Assembly: GCA_900498245.1 (NCBI GenBank)
Contig: LS998015.1
Location: 1,550,744 to 1,614,743 of the forward strand
Direction of reading: 5' to 3'
DNA: 64,000 bases
Origin: Candidatus Zixiibacteriota bacterium
GTDB taxonomy: Bacteria; Zixibacteria; MSB-5A5; GN15; PGXB01
This document shows, piece after piece, positions 1 through 64,000 of this stretch (its first letter is position 1; the number at the start of each line of letters is the position of its first letter). The notes beneath the pieces were generated by a model. The model was not told the origin of the DNA. It made no database searches and was given only the letters and a program-made list of their open reading frames with translations. A program made the translations under genes and the position numbers.

Positions 1-26
1 TTTTGCAATCCTTCGGCTATATTCAT
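1..26 (-). CDS. 5' end of an unidentified gene, cut by the window edge
   Basis: On the minus strand an ATG at 24-26 is preceded by a good Shine-Dalgarno site (GGGAG at about 35-39, eight bases upstream). Only eight codons, beginning MNIAEGLQ, lie in the window, so no family can be named. It is divergent from the pilin-like gene. The space between them holds an 8-bp perfect inverted repeat (GCTGTTCA, 111-118 and 124-131) of unknown role. Confidence 0.45.
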
Positions 27-292
27 AATTAGTTCTCCCTCTCGACTGATGTTTCAAATATCTCCCGATCGGCAATATAAACATTTCCGCCCATTTTAGT
101 CAATAAAGGAGCTGTTCAGATTTTGAACAGCCATAACAATGGCGGAGAGACGTGATAAACCACGATTTTCTGCTTCGTCTCTTCGAAGAATAAAGAATTC
201 CCGCCATATTCCGAAATTATTGAATGATAAGGACAATTTTTCGGTCATCGGATATTGCATCGAAATTTGTAATTTTTTGAAAGGATCTATAT

Positions 293-778
293 ATGTCATT
301 CAGAAGCACCGGAAGGCAGAGGGGGTTTACTCTGATCGAGCTGGTCGTTATCATTGTCGTTCTGGGGATACTCGCGGCCATCGCCATCCCCAAATTATTC
401 TCGGTTACAAAAGAAGCGGAGAAGGCGGCGGTGAATAATATGCTTGCCAATCTGGAAACGGCCCTCTCCAACTATACCGCCAAGCAGTTCGTCAATGGCC
501 AGACCATTGCGGTTCATAATCCCTTCGACGATCTCTCCAATGTCCCGTCTAATTACAAAGGTGTTAATGATCCGGTGACCACGATTAATACCCCGAACGG
601 GACCTGGTCGTGGCGCCCCACCGGAAACTGGATCATGTACAATCCGAAAACATCAATTACCGGCGGATGGAACAACGGGGAGACGTTTATAATCTATCAG
701 GTCCAGGTCGTCGTTGATGGCGCCGATACAGTTGGGCTGCGTCTGAACACCACGCCCCCGTATACCTACACCTGGTGA
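293..778 (+). CDS. type IV pilin / pseudopilin-like protein
   Basis: A 161-residue protein with a class III prepilin signal. Residues 8-16 read RQRGFTLIE, so prepilin peptidase should cut after Gly11 and methylate Phe12, and Glu16 is the conserved fifth residue of the mature form. A hydrophobic assembly helix follows (about 12-34), and then a globular, Gly/Asn/Thr-rich domain of about 120 residues. The length fits type II secretion major pseudopilins (GspG) or minor type IV pilins. No pilus or secretion gene lies nearby, so it is an orphan copy and the subtype cannot be fixed. A Shine-Dalgarno-like AAAGGA precedes the ATG. A strong terminator follows, so it is probably transcribed alone. Confidence 0.85.
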   Translation: MSFRSTGRQRGFTLIELVVIIVVLGILAAIAIPKLFSVTKEAEKAAVNNMLANLETALSNYTAKQFVNGQTIAVHNPFDDLSNVPSNYKGVNDPVTTINTPNGTWSWRPTGNWIMYNPKTSITGGWNNGETFIIYQVQVVVDGADTVGLRLNTTPPYTYTW

Positions 779-800
779 GAAGAATTTCCCCGCGAATAGA

Positions 801-826
801 AGGCGGCTTTCGGGCCGCCTTTTTTG
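801..826 (+). terminator. Rho-independent terminator after the pilin gene
   Basis: A 7-bp perfect stem (AGGCGGC at 801-807, GCCGCCT at 814-820) with a six-base loop is followed by a run of T. It lies 22 bases after the pilin stop codon. Confidence 0.85.
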
Positions 827-903
827 TTTCTATATTTCAGAAATATTCAAATCTTGATATAATATCACTGCCTGAATTTATGGTTATTTTAAATGACTAA
901 GGC

Positions 904-1176
904 ATGGAGAACATTTTGAAAAGTAATATCGCCCTGTTTCTGGGTTATATGGCCGGCATACTGACCACGACAGCATTTGTGCCGCAACTGGTCAAAGTCT
1001 GGAGAAGCCGATCCACTCATGATATCTCGCTGGCCATGTTTATTATTTTCTGCATCGGGATCGGGCTCTGGCTTGTTTATGGTCTTCTTATAAATTCTCT
1101 GCCGATAATTCTAGCCAATACCGTCACTCTGATAATCGCCTTTGCTATCCTTATTTTCAAAGTCCGCTATAAATAA
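904..1176 (+). CDS. SemiSWEET-type sugar transporter (PQ-loop protein)
   Basis: A 90-residue membrane protein with three predicted helices (about 8-28, 42-62 and 66-86), the size of bacterial SemiSWEETs, which work as dimers and carry sugars by facilitated diffusion. The hallmark PQ motif is present in TTTAFVPQ (Pro27-Gln28), followed by a basic loop (KVWRSRS). A conserved-type Asn (Asn72) sits in the third helix, where these proteins bind substrate. The substrate cannot be told from sequence. It stands alone between the pilin terminator and the convergent OsmC gene. A TATAAT-like box lies at 858-863 with no good -35. Confidence 0.88.
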   Translation: MENILKSNIALFLGYMAGILTTTAFVPQLVKVWRSRSTHDISLAMFIIFCIGIGLWLVYGLLINSLPIILANTVTLIIAFAILIFKVRYK

Positions 1177-1198
1177 GAGATTGTATGGGCGCCGAATT

Positions 1199-1666
1199 TC
1201 AGGATTCGGCCGCTTCGGAATTATATAACTCAACTCCATCCTGATTTTGCACTTTGACCGCAACCGGAATCCCCTTGCGGACACTTTGAGTCACTACGCA
1301 GAAATCCTCGAACAGGCGGATACACTGGCCCATCCGATTGGGCGCTTCGGTGCCGATATCCATTCTGATGGCGACTTCGCTATTGCCGATCCGGAGCCGG
1401 CCCTTATCGGTGCGATGAAGGGCGGTGGTCACTTCCGTTTTGACATTCCCGACCTCGATCCGGGCTTTTTGAAGGCAGAAGAGGAGCGAAGCGGTCAGGC
1501 AATTGCCAATGGCGGCAGAGAGCACTCGCGAGGCATTCGGTCCTTTGTCGGCACCCAAAGGCGACGGCTCATCCATCAGGAGTTCCGCCATATGCGGCTC
1601 GAATTTAATATTGAATTCGAAATCCTTAATCCGCTCCATCGTGACCTTCAGCAGTTTTTCTTCCAT
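1199..1666 (-). CDS. OsmC/Ohr family thiol peroxidase-like protein
   Basis: A 155-residue OsmC-fold protein. The two redox cysteines expected in the family are present: Cys56 in GNCLTAS and Cys123 in FEDFCVVTQSV. Extra cysteines are at 64 and 115. Family members reduce organic hydroperoxides with dihydrolipoyl or thiol donors in the cytoplasm, though some OsmC-like proteins have no shown peroxidase activity. The start has a clear GGAG site. It lies 70 bases downstream of the disulfide oxidoreductase gene on the same strand, so the two may form a small thiol-redox operon, and the oxidoreductase could be its reductant (inference). Confidence 0.85.
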   Translation of the reverse strand: MEEKLLKVTMERIKDFEFNIKFEPHMAELLMDEPSPLGADKGPNASRVLSAAIGNCLTASLLFCLQKARIEVGNVKTEVTTALHRTDKGRLRIGNSEVAIRMDIGTEAPNRMGQCIRLFEDFCVVTQSVRKGIPVAVKVQNQDGVELYNSEAAES

Positions 1667-1690
1667 GACCGCTCCTTCAATTTATATTTT

Positions 1691-1715
1691 GGGGCCGGCC
1701 GGATAAGCCGACCCC
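1691..1715. other. intergenic hairpin between the disulfide oxidoreductase and OsmC genes
   Basis: An inverted repeat of about 9 bp (GGGGCCGGC against GCCGACCCC, one G-T wobble) lies between two genes read on the minus strand. No T-run follows in that direction, so it looks more like a processing or stability element than a terminator. Confidence 0.4.
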
Positions 1716-1736
1716 AGTTTTCGAGAATAAATTGTC

Positions 1737-2381
1737 TTATTTTGCCAGAGCCTTTAAGGCTTCCTCGACAAATTTCGGCTCGGGAACGGCGCCCTCGATA
1801 TGAATCTTCTCGTTAACGACCGTCTTCGGGACACCGTAAACCTGATATTTATTCGCCAGATGAGGAAACTCGGTGGCCTCGACCATATCCGAGGTGATAT
1901 TATCGTTTTCCATGGCGAAAGCATGAGCCAGCCGCACCGCGGCCGGACAGTACGGTCAGGTCGGTGTTACAAAAACCTGGAAGTGAAGCGATTCCTTGAC
2001 CGTTTTCAGCTTCTCGCGGGTCTTCTCCGACAGTCCCGAATCGCGTTTGGAAACCATAATGATATCATCGAGGAGCGATGCAAACTCGTACCCGGCCGGG
2101 ATACCATAATAACGGATACCATAGTCTTTTTCTCCCATGACAATGGTCGCCGGGATTTTGTCGATTTTATATTGTTCAGCCACCGTTTTATCGGTGATAA
2201 AATTATAAACCAGAAGCGAAATCTTATCCGAAAGGGCGGTCAGTTCTTCCAGAAGCATTCTGGTTTCACGGCAGTACTGACATTCCAGCTCCTGGGTGAA
2301 ATTGATGATCTTTACGGGATGGACCAGTTCTTTCAGCCGATCCTGAATCGCCTTGCGGTCTTTGTCGCTTATAAGGGCCAT
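1737..2381 (-). CDS. two-domain protein disulfide oxidoreductase (glutaredoxin-like), probable selenoprotein with UGA at residue 142
   Basis: Read through one in-frame TGA (1956-1958), this is a 214-residue protein with two thioredoxin folds, the layout of archaeal-type PDO proteins. Fold 1 has CQYC at residues 34-37. Fold 2 has U-PYC at residues 142-145 and continues PAAVRLAHAFA, as in known PDOs, where this site is CPYC. The TGA therefore sits exactly on the nucleophilic cysteine codon, and the frame stays open and conserved to a normal TAA end. A hairpin with a GGU loop follows the TGA (separate entry). The start has a strong GGAGG site. PDOs catalyse thiol-disulfide exchange and accept electrons from thioredoxin reductase. 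The alternative is a point-mutated pseudogene or a sequencing error. No selA, selB or selD lies in the window. Confidence 0.8.
1928..1946 (-). promoter_or_regulatory. SECIS-like hairpin downstream of the UGA codon
   Basis: Reading the minus strand from the TGA (1958-1956), nine bases are followed by an 8-bp stem, CCGGCCGC (1946-1939) with GCGGCTGG (1935-1928), containing one G-U wobble. The apical loop is GGU (1938-1936), 17 bases after the UGA. Bacterial SECIS elements lie just 3' of the UGA and expose G and U in the apical loop for SelB. Position, size and loop all fit. The stem is GC-rich, so a chance hairpin is possible. Confidence 0.6.
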
Positions 2382-2437
2382 ATCAAACCTCCTGTTTTAT
2401 CCATATAAATCTGATTCTCTCCGTCATGTTCCCGTAA

Positions 2438-3268
2438 TTACCATTTTGCCAGAAACATTTTCACCACCTCCGCGGAATTGGCGGCGGCATTTTTGAAAAA
2501 TTGCCCCATCTCCGACTGTGCCGTTGCTGAGCCGGAACCGCCCGCCAGGTCGGAGGCCGAGCGGAAAATGATAAACGGAATATCATTGACCGTGCAGACC
2601 TGCGCCACTGAGGCCGATTCCATATCGACGACTTCGGCTGCAAAATTCGATGACAGCCACTGTCGTTTGACGACATTGTCGATAAAAGAGTTTCCGCTCA
2701 CCCCAACCCCGCCGATTTTAAGGTGGGGGAGATGGTTGCCGATACTGTCAAATTTCAGACTGTCGCGATTGACGGCGAGGGCTTTTTCGAACAGAGCGCT
2801 ATCGACCGGGAAATAGTCCATCTCCGCCTCGCTGTCGGCTTTGGGGTAATAGGCCCCGATGCCCGAAATTTTAAACCCCTCCGCGCCGTAGTAGCCGTAA
2901 TCATGCGTGGCCCATTTGCGGCAGACCACGATATCGCCGATATGCACGGTGCTGTCGATCCCGCCCGCGATACCGGTGAACAGTACTGCCGAAGGGCGGC
3001 AGAGGTCAATCAGGCGCTGGGTGGTCATGGCGGCGTTGGTCATCCCGACCCCCGATTCGGCGAGAACTATTTCCTGCCCGGAGAGAATGCCCTCGAAGAT
3101 GGTCCGGCCAAGAATTTTCTCGGATTTGACGGTAGTCATTTCCTGCTGGAGAAGTTTTCCCTCGGCGGGGAAAGCGTAAAGCACCAGTACCGGTCGATGT
3201 TCGGAAGCAAAGATGGTTGAGGCAATCCAGACTAAGGACAAAAGAGAGAATATGAAAGTCCTTTTCAT
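2438..3268 (-). CDS. secreted MTA/SAH-nucleosidase (PNP/UDP phosphorylase) family protein
   Basis: A 276-residue protein with a signal peptide (about residues 1-21, MKRTFIFSLLSLVWIASTIF then a small residue) and then a nucleoside phosphorylase fold of MTA/SAH-nucleosidase type. Visible landmarks are GIAGGI, VVDMESASVAQV (Met-Glu ribose contact) and FRSASDLAG, whose Asp protonates the purine. Classic Pfs enzymes are cytoplasmic and split methylthioadenosine or S-adenosylhomocysteine to adenine and the thioribose. A signal peptide instead suggests a periplasmic nucleosidase that salvages exogenous nucleosides (inference). The start at 3268 is chosen for its GGAGGA site; longer in-frame upstream sequence lacks one. 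It is 57 bases upstream of the disulfide oxidoreductase gene, on the same strand. Confidence 0.82.
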   Translation of the reverse strand: MKRTFIFSLLSLVWIASTIFASEHRPVLVLYAFPAEGKLLQQEMTTVKSEKILGRTIFEGILSGQEIVLAESGVGMTNAAMTTQRLIDLCRPSAVLFTGIAGGIDSTVHIGDIVVCRKWATHDYGYYGAEGFKISGIGAYYPKADSEAEMDYFPVDSALFEKALAVNRDSLKFDSIGNHLPHLKIGGVGVSGNSFIDNVVKRQWLSSNFAAEVVDMESASVAQVCTVNDIPFIIFRSASDLAGGSGSATAQSEMGQFFKNAAANSAEVVKMFLAKW

Positions 3269-3806
3269 AGTATCCTCCAATGAAATGCGATTGTCGGAAA
3301 AATAAGGATTGGGATTTTTGGGGGCAACAAAAATAGGGTGGCTAAATTGCATGAATCGGGATGGCGGGATAAGATAAGCGCCGGTAAGTGATTGCGCCGC
3401 AAGGGGCGGGTTAAACGAAGCCGCAAAAATTCGGCGCAAGCGGATATCTGTCAGCGGATTAGGGCGCGGTGGCTTTGTTTTGCCAAATTTTTTTGATCGG
3501 CTCGGAAAGCGGTCGGGGAGGGGGTAAGATATTTGTCCTGTTGCGGTTGCGCCGATGGATAGGGACAAGATCTTTTGGGTTCGAAGTTGAAAATAAAGCG
3601 GATTTTGGATACAGAGGTGCGTTTGATAATCGCCGGATGAGTAGATGGGAAGATCGGGAAATGAACTTTCCGGCGGCAGATAAAATGGCTGAAATTATGG
3701 ATATAGTACTTATCATAAATATAATCCGCTCTGTACATACCCCGCCATTGGACCAGATCACACCAAATTGGTATGAAAAGTGTACCGGATGCTTGAATTA
3801 TGCAAA

Positions 3807-3832
3807 GCGGTCAGGAAAGGGTTCCTGACCGC
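3807..3832. repeat. palindromic repeat, copy 1
   Basis: Perfect 11-bp inverted repeat GCGGTCAGGAA / TTCCTGACCGC with loop AGGG. The sequence from GTCAGGA to CGCGCTGAA recurs with one change at 4645-4673. Confidence 0.8.
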
Positions 3833-3843
3833 GCTGAATTGTT

Positions 3844-3866
3844 CCGTCAGGAGAGACTCCTGACGG
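3844..3866. repeat. palindromic repeat, copy 2
   Basis: Perfect 10-bp inverted repeat CCGTCAGGAG / CTCCTGACGG with a 3-base loop, followed by CGCGGG. It is the same family as copy 1. More decayed relatives follow at about 3890-3916 (CAAGGAGAGATTCCTGACGG) and 3927-3960. Confidence 0.75.
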
Positions 3867-4033
3867 CGCGGGATGGGGGCTTTCCTTTGGCGCAAGGAGA
3901 GATTCCTGACGGCGCGGGGCGCGGGCATTCCTGCAGCCCAAGGCAGAATCGTGACGGCGCAAGACGAAGCTTTTATCAGGAATGGGGAGAGGTCCGTTAG
4001 CGTGCGGAAGTGGCTATTGGCGAATATGCAAAT

Positions 4034-4582
4034 TCAATACACCATTCCCGATACGGTAATATTCAAACTGCTGAAACGCTCATCGGCATTGTCAGGATTC
4101 CCCAGCAGGCCATAAACACTGATACCCAGATGCCGGGCAAATTCATATCCGGCGCCGGCAACCAATCCCACGCCATGATCACTGGTCCAGCACTGGGACC
4201 AGTAGGTGGAAATGCCAAACCCGATTATACTGTAAAGCGATCGGCTTCGGGGCCGGAAATAATGATACCAATTAAGACCGTCAACTTCGTGCCCGATTAC
4301 CCGATCATATTTCGAATCGTAGTAAAACGATCCTTTGGCCGACCATAAAAACGTGTTCTGATTATCAATTGAATATCCAATAAAAAAATCCACAGCGAAG
4401 GCAAATTTCCCATCGCCGAAATATTTAATATTTGAAACCGGTGTCGCTCCCATTCCAAGCCCCAAGTTAATCCCTTTTCTTTGCCCGTCAAAGGCATAGA
4501 TACTTGTCGCAAATATCAGTGAGATTATCAAAGAAATGAATAAAGAAGCATAAATTGAGTTGGATTTTGCCCGCTGTTTCAT
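4034..4582 (-). CDS. outer-membrane beta-barrel-like protein, unknown function
   Basis: A 182-residue protein with a basic N-terminus and a hydrophobic segment (about residues 10-29) ending near SIYAFDG, so probably a signal peptide. The rest alternates aromatic and polar residues with many Gly (for example GINLGLGMGATP and GVGLVAGAGYEF), as in small 8-stranded barrels. No family is recognised. ATG 4582 is chosen over the upstream in-frame start for its GGGAGGG site. The gene is flanked on both sides by copies of the palindromic repeat, at 3807-3866 and 4645-4664. Confidence 0.6.
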   Translation of the reverse strand: MKQRAKSNSIYASLFISLIISLIFATSIYAFDGQRKGINLGLGMGATPVSNIKYFGDGKFAFAVDFFIGYSIDNQNTFLWSAKGSFYYDSKYDRVIGHEVDGLNWYHYFRPRSRSLYSIIGFGISTYWSQCWTSDHGVGLVAGAGYEFARHLGISVYGLLGNPDNADERFSSLNITVSGMVY

Positions 4583-4644
4583 GAAATGGTCCCTCCCGTC
4601 AAATATTCGCTCATGCATGGTCAAAGTCGTGCGTTTTACGCGCC

Positions 4645-4664
4645 GTCAGGAGAGGGTTCCTGAC
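4645..4664. repeat. palindromic repeat, copy on the other side of the barrel gene
   Basis: Inverted repeat GTCAGGA / TCCTGAC with a 6-base loop, followed by CGCGCTGAA exactly as in copy 1. It places the barrel gene between two members of one repeat family. Confidence 0.75.
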
Positions 4665-4722
4665 CGCGCTGAAAAAGCGGAGTTGCCAATATGCAATCGT
4701 CGCTTTTAAGCGAAATCGCCTA

Positions 4723-4884
4723 TTAAGTAGCCTTATTTACATCCTTATCCTTTTCTATTTTGCCGCTCTTTGGTAATTTCTTTCCTTCGGTCACATTTTG
4801 TACTCCGGGTCCCGTTGGTATGGGAGGTATATCAGGGGGGGTGTTGTTGCTACTTTGAGGATTCTTATTATTATCTTCAGACAT
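4723..4884 (-). CDS. small proline- and lysine-rich protein, unknown
   Basis: A 53-codon frame starting MSEDNNKNPQ and ending KDVNKAT, with an AAGGG ribosome site before the ATG. It begins 14 bases after the stop of the three-helix membrane protein and reads the same way, so it looks like the last gene of an AT-rich three-gene unit. The product is polar, with a PPDIPPIPTGPG stretch and a Lys-rich end, so it is probably disordered and soluble. No family is recognised. A chance frame cannot be excluded. Confidence 0.45.
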   Translation of the reverse strand: MSEDNNKNPQSSNNTPPDIPPIPTGPGVQNVTEGKKLPKSGKIEKDKDVNKAT

Positions 4885-4898
4885 ATGACCCTTTCCTT

Positions 4899-5468
4899 TT
4901 ATTTAATTAAAAAAAATATCAGCAATGACGCCAGCACAATTATGAATAAATATGAAATTGCCCTTCCTATAATAACCAATGCCGCCGATTTAGCATTATT
5001 GGCTTTAAAATCGCTATTAATACAATCTGACAAGGTGCCAATCATGTATATTTTGTATGCTTTGCTAATTACCAAATTTGCACTACCTATTTTTGAATAA
5101 TTTTCAGAATATTTGCAGAAATACTCAATTAAGATCTTTATGTACGATTCAATTTTTTCAATTTCAGGTGGATAAGCATAATTATAACCGTGAAAAAAAT
5201 CTTTAAAATGCCATAAAATTATGCATAGCAATATCATAGCAATAAATAAAAGCAAATAAATAGTGATATGTAGTATTGAAGCGCCTATTGGGAATCTCAC
5301 ATATATTGGCGCTAAACCCCCAAATATTAATGCAGTTGCTGCAAAATATACGGATACCTTAGAATTTAGATTAATCGGCCGTTCAGATTCTTGCTGATAT
5401 CTTAGTATCACAAATCTATAAAGCTCATCCAATGTATCTTGGGGAATATTCAAATCATCGGTGGTCAT
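4899..5468 (-). CDS. three-helix membrane protein of an AT-rich cassette, unknown
   Basis: A 189-residue protein with three predicted membrane helices (about 38-57, 64-86 and 164-187), a soluble N-terminal helix region, and a helical loop of about 75 residues between helices 2 and 3. The ATG at 5468 has an AGGA site; the upstream in-frame TTG (5540) has none. Base composition is much more AT-rich than the flanking core genes, which suggests transfer. The topology recalls small membrane effectors such as SLATT-type proteins, but I see no diagnostic motif and make no functional claim. It sits between two other small genes of the same composition. Confidence 0.6.
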   Translation of the reverse strand: MTTDDLNIPQDTLDELYRFVILRYQQESERPINLNSKVSVYFAATALIFGGLAPIYVRFPIGASILHITIYLLLFIAMILLCIILWHFKDFFHGYNYAYPPEIEKIESYIKILIEYFCKYSENYSKIGSANLVISKAYKIYMIGTLSDCINSDFKANNAKSAALVIIGRAISYLFIIVLASLLIFFLIK

Positions 5469-5545
5469 ATTTAAATCCTTATTAACAGTCCCATGCCTAT
5501 CAATTTGAATATGGGTAAATATTGCATAAATTTGCTTCAATACGG

Positions 5546-6016
5546 TTAATGTCCGGACTCTGCGATTCTCTCCCTATATATTGAAAATTCTGCAATTGTA
5601 TCCTTACCATCAATATTAATACTATTCAGTTCAATCACAAATTCATGAAATTTGCTTTGAAGAAGCATACGACGGCCAGTATTAAAATTGTTGTAAGTAT
5701 CCCAACTGGTACCGACAACCCAAATATTGAACGACGGATAACATAATAATGAATCATTATCTTTCATATAGTAATTTGAACTATTAAAAGTTACGGCCAG
5801 TTCATTGCTTGAGATTTGTACTGTTTTGCCCTTGGGTACTTCAAAATTGCCTAGATTGCGTCCGAGATTTTTAAACTTTAAAATTGATGGATAAAAAAAC
5901 AAAGTAAATATTATAGCTCCCACAAGTAAGCCCGCTATGAAACCAATCCATTGCTTTTTGACGATGCTCCATGTTGATTGAAATATTTTAAGCAAAATTT
6001 GTTGAAAGAATTCCAT
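5546..6016 (-). CDS. single-pass membrane protein of an AT-rich cassette, unknown
   Basis: A 156-residue protein with an amphipathic N-terminus, one membrane helix (about residues 24-45, WIGFIAGLLVGAIIFTLFF) and a probably extracytoplasmic, beta-rich C-terminal domain. No family is recognised. The ATG at 6016 is preferred to an in-frame TTG at 6028; its ribosome site (GAG) is weak. It is the first gene of the AT-rich unit, starts only 57 bases beyond the 3' end of tRNA-Arg, and may be transcribed from the tRNA promoter. Confidence 0.55.
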   Translation of the reverse strand: MEFFQQILLKIFQSTWSIVKKQWIGFIAGLLVGAIIFTLFFYPSILKFKNLGRNLGNFEVPKGKTVQISSNELAVTFNSSNYYMKDNDSLLCYPSFNIWVVGTSWDTYNNFNTGRRMLLQSKFHEFVIELNSINIDGKDTIAEFSIYRERIAESGH

Positions 6017-6072
6017 ATTAAATCTCAATAATTATGTTTTTCAGCCTCACATCATTTTGATCACCACTTAAA

Positions 6073-6144
6073 TACCCCCGCCTGGAATCGAACCAGGATT
6101 ACCGGCTCCGGAGGCCGATGCGTTATCCATTACACCACGGGGGC
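6073..6144 (-). tRNA. tRNA-Arg (anticodon CCG)
   Basis: A 72-base cloverleaf on the minus strand. The acceptor stem is GCCCCCG/CGGGGGT, the anticodon stem encloses loop CTCCGGA (anticodon CCG), and the T arm is CCTGG TTCGATT CCAGG. The discriminator is A and CCA is not encoded. It decodes CGG. Its 3' end faces the AT-rich cassette, a common place for integrating elements. Confidence 0.93.
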
Positions 6145-6169
6145 ATTGAAATCTGATTTTGACCACCAA

Positions 6170-6198
6170 ATAGTATATTCCTGAACCATAAATGTCAA
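6170..6198 (-). promoter_or_regulatory. sigma70-type promoter for tRNA-Arg
   Basis: On the minus strand, TTGACA (6198-6193), 17 bases, then TACTAT (6175-6170). The -10 ends 26 bases before the tRNA. Confidence 0.7.
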
Positions 6199-6379
6199 TC
6201 AAAGATTTTTCAAAAATCGCCTCCGCACGGGGAGGTGGGGCAACCGGGGCGGATACCGGCCGTAAATAGAGATAGTCATCATTTCGCGGCGACACCGGGC
6301 AATTATCTCCTTGACCGTGCGGGAAAAGATGAGTTAGATTGCGGCATTACGACAAAAACAAAACCGGAAAGGAATAGCC

Positions 6380-8356
6380 GTGCGGAAATATCTGTTCGCC
6401 ATCATTATCACCCTGACCGCCTCATTAACCTTCGCCGGCCAGATCCCGCTTCAAGTCCCGGCCAAAGCGATCAAGATTTCGGACCGTTTCCGGGAGGTCA
6501 TAAATAATACTCCCGTCGATCAGCCGATCAAGGCCTGGGTCTTTTTCACGGATAAGGGGATATTTGATGAAACCGGCTATAAGACCGCCCTTGCCGGAAT
6601 ACAGAATCGTTTTGCGCCCAAAGCGATTCAACGGAGGAGCGATAGAAGCGTATCTCCCGGACTCGATTTTTATGATATCCCGGTCTTTGAGCCGTATCTC
6701 GATTCGCTTCGTTCTCTCGGAGCGAAAGTATTGACCGCCTCGCGGTGGCTCAATGCGGCTTCGATAGAGGCCGAATCGTCCGTTCTTAATGCGATTGCAG
6801 ACAAACCGTTTGTTGCGGAATTGAAACCGGTGGGCCGTTTTGTCCGTCAGCCGGAACCGACTACAGTCCTCAAACCGTCGGGGGTGCCGATTCCGGATTC
6901 GCTCTACGGGGTATCTCTCACGCAGGTCAATCAGATTAAGGTTCCGGTTCTTCAGAAATTCGGATACAGCGGCAAAGGGGTTTTGATCGCTTTCTTTGAT
7001 ACCGGCTTTAAACTCGACCATCCGGTTTTTGATACGCTTCGCCCACATGTGTTGGCCACCTATGATTTCATCAACGGTGACAGCACGGTGACCGATTCGA
7101 CCCCCAATGTTGACCAACTGGATCACGGGACTCTGGTTCTTTCGGCCTGCGGGGGATTTACCTCGGGGACCCTGATCGGGCCGTCGTACGGCGCCGACTA
7201 TATTCTGGCGAAAACCGAAATAAGGGACACGGAGATAGTCGCCGAGGAATTCAACTGGGTGGCGGCCTCGGAGTGGGCCGATTCCATCGGGGCCGATATA
7301 ATTTCGTCGTCGCTCGGTTATAACGATTGGTACACTTATGAAGATATTAACGGTCAGACGGCGCCGATAACGATCGCCGCCGATATCGCCGCGACCCGGG
7401 GTATCGCCGTCTTCAACGCCGCCGGGAACGAACGGTGCAATTCGCCCGCCAACTGCTTTTATTATGTCACGCCGCCGGCCGACGGGTTTCATGTGATGGC
7501 GGTAGGGGCGGTTGACTATCTCGGCAATATCCTGGCTTTTTCATCAGCGGGACCGACTTACGACGGGCGGATCAAGCCGGATATCGTGGCGATGGGCTCG
7601 GGGGTGGTTTCCGCCCATTATACCGGCGGGTATACTTATGCCAGCGGGACCTCGCTCTCGACACCTTTAGCGGCCGGGGCGGCCGGGTTGCTTCTGGAGG
7701 TTCATCCCGGTTGGGGCCCGGCGGAATTGGATACGGCAATGAAGAGCTCCGCCGACCGGTATGAGAATCCTGATAATCTTTATGGCTGGGGGCTATTTAA
7801 CACTTTTAAGGCGGCGGATTTGTTTCATCTTGACCCGATAGCGCCTCTTCGGTTGGCGGTCGGGGATTCGGTGAATATTCATGTAACTGTAAGTAAGATA
7901 ATAGATTCGATACCCATTCTGACGCTTGTCGATCCGCCTGTGGGGGCCTCTTTGACTGATAGCGGCAACGGGGCCGGGCTTTTTACATTCCATGTTTCGA
8001 GCGCCAATCTGGGGGCGACTTCGCTTACATTCGTGGCGACAGTCGGGCCGGCCGCCGACACTCTGATTGTGCCTTTGACCGTAACCGGCGAAAGCGGCAT
8101 AGTCGCCGGGCCTAATCCATTTTCCGATTCTGTCGTCATTTTCCTCGGAAAAAGCGGTGAATTGAAAAAAATATCGATTCATGCGGCCGACGGGGGGAAA
8201 GTTTGGGAGAATTTCTCCGATAACTATAATAGTACACGAGGGACGGTGGTTTGGCGCGGGGTTAATGACGAGGGTAAGGAAGTTGCTCCGGGCGTTTATT
8301 TTTTGGTCATACAAACTGACCGGGAATTGAAGAAGATAAAAGTTTTTAAGAAATGA
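6380..8356 (+). CDS. secreted subtilisin-like serine protease (S8) with C-terminal FlgD-like domain
   Basis: A 658-residue protein with a signal peptide (about 1-19), an N-terminal region that may act as a propeptide (about 20-165), and a peptidase S8 domain (about 190-480). The catalytic residues are Asp207 (FFDTG), His249 (DHGT) and Ser425 (SGTSLSTP), with oxyanion Asn350 (NAAGN), so it should be active. A beta-rich domain follows, and then a FlgD-like Ig module ending in GVYFLVIQTD, a fold that often serves as a C-terminal secretion or anchoring signal in FCB bacteria. It starts with GTG (6380) after GGAAAGGA. The substrate is unknown. The next gene begins seven bases on, so the two may be co-transcribed. 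Confidence 0.93.
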   Translation: MRKYLFAIIITLTASLTFAGQIPLQVPAKAIKISDRFREVINNTPVDQPIKAWVFFTDKGIFDETGYKTALAGIQNRFAPKAIQRRSDRSVSPGLDFYDIPVFEPYLDSLRSLGAKVLTASRWLNAASIEAESSVLNAIADKPFVAELKPVGRFVRQPEPTTVLKPSGVPIPDSLYGVSLTQVNQIKVPVLQKFGYSGKGVLIAFFDTGFKLDHPVFDTLRPHVLATYDFINGDSTVTDSTPNVDQLDHGTLVLSACGGFTSGTLIGPSYGADYILAKTEIRDTEIVAEEFNWVAASEWADSIGADIISSSLGYNDWYTYEDINGQTAPITIAADIAATRGIAVFNAAGNERCNSPANCFYYVTPPADGFHVMAVGAVDYLGNILAFSSAGPTYDGRIKPDIVAMGSGVVSAHYTGGYTYASGTSLSTPLAAGAAGLLLEVHPGWGPAELDTAMKSSADRYENPDNLYGWGLFNTFKAADLFHLDPIAPLRLAVGDSVNIHVTVSKIIDSIPILTLVDPPVGASLTDSGNGAGLFTFHVSSANLGATSLTFVATVGPAADTLIVPLTVTGESGIVAGPNPFSDSVVIFLGKSGELKKISIHAADGGKVWENFSDNYNSTRGTVVWRGVNDEGKEVAPGVYFLVIQTDRELKKIKVFKK

Positions 8357-8363
8357 TAGAGCC

Positions 8364-9161
8364 ATGATCAGCGCCGGATACGAACGGAAGGCCATCGACG
8401 GAAAACTGACCCGATGCGCTGTTTTCAAAATCGATCTGAAGGGCCGCTTTGTTTATCTCGATGATTTAGCCGAAGATCTTCTGTTATCACCCAAAGAGTG
8501 CCTTTTCGGCCACTCCGTCAAAGGTTTCCTGACCGAGGAATCATACAATACGCTAAACGCAATCCTCTCCCGGGCCCGGCATTATGAGACTTTCTTTGAG
8601 GCGGTCGATCTGGAAATAATCGACGCCCAGAAGGTCGCGCACCCGCTTCGCGGTATTGTCTCATTGAATTTCGTGGCCGGAAATCCGTCGAACTATCAGA
8701 TAATTCTGATCCCGACGTCGCGCGAGGAATTTTTTCATACTCCGGAAGGGGATCTCAACGGGCGACTCTATGATTTCATATCCGATATCGAAACCAATTT
8801 CGACTGGAACGATCTGGCCGGTTTGATTCGTGAATATGCGGGCGCGTCGCAGGTCGGAGTTTATGAATATGCCGACGAGCGGCTGCGGCTGCTGGGCTCA
8901 TCGGCCGACCTGGAATTCAAAGACAATCGGGAACTGATGCTGACCGAGAGCCGTCATGTGGAAGTGACAATCAATCGCAAGCCGGTGTCTATGAAGGAGC
9001 CGGATGAAGCCGAATCGCGCGAGGTCTGCTATCCCACGGTGTGCGGCGAGGCCTGCTGGGGGATCATAAGGATTCTTTATAAAAGCGGCGTTGCCGGTCC
9101 CGATGACGCTCTGGTTAAAGCCAGCCGGTTGATTGGAAAATCCCTTTTCATGTATGTATAA
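8364..9161 (+). CDS. PAS/GAF-type sensory protein without output domain
   Basis: A 265-residue soluble protein. Residues about 15-110 look like a PAS fold (FKIDLKGRFVYLDDLAEDLL, then a helix with GHSVKGFL). Residues about 140-262 look like a GAF fold beginning after FDWNDLAGLIREYAGASQVGV. There is no membrane helix, kinase, cyclase or DNA-binding domain. The next gene, twelve bases downstream, encodes the dimerisation/phosphoacceptor part of a histidine kinase, so the two read like a sensor kinase split into input and DHp parts. The domain calls rest on pattern rather than motif, and the signal sensed is unknown. Confidence 0.6.
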   Translation: MISAGYERKAIDGKLTRCAVFKIDLKGRFVYLDDLAEDLLLSPKECLFGHSVKGFLTEESYNTLNAILSRARHYETFFEAVDLEIIDAQKVAHPLRGIVSLNFVAGNPSNYQIILIPTSREEFFHTPEGDLNGRLYDFISDIETNFDWNDLAGLIREYAGASQVGVYEYADERLRLLGSSADLEFKDNRELMLTESRHVEVTINRKPVSMKEPDEAESREVCYPTVCGEACWGIIRILYKSGVAGPDDALVKASRLIGKSLFMYV

Positions 9162-9172
9162 CCGGGGGCGTT

Positions 9173-9628
9173 ATGAAAATCCTGACTCCCGGAGCCGAGA
9201 CCGAAATCGATAATATCACCAATTCCAGTTTCTCCTCTCCGAAAGGAAACGAAAATAGAGAGTTTCGTTCCCGGCGGAGATTGCATCTTCGCCGCACCGC
9301 GCCGGAATATTTAATTCGGGATCCGCACTCGCTAAAAATTGTGGCCAAGACAGCCGCTACTTTATCTCATGAGATAAATAATCCTCTAATGGCCATCACC
9401 GGAATTGTCGAGCGGCTACTGGCCAAAGAGACCGAATTGACACCTGAAATGAAAGAGAAAATCCGTCAGGTGGGTGAAGCGGCCGCCAGGATTCGGGATG
9501 TGACGGAGCGTCTGATGGATATCGACGCCCTGTATTTCCGGCCGACCGCCGCCGGACTTATGATCGATCTCGACAAGGTTCTGCACTCTGAGGAGAATGT
9601 TCCGGCGATAGGGGAGAGCGAGAAATAA
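9173..9628 (+). CDS. histidine kinase DHp (HisKA) fragment lacking the ATPase domain
   Basis: A 151-residue protein. After about 55 polar residues comes a clear H-box, TLSHEINNPLMAITG with His66, and the second DHp helix to about residue 115. A normal kinase would then have a HATPase_c domain with N, G1 and G2 boxes. Here only about 35 residues follow, then a stop and the tRNA-Ala promoter, so the ATPase domain is absent rather than frameshifted. It might be a phosphotransfer protein, be phosphorylated by another kinase, or be a remnant. It is probably in one operon with the PAS/GAF gene upstream; GGGGGC precedes the ATG. Confidence 0.75.
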   Translation: MKILTPGAETEIDNITNSSFSSPKGNENREFRSRRRLHLRRTAPEYLIRDPHSLKIVAKTAATLSHEINNPLMAITGIVERLLAKETELTPEMKEKIRQVGEAAARIRDVTERLMDIDALYFRPTAAGLMIDLDKVLHSEENVPAIGESEK

Positions 9629-9632
9629 ACCC

Positions 9633-9660
9633 TTGACATCAATGGCTCAGGTAATATATT
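9633..9660 (+). promoter_or_regulatory. promoter of tRNA-Ala
   Basis: TTGACA at 9633-9638, 16 bases, TATATT at 9655-9660, 18 bases before the tRNA. It begins immediately after the kinase fragment's stop codon. Confidence 0.8.
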
Positions 9661-9678
9661 AGCAAGTCGTTGTAAAAC

Positions 9679-9751
9679 GGGGCCGTAGTTCAGTTGGGAG
9701 AACGCTTGACTGGCAGTCAAGAGGTCAGGAGTTCGACTCTCCTCGGCTCCA
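9679..9751 (+). tRNA. tRNA-Ala (anticodon GGC)
   Basis: A 73-base cloverleaf: acceptor GGGGCCG/CGGCTCC, anticodon stem CTTGA/TCAAG around loop CTGGCAG (anticodon GGC), T loop TTCGACT, discriminator A. CCA is not encoded. It has its own promoter and terminator. Confidence 0.94.
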
Positions 9752-9759
9752 AAATTTTT

Positions 9760-9795
9760 GAGGCCGTCCGAATTTTCGGGCGGCCTCGGTTTTTA
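9760..9795 (+). terminator. Rho-independent terminator after tRNA-Ala
   Basis: A 13-bp stem (GAGGCCGTCCGAA / TTCGGGCGGCCTC, one T-G wobble) followed by GGTTTTTA. Confidence 0.85.
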
Positions 9796-9832
9796 TATGG
9801 CCGAAAAAGGGATGATTCATTATTAGAAGATT

Positions 9833-10591
9833 ATGGAGAAGGTTTCATTCAGGAATTCCCAGGGTTTGAATCTGGCCGGATACCTATTTCGAGGCGGCTC
9901 GGATAAGATCGTTATCATGGCTCACGGTTTTGCATCGGACAAGTTATCGCACGGCAAAACCGAGCGTGTGGCTTCCGCCCTCAATGAAAATGGATACGAC
10001 GCCCTGGCATTTGATTTCGGCGGATGCGGCGAAAGCGACGATGATGTCATTACGGCCGATAATGAAGTCGAGGATTTAAAGGGGGTGCTGGAGTTCGCCA
10101 GGTCCGAAAAATATAAGAGGTTCGCTTTATACGGCCACAGTCTCGGCTCTTTGATTTGCCTGAAAGCATATCGCCCCGAAATCGAGACCATGGTTCTGAC
10201 CGGCGCGTTGACCGGCCCGATGTACTACCGATGGAGCGATTATTACTCCGAACAGCAGTTGCGGGATTTAGAGGCCCGGGGGTATTTGGCCGATGAGAGC
10301 GATTCCCAATGGCGGCGGGAAGTTAAAATCGGCAAAGAGATGCTTCATTATTTCGAACGAATCGACCAAAGGGAATTGCTGACAAAAGTCAAATGTCCGG
10401 TTCTGATAATCCAAGGTAACAGGGAAGATGATGAAGAGGAGTTGGTTTTGCTGGAGAATTCAAAAAAGGGGCTGCCGTTATTGCCGGAGGGTTCACGGCT
10501 GGAAATTATCGACGGGGCCGGTCACAGATTACAGGAAAATTTCGATCGGGTCGTTTCTCTGGTTTGCGATTGGTATAAGAAATATTTTTAG
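9833..10591 (+). CDS. alpha/beta hydrolase (serine aminopeptidase/acylglycerol lipase-like)
   Basis: A 252-residue cytoplasmic alpha/beta hydrolase. The nucleophile elbow is GHSLG with Ser103, the oxyanion-hole strand ends MAHGFASDK (about 30-37), and the catalytic base is His231 in GAGHR. The acid is probably in the GNREDDEEEL segment (about 195-203). The family includes esterases, peptidases and lipases, and the sequence does not show which this is. The gene stands between the tRNA-Ala terminator and the SprT-like gene, 35 bases apart from the latter. Confidence 0.88.
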   Translation: MEKVSFRNSQGLNLAGYLFRGGSDKIVIMAHGFASDKLSHGKTERVASALNENGYDALAFDFGGCGESDDDVITADNEVEDLKGVLEFARSEKYKRFALYGHSLGSLICLKAYRPEIETMVLTGALTGPMYYRWSDYYSEQQLRDLEARGYLADESDSQWRREVKIGKEMLHYFERIDQRELLTKVKCPVLIIQGNREDDEEELVLLENSKKGLPLLPEGSRLEIIDGAGHRLQENFDRVVSLVCDWYKKYF

Positions 10592-10626
10592 GTCTACTCG
10601 ATATATCGAATAAAAGTAAGATTTCT

Positions 10627-11211
10627 ATGCGCCGCGGGAAGAAAAATAAGTCGCCGATTGGGATTAATCTTGATCTGTTTGATCCGCTCCCGAAGATTTT
10701 GCCGAACGAGACGCCGGTTGCGGAAGCAACGGCGGCGATTCTTCCCACGGGAGACGAGCTTTATAATATTTTTAATCGTCTGAATGTTGCCCATTTCGGC
10801 GGGATTCTGCCGCCGGTCAAGATTTCATATTCCGGGAAGATGCTTATGGCCGGATCATATACGCCGGCAAGAAGAGAAATCAAAATCGGTCTCAGATATC
10901 ACCGGATATTTCCCTCGGAGATTGAAGATACTCTCAAACATGAAATGCTTCATATAGTTAACCCGAGTCACAACCGGGCCTTTAAGGCCGAGGCCCGGCG
11001 GATTGGGGCATCGGTCAAGGCCCGCAGTCATCCGTCGCTGAGAGCCGGTGTTCGTTATATTTATGTCTGTCCGGCCTGCGGGCGGGAATATCCCCGCCGA
11101 AAACGGTTGCGCCTGGCTTCCTGCGGAGTTTGTTCCTCCGGCGGAAAATTCGATTCCAGGTTTAAATTAAGCCTTAAAAAGGGAACCAAAAAGGGGAACC
11201 GGGGCGTTTAA
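10627..11211 (+). CDS. SprT-like zinc metalloprotease-fold protein
   Basis: A 194-residue protein with the SprT-like fold. HEMLH at 105-109 and a downstream His115 form the zinc site, and a C-terminal zinc ribbon has Cys148, Cys151, Cys166 and Cys169. Eukaryotic relatives (Spartan) cut DNA-protein crosslinks; bacterial SprT proteins are poorly characterised, so a protease role is inferred from the fold. Both ends are basic (MRRGKKNK and KKGTKKGNRGV), which fits nucleic-acid binding. The ribosome site is weak (AGTAAG). It ends 128 bases before rplM, which has its own promoter. Confidence 0.85.
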   Translation: MRRGKKNKSPIGINLDLFDPLPKILPNETPVAEATAAILPTGDELYNIFNRLNVAHFGGILPPVKISYSGKMLMAGSYTPARREIKIGLRYHRIFPSEIEDTLKHEMLHIVNPSHNRAFKAEARRIGASVKARSHPSLRAGVRYIYVCPACGREYPRRKRLRLASCGVCSSGGKFDSRFKLSLKKGTKKGNRGV

Positions 11212-11260
11212 CGGGGCACGAATTCCTCAAAATAAATTGCGGAATATCATCTTAAAGAAC

Positions 11261-11288
11261 TTGACAGCCAAGAGGATTTGACTATATT
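11261..11288 (+). promoter_or_regulatory. promoter of the rplM-rpsI operon
   Basis: TTGACA at 11261-11266, 16 bases, TATATT at 11283-11288, giving a leader of about 45 bases. Confidence 0.75.
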
Positions 11289-11339
11289 ATTGGGCTTTTA
11301 GAAAACGGATATTGATTTAACGGAAAATTCGGGTGCATA

Positions 11340-11777
11340 ATGAAGACGTTTATACCGAAAATCGAAGAACTGAATAAGAAGTGGTATCTGCTTGATCTCA
11401 AGGGGGTAACATTGGGTAAGGCGGCCGTGATGACGGCTGATATCCTTCGCGGCAAGAACAAGCCGATTTTCACCCCCCATCTGGACACCGGCGATTATGT
11501 TGTGGCCATCAATGCCGCTCATGTCAATGTCAGCGGGGCCAAGAGCGAGAGCAAGTTGTACTATCGTTTTTCAGGCTATCCCGGCGGCTTGAAGGTAACC
11601 CCTTATGCCCGCATGATGAGCACCAAGGCGCCGGATATTTTCACCCATGCCGTGTCGGGAATGCTTCCCAAGAACCGTCTGGGGAAAAAGATGATAAAGA
11701 AGCTGCATGTCTATGCCGATGAAAAGCATCCGCATCAGGCGCAGAAACCGGAACTGTTGAAATTAACCGAATCCTGA
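11340..11777 (+). CDS. rplM: 50S ribosomal protein L13
   Basis: A 145-residue L13, the normal length. It has the family's opening (KKWYLLDLKGVTLGKAA), GDYVVAINAAHVNVSG in the middle and the MLPKNRLGKKMIKKLHVY segment that contacts 23S rRNA. L13 is an early-binding protein of the large subunit. It is the first gene of the standard rplM-rpsI pair and lies 12 bases before rpsI. It is followed by rpsB-tsf-pyrH-frr, so about 3.7 kb of translation genes run together. Confidence 0.98.
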   Translation: MKTFIPKIEELNKKWYLLDLKGVTLGKAAVMTADILRGKNKPIFTPHLDTGDYVVAINAAHVNVSGAKSESKLYYRFSGYPGGLKVTPYARMMSTKAPDIFTHAVSGMLPKNRLGKKMIKKLHVYADEKHPHQAQKPELLKLTES

Positions 11778-11789
11778 TTGAGATAATAA

Positions 11790-12182
11790 ATGAGCGAAAC
11801 CACTTTTGCCGCGACCGGAAGAAGAAAAGAAGCGGTGGCCCACGCCGTAATCAAGGTTGGCGGCGGGAAGTTTGTCATTAACGACAAGACTCCCCAGGAA
11901 TATCTGAAACGGGGCGTGCTGGTTGATATAATCAATCAGCCCATTCAAGAAACGGAAACGGCCGGAAAACTTGACATCATTTGCAATGTCAACGGCGGCG
12001 GTTTGGCCGGACAGGCCGGAGCGATTCGGCTGGCGATAGCCCGCGCGATCGCGAAACTCGATCCCGACCTGCGTCCCCAATTGCGGAGAAAAGGATATTT
12101 GACCCGCGACCCGCGTGCGGTGGAACGGAAGAAATTCGGCCGTCCCAAAGCCCGTCGCCGGTTCCAGTATTCCAAGCGCTAA
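11790..12182 (+). CDS. rpsI: 30S ribosomal protein S9
   Basis: A 130-residue S9, with TGRRKEAVAHAVIKVG at the start and the conserved basic tail ending RRRFQYSKR, whose last residues reach the P-site tRNA. Length and ends are normal. It follows rplM closely and is probably translated from the same message. A 123-base leader-like space separates it from rpsB. Confidence 0.98.
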   Translation: MSETTFAATGRRKEAVAHAVIKVGGGKFVINDKTPQEYLKRGVLVDIINQPIQETETAGKLDIICNVNGGGLAGQAGAIRLAIARAIAKLDPDLRPQLRRKGYLTRDPRAVERKKFGRPKARRRFQYSKR

Positions 12183-12305
12183 AAATAACCATCCTGCCTC
12201 GGCAGGAAATAAGCACATTCCGCTCGAAGTGGCCGGCGGTCCCGCTCGTCTCGGGCCCGGCCGAAAATGGCGGAGTGGAAGTTCAACCAGATAGAAAGGT
12301 CCCAA
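12183..12305 (+). promoter_or_regulatory. structured leader of rpsB (possible S2 autoregulatory element)
   Basis: The 123 bases between rpsI and rpsB hold CCTGCC/GGCAGG (12194-12207) and a larger two-part hairpin with outer stem GGCCGG (12231-12236)/CCGGCC (12257-12262) and inner stem CCCG/CGGG. S2 leaders that bind S2 are known in several phyla. No match to a described motif was tested, so this is only a candidate. Confidence 0.35.
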
Positions 12306-13079
12306 ATGGTAACACCGGAAATCAAGGAATTGCTCGAAGCCGGGGTGCACTTCGGTCATCAGACCCGTCGCTGGAACCCCAAAATGAAACCGTTCATTTT
12401 CACGGAGCGGAACGGAATCTATATTATTGACCTCAACAAGACTCTCGATGCCATCAAGATGGCGTGCCAGAAGGCCCGCGAGGTTATGGCGCGCGGCCAG
12501 ACGGTTCTCTTTGTCGGAACCAAGAAGCAGGCCAAGGATGTAATCAAGGAAGAGGCTTTGCGGTGCGGGCAGTTCTTTGTTACCGAGCGGTGGCTGGGCG
12601 GCATGCTGACCAATTTCACCACCATAAAGGCGTCTATCAAGAAGTTGAAAAATATGGAGCGGATGAAAGAGGACGGGGAAATGGCGAAATTCACCAAGAA
12701 GGAAATTTCCCATTTTGAGCATGAAATGCAGAAACTCGACAAGGCCCTGGGCGGTATCAAGAATATGAATTATCTGCCGGGGCTGGTTTATATAGTCGAT
12801 GCCAAGAAGGAAAAGATCGCCGTTTCCGAGGCGGCCAAACTGGGGATCCCGGTGGTGGGCGTGATTGACACCAACGCCGATCCCGATCCTATTGATTTTC
12901 CAATCGCGGCCAATGACGACGCCATCAAGTCGATTCGGATAATTACCAAAACCTTTGTCGATGCCGTCCTGGAGGCCCAGCATTCGGTGTCGGCCGAAGA
13001 GATTGCCGATACGGTCGAGTCCGAAACCTCGGGCCGTCTTACAACCTACATCTCATCCGAGACCGAAGAAGATATTTAG
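12306..13079 (+). CDS. rpsB: 30S ribosomal protein S2
   Basis: A 257-residue S2. It begins at ATG 12306 after AAAGG; an upstream in-frame start would add residues not seen in the family. Landmarks are [19 protein letters not shown], the [10 protein letters not shown] loop and [22 protein letters not shown]2 bridges the head and body of the small subunit. The C-terminal 30 residues are acidic and variable, as usual. tsf follows after 15 bases, the near-universal rpsB-tsf order. Confidence 0.98.
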
Positions 13080-13094
13080 AAAGGACATCGTCCG

Positions 13095-13688
13095 ATGGAA
13101 ATAACAGCACAAAAAGTTAAAGAACTACGCGAAAAAACCGGCGCCGGCATGATGGATTGCAAAAAGGCCCTGGCCGAGACCGACGGTGATTTTGAAAAGG
13201 CGATCAGTTATCTTCGGGAGAAGGGGATAGCCAAAGCGGCCAGCAAGGCCGGACGGAGCACCAAAGAAGGTATCATTGTTTCCTATATTCATCCCGGCGA
13301 TAAACTGGGCGTTCTGGTCGAGATCAACTGTGAAACCGATTTTGTGGCGCGCACCGATGATTTTCGGCAGTTTTCCAAAGATATAGCCATGCAGATCGCT
13401 GCGACCAGCCCGCTGGCCGTGACCCGCGAGGGAATAGATTCTCATACGATCGAACAGGAATCCCAAATTTATCGGCAACAGGCGATCAATGAAGGCAAGC
13501 CGGAAAAAATCCTCGATAAGATTGTCACCGGCAAATTGGATAAATATTATGCGGAAGTCTGCCTGATGGAACAGGCCTTTGTCAAAGACAGCGAGAAGAC
13601 CATAACGGATCTCCTGAATGGCCTGATCGCCAAACTGGGCGAAAATATATCGATTAAGCGTTTCGTCCGATTCCGGCTGGGTGAATGA
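13095..13688 (+). CDS. tsf: elongation factor Ts (short form)
   Basis: A 197-residue EF-Ts, the nucleotide exchange factor for EF-Tu. The N-terminal UBA-like domain ([16 protein letters not shown], residues about 1-50) is complete and the TDFVAR motif that opens the EF-Tu G domain is present (about 80). Only one core subdomain follows, as in the Thermus-type short forms, whereas E. coli EF-Ts is about 280 residues. GGACAT precedes the ATG. Its last bases overlap or abut the start of pyrH. Confidence 0.97.
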
Positions 13689-13689
13689 T

Positions 13690-14421
13690 ATGGGTCAGGA
13701 CGGCCAATCTCCCGCTCCCCGATACCGTCGGATTCTGCTTAAATTATCCGGTGAGGCCCTGCTGGGAAAACAGTCGTTCGGAATTGACCTCGACACCCTT
13801 GAATATATCTGCGGTGAAATCAAAGAAATCAGGAATCTCGGCTTAGAGATAGGCATTGTTGTCGGCGGCGGCAATATTTTCCGCGGCGTGGCGACATCCC
13901 GCGCCGGCATTGACCGTGTTACGGCCGACAATATGGGCATGCTATCTACCGTCATAAATTCTCTGGCCCTTCAGGATAAGTTGGAGAAACTCGGTCAGTA
14001 TACCCGGGTTATGGCGGCGGTTCATATCCAGTCTTTTGCAGAACCGTATATCCGCCGCCGGGCGATACGGCATATGGAAAAGGGACGTATTGTCATTCTG
14101 GCGGCCGGGACCGGGAATCCGTATTTCACGACCGATACCGCCGCGGCACTTCGGGCCAAAGAACTCCATGCCGACGTGATGCTCAAGGCGACCAAGGTCG
14201 ACGGTGTTTACGCCGCCGATCCGGTCAAATATCCCGATTCCGAATTCTATTCCAAACTGACCTATATGGATGTTGTCAGACGGGAACTCGGCGTTATGGA
14301 TCTGACCGCCATAACCATGTGCAAAGACAATAAAATTCCGGTCATCGTGTTTAACCTTAATGCCCCCGGAAATCTTAAAAAAGTGATTATGGGAGAAGAG
14401 GTTGGCACTTTAATTAGTTAA
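13690..14421 (+). CDS. pyrH: uridylate kinase (UMP kinase)
   Basis: An amino-acid-kinase-fold UMP kinase of 243 residues. It phosphorylates UMP to UDP in pyrimidine synthesis and is typically activated by GTP and inhibited by UTP. Landmarks are [41 protein letters not shown] and the [12 protein letters not shown] segment. The start may be ATG 13690, used here, or GTG 13681, which would overlap tsf by eight bases; both are in frame. The tsf-pyrH-frr order is conserved widely. Confidence 0.97.
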
Positions 14422-14459
14422 AGTAAGAAGACACTAATTCCAGATAAAGGAGAAGTCGA

Positions 14460-15017
14460 ATGCCTGAGAAAACTTATCTTGAAACCGATGAAAAGATGAA
14501 AAAGAGCTTTCAGTCCATTCAGAAAGAATTTTCGACCATTCGTACCGGCAAGGCCTCCGCTTCTTTACTGGATAGTGTCCGGGTCGATTATCACGGAACG
14601 ATTATGCCCCTCAATCAGGTGGCATCGATATCGGCTCCCGAAGCCCGCCTGCTGATTGTTCAGGCCTGGGATAAAACCATTGTCGGCGAAATCTCCAAAG
14701 CGATTCAGAAGGCCGATTTGGGCCTCAATCCCCTGCTGGAAGGGAACATTATCCGCCTTCCCATACCTTCGCTCAATGAAGAACGGCGCAAAGAGCTGGT
14801 CAAACACTGCCGGAAAGTCGCCGAAGAAGGTAAAGTGGCCATTCGCAATATCCGCCGTGACGCCAACGAACATTTAAAAAAAGACGAAAAAGACAAAAAG
14901 ATCAACGAAGACGAGCATAAAAAAGGGGCGGAAAAAATCCAGAAGTTGACCGACCATTATATTGCCTTGATCGATGATTTGATGGGCGCCAAAGAAAAAG
15001 AAATAATGGAGGTTTAG
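14460..15017 (+). CDS. frr: ribosome recycling factor
   Basis: A 185-residue RRF, the full family length. It splits post-termination ribosomes together with EF-G. The three-helix bundle shows at the N-terminus (KKSFQSIQKEFSTIRTGKAS) and in the C-terminal half (RKELVKHCRKVAEEGKVAIRNIRR). Domain II lies between (LNQVASISAPEARLL). AAAGGAG sits upstream of the ATG. It ends the translation operon and is followed by a terminator. Confidence 0.98.
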   Translation: MPEKTYLETDEKMKKSFQSIQKEFSTIRTGKASASLLDSVRVDYHGTIMPLNQVASISAPEARLLIVQAWDKTIVGEISKAIQKADLGLNPLLEGNIIRLPIPSLNEERRKELVKHCRKVAEEGKVAIRNIRRDANEHLKKDEKDKKINEDEHKKGAEKIQKLTDHYIALIDDLMGAKEKEIMEV

Positions 15018-15052
15018 GTTCTCGGGCATTGACGAAATTTTGTCGAATTTGG

Positions 15053-15096
15053 CCCTTCGCAGATGACCGTCCGATTTTTCGCGAAGGGTTTTTTAT
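15053..15096 (+). terminator. Rho-independent terminator after frr
   Basis: Stem CCCTTCGC (15053-15060) / GCGAAGGG (15081-15088) with a 20-base loop, followed by six T. Confidence 0.75.
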
Positions 15097-15144
15097 TTCA
15101 GCAGTTTTGGCCGATTTCCGGCCGTTTTCCAGAGTGGAAAGGGA

Positions 15145-15172
15145 TTGACAAATATAAATCAATCAATATATT
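15145..15172 (+). promoter_or_regulatory. promoter of the aldehyde dehydrogenase gene
   Basis: TTGACA at 15145-15150, 16 bases, TATATT at 15167-15172. The leader to the ATG at 15268 is about 90 bases. Confidence 0.7.
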
Positions 15173-15267
15173 AAAGGCCTTGTTGAAATTGTACTGTGAA
15201 TAATTTCACAATGGCAAATTTTTGAGTAAGTTTGATAATTTGTTTTAAGTAATCTCAGGAGTTAATC

Positions 15268-16764
15268 ATGGCACAAGTCACGGAATATAAAAATTTTATC
15301 GGCGGGGAATGGGTTCGCTCCCGTTCCGGTCAGACCTTTGAAAACCGCAACCCGGCCAATACCGACGACCTTATCGGGATCTTCCAGAAATCGACCCCGG
15401 ATGATGTCAACGATGCCGTCTCGGCCGCCAAAGAGGCGTTCAAGAAGTGGCGCCTTGTCCCGGCGCCGAAACGAGCCGAAATCATTTATCGTATCGCCCT
15501 GCGAATAGCCCATGATAAGGAACGGCTCTCCCGCGAGATGACCCGTGAAATGGGCAAGGTTCTTAAAGAGACCAGAGGTGATGTACAGGAAGCGATTGAT
15601 ATGAGTTTCTATATGGCGGGCGAAGGACGGCGGATGTTCGGCCAGACGACACCCTCGGAACTCCCCAACAAATTTATGATGTCGGTCCGTCAGCCACTGG
15701 GGGTCTGCGGTTTTATTACGCCTTGGAATTTCCCGATGGCGATTCCGTCATGGAAGATTATGCCGGCGCTGGTCTGCGGTAATACGGTGGTGATTAAGCC
15801 AGCCACGGATACCCCGCTGTCGGTTTACAATTTTGTCAAGATAATGGAAGAAGAGGGCTTGCCGGGCGGAGTGGTGAATCTGGTCACCGGTTCCGGGGGA
15901 AGTGTCGGCGACCCCTTGATGAAGCACAAAGATGTCAGTGTTATCAGTTTCACCGGTTCCACCGATATCGGCCGCAAGGTTTCCGAGGCCTGCGCCGCCG
16001 ATTTCCGTCACTGCCATCTTGAGATGGGCGGGAAAAACTGCATTTTGGTGATGGATGATGCCAATGTCGAACTGGCGGTCGAAGGCGCTCTCTGGGGAGC
16101 GTTCGGGACCACCGGCCAGCGATGCACGGCGTCCTCGCGCCTTATCGTGCACAAGAAAGTCATTAAGGAATTCACGGAGAAACTGGTGGCCCGGGCCAAG
16201 GCGCTGAAAGTCGGCAACGGCCTGGATGAAGCGATCGATATGGGGCCGGCGGTCAACGAGAGCCAGATGCAGACGGTGTTGAAATATATGGACATCGGGA
16301 AAAATAAGGACGGGGCCAAACTGCTGTGCGGCGGGGGACGTCTCACTGGCGAGGCCTATAACAAGGGATATTTCACGATGCCGACCATATTCGGCGATGT
16401 GACTCCCAATATGACCATCTTCCGCGAGGAAATTTTCGGGTCGGTCACCTCGATAACGGAATGCAGTTCTCTGGAAGAAGCCATCGAATTGGGCAATAAT
16501 ACCCCCTACGGTCTGTCATCATCCATCTACACGCAGGATGTCAACCGCGCCTTTGTAGCGATGCGCGATCTTTACACCGGCATCTTCTATGTCAATGCAC
16601 CGACGATCGGGGCCGAGGTGCATCTGCCGTTCGGCGGCACCAAGGAGACCGGCAACGGTCACCGCGAGGCCGGCTCAGCGGCGCTCGATGTTTTTTCGGA
16701 ATGGAAGTCGATTTATATCGATTTTTCCGGGAAGATTCAGAAGGCGCAAATCGATAATAATTGA
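15268..16764 (+). CDS. NAD(P)-dependent aldehyde dehydrogenase
   Basis: A 498-residue enzyme of the aldehyde dehydrogenase superfamily, which oxidises aldehydes to acids. The nucleotide site is seen in [13 protein letters not shown] and [11 protein letters not shown], the general base in LEMGGKN and the catalytic Cys in [11 protein letters not shown]. The C-terminal part has [15 protein letters not shown] and GNGHREAG, features of the semialdehyde-type branch (aminoadipate, pyrroline-5-carboxylate or ketoglutarate semialdehyde), but the exact substrate cannot be read off. It has AGGAG before the ATG and its own promoter. The GTPase-like and carbamate kinase genes downstream are separated by about 185 bases. 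Confidence 0.92.
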
Positions 16765-16949
16765 CGGAAAGAACCGTAGCGGGAAATTTGAACGTAATGT
16801 TGCGATGTAAATTCATATTCGGTCGTTTGAACGCGATACTGCTTTTGTACCTGATAATTTATATCTGGTTGTTGTCGTGCATCTAAGGGGCAGAAATTTC
16901 CTGTACCTAATATTGAAGATAACGAATAACCAGTATTTTGGAGATTAAC

Positions 16950-18302
16950 ATGGCTAAGAAAAAAGTAATCATTATGGGTGCGGCCGGACGGGACTTTCAT
17001 AATTTCAACGTTCTGTATCGCAATAATAAAGATGTCGAAATAGTCGCTTTCACGGCGACCCAGATTCCGGAAATCGAAGGGCGGGTTTACCCGAAAGTCC
17101 TGGCGGGGCCGCTTTATCCGAAAGGGATCCCGATTTTCCCCGAAGAGGAACTTCTGGAACTGATTCAGAAACATAAAGTGGATGAGGTCATTTTCTCGTA
17201 CTCCGACGTCCCATATGATTATGTAATGGACAAGGCGGCGTATGTGATGACGGCCGGGGCTCGTTTCGCGGTCGAAGGGGGCGAGCCGACCATGATAAAA
17301 TCGATCAAGCCGGTGGTGGCGGTATGCGCGGTCCGGACCGGTTGCGGCAAATCCCAGACCACGAGGCGGGTCGCTCAGGTTCTGCTCGACCTCGGCCTGA
17401 AAGTGGTGGCGATTCGTCACCCTATGCCGTACGGCGATCTGGCCAAACAGGCCTGTCAGAGATTCGCCAATTATAAGGACCTCGATAAACATAAATGCAC
17501 CATCGAGGAGCGCGAAGAATACGAACCGCATATCGATAAAGGGATCGTGGTGTATGCCGGGGTCGATTATGAGATGATTCTTCGCGAAGCCGAAAAAGAG
17601 GCCGATGTGATTCTCTGGGATGGCGGCAATAACGATATGCCGTTCTACCAGCCCGATATTCATATCACCGTGGTTGACCCGCATCGCCCAGGACACGAAA
17701 TAAGTTATTATCCGGGGCAGGTCAATCTTCTGCTGGCCGATGTTATTGTCATAAACAAGATCGACACCGCTTCGCTGGAAGGTATCAATGAGGTTCGCGA
17801 CAATATCCAGTACTATAATCCGGAAGCGGTGGTGGTCGATGCCGCGTCGCCGATTATGGTCGAGCAGCCGGAGATGATTCGGGGCAAGAAAGTTCTGGTC
17901 ATCGAGGACGGTCCTACGACTACGCACGGTGAGATGAAGTACGGCGCCGGAATGATGGCGGCCATGAAGTACGGCGCGGGGGAAATTATCGATCCGCGGC
18001 CGTACACGGTCGGCACCATCTCGGACACTTTCAAGAAATATCCGGAGATCGGGACCCTTCTGCCGGCGATGGGATATTTCGGCAAGCAATTGGCCGATCT
18101 GGAAAAGACCATCGAGAAAGTCCCGTGCGACACTATCATTGCCGCGACGCCGATAGATTTGAGACGGGTGATAAAACTGAAAAAGCCGACGGCGCGCGTC
18201 TATTATGATCTCCAGGAAATCGGCAAGCCGACTCTGGCCGATGTCCTGAACGGGATGTTTTCCGGACCCGGCAAAGGAAAAGGAAAGTCCCGGAAAGCCT
18301 GA
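16950..18302 (+). CDS. cyclic 2,3-diphosphoglycerate synthetase-like P-loop NTPase
   Basis: A 450-residue protein. The N-terminal part (about 1-120) is a Rossmann-like domain starting KKKVIIMGAAGRDFHNFN. The second part has a P-loop, AVRTGCGKSQTTRR, then RHPMPYGDL, WDGGNND and a VINKID element, as in P-loop GTPases. The whole resembles archaeal cyclic 2,3-diphosphoglycerate synthetases, which make a thermoprotectant by an ATP-driven intramolecular phosphoanhydride bond. Bacterial relatives have no proven role. ATG 16950 is chosen for its TTGGAG site. It lies seven bases before carbamate kinase, so the two are almost surely co-transcribed. Confidence 0.8.
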   Translation: MAKKKVIIMGAAGRDFHNFNVLYRNNKDVEIVAFTATQIPEIEGRVYPKVLAGPLYPKGIPIFPEEELLELIQKHKVDEVIFSYSDVPYDYVMDKAAYVMTAGARFAVEGGEPTMIKSIKPVVAVCAVRTGCGKSQTTRRVAQVLLDLGLKVVAIRHPMPYGDLAKQACQRFANYKDLDKHKCTIEEREEYEPHIDKGIVVYAGVDYEMILREAEKEADVILWDGGNNDMPFYQPDIHITVVDPHRPGHEISYYPGQVNLLLADVIVINKIDTASLEGINEVRDNIQYYNPEAVVVDAASPIMVEQPEMIRGKKVLVIEDGPTTTHGEMKYGAGMMAAMKYGAGEIIDPRPYTVGTISDTFKKYPEIGTLLPAMGYFGKQLADLEKTIEKVPCDTIIAATPIDLRRVIKLKKPTARVYYDLQEIGKPTLADVLNGMFSGPGKGKGKSRKA

Positions 18303-18309
18303 TATATTC

Positions 18310-19266
18310 ATGTCGCAGTTAAATGGCAAAACGGCGGTGGTGGCGTTGGGCGGCAACGCCATCACCCAGCCCGGTGTTGAAGATACCATCGCCAACCAGT
18401 TCGCCCATACCCGTAAATCGCTCGACGGCATTGTGGAATTGGCCCGCGCCGGTTATAAATTGGCCATTACTCACGGCAACGGCCCGCAGGTCGGCAATGC
18501 CATTCTCAGGGTGGAGTTAGCACGGAGTCAGGCCCCGATTCTGCCTCTCGGCGTCTGTGTGGCCGATACCGAAGGAGGCATGGGGTATATGATCGAGCAG
18601 TCGCTTCAAAATCGTCTGAAGAAAGAAGGCATTAACCGGCCGGTGGTGACAATCATCACACAGATCATGATCGATCCCAAAGATCCGCAGATTGCGAGGC
18701 CCTCCAAATTTATCGGTCAATTTTACAGCGAGGAGGAGGCCAAACAGTATGCCAAAGAACGCGAATGGGTCGTGAAGAAAGATTCCAACCGCGGATGGCG
18801 GCGGGTGGTGCCGTCGCCGCAACCCCTGTCGGTGATCGAATCGGCAACTATCCGGGCCCTGGTCAATCAAGGTACGATCGTTATCACGGCCGGCGGGGGA
18901 GGGATTCCGGTCTATATCGATGATAAAGACAATCTCGAAGGGCTCGATGCCGTTATTGATAAGGATCTCGCCTCGGCAGTTCTGGGAAATGACATTCATG
19001 CGGAAATCCTGATCATTCTCACCTCGGTCGATAAGGTGGCTATAAATTTCGGCCGGCTCGATGAAAGAATGCTGGATAGTGTCACCGTTTCGGAGATGGA
19101 GCAGTACGCCAAAGAAGGGCATTTCCCGCCCGGTTCGATGGGGCCAAAAATTCAGGCGGCGCTTCAATTTCTTAAGGGCGGGGGCAAAGAGGTGATTATA
19201 ACTTCGTTTAATTATGCCGGAAAGGCGCTGGAGGGGGCCGCCGGAACAAGGATTGTACCGGATTGA
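18310..19266 (+). CDS. arcC: carbamate kinase
   Basis: A 318-residue carbamate kinase (amino-acid-kinase fold) that interconverts carbamoyl phosphate + ADP and carbamate + ATP. It shows VALGGNAI near the start, ITHGNGPQVGN, the subfamily-specific protruding region (IMIDPKDPQIARPSKFIG), ITAGGGGIPV and PPGSMGPKIQAA at the end. No arginine deiminase or carbamoyltransferase gene is in the window, so the source of carbamoyl phosphate is unclear. The upstream partner is the cyclic-2,3-diphosphoglycerate-synthetase-like gene, an unexplained pairing. Confidence 0.95.
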   Translation: MSQLNGKTAVVALGGNAITQPGVEDTIANQFAHTRKSLDGIVELARAGYKLAITHGNGPQVGNAILRVELARSQAPILPLGVCVADTEGGMGYMIEQSLQNRLKKEGINRPVVTIITQIMIDPKDPQIARPSKFIGQFYSEEEAKQYAKEREWVVKKDSNRGWRRVVPSPQPLSVIESATIRALVNQGTIVITAGGGGIPVYIDDKDNLEGLDAVIDKDLASAVLGNDIHAEILIILTSVDKVAINFGRLDERMLDSVTVSEMEQYAKEGHFPPGSMGPKIQAALQFLKGGGKEVIITSFNYAGKALEGAAGTRIVPD

Positions 19267-19271
19267 TTTTT

Positions 19272-20636
19272 ATGTGCCGCATTTCGGAAAAGGTTGTTGA
19301 CGCCATCCTGGCGAAAGGCCGGATTTATGAGGTGGGGGGAGCGGTGCGCGATAAATATTTGACACCGCCGGTTGTCACCAAGGAACGGGACTACCTGGTC
19401 TGCGGTGTCCCCTATCAGGAACTATCGAAGATTCTATCACAATACGGGCGGGTCGATCTGGTCGGACGTTCGTTCGGGGTCATAAAATTCACCGAGTTTC
19501 GGGGTGAAAAGCATGATACCTTTGATATTGCCCTGCCCCGGAAGGAAATTTCCACAGGGGTTGGCCACCGCGATTTCGATGTTTCCTTCGATCCGGAATT
19601 AAAAATCGAGGATGATCTGGTGCGGCGGGATTTTACCATTAATGCCATGGCAATTCCTCTCGACGGCGGGGATCTAATCGACCCTCTGCACGGCATGGCC
19701 GATCTCAAGAATCGGTGCATTCGAATGGTCTCGCGCCATTCTTTTGTGGAGGATCCGCTTCGGATGGTGCGTGCCGTCCAGTTTGCGGCCCGATTCAGAT
19801 TTGAGATAGAGAGAGATACCCTGGCGGCGATCAAAGAGCATGCGGACTTGATTTTGACGGTTTCCGCCGAAAGGATTTCCGAGGAAATCAATAAATTGCT
19901 GGTTCGCTCCGACGAGCCGTCATACGGTTTTCGCCTGATGCAGCAAACCGGCCTTCTAAAAAATATTATGCCCGAACTGGAGGCGACGGTCGGGGTGGAG
20001 CAACCGGGCGGATTCCATGCCTACGACGTTTTTGAGCATACCATGCATACTATCGACGCCACCCCGAAGGTCCTGCAGATTCGTCTCGCCGCTCTCTTTC
20101 ACGATATTACCAAACCCCGAGCCAAGCGATTGGTCGAGGACGGGGCCACTTTTTACGGCCATGAAAAAACCGGGGCGAAAGTGGCGGCCCGGATCATGCG
20201 GAGGCTCCGCTATTCCACGGATCTGATTCATAACGTGACGGTCCTGGTGGATAGGCATATGTTTGTCACCGGTGTCACGGAGAAGGGCCTGAGGCGATTG
20301 ATCCGACGTGTCGGTCAGGATTTAATCTTTGATCTGCTCGACCTGCGACGAGCCGATGTGGTTGGTCAGGGCAAAGGGGGCCGGACCGATGACGTCGATG
20401 AGTTTGAAATGAATATTAAAGCCGAATTGGAAAGGCGCCCGCCTTTTGGGCTGAAGGATCTAGCTATAAACGGGCGGGATTTGATGGAGACTTTCAATCT
20501 ATCGGAATCGCCCGTAATCGGAGAGATATTGAATTATTTGATGGAAAAGGTTCTCGATGAACCGTCGGATAATACCAGAGATAAATTAATGGAATTTGCC
20601 CGATCTTATCTGGCAAATCGCAAGCACATAGAATAA
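19272..20636 (+). CDS. cca: CCA tRNA nucleotidyltransferase / poly(A) polymerase family protein with HD domain
   Basis: A protein of about 454 residues with the class II nucleotidyltransferase head, YEVGGAVRDKYL, acidic residues in KERDYLVCG and the RRDFTINAMA motif, followed by the RNA-binding helices. The C-terminal half has an HD phosphohydrolase-like segment (VFEHTMHTIDA, LAALFHDITKP). Such enzymes add or repair the 3' CCA of tRNA, or polyadenylate RNA; the two cannot be told apart safely here. The tRNA genes in this window mostly lack encoded CCA, so a CCA-adding enzyme is needed. The start is uncertain: ATG 19272, or TTG 19263 overlapping arcC. Confidence 0.88.
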   Translation: MCRISEKVVDAILAKGRIYEVGGAVRDKYLTPPVVTKERDYLVCGVPYQELSKILSQYGRVDLVGRSFGVIKFTEFRGEKHDTFDIALPRKEISTGVGHRDFDVSFDPELKIEDDLVRRDFTINAMAIPLDGGDLIDPLHGMADLKNRCIRMVSRHSFVEDPLRMVRAVQFAARFRFEIERDTLAAIKEHADLILTVSAERISEEINKLLVRSDEPSYGFRLMQQTGLLKNIMPELEATVGVEQPGGFHAYDVFEHTMHTIDATPKVLQIRLAALFHDITKPRAKRLVEDGATFYGHEKTGAKVAARIMRRLRYSTDLIHNVTVLVDRHMFVTGVTEKGLRRLIRRVGQDLIFDLLDLRRADVVGQGKGGRTDDVDEFEMNIKAELERRPPFGLKDLAINGRDLMETFNLSESPVIGEILNYLMEKVLDEPSDNTRDKLMEFARSYLANRKHIE

Positions 20637-20667
20637 AGTAACTTAAGTTTTTTATTGGAGACGGTAA

Positions 20668-21828
20668 ATGAAGATACATGAGTATCAGGCCAAGGACATC
20701 TTCGCCGCCAGCGGCATTCCGGTACCGCGGGGCCGTATGGCCACCAGTGCCGCCGAAGCGGTGTCGATTGCCGAATCGTTCGGCCGTCCGGTGATGATCA
20801 AGGCCCAGGTGCATGTCGGCGGCCGCGGCAAGGCCGGCGGCATTCAGTACGCCGAAAACGTCGAAGCGGCCCGGGTCTGGGCGCAGAAAATTATCGGTAT
20901 GGATATCAAGGGTCTGACCGTGAAGAAGGTCCTCGTGACCGAAGCGGCCGATATTGTTTCCGAGTCGTATGTCGGTATCATTATCGATCGAGCCCAGAAG
21001 AAGCCGGTTATCATGGTGTCCCCGGCCGGCGGTATCGATATCGAAGAAGTGGCCGCCAAGACGCCGGAGAAGATTTTCAAACTGGCGGTCGATCCGATTG
21101 TCGGCCTGAAGTCCTATCAGGCCCGCGATCTGGCCATGAAACTCTATTCCGATTTCAATCTGGTTCGGCAGGCGGCCGACATCATCATGAAATTGTATGA
21201 TACATATTGGAAAATCGATGCTTCGCTGGTGGAAATTAATCCGCTCATCACCACTCCCGATCACAAAGTGGTGGCGCTTGACGCCAAAATAAATATCGAT
21301 GACAACGGATTGTTCCGTCACAAGGAAATCGAGGAACTTCGTGATCTCGACGCCGAAGATCCGGCGGAGATGGAAGCCCGGGACGGCGATCTGTCGTTTG
21401 TTAAACTCAACGGCAATATCGGCTGTATTGTCAACGGTGCCGGGCTGGCCATGGCGACCATGGATCTGGTCAAGTATTACGGCGGCGAGCCGGCCAATTT
21501 TCTCGATATCGGCGGTTCCTCCAATCCGCAGAAAGTGCTTACCGCGATGCGGATAATTTTGCGCGATGCCAATGTCCGGGCCATTTTGATTAACATCTTT
21601 GGCGGCATTACCCGTTGCGATGACGTGGCCAACGGCATCGTGATGGCCTATGAACAACTGAAACCGGAAGTTCCGATTGTGGTGCGCCTTACCGGAACCA
21701 ACGAAGACAAGGCCAAAGTCATTCTCAAAAAAGTAAATCTGGAATCGGCTGACACCCTTGACAATGTGGTTAAGAAAGCAATTGCTCTGGCCGAGGCCGA
21801 TGCGGCCGCGGCGGGAGGTGGGAAATGA
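20668..21828 (+). CDS. sucC: succinyl-CoA ligase (ADP/GDP-forming) beta subunit
   Basis: A 386-residue beta subunit of succinyl-CoA synthetase, which couples succinyl-CoA cleavage to nucleotide phosphorylation in the TCA cycle and is reversible. The ATP-grasp part opens with [20 protein letters not shown] and has [18 protein letters not shown]. The C-terminal flavodoxin-like part shows [23 protein letters not shown] and [17 protein letters not shown] precedes the ATG. It overlaps sucD by four bases (ATGA), so translation is coupled. It opens the TCA cluster sucCD-korDABC-ndk-larA-like-mdh-icd. Confidence 0.98.
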
Positions 21829-22838
21829 GTATTCTTATTAATAAAAAGACCAAAGTGGTGGTGCAGGGAATCACCGGCCGGGACGGTTCTTTCCATGCCG
21901 ACCAGATGAAAAAGTATGGTACCAATGTGGTCGGGGGGGTAACCCCCGGCAAGGGCGGTACGACCATCAATGGTATTCCGGTATTTAATACGGTCGCCGA
22001 TGCGGTGGCCAAAACCGGCGCCAATACATCGGTGATTTATGTCCCGCCGGCATTTTCGATTGATGCCGTCTATGAAGCAGTGGATGCGGGGATCAAGTTA
22101 GTTGTCTGTATCACCGAAGGGGTGCCGGCCAACGATATGCTGAAGGTTTATGAATATGTCAAATCCAAAGGGGCGCGCCTGATCGGGCCCAACTGCCCCG
22201 GATTGATATCGCCCGGGGAATCGAAAGTCGGCATCATGCCCGGCACTATCGTGGCCAAAGGGCCGGTCGGGGTCGTGTCCCGCTCCGGCACTCTGACGTA
22301 CGAAGCGATCTGGGCCCTGACCTCGGCGGGAATCGGGCAAACGACTTGTATCGGTATCGGCGGGGACCAGATTATCGGTACGAATTTCCTCGATGCGCTC
22401 GAAATGTTCGAGGCCGATCCGGCCACGAAGGCGGTCGTCATGATTGGTGAAATCGGCGGCAATGACGAGGAAATGGCGGCCAAATATGTGAAAAGCAAAA
22501 TGACCAAGCCGGTGGTCGGTTTTATTGCCGGACGGATGGCGCCTCCGGGAAAAAGAATGGGGCATGCCGGTGCTATTATATCGGGCGGTTCCGGGACGGC
22601 CAAAGATAAGATTGAAGCGCTCAATAAAGCGGGGATACCGGTGGCCGATTCGCCGACCCAGATACCGTTGCTGATTAAGCAGAAGATGGCCGGCGTGAAA
22701 AAGGCCGGGACAGCCAAGGCAACGGTAAAGAAAACGGGACCCGGGAAGAGTTCGAAAATGACCAATAAAAAGACAAAAAATACGGCGTCCGGGAAAAAGC
22801 CGGGTAAAACTAGAAAGGGTGGCAGTAAGAGAAGGTAG
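21825..22838 (+). CDS. sucD: succinyl-CoA ligase alpha subunit with lysine-rich C-terminal tail
   Basis: A 337-residue alpha subunit. It has the CoA-binding Rossmann start ([18 protein letters not shown]), [12 protein letters not shown] and the phosphohistidine loop [14 protein letters not shown]. The family domain ends near residue 290, at PLLIKQKM. Here about 45 more residues follow, almost all Lys, Gly, Ala, Thr, Ser and Arg, ending GGSKRR, which resembles a histone-H1-like tail. The tail's codons match the gene, and the stop lies 35 bases before korD. Its role is unknown; RNA/DNA or membrane-surface binding is possible. Confidence 0.96.
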
Positions 22839-22873
22839 GATTAGCCTGTCCTTCTCTCAAAGGAGACCATGAT

Positions 22874-23134
22874 ATGACCGATGCCGAATCGAAACCGCAA
22901 GTTTCGGGAACAACTCCGGAAGAGACAAATAAGACGGAAGGCAATTTGCCCCCGCTCAATATATTCCTGCATTGGTGCAAGGGATGCAATATCTGCATTG
23001 CCTATTGTCCCAATAAGGTCCTTGAGCCGGATCGCGATGGCAAGCCGATTCTGGCCCATCCGGAAAAATGTACACAATGCGCAATATGCTGGCTTCATTG
23101 TCCGGATTTTGCCATAACCTCCAATTATAAATAA
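22874..23134 (+). CDS. korD: 2-oxoglutarate:ferredoxin oxidoreductase, ferredoxin-like delta subunit
   Basis: An 86-residue protein with two [4Fe-4S] motifs, Cys35-38-41-45 (CKGCNICIAYC) and Cys66-69-72-76 (CTQCAICWLHC). A polar 25-residue N-terminal extension precedes them. It passes electrons from the TPP active site to external ferredoxin. Order korD-A-B-C with spacings of 18, -1 and -4 bases shows one operon. Start ATG 22874; GGAG lies upstream. The cluster type is as in KOR and pyruvate enzymes, and the neighbouring sucCD, mdh and icd favour 2-oxoglutarate as substrate. Confidence 0.93.
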   Translation: MTDAESKPQVSGTTPEETNKTEGNLPPLNIFLHWCKGCNICIAYCPNKVLEPDRDGKPILAHPEKCTQCAICWLHCPDFAITSNYK

Positions 23135-23152
23135 ACGGAGGAGACAGGATAA

Positions 23153-24298
23153 ATGACAAATATTAAACATGACAGGGCGAGGTTGTTGCAGGGAAATGAA
23201 GCCTGCGTTCAGGGAGCACTGTATGCCGGTGTCAAATTTTTCGCCGGTTATCCTATCACCCCGTCCACCGAAATCGCCGAGGGTCTGGCCCGGGAACTGC
23301 CGAAGACCGGCGGCAAATTCATACAGATGGAAGATGAAATCGGCTCGATTGCGGCCGTCATTGGGGCATCGAACGCCGGCTCCAAATCGATGACGGCCAC
23401 CTCCGGCCCCGGTTTTTCGCTGATGCAGGAAAATATCGGATATGCCTATATGACCGAAACCCCGTGCGTTATCGTCAATGTCCAGCGCGGAGGACCGTCG
23501 ACCGGCCTGCCGACTAAAATCAGCCAGTCCGATATCATGCAGGCCCGCTGGGGAACGCACGGCGACTATACCGCCATAACCCTGGCGCCGTCCTCGGTGA
23601 AAGAATGTTTTGAAGAGACGGTTCGGGCTTTTAATCTCTCCGAGAGGTTCCGTACTCCTGTGACGGTTTTGACCGATGAAGTCCTGGGTCATATGCGGGA
23701 AATGATGATAGTTCCGGAAGCCGGGGCGCTCGATGTTTTGGATCGGGAGAAACCGGAAGTTCCGGCGGATTGGTACAAGCATTTCGAATTGACCGCAAAT
23801 TTTGTCAGTCCGATGGCGTCTTTCGGCGAGGGGTACCGCTACAATGTGTCCGGTCTCACGCACGATCAGGCCGGATTCCCCACCAATGTTCCGTCCGAAA
23901 TTCGGGAGAAACTCGACAAACTTAAACTGAAAATCGAACGGTTCACGGATGAAATTATCAAGATCCGCACGGAGATGATAGATGATGCCAGAATCGCCGT
24001 GATATCGTGCGGCACCGTGGCGCGGGCCGCCATCCAGGCGGTCAAAATCGCCCGGGATAATCGTCTCAAAGTCGGCGCCATTCAGCCCCTGACGCTCTGG
24101 CCGTTCCCCGATAATCAACTGCGGCAACTTCTGACCAATGTGCGTAAAGTAATAGTCGCGGAATTGAACATGGGTCAGGTGGTGAATGAAATCAGGCGAA
24201 TCGTCCCCGATCATACCGAGGTCTTCTTCCTGGGACGCTATGACGGTGAAGTGATGACCCCGCAGCAGATTTATGAGAAAATTAAGGAGGTCAAATAA
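23153..24298 (+). CDS. korA: 2-oxoglutarate:ferredoxin oxidoreductase alpha subunit
   Basis: A 381-residue subunit with the pyrimidine-binding domain (FFAGYPITPSTEIAE, MEDEIGSIAAVIGAS, MTATSGPGFSLMQENIG) and the transketolase C-terminal-like domain. It joins the beta subunit to bind TPP and decarboxylate the 2-oxo acid to an acyl-CoA. The YPITPSTE motif holds the CoA/substrate-contacting Thr. It has a GGAGGA site and overlaps korB by one base. 2-Oxoisovalerate or another branched 2-oxo acid is the alternative substrate, judged less likely from context. Confidence 0.93.
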   Translation: MTNIKHDRARLLQGNEACVQGALYAGVKFFAGYPITPSTEIAEGLARELPKTGGKFIQMEDEIGSIAAVIGASNAGSKSMTATSGPGFSLMQENIGYAYMTETPCVIVNVQRGGPSTGLPTKISQSDIMQARWGTHGDYTAITLAPSSVKECFEETVRAFNLSERFRTPVTVLTDEVLGHMREMMIVPEAGALDVLDREKPEVPADWYKHFELTANFVSPMASFGEGYRYNVSGLTHDQAGFPTNVPSEIREKLDKLKLKIERFTDEIIKIRTEMIDDARIAVISCGTVARAAIQAVKIARDNRLKVGAIQPLTLWPFPDNQLRQLLTNVRKVIVAELNMGQVVNEIRRIVPDHTEVFFLGRYDGEVMTPQQIYEKIKEVK

Positions 24299-25149
24299 TG
24301 GCAACCGACTTACAACAGAAATCGGATGTAACCCATCACTATCTCCGGACAAAGAAGAAATTTCCCAATGTCTGGTGCGCCGGATGCGGCAATGGAATCG
24401 TGATGGGAGCCCTGATTCGGGCCATTGATCGCCTGCAGATCGACAAGGATGATGTGGCGGTGGTTTCCGGTATCGGCTGCTCCAGCCGTATGCCGGTCTA
24501 TCTCGATTTCAATACGCTTCATACTACGCACGGCCGGGCCCTGGCCTTCGCCACCGGCGTTAAAGTGGCCAAGCCAGAGTTGAAAGTTATCGTCATTACC
24601 GGCGACGGTGACGCTCTCGCGATCGGCGGCAATCATTTCATTCATGCCTGCCGGAGGAACATCGATATCACGACCATTTTAATCAATAACAAAATCTACG
24701 GCATGACGGGCGGGCAGTTTTCTCCGACCACTACGGCGGGAGCGTATGCAACAACGGCCCCGTACGGTAATTACGAGAAGCAGTTCGATGTCACCAAACT
24801 GGCGATCGCGGCGGGCGCGTCGTATGTCGCCCGGGGGACGGTTTATCATGTACAGCAACTGGAAAAATTAATCGAGGGCGCCATAAATAAAAAGGGTTTC
24901 TCCGTGGTGGAAGCGGTCTCCAACTGTCATACCTATTACGGGCGGATGAATCGCGAAGGGGATGCCGTGGCGATGATCAGCTGGATGAAAGATCATGCGA
25001 TGCCGATTCAGGCGGCGACCAAACTCCCGCCGGAAAAAATGGTCGGCAAATTCGTCACCGGTTTGCTCCATGAGACCAATGCGACGGAATTTTGCGAGGA
25101 ATATCAGATGCTGGTTGACCGGCTGGCGGCCAAGGAGGTGGGTAAATGA
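24298..25149 (+). CDS. korB: 2-oxoglutarate:ferredoxin oxidoreductase beta subunit
   Basis: A 283-residue TPP-binding subunit. The cofactor motif is GDGDALAIGGNH, with metal-ligand Asn in TTILINNKIYGMTGGQ. Cys residues in WCAGCGNG and GIGCSS are those that bind the [4Fe-4S] cluster near TPP. Together with the alpha subunit it forms the active site. It overlaps korA by one base and korC by four. Length and motifs are those of the four-subunit KOR class. Confidence 0.95.
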   Translation: MATDLQQKSDVTHHYLRTKKKFPNVWCAGCGNGIVMGALIRAIDRLQIDKDDVAVVSGIGCSSRMPVYLDFNTLHTTHGRALAFATGVKVAKPELKVIVITGDGDALAIGGNHFIHACRRNIDITTILINNKIYGMTGGQFSPTTTAGAYATTAPYGNYEKQFDVTKLAIAAGASYVARGTVYHVQQLEKLIEGAINKKGFSVVEAVSNCHTYYGRMNREGDAVAMISWMKDHAMPIQAATKLPPEKMVGKFVTGLLHETNATEFCEEYQMLVDRLAAKEVGK

Positions 25150-25718
25150 AAGCGGTAGCAAAACGCAAAAGCGACCGTTATGAAGTCCGGTTTTCCGGAT
25201 CGGGGGGGCAGGGATTGATCCTTGCCGGAGTCATGCTGGCCGAAGCGGTGGGGACCGGCGACGGTAAAAATGTTGTCCAGACTCAGTCCTATGGACCGGA
25301 GGCCCGCGGCGGCGCCAGCCGTTCCGATGTGGTTATTTCGGACGGGGAGATTTATTATCCCAAGACAATGAAACTCGATTTGCTTCTGGCTCTGACGCAG
25401 GAAGCCTGCGATAAGTACTACGGCGATCTGAAAGACGGCGGGATGCTGGTAATCGATTCCGTGCTGGTGACACAGGTTCCGACAAAATTGTACTATGGGT
25501 TCCCCTTTGTCCGCCTGGCCCGGGAGGAAATCGGGCATGTCATGGTGGCCAATGTCATCGCCCTCGGCGCGATCGCGGAACTGACCGGGATCGTTTCGCT
25601 TGAGGCGGTCGAAAGAGTGGTAAAAAAGCGGGCTCCCCGGGGTACAGAGGAGAAGAATATCAAGGCCCTGGAATTGGGGATCGCCATCGCCAAGAAGGCC
25701 AAAAAACAGAAACAATAA
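25146..25718 (+). CDS. korC: 2-oxoglutarate:ferredoxin oxidoreductase gamma subunit
   Basis: A 190-residue gamma subunit with FSGSGGQGLILAGVMLAEAV (CoA-side loop), the family's QSYGPEARGGASRSDVVIS and a Lys-rich end (KKAKKQKQ). It overlaps korB (ATGA) and stops ten bases before the ndk start. In KOR it completes the CoA site in the alpha/beta/gamma/delta complex. Confidence 0.94.
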   Translation: MKAVAKRKSDRYEVRFSGSGGQGLILAGVMLAEAVGTGDGKNVVQTQSYGPEARGGASRSDVVISDGEIYYPKTMKLDLLLALTQEACDKYYGDLKDGGMLVIDSVLVTQVPTKLYYGFPFVRLAREEIGHVMVANVIALGAIAELTGIVSLEAVERVVKKRAPRGTEEKNIKALELGIAIAKKAKKQKQ

Positions 25719-25728
25719 GGAGTTGTTC

Positions 25729-26127
25729 TTGGAGCAGACGCTGTTAATAATCAAACCGGATGCCACGAAACGCAATCTGATCGGCCATATCATAGGCCGG
25801 CTGGAAAGAGCCGGCTTCGAAATAGCGCAGATGCGGCTGGAACGTCTTACTCCCGAAAAGGCGCGCCGATTTTATGCCGTCCACGAGGGCAAGACGTTTC
25901 TTGATTCCCTCGTGGAATTTATGTCGTCCGGCCCGGTGGTGCCGATCCTGCTTCGTAAACAGAATGCCGTTGCCGACCTGCGGCTTTTGATTGGCGCGAC
26001 CGATCCGGCCAAAGCGGCCTGTGGCACGCTCCGGCAGGAAATCGCTCTGAATATCCAGGAAAACTCCGTGCATGCTTCCGATTCGCCGGAAAATGCCGTC
26101 AAGGAAATCGCCTTTTTCTTTGAATGA
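25729..26127 (+). CDS. ndk: nucleoside diphosphate kinase
   Basis: A 132-residue NDP kinase, which moves the gamma phosphate between nucleotides through a phosphohistidine. Lys9 (IIKPDA) and the active His115 (NSVHASDS) are present. The likely start is TTG 25729, six bases after GGAG; the TTG at 25723 touches that site. Its place inside the TCA operon, just after sucCD-kor, makes sense because succinyl-CoA ligase yields GTP or ATP that this enzyme exchanges. Confidence 0.96.
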   Translation: MEQTLLIIKPDATKRNLIGHIIGRLERAGFEIAQMRLERLTPEKARRFYAVHEGKTFLDSLVEFMSSGPVVPILLRKQNAVADLRLLIGATDPAKAACGTLRQEIALNIQENSVHASDSPENAVKEIAFFFE

Positions 26128-26130
26128 GAA

Positions 26131-27369
26131 ATGGATAAATTCATCAATTATGGTGATGAAAAGTTGCCACTGAATTTTCCCGAGAATGTATCTCTGGATG
26201 AATTCCAGTATTCTGAAAAGCATGATTCATTCGATTTCAAGGCTCTTCATCATGCCATAAATGAAGAGGGAAACGACCTCTTTCCCTTTCGTTCAGCCGA
26301 TCTTTTTGTTGTCAACGACGCTTATCGCCACACACCGACGGATATTATTCTAAAGTGGTTCAATGATAACGGCTACCTGGGGGACAGATCCATTTTTATC
26401 GTCGCCACCGGCTGTCATGCGGCGCCGAACGATATGCAGATGCGCAAGATTTTCGGGGCCCTGTATGATTCATTGAAGAATCGCATTCGCGTGCATGACG
26501 CCTATGATCGGGGCAGTATGGTGAAAATAGGGGTCGATGGCGAGGGCCATCCGGTTTATATAAATAGATTGCTGCATGATGCCGGCAATATTGTCGTCAT
26601 CGGCTCGGTGGAGCCGCATTATTTTGCCGGTTTTACGGGGGGACGAAAATCCATTTTCCCGGGATTGGCCGACTACGATACTACGGTTCGCAATCATGCC
26701 CGGGCGGTCAATTTCGAAGCGGCGCCGATGCGACTCGACGGCAATCCGGTGGCCGATGATTTATCCTCGCTTATGAATCTCGTCGCCGATAAAATGATTT
26801 TCAGTTTTCAGATAGTATCGATTCCATCGGGCGGTATAGTGGGGATTTTCTGCGGTGCAATGGGGAAATCTTTCGAGATGGCGGCGCAATTGGCCCGGGA
26901 GGTTTTTGGGATCACGGCCGAAAGTCATTATGATCTGATACTTGCCGAGGTTCGCCCGCCGCTCGACAGCAATCTCTATCAACTTCAAAAGTCGCTTGAA
27001 AATTGCCAGATGGCGCTTCGCGACGGCGGGAGCATGGTGCTTTTTTCGCCCTGTCACGAAGGAATCGGAAGTGAGAGTTTCTATAATTTGGCCGATATCT
27101 GGAAATCGGGGGAGAACCACGAAGATGCGGTCAATGACAAATTCGGTATTCATAAATTATATCGAGTAAAGAAAATCTCGGAGCGGATCGGGATTTATCT
27201 CCATTCGAATCTTCCGGAAGGCGTCTCTGATAAAGTCTTTTTCAGGACGGTAAAGGACTCGCAGGTCCTCATAAACGAAATATCGAAAAAAGGGAAGACA
27301 ATTAAGGCCGCACTGGTCAGGGATGCCGGGCAGACGGTACTGACGGTGCGCTCGAAAAGTCAGAATTAA
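26131..27369 (+). CDS. LarA-family nickel-pincer (NPN) racemase-like protein
   Basis: A 412-residue member of the LarA/DUF2088 family. Residues that bind substrate and the nickel-pincer cofactor in lactate racemase all have counterparts: Asp63-x-x-Arg66, His96 (GCHAAP), His163 (EPHYFAGF), Lys173 (GGRKS) and His189 (VRNHA). It therefore probably isomerises a 2-hydroxy acid. Which acid is unknown; the setting between ndk and malate dehydrogenase suggests malate or another dicarboxylic hydroxy acid (inference). The cofactor genes larB, larC and larE are not in the window. It starts three bases after ndk. Confidence 0.82.
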   Translation: MDKFINYGDEKLPLNFPENVSLDEFQYSEKHDSFDFKALHHAINEEGNDLFPFRSADLFVVNDAYRHTPTDIILKWFNDNGYLGDRSIFIVATGCHAAPNDMQMRKIFGALYDSLKNRIRVHDAYDRGSMVKIGVDGEGHPVYINRLLHDAGNIVVIGSVEPHYFAGFTGGRKSIFPGLADYDTTVRNHARAVNFEAAPMRLDGNPVADDLSSLMNLVADKMIFSFQIVSIPSGGIVGIFCGAMGKSFEMAAQLAREVFGITAESHYDLILAEVRPPLDSNLYQLQKSLENCQMALRDGGSMVLFSPCHEGIGSESFYNLADIWKSGENHEDAVNDKFGIHKLYRVKKISERIGIYLHSNLPEGVSDKVFFRTVKDSQVLINEISKKGKTIKAALVRDAGQTVLTVRSKSQN

Positions 27370-27390
27370 TAAACAAAACGTGGAGGAAGA

Positions 27391-28317
27391 ATGAACAGGA
27401 AAATCGCCGTAATCGGAGCCGGAAATGTCGGCGCCAGTGTGGCGCAGTATCTGGCCGAGGCCAATCTGGCCGATGTCGTCATGGTTGACATTCTCGAAGG
27501 GATTCCGCAGGGGAAAGCGCTGGATCTGACCCAGGCCGGCCCGGTCCGGAAGTACAATTGCCATGTTACCGGCAGTAACGATTATAAAGATATCAAGGGC
27601 GCCGATCTCGTGGTCATCACGGCCGGTCTGGCCCGCAAACCGGGCATGACCCGCGAGGATCTGCTGAAAATGAACGCCGATATCGTGGGCGGAGCCGCGG
27701 ACAATATCAAAAAGCACGCTCCCAAATCATTTGTCATCGTGGTGACCAACCCGCTGGATATCATGACCTATCATGCCTTCAAGAGAACCGGTTTCCCGGC
27801 CAATCGCGTCTGCGGTCAGGCGGGAATTCTCGATTCCACGCGGTTCCGCGCTTTTGTCGCGATGGAACTGAATGTCGCCATGTCCGATATTCAGGCGATG
27901 GTGCTTGGCGGTCACGGCGATACGATGGTCCCGCTGCCGCGCTACACTACGGTCGGCGGTATCCCGATCGGGGAACTGATTCCGGCGGAGAGAATTCAGG
28001 CGATATCGGATCGGACCCGTGACGGCGGGGCGGAAATCGTGAAACTGCTCAAGTCCGGTTCCGCCTATTATGCACCGGCGGCCGCGACCGTAGAAATGGC
28101 CCGCGCCATTCTGCTTGATGAAAAGAGAGTCGTTCCGGCATCGGCCTATCTAAACGGCGAATACGGCTTGACCGACCTGTATATCGGCGTGCCGGTCATT
28201 CTCGGCGCCGGCGGAGTGGAAAAGGTACTGGAACTGAAACTGCAGAAAAAGGAACTCGATGCCCTTACCAAATCCGGGGCGACATACAAGGGATTCCTTA
28301 AGGAAATCGGTTATTAA
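27391..28317 (+). CDS. mdh: malate dehydrogenase (lactate dehydrogenase-like type)
   Basis: A 308-residue NAD-dependent malate dehydrogenase. The Rossmann motif is [11 protein letters not shown], Asp33 favours NAD, and [12 protein letters not shown] carries arginines (82 and 88) that select the C4 dicarboxylate. The catalytic His lies in [10 protein letters not shown] and Asp/Asn in TNPLDIM. It interconverts malate and oxaloacetate. GGAGG is seven bases before the ATG. icd follows after 14 bases. Confidence 0.96.
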
Positions 28318-28331
28318 CGGAGGTTGAATTA

Positions 28332-29582
28332 ATGTCCCCCAAATTCAAACATATTGTTATCCCCAAAGACGGGGAGAAGATTACGATCAAAAACAAGAAA
28401 CTGGCCGTGCCCGACCAGCCGATCATACCGGTTATGGAAGGCGACGGCATCGGCCGGGATATCATGAGGGCCACCCGCCGGGTGGTCGATGCGGCGGTCA
28501 ACAAGGCATATGGCGGCAAGCGGCGCATTGCCTGGATGGATATTTACGCCGGGGAAAAAGCCCAGGAGATATACGGCGAAATAATGCCCAAAGAGACTTT
28601 TGACGCCATCAAGCAGTACATTGTCGCCCTCAAGGGTCCTCTGACCACACCGATCGGCGGCGGCTTCCGCTCCCTCAACGTGACCCTGCGACAGGTCCTT
28701 AATCTCTACGCCTGTGTCCGCCCGGTGCGGTATTTCGAGGGTGTTCCCGCCCCGGTGAAGCATCCCGAGAAGATGAACGTGGTCATTTACCGGGAAAACA
28801 CCGAGGATGTTTATGCCGGTATCGAGTGGGCCAAAGGGACCAAAGAAGTCAAGCAGGTGATTGATTTTCTGAACAAGAAATTCAAACTCTCGATTCGGAC
28901 CGATTCCGGTATCGGGATCAAGCCGATATCTGTTACCGGCACCAAGCGGCTGGTGCGCAAGGCGATCCAGTACGCGATCGATAAGAAACGTAAATCGGTG
29001 ACCCTGGTGCACAAAGGGAACATCATGAAGTACACCGAAGGGGCTTTCCGTGACTGGGGCTACAAACTGGCCACCACCGAATTCCGGGACAAAGTCGTGA
29101 CCGAGGATGAGGTGAACAAGCAGTTTGGCGGACAGGTCCCGGCCGGCAAGATTCTGGTTAATGACCGTATCGCCGATTCGATGTTCCAGCAGATATTAAC
29201 CCGCACCGGCGAATATGAGGTTCTGGCGACCCCCAATCTTAACGGCGATTACCTCTCCGACGCCTGCGCGGCGCAGGTCGGCGGACTCGGCATGGCGCCG
29301 GGCGCCAATATCGGCGATTTTGTCGGCCTGTTCGAGGCGACTCACGGGACCGCTCCGAAGTATGCCGATAAGGATGTCATCAATCCCGGTTCATTGATAC
29401 TCTCTGCCGTGATGATGCTTGATTATCTCGGCTGGGGCGAGGCCGGCGAGATGATCGAACGGGCGATGGAAGCCACTATTAAGAATAAGACGGTGACCTA
29501 CGATCTGGAACGTCAGATGGAAGGGGCCACGAAGGTTTCCACGTCGCAGTTCGCCACCAATATTATCAATAATATGCGTTGA
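28332..29582 (+). CDS. icd: NADP-dependent isocitrate dehydrogenase
   Basis: A 416-residue enzyme of the E. coli Icd type, giving 2-oxoglutarate + CO2 + NADPH (reversible in reductive cycles). The substrate loop [13 protein letters not shown] contains the Ser that is phosphorylated in E. coli. NADP choice is shown by [17 protein letters not shown] and by Tyr/Arg in VTYDLERQM. The length is normal. It ends the TCA operon and is followed by a strong terminator. No citrate synthase or aconitase lies in the window. Confidence 0.97.
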
Positions 29583-29626
29583 CCCGAAATGGCGCATTTA
29601 ATTGAGATATTAATTATCTGAAATAG

Positions 29627-29656
29627 CCCGGCGGGTTTCCCACCCGCCGGGTTTTT
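29627..29656 (+). terminator. Rho-independent terminator of the TCA operon
   Basis: A perfect 10-bp stem (CCCGGCGGGT / ACCCGCCGGG) with a 5-base loop, followed by five T. Confidence 0.92.
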
Positions 29657-29737
29657 AATTGAAATATTCCAAAATTTATTGCAGAGCGCCCCGGCATTTC
29701 ATATCCTGACTTAAATATTTTTGATGAGGTTATTGAA

Positions 29738-31306
29738 ATGTCCAAGACATATACGATTTGCTTTGCCATATTTATGACTTTGTCCGGGGTCGTTTTTAAA
29801 ACCAATGCTCAGTCGATAAATTATCCCGATGATATTGCCGCCGTCCTTGATTCGGCGGGAGAAAATCGGGTGGCGCTGGAGGAAGTTCTGTTTCATTATC
29901 GGGACGATTCTCTTAAGTTTCAGGCCGCCTGCTTTCTTATCAGAAACATGCCGGGGCACAGTTATGTGACCTACAAACTGGTCGATACTGCCGGCAATGA
30001 GGTTCTGTTCAACGCTCTTGAATACCCGACTTATGACAGTCTGAACAGGGCCTTCGACGCCATTCAGGCAAAGACGGGCGACCTTGATTTCAGAAAGAAG
30101 GATCTATTCGACGATACAAAAACAATCAGGGCCGATTTTCTGATAAATCATATCGATTATGCCTTCCGGGCCCGGACAGAGAAGCCGTGGGCGAAGTGGC
30201 TCACCTTCGACCAGTTCTGCCAATATGTTCTTCCGTACCGCGGAAGTAACGAACCTCTGGAAGATTGGCGCCCCTATTTTTGGGAAAAATATATTAACCT
30301 CCCCAAGGAGATGAAAGATTCGACCGATCCGGTCGAAGCGGCCAGTCTTATCAATAACGATATCAGAAAATGGTTCACCTTCAGCGAAATCTATTATTAT
30401 CATCCCACTGATCAGGGGTTGGAAGAAATGCGTCAATCCGGCAAGGGCCGCTGTGAAGATATGACCAACCTGGCCATTTTTGCCATGCGGGCCAATGGGC
30501 TGGCGGTCACGAGCGATTATACGCCGTTCTGGGGCAATGCCGGAAACAATCACGCCTGGAACGCTATTCTTCTGCCCGACGGCCGAGTGGTGCCGTTTAT
30601 GGGCGATGAAGCCAATCCCGGCGAATACAAACTCGCCAATAAGATTGCCAAGGCGTATCGCAAGACCTATGAAGATCATCCCGAGAACCTTGTTTTTCAG
30701 GAACGAAAGCAGAAGAAGATCCCCGGCTGGCTGGCGGGGAAGAGTTATATCGATGTCACGCCGGCCTACGCCAGAGTCTCCAACCTGAATATAAATTTGG
30801 ACGCACCGCTTCCCGATTCGATCGATATCGCCTATCTATGCGTTTTCAATTCCGGGGAATGGCAGGCGATCCAGTGGGGGAGAGCCGCCGACAGCACGGC
30901 ACTGTTCAAAGAAATGGGACGCGATATTTTGTACCTTCCGGCGTTGTACATCAACGAAAAGATTGTCCCCGGCGGCACCCCGTTCATTCTTGATACCGTC
31001 GGAACGATGCACGCCCTTGCGCCCGATACATCGACCCGGGTTGCTCTCACTCTGATTTCGATCACCAATCCCAAACTGGAATGGTCCACCGAAGGGATCG
31101 AAAAGACGAAAGTGAAACCGGGGCAGGAATACGAGTTGTTCTACTGGAACGGGGAATGGCTATCGCTCGGAAAAGTGACATCCGACGATAGGGGAGTATC
31201 GTTCGCTAATGTCCCGTCCGGCGCCCTGTACTGGCTCCGCAAGACCGATTCCAGCAAAGAGGAGCGGGTATTCACCATGGAGAATGGCGAGCAGAAATGG
31301 TGGTGA
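29738..31306 (+). CDS. secreted transglutaminase-like cysteine protein
   Basis: A 522-residue protein with a signal peptide (about 1-24, ending TNAQS). The central transglutaminase-like core has Cys239 (GKGRCEDM), His272 (GNNHAWN) and an Asp after it, Asp281 or Asp290, the papain-like triad order. The C-terminal 130 residues are beta-rich. In FCB bacteria such proteins are taken as secreted amidases or peptidases; no activity has been shown for this type, to my knowledge. GAGG precedes the ATG. It ends 62 bases before the next secreted protein gene. Confidence 0.8.
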   Translation: MSKTYTICFAIFMTLSGVVFKTNAQSINYPDDIAAVLDSAGENRVALEEVLFHYRDDSLKFQAACFLIRNMPGHSYVTYKLVDTAGNEVLFNALEYPTYDSLNRAFDAIQAKTGDLDFRKKDLFDDTKTIRADFLINHIDYAFRARTEKPWAKWLTFDQFCQYVLPYRGSNEPLEDWRPYFWEKYINLPKEMKDSTDPVEAASLINNDIRKWFTFSEIYYYHPTDQGLEEMRQSGKGRCEDMTNLAIFAMRANGLAVTSDYTPFWGNAGNNHAWNAILLPDGRVVPFMGDEANPGEYKLANKIAKAYRKTYEDHPENLVFQERKQKKIPGWLAGKSYIDVTPAYARVSNLNINLDAPLPDSIDIAYLCVFNSGEWQAIQWGRAADSTALFKEMGRDILYLPALYINEKIVPGGTPFILDTVGTMHALAPDTSTRVALTLISITNPKLEWSTEGIEKTKVKPGQEYELFYWNGEWLSLGKVTSDDRGVSFANVPSGALYWLRKTDSSKEERVFTMENGEQKWW

Positions 31307-31368
31307 GGAGAAGAATGAATTAATATTGAATTATATTTCCTTTCGAAAAAACAAATATTGGGGAATTT

Positions 31369-32154
31369 ATGAAAATCCGGACATTGTTATTATTCATATT
31401 GGTTTCAATTACGATTCTTACTTTCGGCGAAGAGCAGAGTCCCGTCAAGTTTCGGAATTCTGCAAATTATCTCCCGGTCGATACAATAGCAAATTTTCAT
31501 ATCATTACCCGCCTTGAAAGCAGTCCTGCCTACAACCGCAACGCAACCGGGAATTTGTCATTAACAGGCGAAATTGATATTAGTTATCGCCCATCGCCGG
31601 AAGAAGCATCCCCCAATTCTATGCCGGAAATCTCGGTCGATTCTTTTCGTATTGTTTATGATGGCGACAGTGTCTTCAATTACCCGCGGCTGTCGCGGAA
31701 ATCGGAGTTAGGAAATTCGGAAGGCGGAATGAGAAGAGATAGCATAGTTATCTCGCTATCTCCGCTCAATTGTCCGGCGGCAGTTGAAAAACTGCTTTTC
31801 CGATACACCGCCGTTATTTGGGATGATACAAATCGAATTGTCGGAAATTATGAGCACTTACTTTATCGTAAGTCGCGAGATAATTCCTGGATATGGATCA
31901 CGGAGCCGCCCCGGTCAAATCCTTTTTCTCAGAATACGACCATTGCCTATACTGTCCCGGAGTCATCCCGGGTGATGATAGTCATTTATAATGTCAAGGG
32001 ACAGATTGTCGACACTCTGGTCAACGACATGCAGGCCGAGGGGCAATATGAGATGGAATGGGTGCCGGATACTTCGCTTCCCGGAGGCGTTTATTTCTAT
32101 AAAATAACCGCGGGAACAATGGCTGTGACAAAGAAAATCGTATTGGTGAAATAA
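31369..32154 (+). CDS. secreted protein with C-terminal sorting-type domain, unknown function
   Basis: A 261-residue protein with a signal peptide (about 1-20) and a middle part that looks beta-rich but matches nothing I know. The last 85 residues are a FlgD-like/type A sorting module: SNPFSQNTTIAYTVPESS, VMIVIYNVKGQIVDTLVN and PGGVYFYKITAG. In related bacteria this module sends proteins out or anchors them. It follows the transglutaminase-like gene and is followed by a terminator. Confidence 0.7.
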   Translation: MKIRTLLLFILVSITILTFGEEQSPVKFRNSANYLPVDTIANFHIITRLESSPAYNRNATGNLSLTGEIDISYRPSPEEASPNSMPEISVDSFRIVYDGDSVFNYPRLSRKSELGNSEGGMRRDSIVISLSPLNCPAAVEKLLFRYTAVIWDDTNRIVGNYEHLLYRKSRDNSWIWITEPPRSNPFSQNTTIAYTVPESSRVMIVIYNVKGQIVDTLVNDMQAEGQYEMEWVPDTSLPGGVYFYKITAGTMAVTKKIVLVK

Positions 32155-32209
32155 GCGGTATCCGCGTCACGGCTCAACCATATCCCGCAAGAACTTAGAA
32201 GTTGGGGGA

Positions 32210-32244
32210 GGGAATATCCCGCCGCGGGACATCCCGGTTTTTTT
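32210..32244 (+). terminator. Rho-independent terminator
   Basis: An outer GGGA/TCCC pair encloses an inner stem TCCCG/CGGGA with loop CCG, then GG and seven T (32238-32244). Confidence 0.75.
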
Positions 32245-32327
32245 AGTTGCAAATTCCAAGACAAGCAACTAAATTTAATTGGATTTTCATTCAATCATAG
32301 GCATCAAGAACTAACGGAGGGCGCATT

Positions 32328-35267
32328 ATGCCTGCCGATAACGGCGAAGACAGGACGCGGTCGTATTCCGTCCTGAGTAAAGACACCCTCGTTGGACATT
32401 ACAGGATAATAGAAAAGATCGGCTCCGGCGGAATGGGAGAGGTGTATCTGGCCGAGGATACGGCCCTCAACCGCAGGGTAGCCCTCAAGTTCCTGCCGCC
32501 CCACCTCTGCCAGGATGCCGAATGCCGGGCCCGGTTTAAGAGGGAGGCGCAGGCGGCCGCCAGGCTGGATCATCCCAATATTGCCGCGGTGTTTGAAGTG
32601 GCGGAATTTCAGGATCGTCCCTTTTTCTCCATGCAACTTGTCGAAGGGCAAACCCTGAGGGACGCCATGAAAGGCGAGATTATGCCGCTGGAGCGAATAC
32701 GCGAGATCGGGATGCAGATTTGCGACGGGCTTCAGGCCGCGCACGATAGCGGCATCACTCACCGGGACATTAAGCCGTCGAATATCCTGATCGATTCCCA
32801 CGGACGGGCGCGCATTGTCGATTTCGGGCTGGCATCGATAATCGGAACCGAGCAACTGACCCGGACCGGTTCGACTCTGGGCACCATCGGCTATATGTCA
32901 CCGGAGCAGGTGAAGGGTGAAAAAATAGATCATCGCACCGACCTGTTTTCGTTCGGGGTGGTCCTATATGAAATGATTACCGGTCACGCACCGTTCAAAG
33001 CCGAATCGGACGCCGCCACATTTCGCGCGATTACCGGCTCCCATCCGGAACTTCTGGCGCATTTCCGCCGCGATGTCCCTTCCGAATGGCAGGCAATTAT
33101 TGACAAGGCCCTGGAAAAGAATGTGACGCTCCGCTATCAACACGCCGATGATCTCCTTTTGGATTTGAAAAGACTGGCGCCGGGGCCCGTCCCTCTATCC
33201 GGCGAAAAAAAGAGCCGAATAAGGTCCGCTTATCCCTGGATGATAATAGCCGGACTGATCCTGCTGGCGCTCATTTTAAGGCCGTGGAAACTGGAATTTT
33301 CGCGGACCCAGGAAACACAAGCGGCGGCCAACTGGCTGGCGGTGATGTATTTCGACAATATTACCGATCCCTCGGATTCGAAACGGCTGGGTGAAATTGC
33401 CACCAATCTTCTGATCACCGGGCTGTCGCAATCAGAATATGTCAAGGTTCTGTCCAGCCAGCGCCTGTATGATCTCCTGAAGCAGGTGGGCAAAGAAGGT
33501 CTTCGGACCATCGATCGTGCGACGGCTTCACAGGTGGCCGAGAAGGCGCAGGCCAAATGGATGTTGACCGGGTCCATTCTGCAGAGCGATCCGGCCATCA
33601 TCCTGACATCCCAGTTAGTTGATGTTTCCACCGGTGCGGTGATTGCCAGTCAGCGGGTAACAGGCAATTCGGGGGAGAATATGTTTGCCGTAATAGATCG
33701 CCTGACGGAAGAGTTGAAGAAAAGCGACGCTTTTCCGGCGGCGATTCGGACCGAGTCTCCCGTGAAAGTCTCCGATGTCACCACCCGATCGCCGGAAGCA
33801 TATAGATATTACCTGGAGGGGTTGGATTACTGGAACAAACTTTATGGTGATGATTGCCGGCGTTCCATGCGAAAGGCGATTCAATTCGATTCAACTTTCG
33901 CCGACGCCTACGCCATGCTGGCCCTATCCTTGGGAGCGGGTTCTGAAGAGGCGGAAGCGGCCATCGCCAAGGCCGCCAAATATATCGATCGGGCCGATGA
34001 GCGGAATCGTCGGCGCATTATCGCCATACAGTTGTATATAAAAAAGGACTATAAAAATGCCATAGCCGCTACCCGGGAAGTTCTCCGAATCGATCCCGAC
34101 GATAAACAAACCTGGGTTGGCTTGGGCGAAATTTATACCATGGACGGGTGGCAGAAAAATATTGACTCTATCATAATGTGCGCCAATCGCGCCCTGGCCC
34201 TGGACCCCAATTTTCGAATGGCTTACAATCTTCTGGCCTATTCGATGGAAAGATCCGGACGGCAAAAAGAGGCCATTGATGCCATCAACAGATACATCAA
34301 GTTAGCCCCCGGCGAGGCCAACCCCTACGATACCCGCGGGGATCTGTATGCAGAGACGGGAAATATTGATTCCGCGCTGGAATCTTACCGAAAGGCACTC
34401 GCAATTAAACCGGATTTTCTGGAATCATTGAAAAAGACCGGATTTATGTATATGTTCAAGGAGCGGTACCAGCAGGCCGAAAGTTGCTACCATGCCTATA
34501 TCTCCAATCTTCCGCGTAAGCAAAGAGGCTATTGGCGCGCTTCGCTGACATATATACCGAGTTTCCGGGGACGGTTCCGCGAAGGGCTCCGCATCGCCGA
34601 TGAGTGCATTTCAGCCAATAAGATCGATGGCATGGAAAATACCAATTGGGTCCTGTACACTCTCAAATCGGATATGTATAATTATCTCGGGCGGCCCGAT
34701 TCGGCTCTGGCCATGATTAAGATGGCGATGGCCATAGAGGACAAAGAAAGGCAGCACGAAAGTGGTTTGGAAAGTTGGCAGGCGGTCATGTATCTGAAGA
34801 CCGGCGATACGGCATCGGCGAATCTTCTTGTCGCCCGGTTGGAACGAGTGGCTCAATCGGAAAATGATTTTGATATTGAGGAATATTGGAGCGCCAGGGG
34901 AATGATAGCCCTGGAACTGGGAGACTATACTGCGGCAATTGAATATTTGGGGAAACATGACAGCCTTTCTGAGGGCATGATCGGAAACGATTTGCTGGCA
35001 AAGGCATGTTTATACGCGGGAAACTATAAGCGCGCCGCAGAGATGCTTGAGATAATGCAGACGAAATACAGCGAGAATAATGCCATAAGCGGAGCTCATT
35101 TTGTCGAAGGATATTATTGGCTCGGTCGCGCCTATGACGAGATGGGAAAAAAGGACAAGGCGCGAGCCAATTTGGAGAAATTCCTATCGATCTGGAAGGA
35201 TGCCGACCCGGGACTGAAAGAAGTCGAAGACGCCGGGGCACGATTGTCAAAATTGAGAGTTGGATAA
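32328..35267 (+). CDS. membrane Ser/Thr protein kinase with TolB/FlgO-like domain and TPR repeats
   Basis: A 979-residue protein. Kinase domain (about 24-284): GSGGMGEVYLA, Lys54 (VALK), HRDIKPSN with Asp147, Asp165 of DFG and the SPE of the activation segment, so it should be active. One membrane helix (about 302-318) follows. A domain of about 140 residues then resembles the FlgO/TolB-N type (WLAVMYFDNI, NLLITGLSQSEYVKVL). The rest (about 500-975) is TPR-like, with repeats such as NPYDTRGDLYAETGNIDSAL. This layout is common in PknB-like kinases of FCB and Acidobacteria and probably senses or scaffolds outside the cell. GGAGGG precedes the ATG. It has its own transcription unit. Confidence 0.92.
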   Translation: MPADNGEDRTRSYSVLSKDTLVGHYRIIEKIGSGGMGEVYLAEDTALNRRVALKFLPPHLCQDAECRARFKREAQAAARLDHPNIAAVFEVAEFQDRPFFSMQLVEGQTLRDAMKGEIMPLERIREIGMQICDGLQAAHDSGITHRDIKPSNILIDSHGRARIVDFGLASIIGTEQLTRTGSTLGTIGYMSPEQVKGEKIDHRTDLFSFGVVLYEMITGHAPFKAESDAATFRAITGSHPELLAHFRRDVPSEWQAIIDKALEKNVTLRYQHADDLLLDLKRLAPGPVPLSGEKKSRIRSAYPWMIIAGLILLALILRPWKLEFSRTQETQAAANWLAVMYFDNITDPSDSKRLGEIATNLLITGLSQSEYVKVLSSQRLYDLLKQVGKEGLRTIDRATASQVAEKAQAKWMLTGSILQSDPAIILTSQLVDVSTGAVIASQRVTGNSGENMFAVIDRLTEELKKSDAFPAAIRTESPVKVSDVTTRSPEAYRYYLEGLDYWNKLYGDDCRRSMRKAIQFDSTFADAYAMLALSLGAGSEEAEAAIAKAAKYIDRADERNRRRIIAIQLYIKKDYKNAIAATREVLRIDPDDKQTWVGLGEIYTMDGWQKNIDSIIMCANRALALDPNFRMAYNLLAYSMERSGRQKEAIDAINRYIKLAPGEANPYDTRGDLYAETGNIDSALESYRKALAIKPDFLESLKKTGFMYMFKERYQQAESCYHAYISNLPRKQRGYWRASLTYIPSFRGRFREGLRIADECISANKIDGMENTNWVLYTLKSDMYNYLGRPDSALAMIKMAMAIEDKERQHESGLESWQAVMYLKTGDTASANLLVARLERVAQSENDFDIEEYWSARGMIALELGDYTAAIEYLGKHDSLSEGMIGNDLLAKACLYAGNYKRAAEMLEIMQTKYSENNAISGAHFVEGYYWLGRAYDEMGKKDKARANLEKFLSIWKDADPGLKEVEDAGARLSKLRVG

Positions 35268-35364
35268 TTTTCATTCCGGGATGTGGCGGCCGTTAGACAT
35301 TATTCCGGAATTATTAATAAAAACCACATAAAAAGCCGTTATTGGGACAAAAGCAAAATGCATA

Positions 35365-35399
35365 ACCCCCGCGTCGGTTTTGCGCCGAACAGCGGGGGT
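35365..35399. terminator. hairpin between convergent genes, possible bidirectional terminator
   Basis: Stem ACCCCCGC (35365-35372)/GCGGGGGT (35392-35399) lies midway between the kinase gene and the convergent lipoprotein-like gene. No strong T-run follows in either direction, so the terminator role is tentative. Confidence 0.45.
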
Positions 35400-35458
35400 G
35401 GTAACATCTATGTTATTGTGACGGCTTCTGACGGCGGAAATTCCGCCCCTGTCGAAAA

Positions 35459-36112
35459 TCACAACTTCGTCATAGTAAGACAGATATTTATACTGTGACC
35501 CAGGGCGTGGGGATTGGTCGAGGATATATCAATGATTGCATTGGCGCCCAACGCCTGGTCCAGATCCAGTTCCAGTTTCTTGGATAGATCCCATGTGACC
35601 TTTTGGCCATCGATATCGACCACAAGTTTCTGCGGCGGCTGGTCGCTTTCAATGGCGGCGGTGAATTCGAGACGGTACGACCCTGCGTCATTCCGGAACA
35701 TCCAGATTATCTCTTTCTGGTTGCAGGCCAGACGGGAACAGAGCGTCAAGGGGCCATCGGGGCCCGGTTCGACAATGATGACCGTATCGACATGCCCGGT
35801 GGTATCATGCACGAAAACCGTATCGACATGAAAGGTGGTATCGACAATAATCAGCGTATCGGTTTGATTGGTCGTGTCGGTAATAATCAGGGTATCGATA
35901 TGGTTGATAGTATCCACAATGATGAGGGTATCGGTGTGATTGGTGCTGTCGATGACAATGACGGTGTCGTAATAAATAATCGTATCGGTGCCGGGATTTA
36001 CGGGAGTCAGGTTCCTGGAATTTATATTATCCATGGGATCGGAGCAGTTGGCGATAAATTGCAGTGCCAGGACCAGGACCGCAAAAGCCAAAAATATTAT
36101 AATCCGTTTCAT
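35459..36112 (-). CDS. secreted repeat protein, possible lipoprotein, with 12-residue repeats
   Basis: A 217-residue protein with a signal peptide. Its Cys23 (IANCSD) would be the lipid site, though Asn at -1 is not typical. Residues about 43-115 are six copies of a 12-residue repeat of the form H-x-D-T-L-I-I-x-D-T-T-N, for example DTLIIVDTINHI. The C-terminal 95 residues form a globular domain with Cys129 and Cys134, the latter in ACNQKEI. The repeats look like an extended beta-stalk lifting the C-terminal domain off the membrane (inference). It overlaps the upstream OmpA/barrel gene by four bases, so the two are one operon and may act together. Confidence 0.7.
   Translation of the reverse strand: MKRIIIFLAFAVLVLALQFIANCSDPMDNINSRNLTPVNPGTDTIIYYDTVIVIDSTNHTDTLIIVDTINHIDTLIITDTTNQTDTLIIVDTTFHVDTVFVHDTTGHVDTVIIVEPGPDGPLTLCSRLACNQKEIIWMFRNDAGSYRLEFTAAIESDQPPQKLVVDIDGQKVTWDLSKKLELDLDQALGANAIIDISSTNPHALGHSINICLTMTKL
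35770..35990 (-). repeat. in-gene tandem repeats encoding D-T-L-I-I-x-D-T units
   Basis: About six tandem 36-base units with variants of the bases for DTLIIVDT. Codons vary between copies, so the repeats are old rather than recently expanded. Confidence 0.75.
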
Positions 36113-37065
36113 CTTTCGCCTCCGAAAGTTTTATGAGCCATGATTGAAAGCATAAATTGGTCGTTGTCGGTATGGGAAAATTCATTGCCGGCGAGGCGGT
36201 GCCGTGACGGGTTATAGCAACCGGTGAGGGAAAGAAATTCTACCGGCGTATAGCGCAGGCCGAAAAGAGGCCCCTCGGACATCCTTACATATTGATAGTA
36301 TAACTGCGAAATCTCCTCGATTCGAACCCAGCCGCCGACAAAACCGAGCGGCAACCGGTCAAACGGATAGACGATCACATCCGCGCCGGCCAGCCGCCGC
36401 CGGGTGGAGAGGTCCGAGCCGGCGACGGAGAAGGTACTCTTCCAGAAGGTATGGCCGACCAGGGCTTCGACGAATATAATCCGTCGCCACGTTAACGATC
36501 CGGTCACCAGAGGAATCGCACCGAAGGGGGATGAGGATAATCCCCCTCCCAGGCGCAGGCCAAAATTCTCGACGAACGTGACCGTGCTTTCCGGGATTTC
36601 GACAATATGTTTTTCGAGAGGGGGTCGTTTTTCCAGATCGGCCAGCCGCGAATCAAAACTCTCCATGGTGCGATCGATGCGGATACCGGCGAAACGATAT
36701 TGCTCGCCTTCAAATTTATCGTCAGTCGATTGGATAATAATCTGAGTGGAATCAACCCGGAATTCCGTTATCAGCAGATTGCGAAGAACATGGGCGCGGC
36801 CGAGCGCCAGGCCGGGATTCAGGGCATCGTTGTTCTGCCTGTACTTGGTACCGTCGGCGCCGCCGGTGACAATGGCCCGCGCCAGCGGATATTTATGCAG
36901 GGTATCGGCGATGGCTTTAATTTGCGGGAGGTATGGTTTGAACAACTCCGTTTTGACACTTCCGCCGACGCCGGTAGGGAAATCAGAAATTACCACTTCC
37001 TGCGCCATGAGACTCGATGTTAGAAGAAGAAGGCAGAAAGGGACCCAAAATATAGACTTAATCAT
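36109..37065 (-). CDS. outer-membrane protein with N-terminal OmpA-like domain and C-terminal barrel
   Basis: A 318-residue protein with a signal peptide (about 1-22, ending SLMAQ). Residues about 25-140 look like an OmpA-type peptidoglycan-binding fold (VKTELFKPYLPQIKAIADTL, IVTGGADGTKYR, ALGRAHVLRNLL). About 150 residues of barrel-like, aromatic-rich strands follow. In ordinary OmpA proteins the barrel comes first, so the order is reversed. ATG 37065 is chosen for its AGGAGG site. It overlaps the downstream lipoprotein-like gene by four bases. Confidence 0.7.
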   Translation of the reverse strand: MIKSIFWVPFCLLLLTSSLMAQEVVISDFPTGVGGSVKTELFKPYLPQIKAIADTLHKYPLARAIVTGGADGTKYRQNNDALNPGLALGRAHVLRNLLITEFRVDSTQIIIQSTDDKFEGEQYRFAGIRIDRTMESFDSRLADLEKRPPLEKHIVEIPESTVTFVENFGLRLGGGLSSSPFGAIPLVTGSLTWRRIIFVEALVGHTFWKSTFSVAGSDLSTRRRLAGADVIVYPFDRLPLGFVGGWVRIEEISQLYYQYVRMSEGPLFGLRYTPVEFLSLTGCYNPSRHRLAGNEFSHTDNDQFMLSIMAHKTFGGER

Positions 37066-37507
37066 AAGTCCTCCTGATACCATTGCCGGTCTGCCGGAAG
37101 CAGTTTTGCACGTTGCCGGCAAAGCATACTCCAATTTTTTGGCCTCATCGATTTTAGGGAGGATCGATCAGGATACTTCAAACATCAAGATGAACCACTG
37201 AAGTGTCCTTGTAAAGATGCAGGTTATTGCATCTTTTGTCCCTCCGCAATCGAAAGAAGGCATTATTTTTATTCTGTCCGTCATCTCAAGTCTTTTGAAC
37301 CAAATGGCTTTGACGGACTTCAGGACTCAGTTCGTGCAAAAACCGTTCCTGATGACTCTGAAATATTTTTGACGATAATTTTGAACGGCCGCAAATAAAG
37401 ATGAAAGCGCCGCTTACGACGTAAATTACATTCGGGGAGAATGTAACAGGGCCAAGAAAATTTAATTAATCAAATGGGAAATTTATTGAGATCTCCTTCT
37501 GCCGCAT
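37066..37507. other. intergenic stretch without a recognised gene
   Basis: No coding frame with a credible start. One 8-bp inverted repeat (AAGATGCA/TGCATCTT, 37214-37221 and 37228-37235) could serve as a weak terminator for the GNAT gene on the minus strand. Nothing else is recognised. Confidence 0.5.
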
Positions 37508-38020
37508 TTACAACCACATCATCATCTCTTCGTGATCGATGTACCGGCCGTCGGGGAGTTTGTACTCATGTAATATCAGGCCGGTCGTGAAAAAGCCGAG
37601 GGAAGTGTACAGGGTCCGGGCACCGGTCTGAGTTAACGCCACCACCAGATTCAGTATTTCCAGCCCCTCCATCCGGCGGGCCTCTTCAATCAATTTAAGC
37701 ATCAATTGGCGGCTTATACCCCGGCCGCGGGCTTCCGGCCGGGTATAGACCGACCAGATCCAGCCGCGGTGTTTCTCTTTAATGCTGTCTTCACGGCGGA
37801 ACGCCACCGATCCGAGCAGGCGATCGCCGTCAAAAGCCCCCAGTACGAAATTCTCGGGAAAAGTTTCTTTGGGGGTCATCCATTCCGCGAATTTCTCATC
37901 GGCCATTTCGGCGACTTCGTCGGGTGTCTGCCCGAACGCCTCGGGATGCTTGCCGCACATCTCGATCCGGAGTTCGCGAAAGGCGGAGGAATCGTCGATA
38001 GTTAGTTTGCGTATTTGCAT
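37508..38020 (-). CDS. GNAT-family N-acetyltransferase
   Basis: A protein of about 170 residues with the GNAT fold. It opens MQIRKLTIDDSSAFRELRIEM, and the acetyl-CoA loop is SVYTRPEARGRGISRQLM (Q/RxxGxG/A motif as ARGRGIS). The acceptor is unknown and could be an amine, amino acid or protein. The start is uncertain: ATG 38020, or ATG 38029 three codons upstream. The nfnB terminator lies between it and the upstream operon, so it is transcribed separately. Confidence 0.85.
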   Translation of the reverse strand: MQIRKLTIDDSSAFRELRIEMCGKHPEAFGQTPDEVAEMADEKFAEWMTPKETFPENFVLGAFDGDRLLGSVAFRREDSIKEKHRGWIWSVYTRPEARGRGISRQLMLKLIEEARRMEGLEILNLVVALTQTGARTLYTSLGFFTTGLILHEYKLPDGRYIDHEEMMMWL

Positions 38021-38085
38021 GATGCTCATAATATGAGAATTTTTCCAAAGAAGCAATAGCCGAATTGAGGGGAGAGGGAGGGACA

Positions 38086-38113
38086 AAAAAGGGGTGACGC
38101 TTCGGTCACCCCG
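38086..38113 (-). terminator. Rho-independent terminator of the hbd-ackA-nfnAB operon
   Basis: Read on the minus strand, GGGGTGAC / GTCACCCC with a short CGAAGC-type loop, then six T (the A-run at 38086-38091 on the plus strand). It lies 26 bases after the nfnB stop. Confidence 0.9.
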
Positions 38114-38139
38114 TAAAGGAAATTATAAATGGAAATCTA

Positions 38140-39624
38140 TCATCCGGCCGCTTTGGTCGCCGCCTTTTCGCCGGCTGGGGCGGGTTGGTCGAATGGAATT
38201 CCCATCACATATTTATGCATCGCCCGGGCCGCCACTTTGCCGGCTCCGGCCGCCAAAATCACGGTGGCCCCGCCGGTTACGATATCGCCGCCGGCAAAGA
38301 CGCCGGGGCGGGAGGTCATCTGGGTGTTCGGATCAACTTCGATATTGCCCCACTTATTGGTTTTCAAACCGGGAGTGGTCTGCGGAATGAGCGGATTAGA
38401 CGAGTTACCGACCGCGACGACCACGGTATCGACCGGAAGGACGAAATTGGAGCCGGGGATCTCGACGGGGCGGCGGCGCCCGGAGGCATCGGGCTCGCCC
38501 AGTTCCATCTTGACGCATTCCATCGCTTTCACCCAACCGTTTTCATCGCCAATGTATTTAACGGGATTGGTCAGAAACATGAACTGAACCCCTTCCTGTT
38601 CGGCGTGATGAATTTCTTCCTTACGGGCGGGCATTTCGGTCCGGCTGCGGCGATAGACAATGTATGCGTTTTTGGCCCCGAGACGAAGCGAAGTCCTGAC
38701 CGAGTCCATAGCGGTGTTACCGCCGCCAAGCACCGCGACATTCTCGCCGACAAAGATAGGGGTGTCATGATTGGGAAAATCGTACGCAGCCATCAGATTG
38801 GAGCGGGTGAGAAATTCATTGGAGGAATAAACCCCATTGAGATTCTCGCCTTCGATTTTCATGAAGTTGGGCAGGCCGGCCCCGGTGCCGATGAAGATGG
38901 CATCGAAACCCTGCTCGAAGAGTTCGTCGACCGTGTCCAGTTTGCCGATGACAAAACTGGTGTGCACATCGACGCCCATCTTCTGAAGATATTCCACTTC
39001 CGATTTTACGATCGCTTTAGGGAGGCGGAATTCCGGTATCCCGTAAATAAGCACCCCGCCCGGTTTATGGAGGGCCTCGTAAATGACGACTTTATGCCCC
39101 AATAGCGCCATATCGGCCGCTACGGTCAGTCCGGCCGGGCCGGCACCGACGACCGCGATCTTCTTTCCGGTCGCGGGAGGCATTTCGGGAACCTCGATGT
39201 CGCCGTGCTCTCTTTCGTAATCGGCCACGAATCGTTCCAGATTACCGACCGCTATCGCGCCGTATTTCTTGGTCATGACGCAGACTTTTTCGCACTGCTC
39301 TTCCTGCGGGCAGACTCGTCCGCAGATAGCCGGCAGGGCATTGGTCTTCTTAATGACTTTCGCGGCCTGGCTGAATTTGCCTTCGGTGACGAGTTTGATG
39401 AACCCCGGTATATCGACTTCCACCGGGCAGCCGTTCATGCAGAGCGGTTTCGGACAGGCCAGGCAGCGCCGGGCCTCCGTAATTGCCAGTTCCGGTGTCA
39501 GTCCGTGGGGAACTTCGCGGAAATTCTTGATTCGGGCCTTAGGATCCTGCTCCGGCATTTTCTGCCGCGGAATTTTAACTCTATCTTTTTTATCCAGGGG
39601 CTGATTCTTGTTTTCTTCTGTCAT
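38140..39624 (-). CDS. nfnB: NADH-dependent reduced ferredoxin:NADP oxidoreductase, subunit B (NfnB / GltA-like)
   Basis: A 494-residue flavoprotein of the glutamate-synthase small-subunit family. The N-terminal part carries the iron-sulfur cysteines (RRCLACPKPLCMNGCPV and AICGRVCPQEEQCEKVC). FAD binding follows (VVGAGPAGLTVAAD) and then a second dinucleotide site (VLGGGNTAMDSVRT) near GVFAGGDIVTGG. NfnAB bifurcates electrons, reducing NADP with NADH plus reduced ferredoxin or running in reverse. The neighbour nfnA, 12 bases upstream, makes this reading better than glutamate synthase. A 30-residue Lys-rich start and an Ala-rich end are extras. Confidence 0.9.
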   Translation of the reverse strand: MTEENKNQPLDKKDRVKIPRQKMPEQDPKARIKNFREVPHGLTPELAITEARRCLACPKPLCMNGCPVEVDIPGFIKLVTEGKFSQAAKVIKKTNALPAICGRVCPQEEQCEKVCVMTKKYGAIAVGNLERFVADYEREHGDIEVPEMPPATGKKIAVVGAGPAGLTVAADMALLGHKVVIYEALHKPGGVLIYGIPEFRLPKAIVKSEVEYLQKMGVDVHTSFVIGKLDTVDELFEQGFDAIFIGTGAGLPNFMKIEGENLNGVYSSNEFLTRSNLMAAYDFPNHDTPIFVGENVAVLGGGNTAMDSVRTSLRLGAKNAYIVYRRSRTEMPARKEEIHHAEQEGVQFMFLTNPVKYIGDENGWVKAMECVKMELGEPDASGRRRPVEIPGSNFVLPVDTVVVAVGNSSNPLIPQTTPGLKTNKWGNIEVDPNTQMTSRPGVFAGGDIVTGGATVILAAGAGKVAARAMHKYVMGIPFDQPAPAGEKAATKAAG

Positions 39625-39636
39625 AGTGCACTCTCT

Positions 39637-40509
39637 TCAGTCGGCTTTTTTCTGGAGTTCGTTTATTTTTTCGCCGAGGTGGCAACCCTCGTGAAGGAAC
39701 CGCTCATAAGATACTTTTTCGTAGCGGACATACATCTTCATCCGCTTGGTCATCTCTTCGAAATTGACCTCGTGACCGTCGAAATCGGGCCCATCGACAC
39801 AGGCGAATTTGGTCTTGCCTCCGACCGTCACCCGGCAGGCGCCGCACATTCCGGTGCCATCGACCATAATCGGATTGAGGGAAACGAAAGTTTTGATTTT
39901 CGGTTCGCGGGTAGTGTTGACCACGGCTTTCATCATCGGGACCGGCCCGATGGCAATAACCATATCGATCTTTTCGCCGTCGTCGATCATCTTCTTCAGA
40001 ATGGTGGTGACAAACCCGTGGGTTCCGAAAGAGCCGTCATCGGTCGAAATCAGCAGGCGATCCGATGCCGAGGTTAATTCGTCGCGGAATATCAGAAGAC
40101 CCTCGGTGCGGGCGCCGATGATTGTGGTCACTTTGTTGCCGGCGTCTCTCAAAGTTTGCGCGATTGGATAGATGGGGGGAATACCGACCCCGCCGCCGAT
40201 ACAAACGCAATGGCCGAATTTCTCGACATGGGAAGGTATCCCCAGCGGGCCGACGACGTCGGCGAAATAATCGCCGGTTTTCATAGCGTTCATCGAGGCC
40301 GAAGTCTTGCCGACTTCTTGAATGACAACCGTGAGAATGCCGCGTTCCTTATCCAATCCTCCAATCGACATCGGGACGCGTTCCCCCATTTCGTCTTTGC
40401 GCAGGATAACAAACTGCCCCGCCCGGGCCTTTCGCACCACATGAGGAGCCTCGATTCGGAATTGATGAATCTTCTCGCAGAGCTCCCGTTTATCCAGAAT
40501 CTTGAACAA
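39637..40509 (-). CDS. nfnA: NADH-dependent reduced ferredoxin:NADP oxidoreductase, subunit A (NfnA)
   Basis: A 290-residue protein of the ferredoxin-NADP reductase type. FAD binding is in the N-terminal barrel (GERVPMSIGGLD), NAD binding in IGGGVGIPPIYPIA, and the C-terminal [2Fe-2S] site in DGTGMCGACRV with a further Cys in KFACVDGP. TTG 40509 is the start, four bases after GGAGGT. It pairs with NfnB downstream and lies 35 bases after ackA. Together with KOR it ties the reduced ferredoxin pool to NADPH. Confidence 0.9.
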   Translation of the reverse strand: MFKILDKRELCEKIHQFRIEAPHVVRKARAGQFVILRKDEMGERVPMSIGGLDKERGILTVVIQEVGKTSASMNAMKTGDYFADVVGPLGIPSHVEKFGHCVCIGGGVGIPPIYPIAQTLRDAGNKVTTIIGARTEGLLIFRDELTSASDRLLISTDDGSFGTHGFVTTILKKMIDDGEKIDMVIAIGPVPMMKAVVNTTREPKIKTFVSLNPIMVDGTGMCGACRVTVGGKTKFACVDGPDFDGHEVNFEEMTKRMKMYVRYEKVSYERFLHEGCHLGEKINELQKKAD

Positions 40510-40544
40510 AATACCTCCGGGTTAATCAATAATAGAAAATAATA

Positions 40545-41756
40545 CTATTTTTGACCTATTTTTTCAACTATTTCTTTGGTATCCCTTGCGATGACCAGTT
40601 CTTCGTTAGTGGGAATGGCCAAAACCTTAAGTTTGGCGCTGTCGGTCGATATGATCATATCTTTGGAGACAGCGGCCTGGTTTCTGGAATCATCCAGTTC
40701 GACTCCAAGGAATTCCAGTCCTTTGCAGGTCAACTGCCTCACCACGGGAGAATTTTCTCCCACACCCGCGGTGAAGACTATGGCATCGATCCCTCCCATG
40801 GCGGCCGCATAGGCGCCTATATATTTCCGGAGACGGTAGCAATAGATATCGAGAGCCAGTCTGGCATTGTCATTACCCTTGCCGGCGGCATCAATGATTT
40901 CCCGCATATCAGAAGAAACACCGGAAATGCCTATCAAACCGGAATGTTTATTTAAAAGGGTATTGGCCTCGTTGAGACTCAATTCCTCCCGGCCCATGAT
41001 CCAGAGGGGAATGGCCGGATCGATATCGCCGGAACGGGTTCCCATCAAGAGACCCTCAAGAGGGGTGAAGCCCATGGAGGTATCGACAGAGACCCCGCGA
41101 TCGACCGCGGCGATGGAGGCGCCGTTGCCGAGATGGCAGGTGACTATTTTCAACTTATCGATCGGCTTACCGATTATTTCGGCGGCCCGATGGGAGACAT
41201 AGGAATGCGATGTTCCGTGGAAACCATACCGCCGGATACCATAATTCTTGTACATGACATAAGGAATGCCGTAAACATAGGCCATAGCCGGCATCTGATG
41301 ATGGAAAGCGGTATCGAATACCGCGACCTGCGGGATGCCCGGAAGCGTTTTTTCGCAGGCCTGAATGCCGCGGATATTATGGGGATTATGCAGGGGGGCA
41401 ATATCGATAAGATTGCGGATTTCGGAGAGAACCTCTTTGTCGATCAGAATCGACTCCGTGAACCGCTCGCCGCCGTGGACAACGCGGTGGCCAACAGCGT
41501 GAATTTCCGACTTGTCTTTAATCACGCCATGGTTGGTCGAGAGAAGAATGGTGATTACGTAGCCGATGGCGGCGATATGGTCCAGAATTTCTCCCGAGAC
41601 CTTCACTTCTTTGCGGTCATACGGTTTGTGGGTCAGGATGGCTCCCGACATTCCGATCCGCGAGACCATGCCACGGGCGAGCGTTTTTTCCTCATCCATA
41701 TTGAAAAACTGATATTTGATGGATGATGAGCCGGCATTAACAACCAATATATTCAT
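40545..41756 (-). CDS. ackA: acetate kinase
   Basis: A 403-residue acetokinase interconverting acetyl phosphate + ADP and acetate + ATP. ILVVNAGSSSIKYQFF at the start is the phosphate motif, and GTSHSYVSHRA, TCHLGNGASIAAV, DTSMGFTPLEG and FTAGVGENSP are all present. No phosphotransacetylase gene is nearby, so its partner must be elsewhere. It overlaps the hydroxyacyl-CoA dehydrogenase upstream by four bases (ATGA). Confidence 0.98.
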   Translation of the reverse strand: MNILVVNAGSSSIKYQFFNMDEEKTLARGMVSRIGMSGAILTHKPYDRKEVKVSGEILDHIAAIGYVITILLSTNHGVIKDKSEIHAVGHRVVHGGERFTESILIDKEVLSEIRNLIDIAPLHNPHNIRGIQACEKTLPGIPQVAVFDTAFHHQMPAMAYVYGIPYVMYKNYGIRRYGFHGTSHSYVSHRAAEIIGKPIDKLKIVTCHLGNGASIAAVDRGVSVDTSMGFTPLEGLLMGTRSGDIDPAIPLWIMGREELSLNEANTLLNKHSGLIGISGVSSDMREIIDAAGKGNDNARLALDIYCYRLRKYIGAYAAAMGGIDAIVFTAGVGENSPVVRQLTCKGLEFLGVELDDSRNQAAVSKDMIISTDSAKLKVLAIPTNEELVIARDTKEIVEKIGQK

Positions 41757-42664
41757 TTCTTTATCCGCCAGGTTCCGGAGGTGGTTTTATCGCAGGGAAT
41801 GCGATTTCCCTCCTTATCGTATTTGAAAAAGCCCTCGCCGGTTTTGACTCCGAGATGTCCGGCGCGGACCATTTTTCGCAACAGGGGACAGGGATTATAC
41901 TTGTGTTCGGAGAGTTCCTGGAGAAGATTTTCCATCCAGGACATCACGACATCGAGTCCCATCATATCGGCCAGCGCGAGCGGCCCGACATTGAACCCGT
42001 AACCGAGTTTCATGGCCGTGTCGATATCATCGGCCGAAGAAACGCCCTCCATCAGCACATGCATCGCCTCATTCAGGAGCGGTACGATGATGCGGGTGGT
42101 GACATAACCGGGATATTCATAAACCAGAATCGGGGTTTTGCCGAGAAGGTCGGCGAATTCCCGGGCCTTTTGATAGGTGCTGTCCGAGGTTTTCAATCCG
42201 CGCACCACTTCCACCAGCGGAATCTTGGGGACGGGATTGAGGAAATGCATGCCAATAACGCGATCGGGGCGGTTGGTAGCATTGGCCAATTCGCTTATGG
42301 AAATCGTGGCCGTATTGGTGACAAAAATGGTGTCTTCCGGGCAAAGAGTGTCAAGCTTTTTGAGCATGTCACTTTTCATTTCCAAATCTTCCGGAATCGC
42401 TTCTATGACAAGGGCCGCTTCTTTGACAATTTCCATGTCACCATGGGGCGTGATCCGCGCAAGAATCGCCTTCTTGTCGGACTGTGTCAGGGCCCAACGG
42501 GTGATGGCGTGATCAAGGCTGTCGTCAATTTTCTCCAAACCATATTTGGCGAGTTTTATGGTTCGGTCGAGCAGAATCACCTCGGTTCCAGTGGTGGCGA
42601 TGGCTTCGGCCAACCCCTGACCCATAACTCCGGCGCCGATGATGATTATTCTATTTGCAGGCAT
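41753..42664 (-). CDS. 3-hydroxybutyryl-CoA / 3-hydroxyacyl-CoA dehydrogenase
   Basis: A 303-residue enzyme converting 3-hydroxyacyl-CoA and 3-oxoacyl-CoA with NAD(P). The dinucleotide motif is IIGAGVMGQGLAEAIA, the catalytic His/Asn lie in GMHFLNPVPKIPLVEVV, and the C-terminal domain has GFNVGPLALADMMGLD. The length is that of the single-function Hbd type. AGGAGA lies before the ATG. It heads the operon hbd-ackA-nfnA-nfnB, which suggests acyl-CoA oxidation or butyrate-type redox chemistry feeding acetate production. Confidence 0.93.
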   Translation of the reverse strand: MPANRIIIIGAGVMGQGLAEAIATTGTEVILLDRTIKLAKYGLEKIDDSLDHAITRWALTQSDKKAILARITPHGDMEIVKEAALVIEAIPEDLEMKSDMLKKLDTLCPEDTIFVTNTATISISELANATNRPDRVIGMHFLNPVPKIPLVEVVRGLKTSDSTYQKAREFADLLGKTPILVYEYPGYVTTRIIVPLLNEAMHVLMEGVSSADDIDTAMKLGYGFNVGPLALADMMGLDVVMSWMENLLQELSEHKYNPCPLLRKMVRAGHLGVKTGEGFFKYDKEGNRIPCDKTTSGTWRIKK

Positions 42665-42710
42665 ACCGCAAATCTCCTAAGAAAGTGAAAAAAGTAACAA
42701 ACAACGGTCT

Positions 42711-42738
42711 AATATATGCAATCGCAACATTCCCGCAA
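42711..42738 (-). promoter_or_regulatory. promoter of the hbd-ackA-nfnAB operon
   Basis: On the minus strand, TTGCGG (42738-42733), 16 bases, TATATT (42716-42711), about 47 bases before the ATG. Confidence 0.5.
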
Positions 42739-42874
42739 GGCTTTTTTGGCAAAGGAGATGACGGCCGATTTGGGCGACTCGCCAAATGGCGGACGGGGCG
42801 AGAGGTATAACCATCCGGCCGTCAAGGCAATTTGGTATGGGATAAGTCGTCCGGGCGGCCGCCTAATATTTTGC

Positions 42875-42931
42875 TTGACATAAGCGATAAATATTAATAA
42901 AATTGACAGCTTAGGATTATTTGCGAACATA
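42875..42931 (+). promoter_or_regulatory. tandem -35/-10 boxes before tRNA-Val
   Basis: TTGACA at 42875-42880 with TAAAAT at 42898-42903 (17-base spacer). A second TTGACA at 42903-42908 has a weaker -10 near 42926-42931, better placed for the tRNA at 42953. They may act in tandem. Confidence 0.55.
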
Positions 42932-42952
42932 GCGTAGTTCAATGAGTTGAAT

Positions 42953-43029
42953 GGGCGATTAGCTCAGATGGTTAGAGTACTTGCTTGACATGCAAGGGGT
43001 CACTGGTTCGATTCCAGTATCGCCCACCA
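42953..43029 (+). tRNA. tRNA-Val (anticodon GAC)
   Basis: Cloverleaf with acceptor GGGCGAT/ATCGCCC, anticodon stem CTTGC/GCAAG around loop TTGACAT (anticodon GAC), T loop TTCGATT and discriminator A. CCA is encoded (43027-43029), unlike the other two tRNAs here. It decodes GUC. Confidence 0.94.
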
Positions 43030-43095
43030 TTTTCCGGCGGGGTATAAGCCGTATAATGGATATGGTTTATGCCCGCTTATAATTAAGAGAAGATA

Positions 43096-45039
43096 ATGAG
43101 CGACAAAGAGGTTAAAATAAAATTTCCTGACGGATCGGAAAAGAAATATCCGTCGGGCATTACCGGTCTGGAACTGGCCCACAGCATTTCGCCGCGGCTG
43201 GCCAAGGATGCCATCGCGGTCAAATTCGACGGCACCGTGAGGGATTTGAACGGTCGGCTCGAAGCCGACGGCCCGGTTGAAATTTTGACTTTCGATTCAC
43301 CGGAAGGGAAAAGCGTTTTCTGGCATTCGACCGCCCATATCATGGCGCAGGCGGTGCAGGAATTATTTCCGGGTGCACGGCTGGCGATAGGGCCGCCGAT
43401 CGAAGAGGGCTTCTATTATGATTTCGAAGTCGAGAAGCCGTTTTCGCCCGAGGATTTGCAGAAAATAGAAAATAAAATGGCGGAAATAATCGGCCAGAAG
43501 GCGGCTTTCAAAAGGGAGGAAATTTCCCGCGAGGAGGCGCTCAAGGAATTTGCCGGACGCGGAGAAAATTATAAGGTTGCGCTTCTGAACGAGGATATTC
43601 TGGATGATCGTGTCACCGTGTACCGTCACTCCACTTTCGAGGATCTCTGCCGCGGTCCCCATATCCCGGACACCGGCGTGGTCAAGGCTTTCAAGTTAAC
43701 TTCGTCATCGGGCGCCTACTGGCGGGGCGACGAAAAAAACAAAATGCTCCAGCGGATTTACGGTATTTCGTTCCCCAAGAAAGCGATGCTCGATGAATAT
43801 TTGGCCCGTCTGGAAGAAGCCAAGAAGCGTGATCACCGGGACCTGGGGAAGCAATTAGGGCTTTTCCATATTACCAATGATGTCGGCGCCGGACTGGTTC
43901 TATGGTTGCCGAAAGGGGCTGTCATTCGGAATGAAATCGAGAATTTTTGGCGGCAGGAGCATGCCCGTTTCGGCTATAATATCGTTTTCAGCCCCCATAT
44001 CGCCAATCTGGAACTGTGGCACCGTTCAGGGCACACCGGGTTCTACAAAGAAAATATGTACCATCCGATGAGCGTCGATGAGGCCCAGTACCAGATTAAG
44101 CCGATGAATTGTCCGTTCCATATCATGATGTACAAATCGCGCCGCTGGAGTTACCGGGAACTGCCGCTTCGCTGGGCCGAACTGGGGACCGTCTATCGCT
44201 ATGAAATGCCGGGTGTCCTGCACGGGCTGATGCGGGTGCGGGGATTCACCCAGGACGATGCGCATCATTTTGTCGCCCCGGATCGAATGGAAGAGGAACT
44301 GGTCTGGCTCATTAAATTCTGTTTCCATATTCTTGACCCCTTCTGTTTCAAGGACTATGATATTTACCTTTCGACCCGTCCGGACGATGCCATCGGCGAA
44401 CCGTCGGAATGGGAACGGGCGGAAAACGGCCTCCGCCGGGCTCTTGAGACCCTTAAATTGACCTACAAGACCGATGTCGGCGGAGGAGCCTTCTATGGGC
44501 CCAAAATCGATATCAAGATTAAGGATGCCTTAGGGCGGAGCTGGCAATGCTCGACTATTCAGTTCGACTTCAATCTCCCGGAACGGTTCGATTTGACTTT
44601 TGCCGACAAAGACGGACAATTGCGCCGTCCTTATATGATCCATCGGGCCCTTCTGGGCTCGCTGGAGAGATTTTTCGGGGTCCTGATTGAGCATTACGGC
44701 GGGAATTTCCCGCTCTGGCTGGCGCCGGTTCAGGTGCGGGTGCTTCCTATCACCGATGATTTCAACGGGTATGCGGGCGAAATCGTGGAACGTTTGAAGG
44801 GCCGGGATATCAGGGCCGAATTGGACAGCCGCTCGGAGAAAATCGGGCACAAAATTCGTGAATCGGAGTTGCAGAAAGTGCCTTATATGTTTATAATAGG
44901 GGCCAAGGAAAAAGAATCCGGTTCGGCGGCGGTGCGACTTCACGGCAAAGGCGATAAGGGCTCGTTTAAGATAGATGAATTGATTGACTTGCTCCGGGCG
45001 GAAATTGACGAAAAAGCGATTGAGTCCAAACTAGAATAA
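43096..45039 (+). CDS. thrS: threonyl-tRNA synthetase
   Basis: A 647-residue class II synthetase. It has the TGS domain (about 1-62), the second N-terminal editing region (HSTAHIMAQAV, with zinc/His residues for Ser-tRNA hydrolysis), the catalytic core (MNCPFHIMMYKSR, MRVRGFTQDDAHHF, GAFYGPKIDIKIKDALGRSWQ) and the C-terminal anticodon-binding domain. The zinc Cys in MNCPFH is present. It opens the conserved thrS-infC-rpmI-rplT-pheST cluster and lies close behind tRNA-Val. No T-box leader is seen. Confidence 0.98.
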   Translation: MSDKEVKIKFPDGSEKKYPSGITGLELAHSISPRLAKDAIAVKFDGTVRDLNGRLEADGPVEILTFDSPEGKSVFWHSTAHIMAQAVQELFPGARLAIGPPIEEGFYYDFEVEKPFSPEDLQKIENKMAEIIGQKAAFKREEISREEALKEFAGRGENYKVALLNEDILDDRVTVYRHSTFEDLCRGPHIPDTGVVKAFKLTSSSGAYWRGDEKNKMLQRIYGISFPKKAMLDEYLARLEEAKKRDHRDLGKQLGLFHITNDVGAGLVLWLPKGAVIRNEIENFWRQEHARFGYNIVFSPHIANLELWHRSGHTGFYKENMYHPMSVDEAQYQIKPMNCPFHIMMYKSRRWSYRELPLRWAELGTVYRYEMPGVLHGLMRVRGFTQDDAHHFVAPDRMEEELVWLIKFCFHILDPFCFKDYDIYLSTRPDDAIGEPSEWERAENGLRRALETLKLTYKTDVGGGAFYGPKIDIKIKDALGRSWQCSTIQFDFNLPERFDLTFADKDGQLRRPYMIHRALLGSLERFFGVLIEHYGGNFPLWLAPVQVRVLPITDDFNGYAGEIVERLKGRDIRAELDSRSEKIGHKIRESELQKVPYMFIIGAKEKESGSAAVRLHGKGDKGSFKIDELIDLLRAEIDEKAIESKLE

Positions 45040-45050
45040 GGGAGGAAGAT

Positions 45051-45662
45051 ATAGTTCAGAAAGGAATTCGGGTCAACGAGCAGATATCAATCTCACCGGT
45101 GAGATTGATAGGCGTCAATGGCGAGCAGGTCGGTATTATCCCGATCCGCGAGGCGTTGATTCGGGCGCGTGAAGCCGGGCTGGATCTGGTGGAAGTATCA
45201 CCGACCAGCCGCCCGCCGGTTTGCCGAATCATGGACTTCGGCAAATATAAATACGAATTGGCCAAGAAAGCCAAGTTGGCCCGCAAGAAGCAGCATGTAG
45301 TACAACTTAAGGAGATGCGTTATCGTCCCAAGATCGATGACCATGATTTTCAGTTCAAGACCAAGCATATCAGGGAATTTTTGATGCAGGGAAGCAAGGT
45401 CAAGGCCTATGTGATGTTCAGCGGCCGGGAAATGGCGCATACGGAATACGGATACAAACTCCTCGAGCGCGTTGCTCAGGACCTTAATGATATAAGCACG
45501 GTTGAACAGACGGCCCGCCTGGAGGGAAGGAATCTTTCGATGATTCTCAATCCCAAACCGACGGCCATGAAAGCGAAACCAAAGAGGACAGAAAATGCCC
45601 AAGATAAAAACCAACCGGTCGGCAGCCAAGCGGTTCAAGAAGACGGCGACCGGCAAGATTAA
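45051..45662 (+). CDS. infC: translation initiation factor IF-3, probable AUA start
   Basis: About 203 residues. The conserved N-terminal peptide ([20 protein letters not shown]) is encoded from 45063 on, so the first usual start codon, GTG 45099, would cut it off. The only start that fits is ATA at 45051, five bases after GGAGG. Other bacteria start infC at rare codons (AUU in E. coli) so that IF-3 represses its own translation, and the same control is inferred here. Landmarks include [15 protein letters not shown] and the C-terminal [15 protein letters not shown]. The last 22 residues are read from DNA that also encodes the start of rpmI. Confidence 0.85.
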
Positions 45663-45789
45663 GAAGAAAAAAGCGTTTCACACGCATATCTTGACGAAAA
45701 AAACGACCAAGAGAAAACGGCAGCTCCGCAAGGCCGATTATGTCAGCAAGGCGGACCATAAACGTATAAAGAAACTGATTCCGTACTGA
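45595..45789 (+). CDS. rpmI: 50S ribosomal protein L35
   Basis: A 64-residue basic protein with the standard L35 start ([17 protein letters not shown]) and end ([11 protein letters not shown]). GAGGACAG precedes the ATG. Its first 68 bases overlap the end of infC in another frame, a long overlap for this pair, which usually has a gap. rplT follows 33 bases later. Confidence 0.97.
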
Positions 45790-45822
45790 GACGATCACGG
45801 GATGCTTTCAGGAGAATGAATT

Positions 45823-46173
45823 ATGCCACGCGCGAAGAATAATGTCGCTGCTCATAAGAGGCACAAAAAAGTATTAAAACGCGCCCGGGGAAATTTCGGG
45901 GCGCGCGGCAATAAATACCGCACCGCAGTGGAGACTGTCCATAAAGGGATGGCTTATGCCACCCGCGATCGCCGCGTTAAAAAACGCACTTATCGCAACC
46001 TATGGATCGCCCGGATTTCGGCGGCTACCAAAATGTGTGGAATGAATTATTCCACTTTCATAAACGGATTGAAAAAAGCCGGTGTCGGGCTGGATCGCAA
46101 GGCCCTGGCCGATATCGCTGCCCGCGATTTCGCCACGTTCGGCCGTCTGGCTGAGATGGCGAAAAACCATTAG
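45823..46173 (+). CDS. rplT: 50S ribosomal protein L20
   Basis: A 116-residue L20, with [23 protein letters not shown] at the start (a long basic helix that binds 23S rRNA; the full stretch spans residues 1-23) and [11 protein letters not shown] at the end. In other bacteria L20 represses the infC-rpmI-rplT message. AGGAG precedes the ATG. Confidence 0.98.
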
Positions 46174-46187
46174 TCCCGGAAGTTCCT

Positions 46188-47201
46188 ATGTCCGGGACCG
46201 CGCAGGTTGAACAAATCCTGGCCGAAGCCCTTGCCGCGGTCGAGACCGCATCCTCGCTTGCCGATTTAGAGGCCATCGAAATCAAATATCTCGCTCGCAA
46301 GGGCCTTATTCCGTCTATTTTAAAATCTTTGAAAGACCTTCCTCTGGAAGAAAGAAAAGCGGTCGGGGCCGCCGGTAACGACGCCCGTATCAAACTTGAA
46401 GAGGCGATCGCCTCCGCCAAGAATAAATTTCAAGAAGCCCGGCCGATATCGACCTTTGATCCGACCCTGCCCGGCATTGCCAGGCGCATCGGGGCAAGGC
46501 ATCTGGTCAATCAGGTCATCGATGACATCTGCGAATCTTTTCATGGAATGGGTTTCACGATTGCCCGGGGTCCCGATATTGAGACCGATTATTATAATTT
46601 TGAGGCCCTAAACTTCCCTCCCGATCATCCCGCCCGCGACATGCAGGATACTTTTTACCTCGAAAACGGGCTCCTTCTCCGCACTCATACCACTCCGGTG
46701 CAGGTGCGGGAGTTGGAGAGATCGAAACCGCCGGTAAAAATCATTACACCCGGACGGACCTATCGCAACGAGGCCATTTCGACCCGCTCTTATTGCGTCT
46801 TCCATCAGGTCGATGGCTTTCTGGTCGACGAAGGGGTCACCATGGCCGACCTCAAAGGGGTGCTGGTTGCCTTCTGCCGTGATTTCTACGGCGAGGGCCT
46901 GAAACTCCGCTTCCGGCCGAGTTTCTTTCCCTTCACGGAACCGTCGGCGGAAGTCGATATTTCCTGTTTTCTCTGCGGCGGCAAAGGGTGCCAACTGTGC
47001 AAATACGAAGGGTGGCTGGAAATTTTGGGGTGCGGGATGATCGATCCCAATGTCCTGAAGAATGTCGGCTATGATTCGGAAAAGTACACCGGGTATGCCT
47101 TCGGCATCGGTGTCGAAAGAACCGCCATGCTGAAATACCGCATCAATGATATCCGGCTGTTTTACGAAAACGATATTCGTTTCATAAGGCAATTTAAATA
47201 A
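46188..47201 (+). CDS. pheS: phenylalanyl-tRNA synthetase alpha subunit
   Basis: A 337-residue alpha subunit that carries the class II active site. The coiled-coil N-terminus is followed by FHGMGFTIARGPDIETDYYNF, HTTPVQVRELE, RTYRNEAISTRSYCVFHQV and GIGVERTAMLKYRINDIR (motif 3). It overlaps pheT by one base. Extra Cys pairs in CFLCGGKGCQLCKYEGW resemble a zinc-knuckle insertion seen in some bacterial PheS proteins. Confidence 0.97.
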   Translation: MSGTAQVEQILAEALAAVETASSLADLEAIEIKYLARKGLIPSILKSLKDLPLEERKAVGAAGNDARIKLEEAIASAKNKFQEARPISTFDPTLPGIARRIGARHLVNQVIDDICESFHGMGFTIARGPDIETDYYNFEALNFPPDHPARDMQDTFYLENGLLLRTHTTPVQVRELERSKPPVKIITPGRTYRNEAISTRSYCVFHQVDGFLVDEGVTMADLKGVLVAFCRDFYGEGLKLRFRPSFFPFTEPSAEVDISCFLCGGKGCQLCKYEGWLEILGCGMIDPNVLKNVGYDSEKYTGYAFGIGVERTAMLKYRINDIRLFYENDIRFIRQFK

Positions 47202-49588
47202 TGCAACTACCCTATGGTTGGCTGAAGGAACTGGTCGCTTTCGATTGGTCCCCGGAGGAATTGGCTTCACGTCTGACCCTTTGCGGGACAGCGGCGGCCG
47301 CCTCCCGATTCAGTGATAATGGCTACGGCAATATTGTTGTCGGTTCTATCACGGAATTGGAGACTATCAAGGGCTCGGATCATTTGAAAAAAGCGCTGGT
47401 CGATATCGGGGAGGGAAAGACCGTCCCGGTCGTCTGCGGGGCTCCCAATGCCGCTCGGGGTCAGAAAGTGGTTCTGGCGCAGGTGGGAGCGGTTCTTTCC
47501 AGCGGAATGGAAATAAAGAAAGTCACCCTGCGCGGGGTGGAATCGTACGGTATGATTTGCTCCGAGCGGGAACTTGGCCTCACCGATGATCACTCCGGCA
47601 TCATGGTATTGCCCGACGATGCTCCGGTCGCAAATAAGGCGGGCGAGTATCTCGGTGTCGATGATTATGTCTTGAAATTTGACCTGACGCCAAACCGCCC
47701 CGATTCACTTTCGGCTATCGGCGTGGCCCGCGACATTGCCTGCCTGGCCGGTAATAAGATTAAAAGACCGTCATATGATTTGAAAGAGTCATCTTATAAG
47801 GCCTCCGATGCCGTCAAGATTTCTATCGCCGATCCCGGGGCCTGTCCCCGTTACGCCGCGCGCGTAATCAAGGGAGTAAAAATCGGCCCGTCGCCGTGGT
47901 GGATAAAGGCGAAACTTATTCTTTGCGGCATTCGTCCCATCTCCAATGTGGTCGATATCACCAATCTGGTCATGCTCGAACTGGGACATCCGTTGCACGC
48001 TTTTGATTATCGTCAATTCGCGAAAAAGGAAGTTCTGGTTCGTCGCGCCGCGGAGGGTGAAAAATTCACCACTCTCGACGGCAAAGAGCATACTTTGACA
48101 CCTGAAGTTCTTTTAATTACCGACGGCGACAAAGGGGTGGCGGCGGCCGGTGTGATGGGCGGGCTTCATTCGGAGGTTTCCGAAAGCACGACTGATATAT
48201 TGCTCGAATCGGCCTATTTCGATTCGATAACAATCCGGAAAAGCCGGATGAAACTCGGCATGACCTCGGAATCATCGCTTCGTTTCGAAAAGGGGGCGGA
48301 TCCGAATATTATCCCGGAAGCGGTCAATCGCGCCGCCTATTTGATTCAAAAATATGCCGGCGGGGAGATTTATCAGGGAATAGTTGACTGCTATCCCCGA
48401 AAAATTGAACCGATGGTAATTGACCTCCGTCCGAGCCGAACCAATAAAATACTCGGGACAGAAATCGCCAGGGAGAGGATGCAATCGATACTTGAGGGAT
48501 TGGAATTCCGAGTAACTGTCAAGGGTGACGATTCGTTAACGGTAGCGGTTCCGACTTTCCGCCCCGATATCACCCGCGAAATCGATCTGATCGAGGAAAT
48601 TGCCCGGATCGAAGGATACGACAAAATACCGGCTGCGGATCGAAATATCGGGCCCTTGTTTACATCGATCCTTTCCGATGACCGGTTGCGGCAGGAAATC
48701 CGAAATATCATGACCGCCCAGGGTTATGATGAAATTTGCGGGTCCGGTCTGGCCGACCCGATGATGCTGGAAAAAGTTTCGCCCGGGGCCGGCCAGGTTC
48801 GCATCATTAATCCTATTGCCGAAGACTTTTCGGTTTTGCAGAATACGATTATATATTCTCTCCTGCGGGCCGTTTCCAACAATTTTGCCCAGAGAAATCT
48901 CGATATCAGAATTTTCGAAATCGGCAGAATATTTATTCCTCAGGAAAAAGGCGCGCCCCTTGAAATCGAGCAACTCGGTTTGGCGCTGTCCGGCCGGACC
49001 GACGATCAATGGTATGGCAAAGGGCGGGAACATGATTTCTACGGGATAAAAGGGGCCATTGAGGCACTCACGGAACAATTAAATATTAAGGTGGATTATC
49101 GGCCCCAGACTTATCCGATTATGGAGGACGGCGGCGCCTTTGAATTAAAAATAGGCGAAAAAGCGGTCGGTATGGCGGGTCAGATTAAGCCGCCATTGGC
49201 GCGGGCCTTTGATGTCAAGCAGGGAATATATATCGCCGTTCTTGATTTCGGCGAACTGCTGAAAAACCGTCAGCGGGGAATCGCCTATAGGCCGCTCCCG
49301 CGTTACCCGGCCGCCCCCCGGGATATCGCCATTGTGGTAGATGAAACGGTAAAAGCCGGCGATATTATTGACCTGATTAAAAAGACCGGCGGCCCTCTCT
49401 TAGAAAGGGTGGAATTATTCGACCTGTATCGAGGCAAGCAAATCGGCGAGGGGAAGAAATCGCTGGCTTTCGCCCTGTCTTATAGATCCAATGAGCGCAG
49501 TCTTGAGAGTTCCGAAGTCTCTGAATTACATGGCAAAATCGCCTCGATGCTAAAGGAACACTTTAAATCGGAAGTTCGGGAAGGTTAA
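47201..49588 (+). CDS. pheT: phenylalanyl-tRNA synthetase beta subunit
   Basis: A 795-residue beta subunit. It has an N-terminal tRNA-binding EMAP-like domain (about 35-150, VCGAPNAARGQKVVLAQVG), the B3/B4 editing domain (DLTPNRPDSLSAIGVARDIA), the B5 domain, and a C-terminal anticodon-binding domain with ferredoxin-like fold (RYPAAPRDIAIVVDE). The length and order are normal. It pairs with pheS to form the tetrameric enzyme that charges tRNA-Phe. Confidence 0.97.
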   Translation: MQLPYGWLKELVAFDWSPEELASRLTLCGTAAAASRFSDNGYGNIVVGSITELETIKGSDHLKKALVDIGEGKTVPVVCGAPNAARGQKVVLAQVGAVLSSGMEIKKVTLRGVESYGMICSERELGLTDDHSGIMVLPDDAPVANKAGEYLGVDDYVLKFDLTPNRPDSLSAIGVARDIACLAGNKIKRPSYDLKESSYKASDAVKISIADPGACPRYAARVIKGVKIGPSPWWIKAKLILCGIRPISNVVDITNLVMLELGHPLHAFDYRQFAKKEVLVRRAAEGEKFTTLDGKEHTLTPEVLLITDGDKGVAAAGVMGGLHSEVSESTTDILLESAYFDSITIRKSRMKLGMTSESSLRFEKGADPNIIPEAVNRAAYLIQKYAGGEIYQGIVDCYPRKIEPMVIDLRPSRTNKILGTEIARERMQSILEGLEFRVTVKGDDSLTVAVPTFRPDITREIDLIEEIARIEGYDKIPAADRNIGPLFTSILSDDRLRQEIRNIMTAQGYDEICGSGLADPMMLEKVSPGAGQVRIINPIAEDFSVLQNTIIYSLLRAVSNNFAQRNLDIRIFEIGRIFIPQEKGAPLEIEQLGLALSGRTDDQWYGKGREHDFYGIKGAIEALTEQLNIKVDYRPQTYPIMEDGGAFELKIGEKAVGMAGQIKPPLARAFDVKQGIYIAVLDFGELLKNRQRGIAYRPLPRYPAAPRDIAIVVDETVKAGDIIDLIKKTGGPLLERVELFDLYRGKQIGEGKKSLAFALSYRSNERSLESSEVSELHGKIASMLKEHFKSEVREG

Positions 49589-49590
49589 GT

Positions 49591-49827
49591 ATGGATGCCC
49601 TTGAGAAACTGGAAGAGAAAATCAATAGAGCTCTTTCCCTGATTGAAAAATTGACGGGGGATAACCGGGATTTGAAGCAGGAAAACGAGCGCCTGAAAAA
49701 GGAAATGGCCGAACTTCGGGCCAAGTCAATCGATCAGGAGAAACAGGAAAAAGAGCGCTCCGATCAGGTCCGGGAAAAGTTGGGGAGTATTCTCAATAAA
49801 CTCGATAACCTGGAAAAAATTTCGTAA
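49591..49827 (+). CDS. small coiled-coil protein, ZapB-like
   Basis: A 78-residue protein almost wholly of heptad coiled coil (residues about 2-77, rich in Leu, Glu, Lys and Arg), two bases after pheT. Size, composition and its place just before zapA match ZapB-type cell-division proteins. Coiled coils are hard to assign, so the name is only suggested. Confidence 0.7.
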   Translation: MDALEKLEEKINRALSLIEKLTGDNRDLKQENERLKKEMAELRAKSIDQEKQEKERSDQVREKLGSILNKLDNLEKIS

Positions 49828-49932
49828 ATATATTGTTGTTGACAAACGAGATGCTGAAGCTTAAGGTAAACTGGAATTAATCATAGATTAATGAAGATAA
49901 CATGAGACTAAGCTGAGGAAACAGTTTAATTA

Positions 49933-50244
49933 ATGCCGGATATTTCAGATAAAAAAACGACCGTAAAAGTTAATATCTACGGTGACGAATACCCGATTCG
50001 CGGATCGGGCGACCCGGAGTATATAATTCGGGTGGCCGATTATGTGGATCGGAAGATGCGTGAAATTGCTTCCCGTTCAAAATATAAATCGCCGGACAAG
50101 ATTGCCATCCTCACCGCCTTAAATATTGCCGGAGAGCTGTTTGATCTGGAGGCCCAACGAAGTGACAGCCTCACTGAAGTGGAAAGCCGGACCAAAAATA
50201 TTCTGGAACTCCTGGAAAGCAAACTGCCTGTTTCCGGGGAATGA
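49933..50244 (+). CDS. zapA: cell division protein ZapA
   Basis: A 103-residue ZapA. The N-terminal fold shows VKVNIYGDEYPIRG, DPEYIIRVADYVDRKMREI and KIAILTALNIAGELFDL, and a C-terminal coiled coil follows. ZapA binds and bundles FtsZ at the division ring. A TTGACA at 49839-49844 with a poor -10 may be its own promoter. The pheT-zapA-rny order occurs in many Gram-positive and FCB genomes. Confidence 0.92.
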   Translation: MPDISDKKTTVKVNIYGDEYPIRGSGDPEYIIRVADYVDRKMREIASRSKYKSPDKIAILTALNIAGELFDLEAQRSDSLTEVESRTKNILELLESKLPVSGE

Positions 50245-50342
50245 CAGAATTGTTTTCTCACATTCTCTCTTAATTATCTTCTTTTTTCTTAACTAGGTAA
50301 CTTTAGTATAGATTGCCCCCTGCAACGGGGCGAGGAGGACCA

Positions 50343-51908
50343 ATGAACGGCACACTTTCGATTGTGCTTTCAGCGGTGCTGGCGGCAATTGTGGGTTTCG
50401 CGGCGGCGTGGTTAATTTTGCGCCGCATCGGGGATACCAAGATTGCCAACGCCGAGGAATTTGCCCGCAAGGTCATTGCGGAGGCCGAAAAGGAATCGGA
50501 AATAAAGAAGAAAGAGGCGCTCCTTGAGGCCAAAGAGGAATGGTATAAGGTAAAAACCAATTTTGAGAGAGAACTGCAAAACCGACGGAACGAAGTTCAG
50601 AAAATTGAAAAGAGACTCCTCGAAAAAGAGGGGAATATCGATCGCAAAATTGAGTCGCTGGCCAAGCGGGAGAAAGATCTGCAGTACCGGGAACGAACTC
50701 TGGGCGGACGGGAAAAAGGGATAACGCTTCGGGAACAGGAACTGGAAAAGGCGATGCAGGTGCAGAATGAGAAACTGGAACGGATCGCCCAGATGACAGC
50801 CGAAGAAGCCAAACGCGAACTTAAAGAGAATCTAATCGGTGAAGCCAAAATAGAGGCCGCCGCAACCATAAAGGAAATCAAAGAAAGCGCCGAACGGAAC
50901 GCCGAAAAGGAAGCCCGGGAAGTGATTATTTCCGCCATTTACCGGTGCGCCGCCGATCACGCGGTCGAATCGACCGTCTCGGTGGTTAATCTACCCAACG
51001 AGGAAATGAAAGGAAGGATTATCGGGCGGGAAGGGCGAAACATTCGTTCTTTCGAGACGGCGACCGGTATCGATGTGATTGTCGATGACACGCCGGAAGC
51101 GGTCATTCTGTCGGGATATGATCCGGTCCGCCGCGAGGTGGCCCGGATGTCGCTCGAAAAATTGATCACCGACGGACGAATTCATCCTACCCGCATCGAG
51201 GAAGTGGTCGAAAAAACCCAGAAAGAGATGGAGATGATCATCCGTGAAACCGGCGAGCAGGCGGCATTCGATGTCGGCGTTCAGGGGTTGCATCTCGATG
51301 TTGTCAAATTGCTGGGGAAACTGAAATATCGGACTTCCTACGGGCAGAATGTCCTTCAGCATTCCAAAGAAGTGGCCATCCTCTGCGGCCTGATGGCGGC
51401 GGAGTTGGGCCTGGATCCGAATATCGCCAAGCGTTCCGGGCTTCTGCATGATGTCGGCAAGGCAATCGACCGGGAAACCGAAGGAACCCATACCGAAATC
51501 GGCGCCACCTTCCTGAGCCGTCTCGGCGAGAATCCGATCATTGTCAACGCCGTCGCTTCGCATCACGGTGATGTCCCGCAAGAGACGCCATACTCCGTTC
51601 TGGTGCAGGCGGCCGACGCCATTTCCGGAGCGCGCCCCGGAGCCCGCCGCGAACCGCTCGAGGCCTATATCAAGAGACTGGAAAAACTCGAAGAGCTGGC
51701 GGACTCGTTCAAGGGCGTTTCCAAGGCGTTTGCCATTCAGGCCGGGCGCGAGGTTCGTGTCATTGTCGAGTGTGAAACGATCGACGATCTGGCTACGACC
51801 ATTCTGGCCGGCGATATCGCCAAGAAGATTGAACATGAAATGGAATATCCGGGACAGATAAAAGTCACGGTTATTCGCGAAACCCGCGCCACCGAATTCG
51901 CCAAATAA
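50343..51908 (+). CDS. rny: ribonuclease Y
   Basis: A 521-residue membrane-anchored endoribonuclease that starts mRNA decay. One N-terminal helix (about 5-25), a long coiled coil (about 35-190), a KH RNA-binding domain (about 215-275, [16 protein letters not shown]) and an HD domain (about 330-430, [23 protein letters not shown]) are all visible, with the C-terminal part complete. ATG 50343 is chosen for its GAGGAGG site; the longer in-frame start has no such site. The next gene, ymdB, is a known genomic partner. Confidence 0.97.
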
Positions 51909-51917
51909 GGGTATGTG

Positions 51918-52742
51918 ATGGCGCAAATCAAAGTGCTTTTTTTCGCCGATGTGGTCGGCAAGCCGGGGCGGTTCATTCTTTCCCAGATGTGCAAATCGCT
52001 GAAGGAAAGATTCACGGCCGATTATGTCATCGCCAATATCGAAAACGCCGCCGGCGGTTTCGGTATCACCCCGGAAATGTCGCGCAAGATTTTCACCTAT
52101 GGTGTCGATTGTCAAACCTCGGGCAATCATATCTGGGATCGTCAGGATATATTCAAATATCTCGATGAACAACCGAAACTGCTTCGCCCCGCCAATTATC
52201 CGCCCGGCGTCCCCGGCGCCGGATATTTAATTGACGACATCAACGGAGTCAAAATCGGGGTGCTGAATCTGATGGGGCGGACATACATGAAAGAGATTGA
52301 TTGCCCCTTCCGGACCGCCGACCGGGAGGTGCGGAGAATGCGGGAATCGACGGAGATAATCATAATCGATTTTCACGCCGAGGTGACCTCCGAAAAGCAG
52401 GCTCTGGCGTACTATCTCGACGGCAAGGTTTCGGCCATAATCGGAACCCATACCCATGTTCAGACCGCCGATGAGACGGTATCGGAACGGGGCACCGCAT
52501 TTATCAGCGATGTCGGGATGACCGGCCCGCACGACTCCATAATCGGCATGGAAAAAACGCCCTCCCTGGAGCGTTTTCTTACCGGAATGCCGCGGCGGTT
52601 CGCCTGCGCCACCGATGATCTCAAAATCTCAGGAGCCGTTGTCACTGTCAACAGCGACGACGGGAGCGCCGAGTATATCGAACGGTTTCGTATCGATTAT
52701 GACGGTCAAAAACCGGAAGAACCGGATATCAAGGGGGTGTGA
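51918..52742 (+). CDS. ymdB: YmdB-type metallophosphoesterase
   Basis: A protein of about 274 residues of the YmdB/TIGR00282 family. The metal site is seen in LFFADVVGKPGR, NIENAAGG, TSGNHIWD, IDFHAEVTSEK and GTHTHVQTAD. The Bacillus member acts on 2',3'-cyclic nucleotides and affects biofilm formation; other substrates are possible. It starts ten bases after rny and overlaps or abuts folD at its end. A GTG at 51915, directly before the ATG, is an alternative start. Confidence 0.93.
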   Translation: MAQIKVLFFADVVGKPGRFILSQMCKSLKERFTADYVIANIENAAGGFGITPEMSRKIFTYGVDCQTSGNHIWDRQDIFKYLDEQPKLLRPANYPPGVPGAGYLIDDINGVKIGVLNLMGRTYMKEIDCPFRTADREVRRMRESTEIIIIDFHAEVTSEKQALAYYLDGKVSAIIGTHTHVQTADETVSERGTAFISDVGMTGPHDSIIGMEKTPSLERFLTGMPRRFACATDDLKISGAVVTVNSDDGSAEYIERFRIDYDGQKPEEPDIKGV

Positions 52743-53638
52743 GGCAATTGACAGCGGTTGTTATTGACGGCAAAATGATTTCCGATCAGATCAAATCGGA
52801 GTTGAAATCAAAAGTCGAATCATTAAAAAGCGAAGGAATTATCCCCGGCCTTGCAGCGGTACTGGTGGGGAATAATCCGGCCTCGGAATCATATGTCAAC
52901 GGTAAGGCCAAAGCATGCGAGAAAGTCGGGATATATTCCGAAGTCATCCGCCGTCCCGCGGAAATCACCCAGGCGGAACTGGAAAAAATTGTGACCGATT
53001 TGAACCGGAGGGGGGATATCGACGGTATTCTGGTGCAATCGCCCCTTCCCGACCATATCGATGAATTAACGGTCACTCTGACCATCAATCCTCACAAGGA
53101 TGTCGATGGGTTCCACCCGCACAGTGTCGGGATGCTTCTTCTGGGCCGCCCCACCTTTCGCTCCTGTACGCCGTACGGGGTTATCGAGCTTTTGAGGCGG
53201 TACAAGATTGATACCTCGGGAAAAGAGATCGTCATCCTGGGGCGCTCCAATATTGTCGGCAAACCCCTGGCGGCGATGCTGATTCAGAAAGCGGAGACGG
53301 CCGATGCCACCGTCACGGTCTGCCATTCCCGAACGAAAAATTTGAAAGATCATTGCCGCCGGGCGGATATTCTAATCGCCGCCATGGGCCGTCCGGAATT
53401 TGTCACAGCCGATATGATTAAAGACAATGCCGTGGTTATCGATGTCGGTATAAATCGTGTCGATGACCCGGCCAAAGAAAAAGGGTATCGGTTGACCGGA
53501 GATGTCGATTATAGCGGCTGCAGGGAGAAAGCGTCATTCATTACTCCGGTTCCGGGAGGGGTCGGCCCGATGACCATCGCCATGCTTCTGACCAACACGG
53601 TCCATTCTGCCGAGCAAAGGAGGTCAAGACTAAAATAA
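52739..53638 (+). CDS. folD: bifunctional methylenetetrahydrofolate dehydrogenase/cyclohydrolase
   Basis: A protein of 297-299 residues. It has VLVGNNPASESYVNGKAKAC (catalytic Tyr and Lys), DGILVQSPLPDHID, ILGRSNIVGKPLAAML (NADP site), DVGINRV and PVPGGVGPMTIAML. It interconverts 5,10-methylene-, methenyl- and 10-formyl-tetrahydrofolate. The start is GTG 52739, overlapping ymdB by four bases, or TTG 52748; the second gives MTAVVIDGKM, the more usual beginning. It ends the thrS-to-folD gene run. Confidence 0.96.
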   Translation: MRQLTAVVIDGKMISDQIKSELKSKVESLKSEGIIPGLAAVLVGNNPASESYVNGKAKACEKVGIYSEVIRRPAEITQAELEKIVTDLNRRGDIDGILVQSPLPDHIDELTVTLTINPHKDVDGFHPHSVGMLLLGRPTFRSCTPYGVIELLRRYKIDTSGKEIVILGRSNIVGKPLAAMLIQKAETADATVTVCHSRTKNLKDHCRRADILIAAMGRPEFVTADMIKDNAVVIDVGINRVDDPAKEKGYRLTGDVDYSGCREKASFITPVPGGVGPMTIAMLLTNTVHSAEQRRSRLK

Positions 53639-53902
53639 TAGAGAGCGCAAATCATTGCATATAACGAGCATCGCGATTCACGATAAAGAGACTATTAATC
53701 TTACGATCTGATTTTGCTGTTTAGGAATTACCGTCCCAGGTCCAAGTAACCCGCCCCGCCGCTGAATTATCCTACTGTGATAGAATTACTTACAAGGAAG
53801 CAATAAATTTTTATTCAACACGGTTTTACTTTTATCAAGAATGGTGGATGAGAAACAAAAAGGCATACCCTTTGCTGAGAGTAGAAATACTCGAATAATA
53901 CT
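53639..53902. other. AT-rich intergenic region before the surface-protein operon
   Basis: No gene is seen. A short hairpin GAGTA-GAAA-TACTC (53879-53892) lies ten bases before the next ATG. No clear promoter or ribosome site is recognised. Confidence 0.45.
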
Positions 53903-56900
53903 ATGAAAAGCAAAAAGTTAACAATATTTGTATTGATTCTTCTTCTTTTGGGATTTGCCTATAGAACTTCTCATTCTCAGGTTGAATCTTCGCTTCCTGA
54001 TTCCCTACAATCCCTCAATTTCTGGAGTAATTCCGGGAAGTTTGTCGGGCAAAGATCTGCGGTGTGTCCGCCGCTGGCGTCTCTTGAGGTTTTCCCGGAA
54101 ACAGGGATAGTGGGTGTCCGGGAAGTTTACAGAATCAAGATGACCCTTCCGGAAGGGGGCATTCCGCGATCCGGCGGCGTGGCTTTCAATTTTCCGCCTA
54201 ATTTTGATCTCGGGCATATTGCGGAAATAGATTACTCCGACGATTACTCGGAAAGTGATTTGACTATCAGGAAAATTTTTGTATTTCGCGGCACGTGCGT
54301 CATTCTTTTCAAATCGGGCCAATCGCCTCCGGCCGGGACTGTCATCACATTTACAATGCATTCTGTAGGAAATCCGACTGTTGCCGGCAATTATCAGATT
54401 TCCGGTCTGATTTTCAGCCCGCATCTTAAAGTCGTATCAGGACCGACTCTGTCACAGCCATTCCCGATTTTGCCCGGTCCGCCGGTCACGCTCGAAATTA
54501 CGCCGTCGGATCCGATCACTCTGCGAGCCGGAAATAGTCAGCTGTTCCTGGCGTCCGCCCGTGACCGTTTCCAGAATGAAATTAGCAATCCGGAAGTTCT
54601 CTGGGCTTTTGCGCCCGGCTCCGATAGTCTCGGCGTCCTGAGCGGCGGCAATCTCTTCGCCACCACGGTCGGCACCGGCAAGGTTGTGGCAATTTACAAT
54701 GCTCTTTCCGCCACTTCCGGCCCGATCACCGTCTTGCCGGGGATGATAGATCATTTTGAAATCAGTTCCTACCCGTTGCTGGTTGCCCCCGGAGAGCCGT
54801 TTCCGAGCGGCGTCCGGGCCGAAGCCTACGACAGGTTCGGTAATCTCAAGAATGATTATATCGAATCGGCTTATTTTATGTCATCGGATCCGAATGCCGA
54901 ATTGTCGTATGATATTTCGAATCCCTATCAATTTGTGATCGCCGATTCCGGTCGGCACCTGTTTGCGGGAGATAATTTCAAACTCTTCACCCCCGGAGTT
55001 CAGACCATTTCCTTGACCGACGGTCTTCATAGCGGACGGAGCGGCATCATCACTGTCGGCGGGGCAACATCGCCGATCGTATCATTCAAAATTGCGGCTG
55101 AGCCGGCGGGGGAGATCCGCGCCGGGACCCCGCTTGCGATAAAGATTTATGATGCTGTCGATAGGGACGGCAAACCGGCCGGCGGCCTGGTAAAAATTTC
55201 TCTGGAGGGTGACGGGATATCGCCGGGAGGCTTTACGCCGATACTTAATGATGCGGTTGTCTCCGGCGGGGCCGGTTCGGCCAATCAATACTTATATCTT
55301 ACCGGGGAGGCCAAAATAAGGGCCGCCGCCGATACGGTAATCCGAGAAATTGCCGTTACGGTCATGCCGGGGGATTTGGGTAATTTTAAATTAAGCATAC
55401 AGCCGACCCAATTTACGGGCCACTCTCTTTTGGGTCCGGCCACTCTAACCATTTATGACAAATTCGGCAATCTCAAGACCGATTTCGATGCCGCCGTCAC
55501 GCCTGTTACCATAGCGGTCGACCGGGGCGAGCTGAATCGGACCGCCCTTGCGGCCTCCGATGATTTCGTTGCCGGGGTTGCCGACCTGTCCACGAAAGAT
55601 ATCCGATTCGACGGCGATGCCGGTCAGGTCATCATGATATTTGCCGTCGCGAATCTCGATGCTTCCGCTCTGCTTCGCTACGACGGCCTCGATTTCAGAA
55701 TTAACGAACCGATTCCCGACACCATTATGATAGGGCAGAGGTACATGCTTCGAGCCGAAGTCATAAATAACGGTTTTACATCACCCCTGTCACCGGTGAC
55801 GCTGTCCGATTATTTTACCTCCTGTCCGGTGGTATGTCTCACACAAATGGATATAAGGGAGATTGAACCGGGCGAAACATATCGGTTATTGCTTGGTTTG
55901 AATACTGATCATCTTACACCCCATCCATTGGACACGGTTCATGTGACGGTCGCTTCGAAATATTTATTCGGCGGGGACACTGTGACAGTAATGCGGACAC
56001 GGTCTTTCCCGGTCGCGGTGGTCGAGCCGATCAACCTTACCTATGTCCCCGGTTCGCTCACTTTTGATACCGTTCTTTCGCCGTCATTTCTTCCGAACGC
56101 CTCGTTCCAATTGACCATCGACCGGGATATTGATACCTCGTCACTAAATATAAATGCTTATCTTAATATTGACTGCGGCGGAAACGATTTTGGGGTCTAT
56201 GTCAATAGCGTGACCGCAAGCCTGAACGGTCGGATTATCACTCTGGCTCTGACGGGACTGCATATTCCGGATTTGAAGCAGAGCGGTTGCTTTGAAGGCC
56301 TTAAGAAATTGACGGCCGGTATAACTCTCTATTACATGGATCAATTGCTGTACCGAAGCGATTTAATCAGTCTCGATTCGGTTTTTGTCGTATATCCCGC
56401 CGAATTAAGTTATCGAAGCGGGACATTGAGCCCCAGCATCGCCCCGGCCGGCGGATCCGTTCCTTTTGAATTCGGACTTGATTTCAGCGGCCTCACAACA
56501 ATCATGCTTGACTCATCGAATTCATGGCTCGAATTGGCGTTTGACGGCGGCAGTCTAACCGGGTTCCTGACCCCGGCGGGCCTGACGCTCAAGCCGGGTG
56601 AGAACAAATTGACGACTAAAACGATGGATATCCCGTCGTCGCTTCTTAATAAGATCCTGACCCCGCATCTTTATCTTAACGGGACGGAATTGTACATGAC
56701 GCGCTCGGACACGATTTCTTTCGGGTCGGATAAAATCACGGTTTCCGGTCTGCCCCAGATCAAGATCGTATCGACCGACCTGGTGACGATCAATCCGCCG
56801 TACCTGGATTACGGACAGAAATTTTCTATCAAGCTGCGAGTGCAGAATTTATCGGGGCAGGTTATTTCCAATGTCGCCGCGGTGATTACCTCGGAAAACG

Positions 56901-58234
56901 GGCACGACACCCTGTCTTCGGGGACGATCAGTGCCATCGCCCCTTATAATTATCAGGATATTCTTCTGCCGATGACCGCCGATACTGTATCTCAGCCGAT
57001 TGTGATATTCAAATCCCTGATTTCCTCGCTCGGTGCGCTCATTTTACCTCCCGATGATAATTTTACGGCGGCGACCATTCAATCCCCGGCGGAAATTACT
57101 CTCCTGGCGAATATCACCGGGGCCTACGGGACAATTCATTATCTCGACTACGCCCAGCCCTTCACGATAACGGTGCAGATGACCAACTCCGGCGAGGCCG
57201 ATGCCCGGCCGGGGCAGGTGATGCTTCTGACCGGCACCTACGATTTTGGGATACCCGATTCATCGACAATGGCGCTGGCCGTCGGCAATACCGGGCAATG
57301 GTCGCTGGTATCTCCATCGATAACCGCCCTGGTGAATCTTGTGGTAAAAATGGTGGAAATCCCCATCGATAAAAACACCGGTCTGCCGGCACGGGTCAAG
57401 ACAGGCCAGGTGGCTATTCCGGTTTTGATCGAACCGAGCGCGGCCGAACTTCTGGTATCCGGGACAGTCAGTCCCGCCCCTCTGATAGTGGAGGGGACAT
57501 CGCGCGAACTGCTTTCCCTGAATTTAAAAAATAATACGGAAAACAGACTTAATGTCATCTCTTTGAAAACAATCGATATCAGATTCTACGATCGTGACAA
57601 AAATCCGATTTCGCCGGCGACCGTCATTGATGCCGATTCCAGCGGCTTCTTTGCCGGTGACAGCAAATTGACTTCGTCTTTTCTTACCGACAACATCCTG
57701 CGCTTGTCGTTTGTGGATTTCACCATCCAACCGAAAGATGAGAGAACGATCTCTTTTCACGCCCATTTCCGCGATGTTATCACGCAAGCGGGTTTCAGTT
57801 TGGAGATCGCCAACAGCGATGTCAGGGCGATATTTGCCTCCGGGCCCCGCATGAATCAACCGGTTCCGATTAAGGGACGCATCGACAGTAATTTCCGGGT
57901 GGGCGGGAATTTTATCCTGACGCCGCAATCGACCGAAAAATCGCTGATGGTTCGTAATAACCCCTTCAATCCGAATTTGGAGCAGGCCGAAATCGCCTAT
58001 AATCTGGAGACCGATGCCGGAGTCGATTTGAATATCTATACTTTGGCCGGAGAGAAGGTGTATGGAACAACCTATCCGGCCGGCTCGTCCGGCGGCCGGC
58101 AGGGGCCGAACTATGTCAATTGGGACGGCCGAAACTCGGACGGCAAAGTGGTCATGAACGGCGTTTATGTGATGATCATCCGCAATACTTCGAGCGGGCA
58201 ATCATTCAAATTGAAACTGGCGGTGCTCAAGTGA
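53903..58234 (+). CDS. giant secreted surface protein with Ig-like repeats and C-terminal FlgD-like sorting domain
   Basis: A 1443-residue protein with a signal peptide (about 1-25, ending SHSQ). The body is a series of beta-sandwich-like, Ig-type modules (for example VTLEITPSDPITLRAGNSQL and AEAYDRFGNLKNDY, which recurs as TIYDKFGNLKTDFD). The last 90 residues are a FlgD-like module (VRNNPFNPN, YNLETDAGVDLNIYTLAGEK, WDGRNSDGKVVMNGVYVMII) that commonly directs surface export in FCB bacteria. No enzyme motif is seen; an adhesive or scaffold role is likely (inference). It overlaps the next gene (GTGA), so translation is coupled. No Shine-Dalgarno site is obvious before the ATG. Confidence 0.85.
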   Translation: MKSKKLTIFVLILLLLGFAYRTSHSQVESSLPDSLQSLNFWSNSGKFVGQRSAVCPPLASLEVFPETGIVGVREVYRIKMTLPEGGIPRSGGVAFNFPPNFDLGHIAEIDYSDDYSESDLTIRKIFVFRGTCVILFKSGQSPPAGTVITFTMHSVGNPTVAGNYQISGLIFSPHLKVVSGPTLSQPFPILPGPPVTLEITPSDPITLRAGNSQLFLASARDRFQNEISNPEVLWAFAPGSDSLGVLSGGNLFATTVGTGKVVAIYNALSATSGPITVLPGMIDHFEISSYPLLVAPGEPFPSGVRAEAYDRFGNLKNDYIESAYFMSSDPNAELSYDISNPYQFVIADSGRHLFAGDNFKLFTPGVQTISLTDGLHSGRSGIITVGGATSPIVSFKIAAEPAGEIRAGTPLAIKIYDAVDRDGKPAGGLVKISLEGDGISPGGFTPILNDAVVSGGAGSANQYLYLTGEAKIRAAADTVIREIAVTVMPGDLGNFKLSIQPTQFTGHSLLGPATLTIYDKFGNLKTDFDAAVTPVTIAVDRGELNRTALAASDDFVAGVADLSTKDIRFDGDAGQVIMIFAVANLDASALLRYDGLDFRINEPIPDTIMIGQRYMLRAEVINNGFTSPLSPVTLSDYFTSCPVVCLTQMDIREIEPGETYRLLLGLNTDHLTPHPLDTVHVTVASKYLFGGDTVTVMRTRSFPVAVVEPINLTYVPGSLTFDTVLSPSFLPNASFQLTIDRDIDTSSLNINAYLNIDCGGNDFGVYVNSVTASLNGRIITLALTGLHIPDLKQSGCFEGLKKLTAGITLYYMDQLLYRSDLISLDSVFVVYPAELSYRSGTLSPSIAPAGGSVPFEFGLDFSGLTTIMLDSSNSWLELAFDGGSLTGFLTPAGLTLKPGENKLTTKTMDIPSSLLNKILTPHLYLNGTELYMTRSDTISFGSDKITVSGLPQIKIVSTDLVTINPPYLDYGQKFSIKLRVQNLSGQVISNVAAVITSENGHDTLSSGTISAIAPYNYQDILLPMTADTVSQPIVIFKSLISSLGALILPPDDNFTAATIQSPAEITLLANITGAYGTIHYLDYAQPFTITVQMTNSGEADARPGQVMLLTGTYDFGIPDSSTMALAVGNTGQWSLVSPSITALVNLVVKMVEIPIDKNTGLPARVKTGQVAIPVLIEPSAAELLVSGTVSPAPLIVEGTSRELLSLNLKNNTENRLNVISLKTIDIRFYDRDKNPISPATVIDADSSGFFAGDSKLTSSFLTDNILRLSFVDFTIQPKDERTISFHAHFRDVITQAGFSLEIANSDVRAIFASGPRMNQPVPIKGRIDSNFRVGGNFILTPQSTEKSLMVRNNPFNPNLEQAEIAYNLETDAGVDLNIYTLAGEKVYGTTYPAGSSGGRQGPNYVNWDGRNSDGKVVMNGVYVMIIRNTSSGQSFKLKLAVLK

Positions 58235-60060
58235 AATCAATCCGTCAAATAGCCCTTTGGTTGGCGCTTGCCGCGACCCTTGCATCCGGAACGGCCCTTG
58301 CCTCTTCCGACGCCGGGCGGGAGTCCCAATTCAGTATCGGTTCGGGGGTACGGCCGCTGGGGATGGGCGGCGGTTTCGTGGGATTATCGGATGATGCTTC
58401 CGCCGTCTTCTGGAATCAAGCGGCCCTGTCAAGTCTGGATGGCCAGGAAATAAATTTGATGCATGTGACATTGCTGGAAGGTTCCATTTATGATGTCGTG
58501 ACCTATGTTTACCCGAACCCCAAATTGGGCGGATTCGGCTTTTCATTCATGCGACTCGGGACGGGCGACATCATCCGCCGTCAGGACTGGAACGATATGG
58601 GCGAATTCTCCTACAGCACCTGGCAATTTCTGGTTGCTTACGGCCGTACCCTGGAAGGCGGCTATCAAGTCGGGACGGCCCTCAAAATCGTGAATCAGTC
58701 CCTTGACAGCAAATCGGCATACGGCGTCGGTATGGATCTTTCTTTCTACAAAAATGTCTACAAGAATTTATCGGTCGGCGTGCTGTTCCAGGACGTCATC
58801 GCACCGCACCTTCGTCTCGAAGACGCGACCGAAATCACCCCGACCACGATATCGGCCGGAATTGGCTTGAAAAAATTATCTTTCGGGCGGGGATTCGAAC
58901 ACAATGTCGGACTGAGCCTTGAAAAAACCGAGGACCGTTCCTTGAAGCTCCGCGTCGGTCTGGAATCGGTCTATCATAAATATCTTGCCCTCCGGGCCGG
59001 ATACGACCGCGATAATATGGCCTTTGGTATAGGGATTTATTATCAAAGACTTCATTTCGATTACGCTTATAAGTTTCTGGACGGCCTGGCCGATTCTCAT
59101 CGACTCGGAATGACCATTGCGGTCGGGATGCCGGTTTCAGAAAAATTGCGCCGGGAAAAAGAATTGGAAAGCGCCCGGGGCAGTTCCCTGATACTAGAAG
59201 ATCGCCGCCGGCAGTTCCATTTCTTCAAGGAACTGGGCGACAAGTATTACCGCGCCAACAATCTTGATTCCGCCTATGCCTATTATCAGCGCGCCACGGC
59301 CTTTAACGAAGAGGATCATGATGTCCGCAATCGCCTGGCGCAAATCGATAACTCGCGCAATATTTTATTGGAAAAGGCCAGATTATCGGCGACCGAAAGA
59401 AAAGCTATTCCATCCTCGCTTGATGCCTATTACGCTCAGGCCGAACTCTTTTACTCCAAAGGGTCATATGCGGCGGCGCTCGATGTCATCAATGAAGCTC
59501 TCGATATGGAGCCGGATAATCAAAAATTCATCGCCCTGCGCGATCAGATATTCACGGCCCGCGACGCCGAAATTCGCAGAATGACCGATGAAGCCGTGCG
59601 CGCCGAACGGGAAGGACGGTATGCCGATGCCATTACCTCCTACAACAGAATCCTGGAATTGTCTCCGGGGAATGTGGCCGTCAAGCAGTTGGTCGCCAAG
59701 ACCGGCACCGAACTTCATAATTTCCAGTTGATAAGCAAAGGGGCGGAACTTTTTTCGCTGGGGAATCTGTCCGATGCCCGGCGCCGTTTTGAAGAGGTCA
59801 TCAAGACCGATCCCGACAACGTGGTGGCCCTGGAATACATGGAAAGAATCAACCGCCTCATGAAGGAATCGACCGAACTGGAAGTCCTGCAAAAGGACGA
59901 AAAGGTCTGGAAAATCTACCTGAACGCTCTCGAATATTTCCGCAACGGCGACTATGAGAAGGCGATCGAACTCTGGAACGAGGTTCTCAAATTTTACCCC
60001 GGCAACAAGAATACTCTCAATAATATCGAGCAGGCGAAATTGCGCTTGCAGTCCAAATAG
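58231..60060 (+). CDS. PorV/PorQ-like outer-membrane barrel fused to TPR repeats
   Basis: A 609-residue protein with a signal peptide (about 1-25, ALAS). The N-terminal part (about 28-305) has the PorV/PorQ/UPF0164 barrel signature (SGVRPLGMGGGFVGLSDDAS, FWNQAALSSL). A linker and then four or more TPR-type units (about 330-605, KYYRANNLDSAYAYYQRATA and FRNGDYEKAIELWNEVLKFY) fill the C-terminal half. PorV-type barrels are shuttle parts of type IX secretion. TPRs on the same chain would be a periplasmic docking arm (inference). GTG 58231 is chosen as start since it overlaps the stop before it; longer in-frame upstream sequence lies within the previous gene. Confidence 0.85.
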   Translation: MKSIRQIALWLALAATLASGTALASSDAGRESQFSIGSGVRPLGMGGGFVGLSDDASAVFWNQAALSSLDGQEINLMHVTLLEGSIYDVVTYVYPNPKLGGFGFSFMRLGTGDIIRRQDWNDMGEFSYSTWQFLVAYGRTLEGGYQVGTALKIVNQSLDSKSAYGVGMDLSFYKNVYKNLSVGVLFQDVIAPHLRLEDATEITPTTISAGIGLKKLSFGRGFEHNVGLSLEKTEDRSLKLRVGLESVYHKYLALRAGYDRDNMAFGIGIYYQRLHFDYAYKFLDGLADSHRLGMTIAVGMPVSEKLRREKELESARGSSLILEDRRRQFHFFKELGDKYYRANNLDSAYAYYQRATAFNEEDHDVRNRLAQIDNSRNILLEKARLSATERKAIPSSLDAYYAQAELFYSKGSYAAALDVINEALDMEPDNQKFIALRDQIFTARDAEIRRMTDEAVRAEREGRYADAITSYNRILELSPGNVAVKQLVAKTGTELHNFQLISKGAELFSLGNLSDARRRFEEVIKTDPDNVVALEYMERINRLMKESTELEVLQKDEKVWKIYLNALEYFRNGDYEKAIELWNEVLKFYPGNKNTLNNIEQAKLRLQSK

Positions 60061-60114
60061 CGGAATGATTAGATTTATGTTGTCTTAAGCCGCTTTCGGC
60101 GGTACCATTCAAAA

Positions 60115-62121
60115 ATGTTTACCAGGCCCATCAGAGAAATCAGCGCCGAATATCAGGCCGACGAACAGTACCTCCCCTCGATTCAAAATCTGGTCAAAGA
60201 GACCTGCATCAACGCCGGTCTGAGCCGCCGCGATGTCGGCGCCATCACCCTGGCGATCGAAGAAGGTGTCACCAATATCATCCGCCACGCTTATCTCTAT
60301 GAAAAAGGGACGGTCCGCATCCGCATTATCATTTTCAAGAAGCGGATTGTCTTCTCCCTGATCGACAGCGGACGCTCGTTCCAGCCCGAAGGGGAACAGA
60401 AACTGGACCTCAAGAAAATGGTGGAATCAGGCCGCAAGGGCGGCCTGGGATTTTATATGATCAGCAAGATCATGGATTCGGTGGAGTATTTGTCGGCGCC
60501 CGGCATCAATGAATTGCGGATGACGAAATTAATTTCCCGCCAACCGGAAAAAACCCGGCTCATGCTCGGGCGGATGTTCAATCTCCGGGTCAAATTTTCT
60601 GTTTACACCTTTCTTATCATGCTGATTATTATCGCCGGTTCGTATATTTTCATCAATAACCGCAGTGTCATCAAGACTCATGAACATTTGCATGATACGG
60701 TCAATTCGTTGTCGAAGACCGTAGCGGCGCAGGCGGCCGCTTATATTCTCAATCATCGCTCCGATGTGGAATTCGACGAACTCGCCATCAGTTATACCAA
60801 GGCCAATCCGGAACTGCTGATGCTTGTCATTACCGATTCTTTGGGAAATATTCTCGCTGATACCCGCGACATAAAAAATTTGCACAAGAAATTTATCACC
60901 CCGGTCGGAATTGACACCGCCAGAGTGGGCCGATATCAGGAATATCGGGAGAATGGGGAGGACCTGAATTACCAGATTCATTATATCCGGAGCGGGGAGC
61001 GGATCATAGGCGAGGTCGAGGTATCCTATACCGGCAAATACTACATTAAAGAAATCAATGCCGAACGCCGCAAGGTCATATTCCTGACCCTGATCGGCCT
61101 GGCCGTCGGTATCGGGGGCATTTATCTATTATCCAGCTATTTTGTCAGTCCCATTGTCCGGATCACGGAGCGGGTCCGCAAATTCAGTTCCGGCGATATG
61201 GAGACGGAACTCCCTCCCGAAGGAGTCGAGGAATATTTCGAAATTTCCAAGGCCCTGAATGAAATGATGAGCCGGCTCCGCCGCGACCGCGAAAATATCA
61301 TTGAAAGAGAGAGGGTGGCCAAGGAAATCGAAGTGGCCGGTCAGATTCAAAAAACGCTTTTGCCGGCCCGCCTGCCGGATATCCCCGGCCTCCAGATGGA
61401 TGCTTTCTATCGCGCCGCTTCCCGTATCGGCGGCGATCTCTATGACATTTTCAAAATCGACGAGAACAATTATTGTATGCTTGTCGCCGATGTCTCGGGA
61501 AAGGGGATTCCGGCGTCGCTCGTAATGTCGGTCTTGCGAACGATCATCAGAATCCAGGCCCGCGGAAAGGTCTCTGCGTACCGAATCCTGGTTGATGTGG
61601 ACAAGTATATCCGGGACGATATCCCCCCCGGAATTTTTATCACTATCGTGCTGGCCGTTTATGATGCCTCGACCCGCCGAATGAATGTTGTTTCGGGGGG
61701 CCATAATCCCATGATACTGCTTCGGCAGAGGACCGGGAAAGCCGAACTGGTGAATCCGCCGGGAGTCCCGCTGGGGCTGCCGCTGGAGTCCGAGGATGAT
61801 TTCGCGAAGAAATTGCAGGAAGAAAATCTGCAAATAGAGGATGGCGACGTTATTTTCGCATATAGCGACGGTATTACCGAAGCCATGGACCGAACCGGGG
61901 CCAAGTTCGGTTTGCCGAAACTAATCGAGCTTTTCAATGAAAAAGTCGAGGGGGTCAAGACCGGCGGACCGGCCGCGGTCTCATCGCTGATTTTATCGAG
62001 TATCGATGACCATGCCGGGATGGCGGTCCAGAATGATGATATAACTTTTATTACCATGGTCGCAGGGCCCGCTCGCAAGGCGGCTCCGGGGGCAGATATC
62101 GAAAGCCAGACCCTTCCCTGA
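60115..62121 (+). CDS. membrane fusion of RsbW-like kinase, sensor-HAMP and SpoIIE-type phosphatase
   Basis: A 668-residue protein. Residues about 10-140 are a HATPase of the anti-sigma/RsbW type (AITLAIEEGVTNIIRHAY, GGLGFYMISKIMD). Two membrane helices (about 159-178 and 326-346) flank an extracytoplasmic region of about 145 residues. HAMP follows (about 347-400), and then a PP2C/SpoIIE phosphatase (about 425-650; GGDLYDIF, DVSGKGIPASLVM, GGHNP, SDGITEAMD, DDITFI). Kinase and phosphatase of a partner-switching system usually sit on separate proteins; here both are on one receptor. The likely partner is the STAS gene next door. The signal is unknown. Confidence 0.9.
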   Translation: MFTRPIREISAEYQADEQYLPSIQNLVKETCINAGLSRRDVGAITLAIEEGVTNIIRHAYLYEKGTVRIRIIIFKKRIVFSLIDSGRSFQPEGEQKLDLKKMVESGRKGGLGFYMISKIMDSVEYLSAPGINELRMTKLISRQPEKTRLMLGRMFNLRVKFSVYTFLIMLIIIAGSYIFINNRSVIKTHEHLHDTVNSLSKTVAAQAAAYILNHRSDVEFDELAISYTKANPELLMLVITDSLGNILADTRDIKNLHKKFITPVGIDTARVGRYQEYRENGEDLNYQIHYIRSGERIIGEVEVSYTGKYYIKEINAERRKVIFLTLIGLAVGIGGIYLLSSYFVSPIVRITERVRKFSSGDMETELPPEGVEEYFEISKALNEMMSRLRRDRENIIERERVAKEIEVAGQIQKTLLPARLPDIPGLQMDAFYRAASRIGGDLYDIFKIDENNYCMLVADVSGKGIPASLVMSVLRTIIRIQARGKVSAYRILVDVDKYIRDDIPPGIFITIVLAVYDASTRRMNVVSGGHNPMILLRQRTGKAELVNPPGVPLGLPLESEDDFAKKLQEENLQIEDGDVIFAYSDGITEAMDRTGAKFGLPKLIELFNEKVEGVKTGGPAAVSSLILSSIDDHAGMAVQNDDITFITMVAGPARKAAPGADIESQTLP

Positions 62122-62191
62122 ACCGGCCGATCCGGCTTGTCGTGGAGTAATCCCGGCCAAAAATTGTTACTGCTTTTTTACCCAATTTGGT

Positions 62192-62197
62192 TATAAT
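62192..62197 (+). promoter_or_regulatory. TATAAT box seven bases before the STAS gene
   Basis: A consensus TATAAT is seven bases from the ATG at 62205, so a transcript from it would start at or near the start codon, that is, leaderless. The -35 is weak, and no Shine-Dalgarno site is seen. Confidence 0.45.
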
Positions 62198-62204
62198 TAC
62201 CTGT

Positions 62205-62897
62205 ATGGATAATATAAAAATATCCGTTTCCGAAAGCGGCCGCGACGACAGCATCTCGATTATCCGTGTGGACGGTGTAATAGATACTTTGACGGCCACC
62301 CATTTGGAGGAAGTGCTGGACCGAATCCTCAAGCGGGAAAGATTCAAGATAGTTCTGGACCTGGCCGGCGTCGATTATATTTCATCGGCCGGGTGGGGCA
62401 TATTTATTTCGCGCATACGGGAAGTCAGAGAAAACAGGGGCGATATCAAACTTGCCAACATGGTCCCCAACGTTCATGAAATATATGAACTGCTTGAATT
62501 TGATAATGTCCTCACGGCCTTTGAAAATCTAAATTCGGCCAAAGAAGCTTTTTCCGGAGCCCAGACGGACGGCGTAAAAAAAAAAGACCCCACGGTAGCG
62601 GTCCGCACAATAGTTGAGGAATTACCCGCCTTGACCGGGTCCCCAATCGCGTTGGGGGCCGGTAATCAAGTCTCTCCGGCGGTTGAAGCGGAGCGGACGG
62701 AGGCAGAAGGCATAGTTTTGCGGGCGATCCGTGAGGACCCGTTCTATACGATCGCCGAACTCCGTCTCGTCCTTGAGGAAACGGCGCCCGATCTTCGCGT
62801 TGGCTGGTGGGGGATATTCCAGATTCTCAAGAGGAATCGCCTGGTATCCCGGCGCGCCCGTTTTCGCTTTGCCCGGCAGGCTTGGAAACGCTCCTGA
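62205..62897 (+). CDS. STAS anti-anti-sigma-like protein with C-terminal winged-helix-like domain
   Basis: A 230-residue protein. Residues about 1-110 are a STAS domain (IRVDGVIDTLTATHLEEVL, IVLDLAGVDYISSAGWGIF), with Ser at the phosphorylation position. A linker of about 50 residues follows. The last 65 residues look like a winged helix (AEGIVLRAIREDPFYTIAEL, GWWGIFQILKRNRLVSRRA) with a basic end. A STAS protein with its own DNA- or RNA-binding module would skip the sigma factor; that is inference. Its neighbour is the kinase/phosphatase fusion, 83 bases upstream, which should phosphorylate and dephosphorylate the STAS serine. Confidence 0.8.
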   Translation: MDNIKISVSESGRDDSISIIRVDGVIDTLTATHLEEVLDRILKRERFKIVLDLAGVDYISSAGWGIFISRIREVRENRGDIKLANMVPNVHEIYELLEFDNVLTAFENLNSAKEAFSGAQTDGVKKKDPTVAVRTIVEELPALTGSPIALGAGNQVSPAVEAERTEAEGIVLRAIREDPFYTIAELRLVLEETAPDLRVGWWGIFQILKRNRLVSRRARFRFARQAWKRS

Positions 62898-62906
62898 TAT
62901 TTTCGA

Positions 62907-62934
62907 TTGACACAATTATTGAAATCTGTAATTT
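62907..62934 (+). promoter_or_regulatory. promoter of the GAF-type membrane protein gene
   Basis: TTGACA at 62907-62912, 16 bases, TAATTT at 62929-62934, about 26 bases before the ATG at 62961. Confidence 0.5.
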
Positions 62935-62960
62935 GGTGTTGAAAATCATAATTTAACTTT

Positions 62961-64000
62961 ATGGCTGAAAAAGTCTTAATAACTATCCTCGCCGCCCTCG
63001 TTGCCCTTCTTTCGGGGCTGATATTGGCTCGCCGTAAAAGGGAAAAAGGAAAGATTCTGGTCAGTGAGGAAGCGGTCAACGATCTGGTAGCCGGAATTGT
63101 TAACAATATCAAAGCCGGGAAAATTCAGGATATCGCCGGCAGGGTTTCAATGACGCTCAAGAAATATCTCGGGTGCGACAAAATTGTCTTTCTCAAACAA
63201 TCCCGGGGTCAGTTGGAATTGAATTATTATTATGGCATACAAAAATTTAACCGCGATGATTTTAAACTGAAATTTGGTCAAAATCTTTCCGGGCGGCTCA
63301 ACTCCACATTTTCCATATCGTCGATTGAGGAATTAAAGCCGGCGGTCCCGGACAATTATCTGAGCCGATTGGTAACTCACGACTTGAAGTATTTTTTCCC
63401 GGTCTATCTCCGCAATAATCTTTATGGTGTTTATTTTATAAAAACCGCTCTTCAGCCCGACAACCCGGTTCTTCGTTTTCTCGCCACGGCTTTGGCTTTT
63501 AATCTGTCGGCGGCCTATCATATCGGTTCTCAAGAGCAGCAAATCAGGAAGTATGAGGATCGCCTCAAAATTTTGAACAATTCCAAAAACAAAGAGGGCA
63601 ATCATCCCGATTCGCTTCTGGGACACGAAATGAGTCGTCTCCTGAAAATAAAGGACAGCCGGCAGTTAATTCCGGAACTATTGACCGCCCTGCGGAAGGA
63701 ATGCGGTTTCTCAAAAATGGCTTTTATTGCGCCGTCGAATCGCGCCGATCAAACGGTGATCCTGATAAATTGGAATGTCGCCGAAAATTCAACCCGTCTC
63801 ATTAAGGACAGTTATAGCCTGCTCGATAAGAAAATCGAGCAGGAAAATATCTGCGATCTGGGCGATTCCGAGAAACTCGGAGAGCCGTTGAGCGAAAAAA
63901 TGAACCAGTTGAAGGAACTCGACCTGAGATATATGACCGCTCTCTCCTGGCCGGGGAGCCGCAAAGCCTTTCTGGCCTGGAACGGAGGCAAAGTCCCCAA
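62961..64000 (+). CDS. N-terminal part of a membrane-anchored GAF-domain signalling protein, cut by window edge
   Basis: An open frame from ATG 62961 to the window end (346 codons, no stop). It starts MAEKVLITILAALVALLSGL, a single membrane helix, followed by RRKREKGK. Two GAF-like segments follow (about 40-175, containing KKYLGCDKIVFLKQSRGQ; about 220-346, containing LLTALRKECGFSKMAFIAPS). No output domain is reached. By its setting it may be another phosphatase, kinase or GGDEF protein of the same signalling module. No Shine-Dalgarno site is visible. Confidence 0.75.
   Translation, partial: MAEKVLITILAALVALLSGLILARRKREKGKILVSEEAVNDLVAGIVNNIKAGKIQDIAGRVSMTLKKYLGCDKIVFLKQSRGQLELNYYYGIQKFNRDDFKLKFGQNLSGRLNSTFSISSIEELKPAVPDNYLSRLVTHDLKYFFPVYLRNNLYGVYFIKTALQPDNPVLRFLATALAFNLSAAYHIGSQEQQIRKYEDRLKILNNSKNKEGNHPDSLLGHEMSRLLKIKDSRQLIPELLTALRKECGFSKMAFIAPSNRADQTVILINWNVAENSTRLIKDSYSLLDKKIEQENICDLGDSEKLGEPLSEKMNQLKELDLRYMTALSWPGSRKAFLAWNGGKVP

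What the first reader, a model, noticed from the sequence alone, without database searches (positions are those of the whole stretch)
1928..2381. Probable selenocysteine-containing protein disulfide oxidoreductase (UPYC active site)
Seen: an in-frame TGA at 1956-1958 splits one 214-residue two-thioredoxin-fold protein, exactly at the first Cys of its second CxxC, giving U-PYC. The frame and conserved residues continue on both sides. A hairpin with a GGU loop begins nine bases downstream. Known: Sec often replaces the nucleophilic Cys in thioredoxin-like folds. Inferred: the site is recoded. I do not recall a described selenoprotein of this two-domain PDO type.
Basis: partly seen in the sequence, partly recalled or inferred. 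Interest (0 to 1): 0.85.

Follow-up and report, generated by a model that had tools for sequence, protein, structure and literature searches.

The report
Known selenocysteine disulfide oxidoreductase, new host
The gene is a two-domain redox protein that reads an in-frame stop codon (UGA) as selenocysteine in its second active site; this is almost certainly real, but this type of selenoprotein has been described since 2006, so it is an ordinary new example in a candidate-phylum bacterium.

Summary
On the minus strand, 2381-1737 encodes one 214-residue protein interrupted only by TGA at 1958-1956, exactly at the first Cys position of the second CxxC (U142-P-Y-C). The interpretation also holds. 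The single-contig genome has selA, selB, selD (itself with an in-frame TGA) and tRNA-Sec(UCA). Close relatives keep TGA at this codon; others have TGT or TGC. Codons after the TGA are under the same strong purifying selection as those before it. A hairpin starting 9 nt after the UGA meets all four published bacterial SECIS criteria. In 16 of 17 UGA-bearing loci the hairpin loop starts exactly 17 nt after the UGA; hairpins in Cys homologues are much weaker. The novelty remark does not hold. The protein scores 302.8 bits against NCBIfam TIGR02187 'PDO_seleno_TRX' (cut-off 185). [quoted passage not shown] This is a new member of a known kind, in Zixibacteria. One mildly new point is a conserved adjacent OsmC-type gene, which suggests a PDO/OsmC redox pair.

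The parts
1737..2381 (-). Complete gene of the two-thioredoxin-fold protein disulfide oxidoreductase, 214 aa with Sec142; ATG at 2381-2379, TAA at 1739-1737
   Evidence: one TGA only; TIGR02187 302.8 bits against cut-off 185; one search matches PDO 1a8l at E 5e-59 over residues 1-212; model pLDDT 91, two thioredoxin-like alpha/beta units
1956..1958 (-). In-frame TGA codon 142, read as selenocysteine: first residue of the second active site U142-P-Y-C145
   Evidence: TGA conserved in same-genus and same-family relatives, TGT in one same-family genome, TGT or TGC in most distant homologues
1928..1946 (-). SECIS-type hairpin CCGGCCGC-GGU-GCGGCUGG: 8 bp, 3-nt loop, loop starts 17 nt after the UGA
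   Evidence: -13.9 kcal/mol; 6 of 1000 synonymous-codon shuffles reach it; published bSECIS limits in PMC13188914
2271..2282 (-). First active site C34-Q-Y-C37, encoded by ordinary Cys codons
2388..2393 (-). Shine-Dalgarno-like AGGAGG, 6 nt before the ATG
   Evidence: Sequence read directly
1199..1666 (-). Downstream OsmC-type gene (155 aa, Cys form); conserved neighbour in the family and possible redox partner
   Evidence: PF02566 at 45.8 bits; NF041052 below its cut-off (40.7 against 95); adjacent to PDO in all five full-length loci of the family

Best explanation
This is a selenocysteine-containing protein disulfide oxidoreductase of the TIGR02187 family: two thioredoxin folds, the N-terminal one with CQYC and the C-terminal one with UPYC. 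The UGA at codon 142 is decoded by SelB and tRNA-Sec(UCA), guided by a hairpin just downstream in the coding sequence. The selenol of Sec142 most likely acts as the attacking nucleophile in thiol-disulfide exchange, with Cys145 as resolving residue, and the N-terminal CxxC probably relays electrons from a reductase. Decoding is strongly supported by comparative evidence; the catalytic role follows from the family and is inferred; the substrate, perhaps the neighbouring OsmC-type protein, is a guess.
For: Machinery in the same single-contig genome: selA 486 bits, selB 325 bits directly downstream of selA, tRNA-Sec 71.9 bits with anticodon TCA, selD with its own in-frame TGA in CAGUASK. Of 21 phylum genomes with a PDO over the TIGR02187 cut-off, 13 carry TGA at codon 142 and 8 carry TGT or TGC; all 13 TGA genomes have selA and tRNA-Sec over the cut-offs. 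Two Chloroflexi-labelled loci also carry TGA there (L094, L114). Purifying selection is about equal on both sides of the TGA. SECIS: the loop starts 17 nt after the UGA in 16 of 17 UGA loci, in two pairing registers; median hairpin -9.9 kcal/mol against -3.6 in 82 Cys homologues (Mann-Whitney p 2e-8). Family: TIGR02187 302.8 bits.
Against: Taken alone, the hairpin is no more stable than dinucleotide-shuffled sequence (z -0.32 and -1.0); its support is positional and comparative. One UGA homologue (L043) lacks the standard hairpin. Rfam gives no match here. The loci are related and a few are duplicates, so the p-value overstates independence. No proteomic or biochemical evidence was available.
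Confidence: 0.96

Rival explanations
1. The TGA is a real stop or a pseudogene mutation: the organism makes a truncated 141-residue one-domain protein, or the gene is decaying.
For: TGA is a stop in table 11, and the first domain with CQYC could stand alone.
Against: TGA is conserved across genera, families and two phyla at the one catalytic codon, with no other stop in most copies; downstream pN/pS is 0.068; full Sec machinery is present.
Confidence: 0.02
2. Sequencing error: the true codon is TGC or TGT.
For: Many homologues carry TGC or TGT, including the same-family genome G008.
Against: Separate assemblies from the same genus and family carry TGA at the same codon.
Confidence: 0.01
3. UGA is read as another amino acid (genome-wide recoding or suppression), not Sec.
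For: None found; in principle UGA can be Trp or Gly in some candidate phyla (own knowledge).
Against: The UGA sits exactly at a redox Cys, a dedicated tRNA-Sec(UCA), selA and selB are present, and the position alternates only with Cys among sampled homologues.
Confidence: 0.01

Closest known systems
[quoted passage not shown] Symbiobacterium thermophilum)
   Same: Same NCBIfam model, far above its cut-off, same UxxC motif, bacterial Sec decoding (PMC1794560, PMC13188914)
   Different: Host phylum (Zixibacteria). The position of U in the published sequences (first or second motif) was not checked directly, because those sequences could not be fetched
Cys-form protein disulfide oxidoreductases with solved structures (1a8l, 1j08, 2ywm, 2ayt, 2hls)
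   Same: Full-length homology, two thioredoxin folds with two CxxC sites
   Different: Those are Cys proteins; here the first Cys of the second site is Sec
AhpF N-terminal domain (1zyn, 1hyu)
   Same: Tandem thioredoxin folds; remote homology, E about 1e-10
   Different: AhpF is fused to a flavin reductase; this protein stands alone

Membership tests
TIGR02187 PDO_seleno_TRX | Whole-protein score above the curated cut-off (185 bits), full-length | tested here: met
   302.8 bits, profile positions 2-208 of 209
TIGR02187 PDO_seleno_TRX | UxxC redox motif (literature: UxxC, one Sec) | tested here: met
   U142-P-Y-C145, one TGA; motif in PMC13188914
TIGR02187 PDO_seleno_TRX | Tandem thioredoxin folds | tested here: met
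   AlphaFold2 model pLDDT 91 with two alpha/beta thioredoxin-like units; phmmer to 1a8l E 5e-59
TIGR02187 PDO_seleno_TRX | Disulfide oxidoreductase activity | not testable with these tools
   Needs purified protein
Bacterial selenoprotein | selA, selB, selD and tRNA-Sec in the genome | tested here: met
Bacterial selenoprotein | bSECIS: 3-9 nt loop, 4-16 bp stem, G in the first two loop positions, loop 16-37 nt from UGA, MFE at or below -7.5 | tested here: met
   3 nt, 8 bp, GGU, 17 nt, -13.9 kcal/mol
Bacterial selenoprotein | Cys homologues aligned at the UGA | tested here: met
   82 Cys and 17 TGA loci
Bacterial selenoprotein | Selenium shown in the protein | not testable with these tools
   Needs mass spectrometry or 75Se labelling

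The most novel reading that the evidence does not exclude
In this Zixibacteria family the Sec-PDO and the adjacent OsmC-type protein form a dedicated two-protein peroxide-reducing pair, the selenol PDO reducing the OsmC thiol peroxidase much as the AhpF N-terminal domain reduces AhpC.
Probability: 0.25. Interest if true: 0.4.

Novelty: new member of a known kind. Interest (0 to 1): 0.17.

Why it matters
It adds Zixibacteria to the hosts of a known selenoprotein family and gives a clear TGA/Cys alternation within one bacterial family and phylum, useful for studying Sec/Cys exchange. It also corrects a gene that an annotation with table 11 would split into two ORFs. It does not reveal a new kind of system.

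Tried and rejected
An Rfam scan of the region at permissive threshold gave nothing. Single-sequence folding z-scores were uninformative. A plasmid search found only distant PDO and AhpF relatives, all under 60% identity. The published Carboxydothermus sequence was not fetched, so its U position was not compared. The TGA/Cys proportions in the 80-locus scan are biased towards Cys, because one search pattern required TCP at the active site. A real stop or pseudogene, a sequencing error and general UGA recoding were considered and rejected, as argued under the rivals. A paper search for selenoproteins in Zixibacteria gave one paper, which is not about this protein.

Full report
Observation. The minus strand from 2381 to 1737 reads as one 214-codon frame broken only by TGA at 1958-1956 (codon 142), followed by TAA. 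The TGA stands where the second CxxC of a two-thioredoxin-domain protein would have its first Cys, giving U-P-Y-C; the first site is an ordinary C-Q-Y-C. The ATG is preceded by AGGAGG.

Genome. The window lies in a single-contig 3.5 Mb genome. Its closest named relative in the collections (93% protein identity, same-genus genome G001, contig CALMKK010000142.1) is labelled candidate division Zixibacteria. The genome has selA (486 bits) followed directly by selB (325 bits), tRNA-Sec with anticodon TCA (71.9 bits), and a selD with an in-frame TGA of its own, in CAGUASK. Only one PDO of this type is present.

Conservation. In the same GTDB family, G001, G006 and G013 keep TGA at codon 142 and G008 has TGT. 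In 132 phylum genomes, 21 have a match over the TIGR02187 cut-off; 13 of these carry TGA at this codon, 8 carry TGT or TGC. All 13 TGA genomes have selA and tRNA-Sec. Two Cys-form genomes (G008, G107) have selA but no tRNA-Sec hit at the threshold used; these are draft assemblies, and other Cys-form genomes have a tRNA-Sec and selA. Among the 80 nearest loci in named genomes most are Cys forms; TGA is seen in Zixibacteria loci and in two Chloroflexi-labelled ones (L094, L114). That scan is biased towards Cys, because one of its two patterns demanded Cys at the site. Substitutions after the TGA are constrained about as strongly as before it (pN/pS 0.068 and 0.053 against the same-genus relative), so the downstream part is translated as protein and, given one frame and no start of its own conserved, most simply as part of the same protein.

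SECIS. The hairpin CCGGCCGC-GGU-GCGGCUGG meets the published bSECIS limits (PMC13188914): 3-nt loop, 8-bp stem, G in the first two loop positions, 17-nt spacing, -13.9 kcal/mol. In 16 of 17 TGA loci (14 of 15 after dropping two duplicate contigs) a hairpin has its loop 17 nt after the UGA, either as GGU with an 8-bp or 6-bp stem or as a 4-5 nt loop with a 6-bp stem. The sequences differ but pairing is kept (for example CCGGCCGC/GCGGCUGG in the window and CCAUCCGC/GCGGAUGG in L094). The same search in 82 Cys loci gives weaker, scattered hairpins (median -3.6 against -9.9). When synonymous codons are shuffled, 6 of 1000 versions of the window gene reach the observed hairpin; most other TGA genes give 10 to 55 of 1000, and three (L040, L043, L114) are unremarkable. 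Dinucleotide shuffling alone shows nothing unusual, so the comparative evidence carries the case.

Function. Full-length similarity to solved PDO structures (1a8l, E 5e-59), the model with two thioredoxin-like units and the motifs indicate a thiol-disulfide oxidoreductase with Sec as the probable nucleophile. Two TGA-form relatives appear to lack one Cys of the first site (L040 CxxY; L043 GxxC, a copy that also has a TAA early in the frame), which hints that the second, selenium site is the essential one. An OsmC-type gene follows directly in all five full-length loci of the family and was not found by tblastn beside PDO in the other loci held, so it may be a partner; this is inference.

Known or new. 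TIGR02187 is named PDO_seleno_TRX in NCBIfam. [quoted passage not shown] It was reported in Carboxydothermus and Symbiobacterium in 2006 (PMC1794560) and in Asgard archaea in 2024 (PMC11227280). The finding is a new member of a known kind.

Noticed in passing
L047 (G005:C1 about 319150) and L021: A same-family genome has a short PDO frame with an in-frame internal deletion (about residues 17-174 missing) that removes both active sites, still directly before the OsmC-type gene. The same assembly shows only fragments of selA although it has tRNA-Sec, so it may be an assembly artefact.
   Followed up: partly
window 1199-1666 (minus): Conserved OsmC-type neighbour of the Sec-PDO; matches the OsmC_like_Se model below its cut-off (40.7 against 95 bits) but is a Cys form.
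   Followed up: partly
L022 (G000:C1 438747-439673): selD of this genome is itself a selenoprotein gene, with TGA in the motif CAGUASK.
   Followed up: yes
L030 and L115 (G107): A Cys-form PDO with an in-frame TAG at the position of Tyr87; probably a pseudogene or a sequence error.
   Followed up: no
L056 (DYGG01000033.1): Contig labelled Ignavibacterium sp. has the same length as a contig of G006, a genome of the window's own GTDB family, so the deposited name is probably wrong.
   Followed up: no
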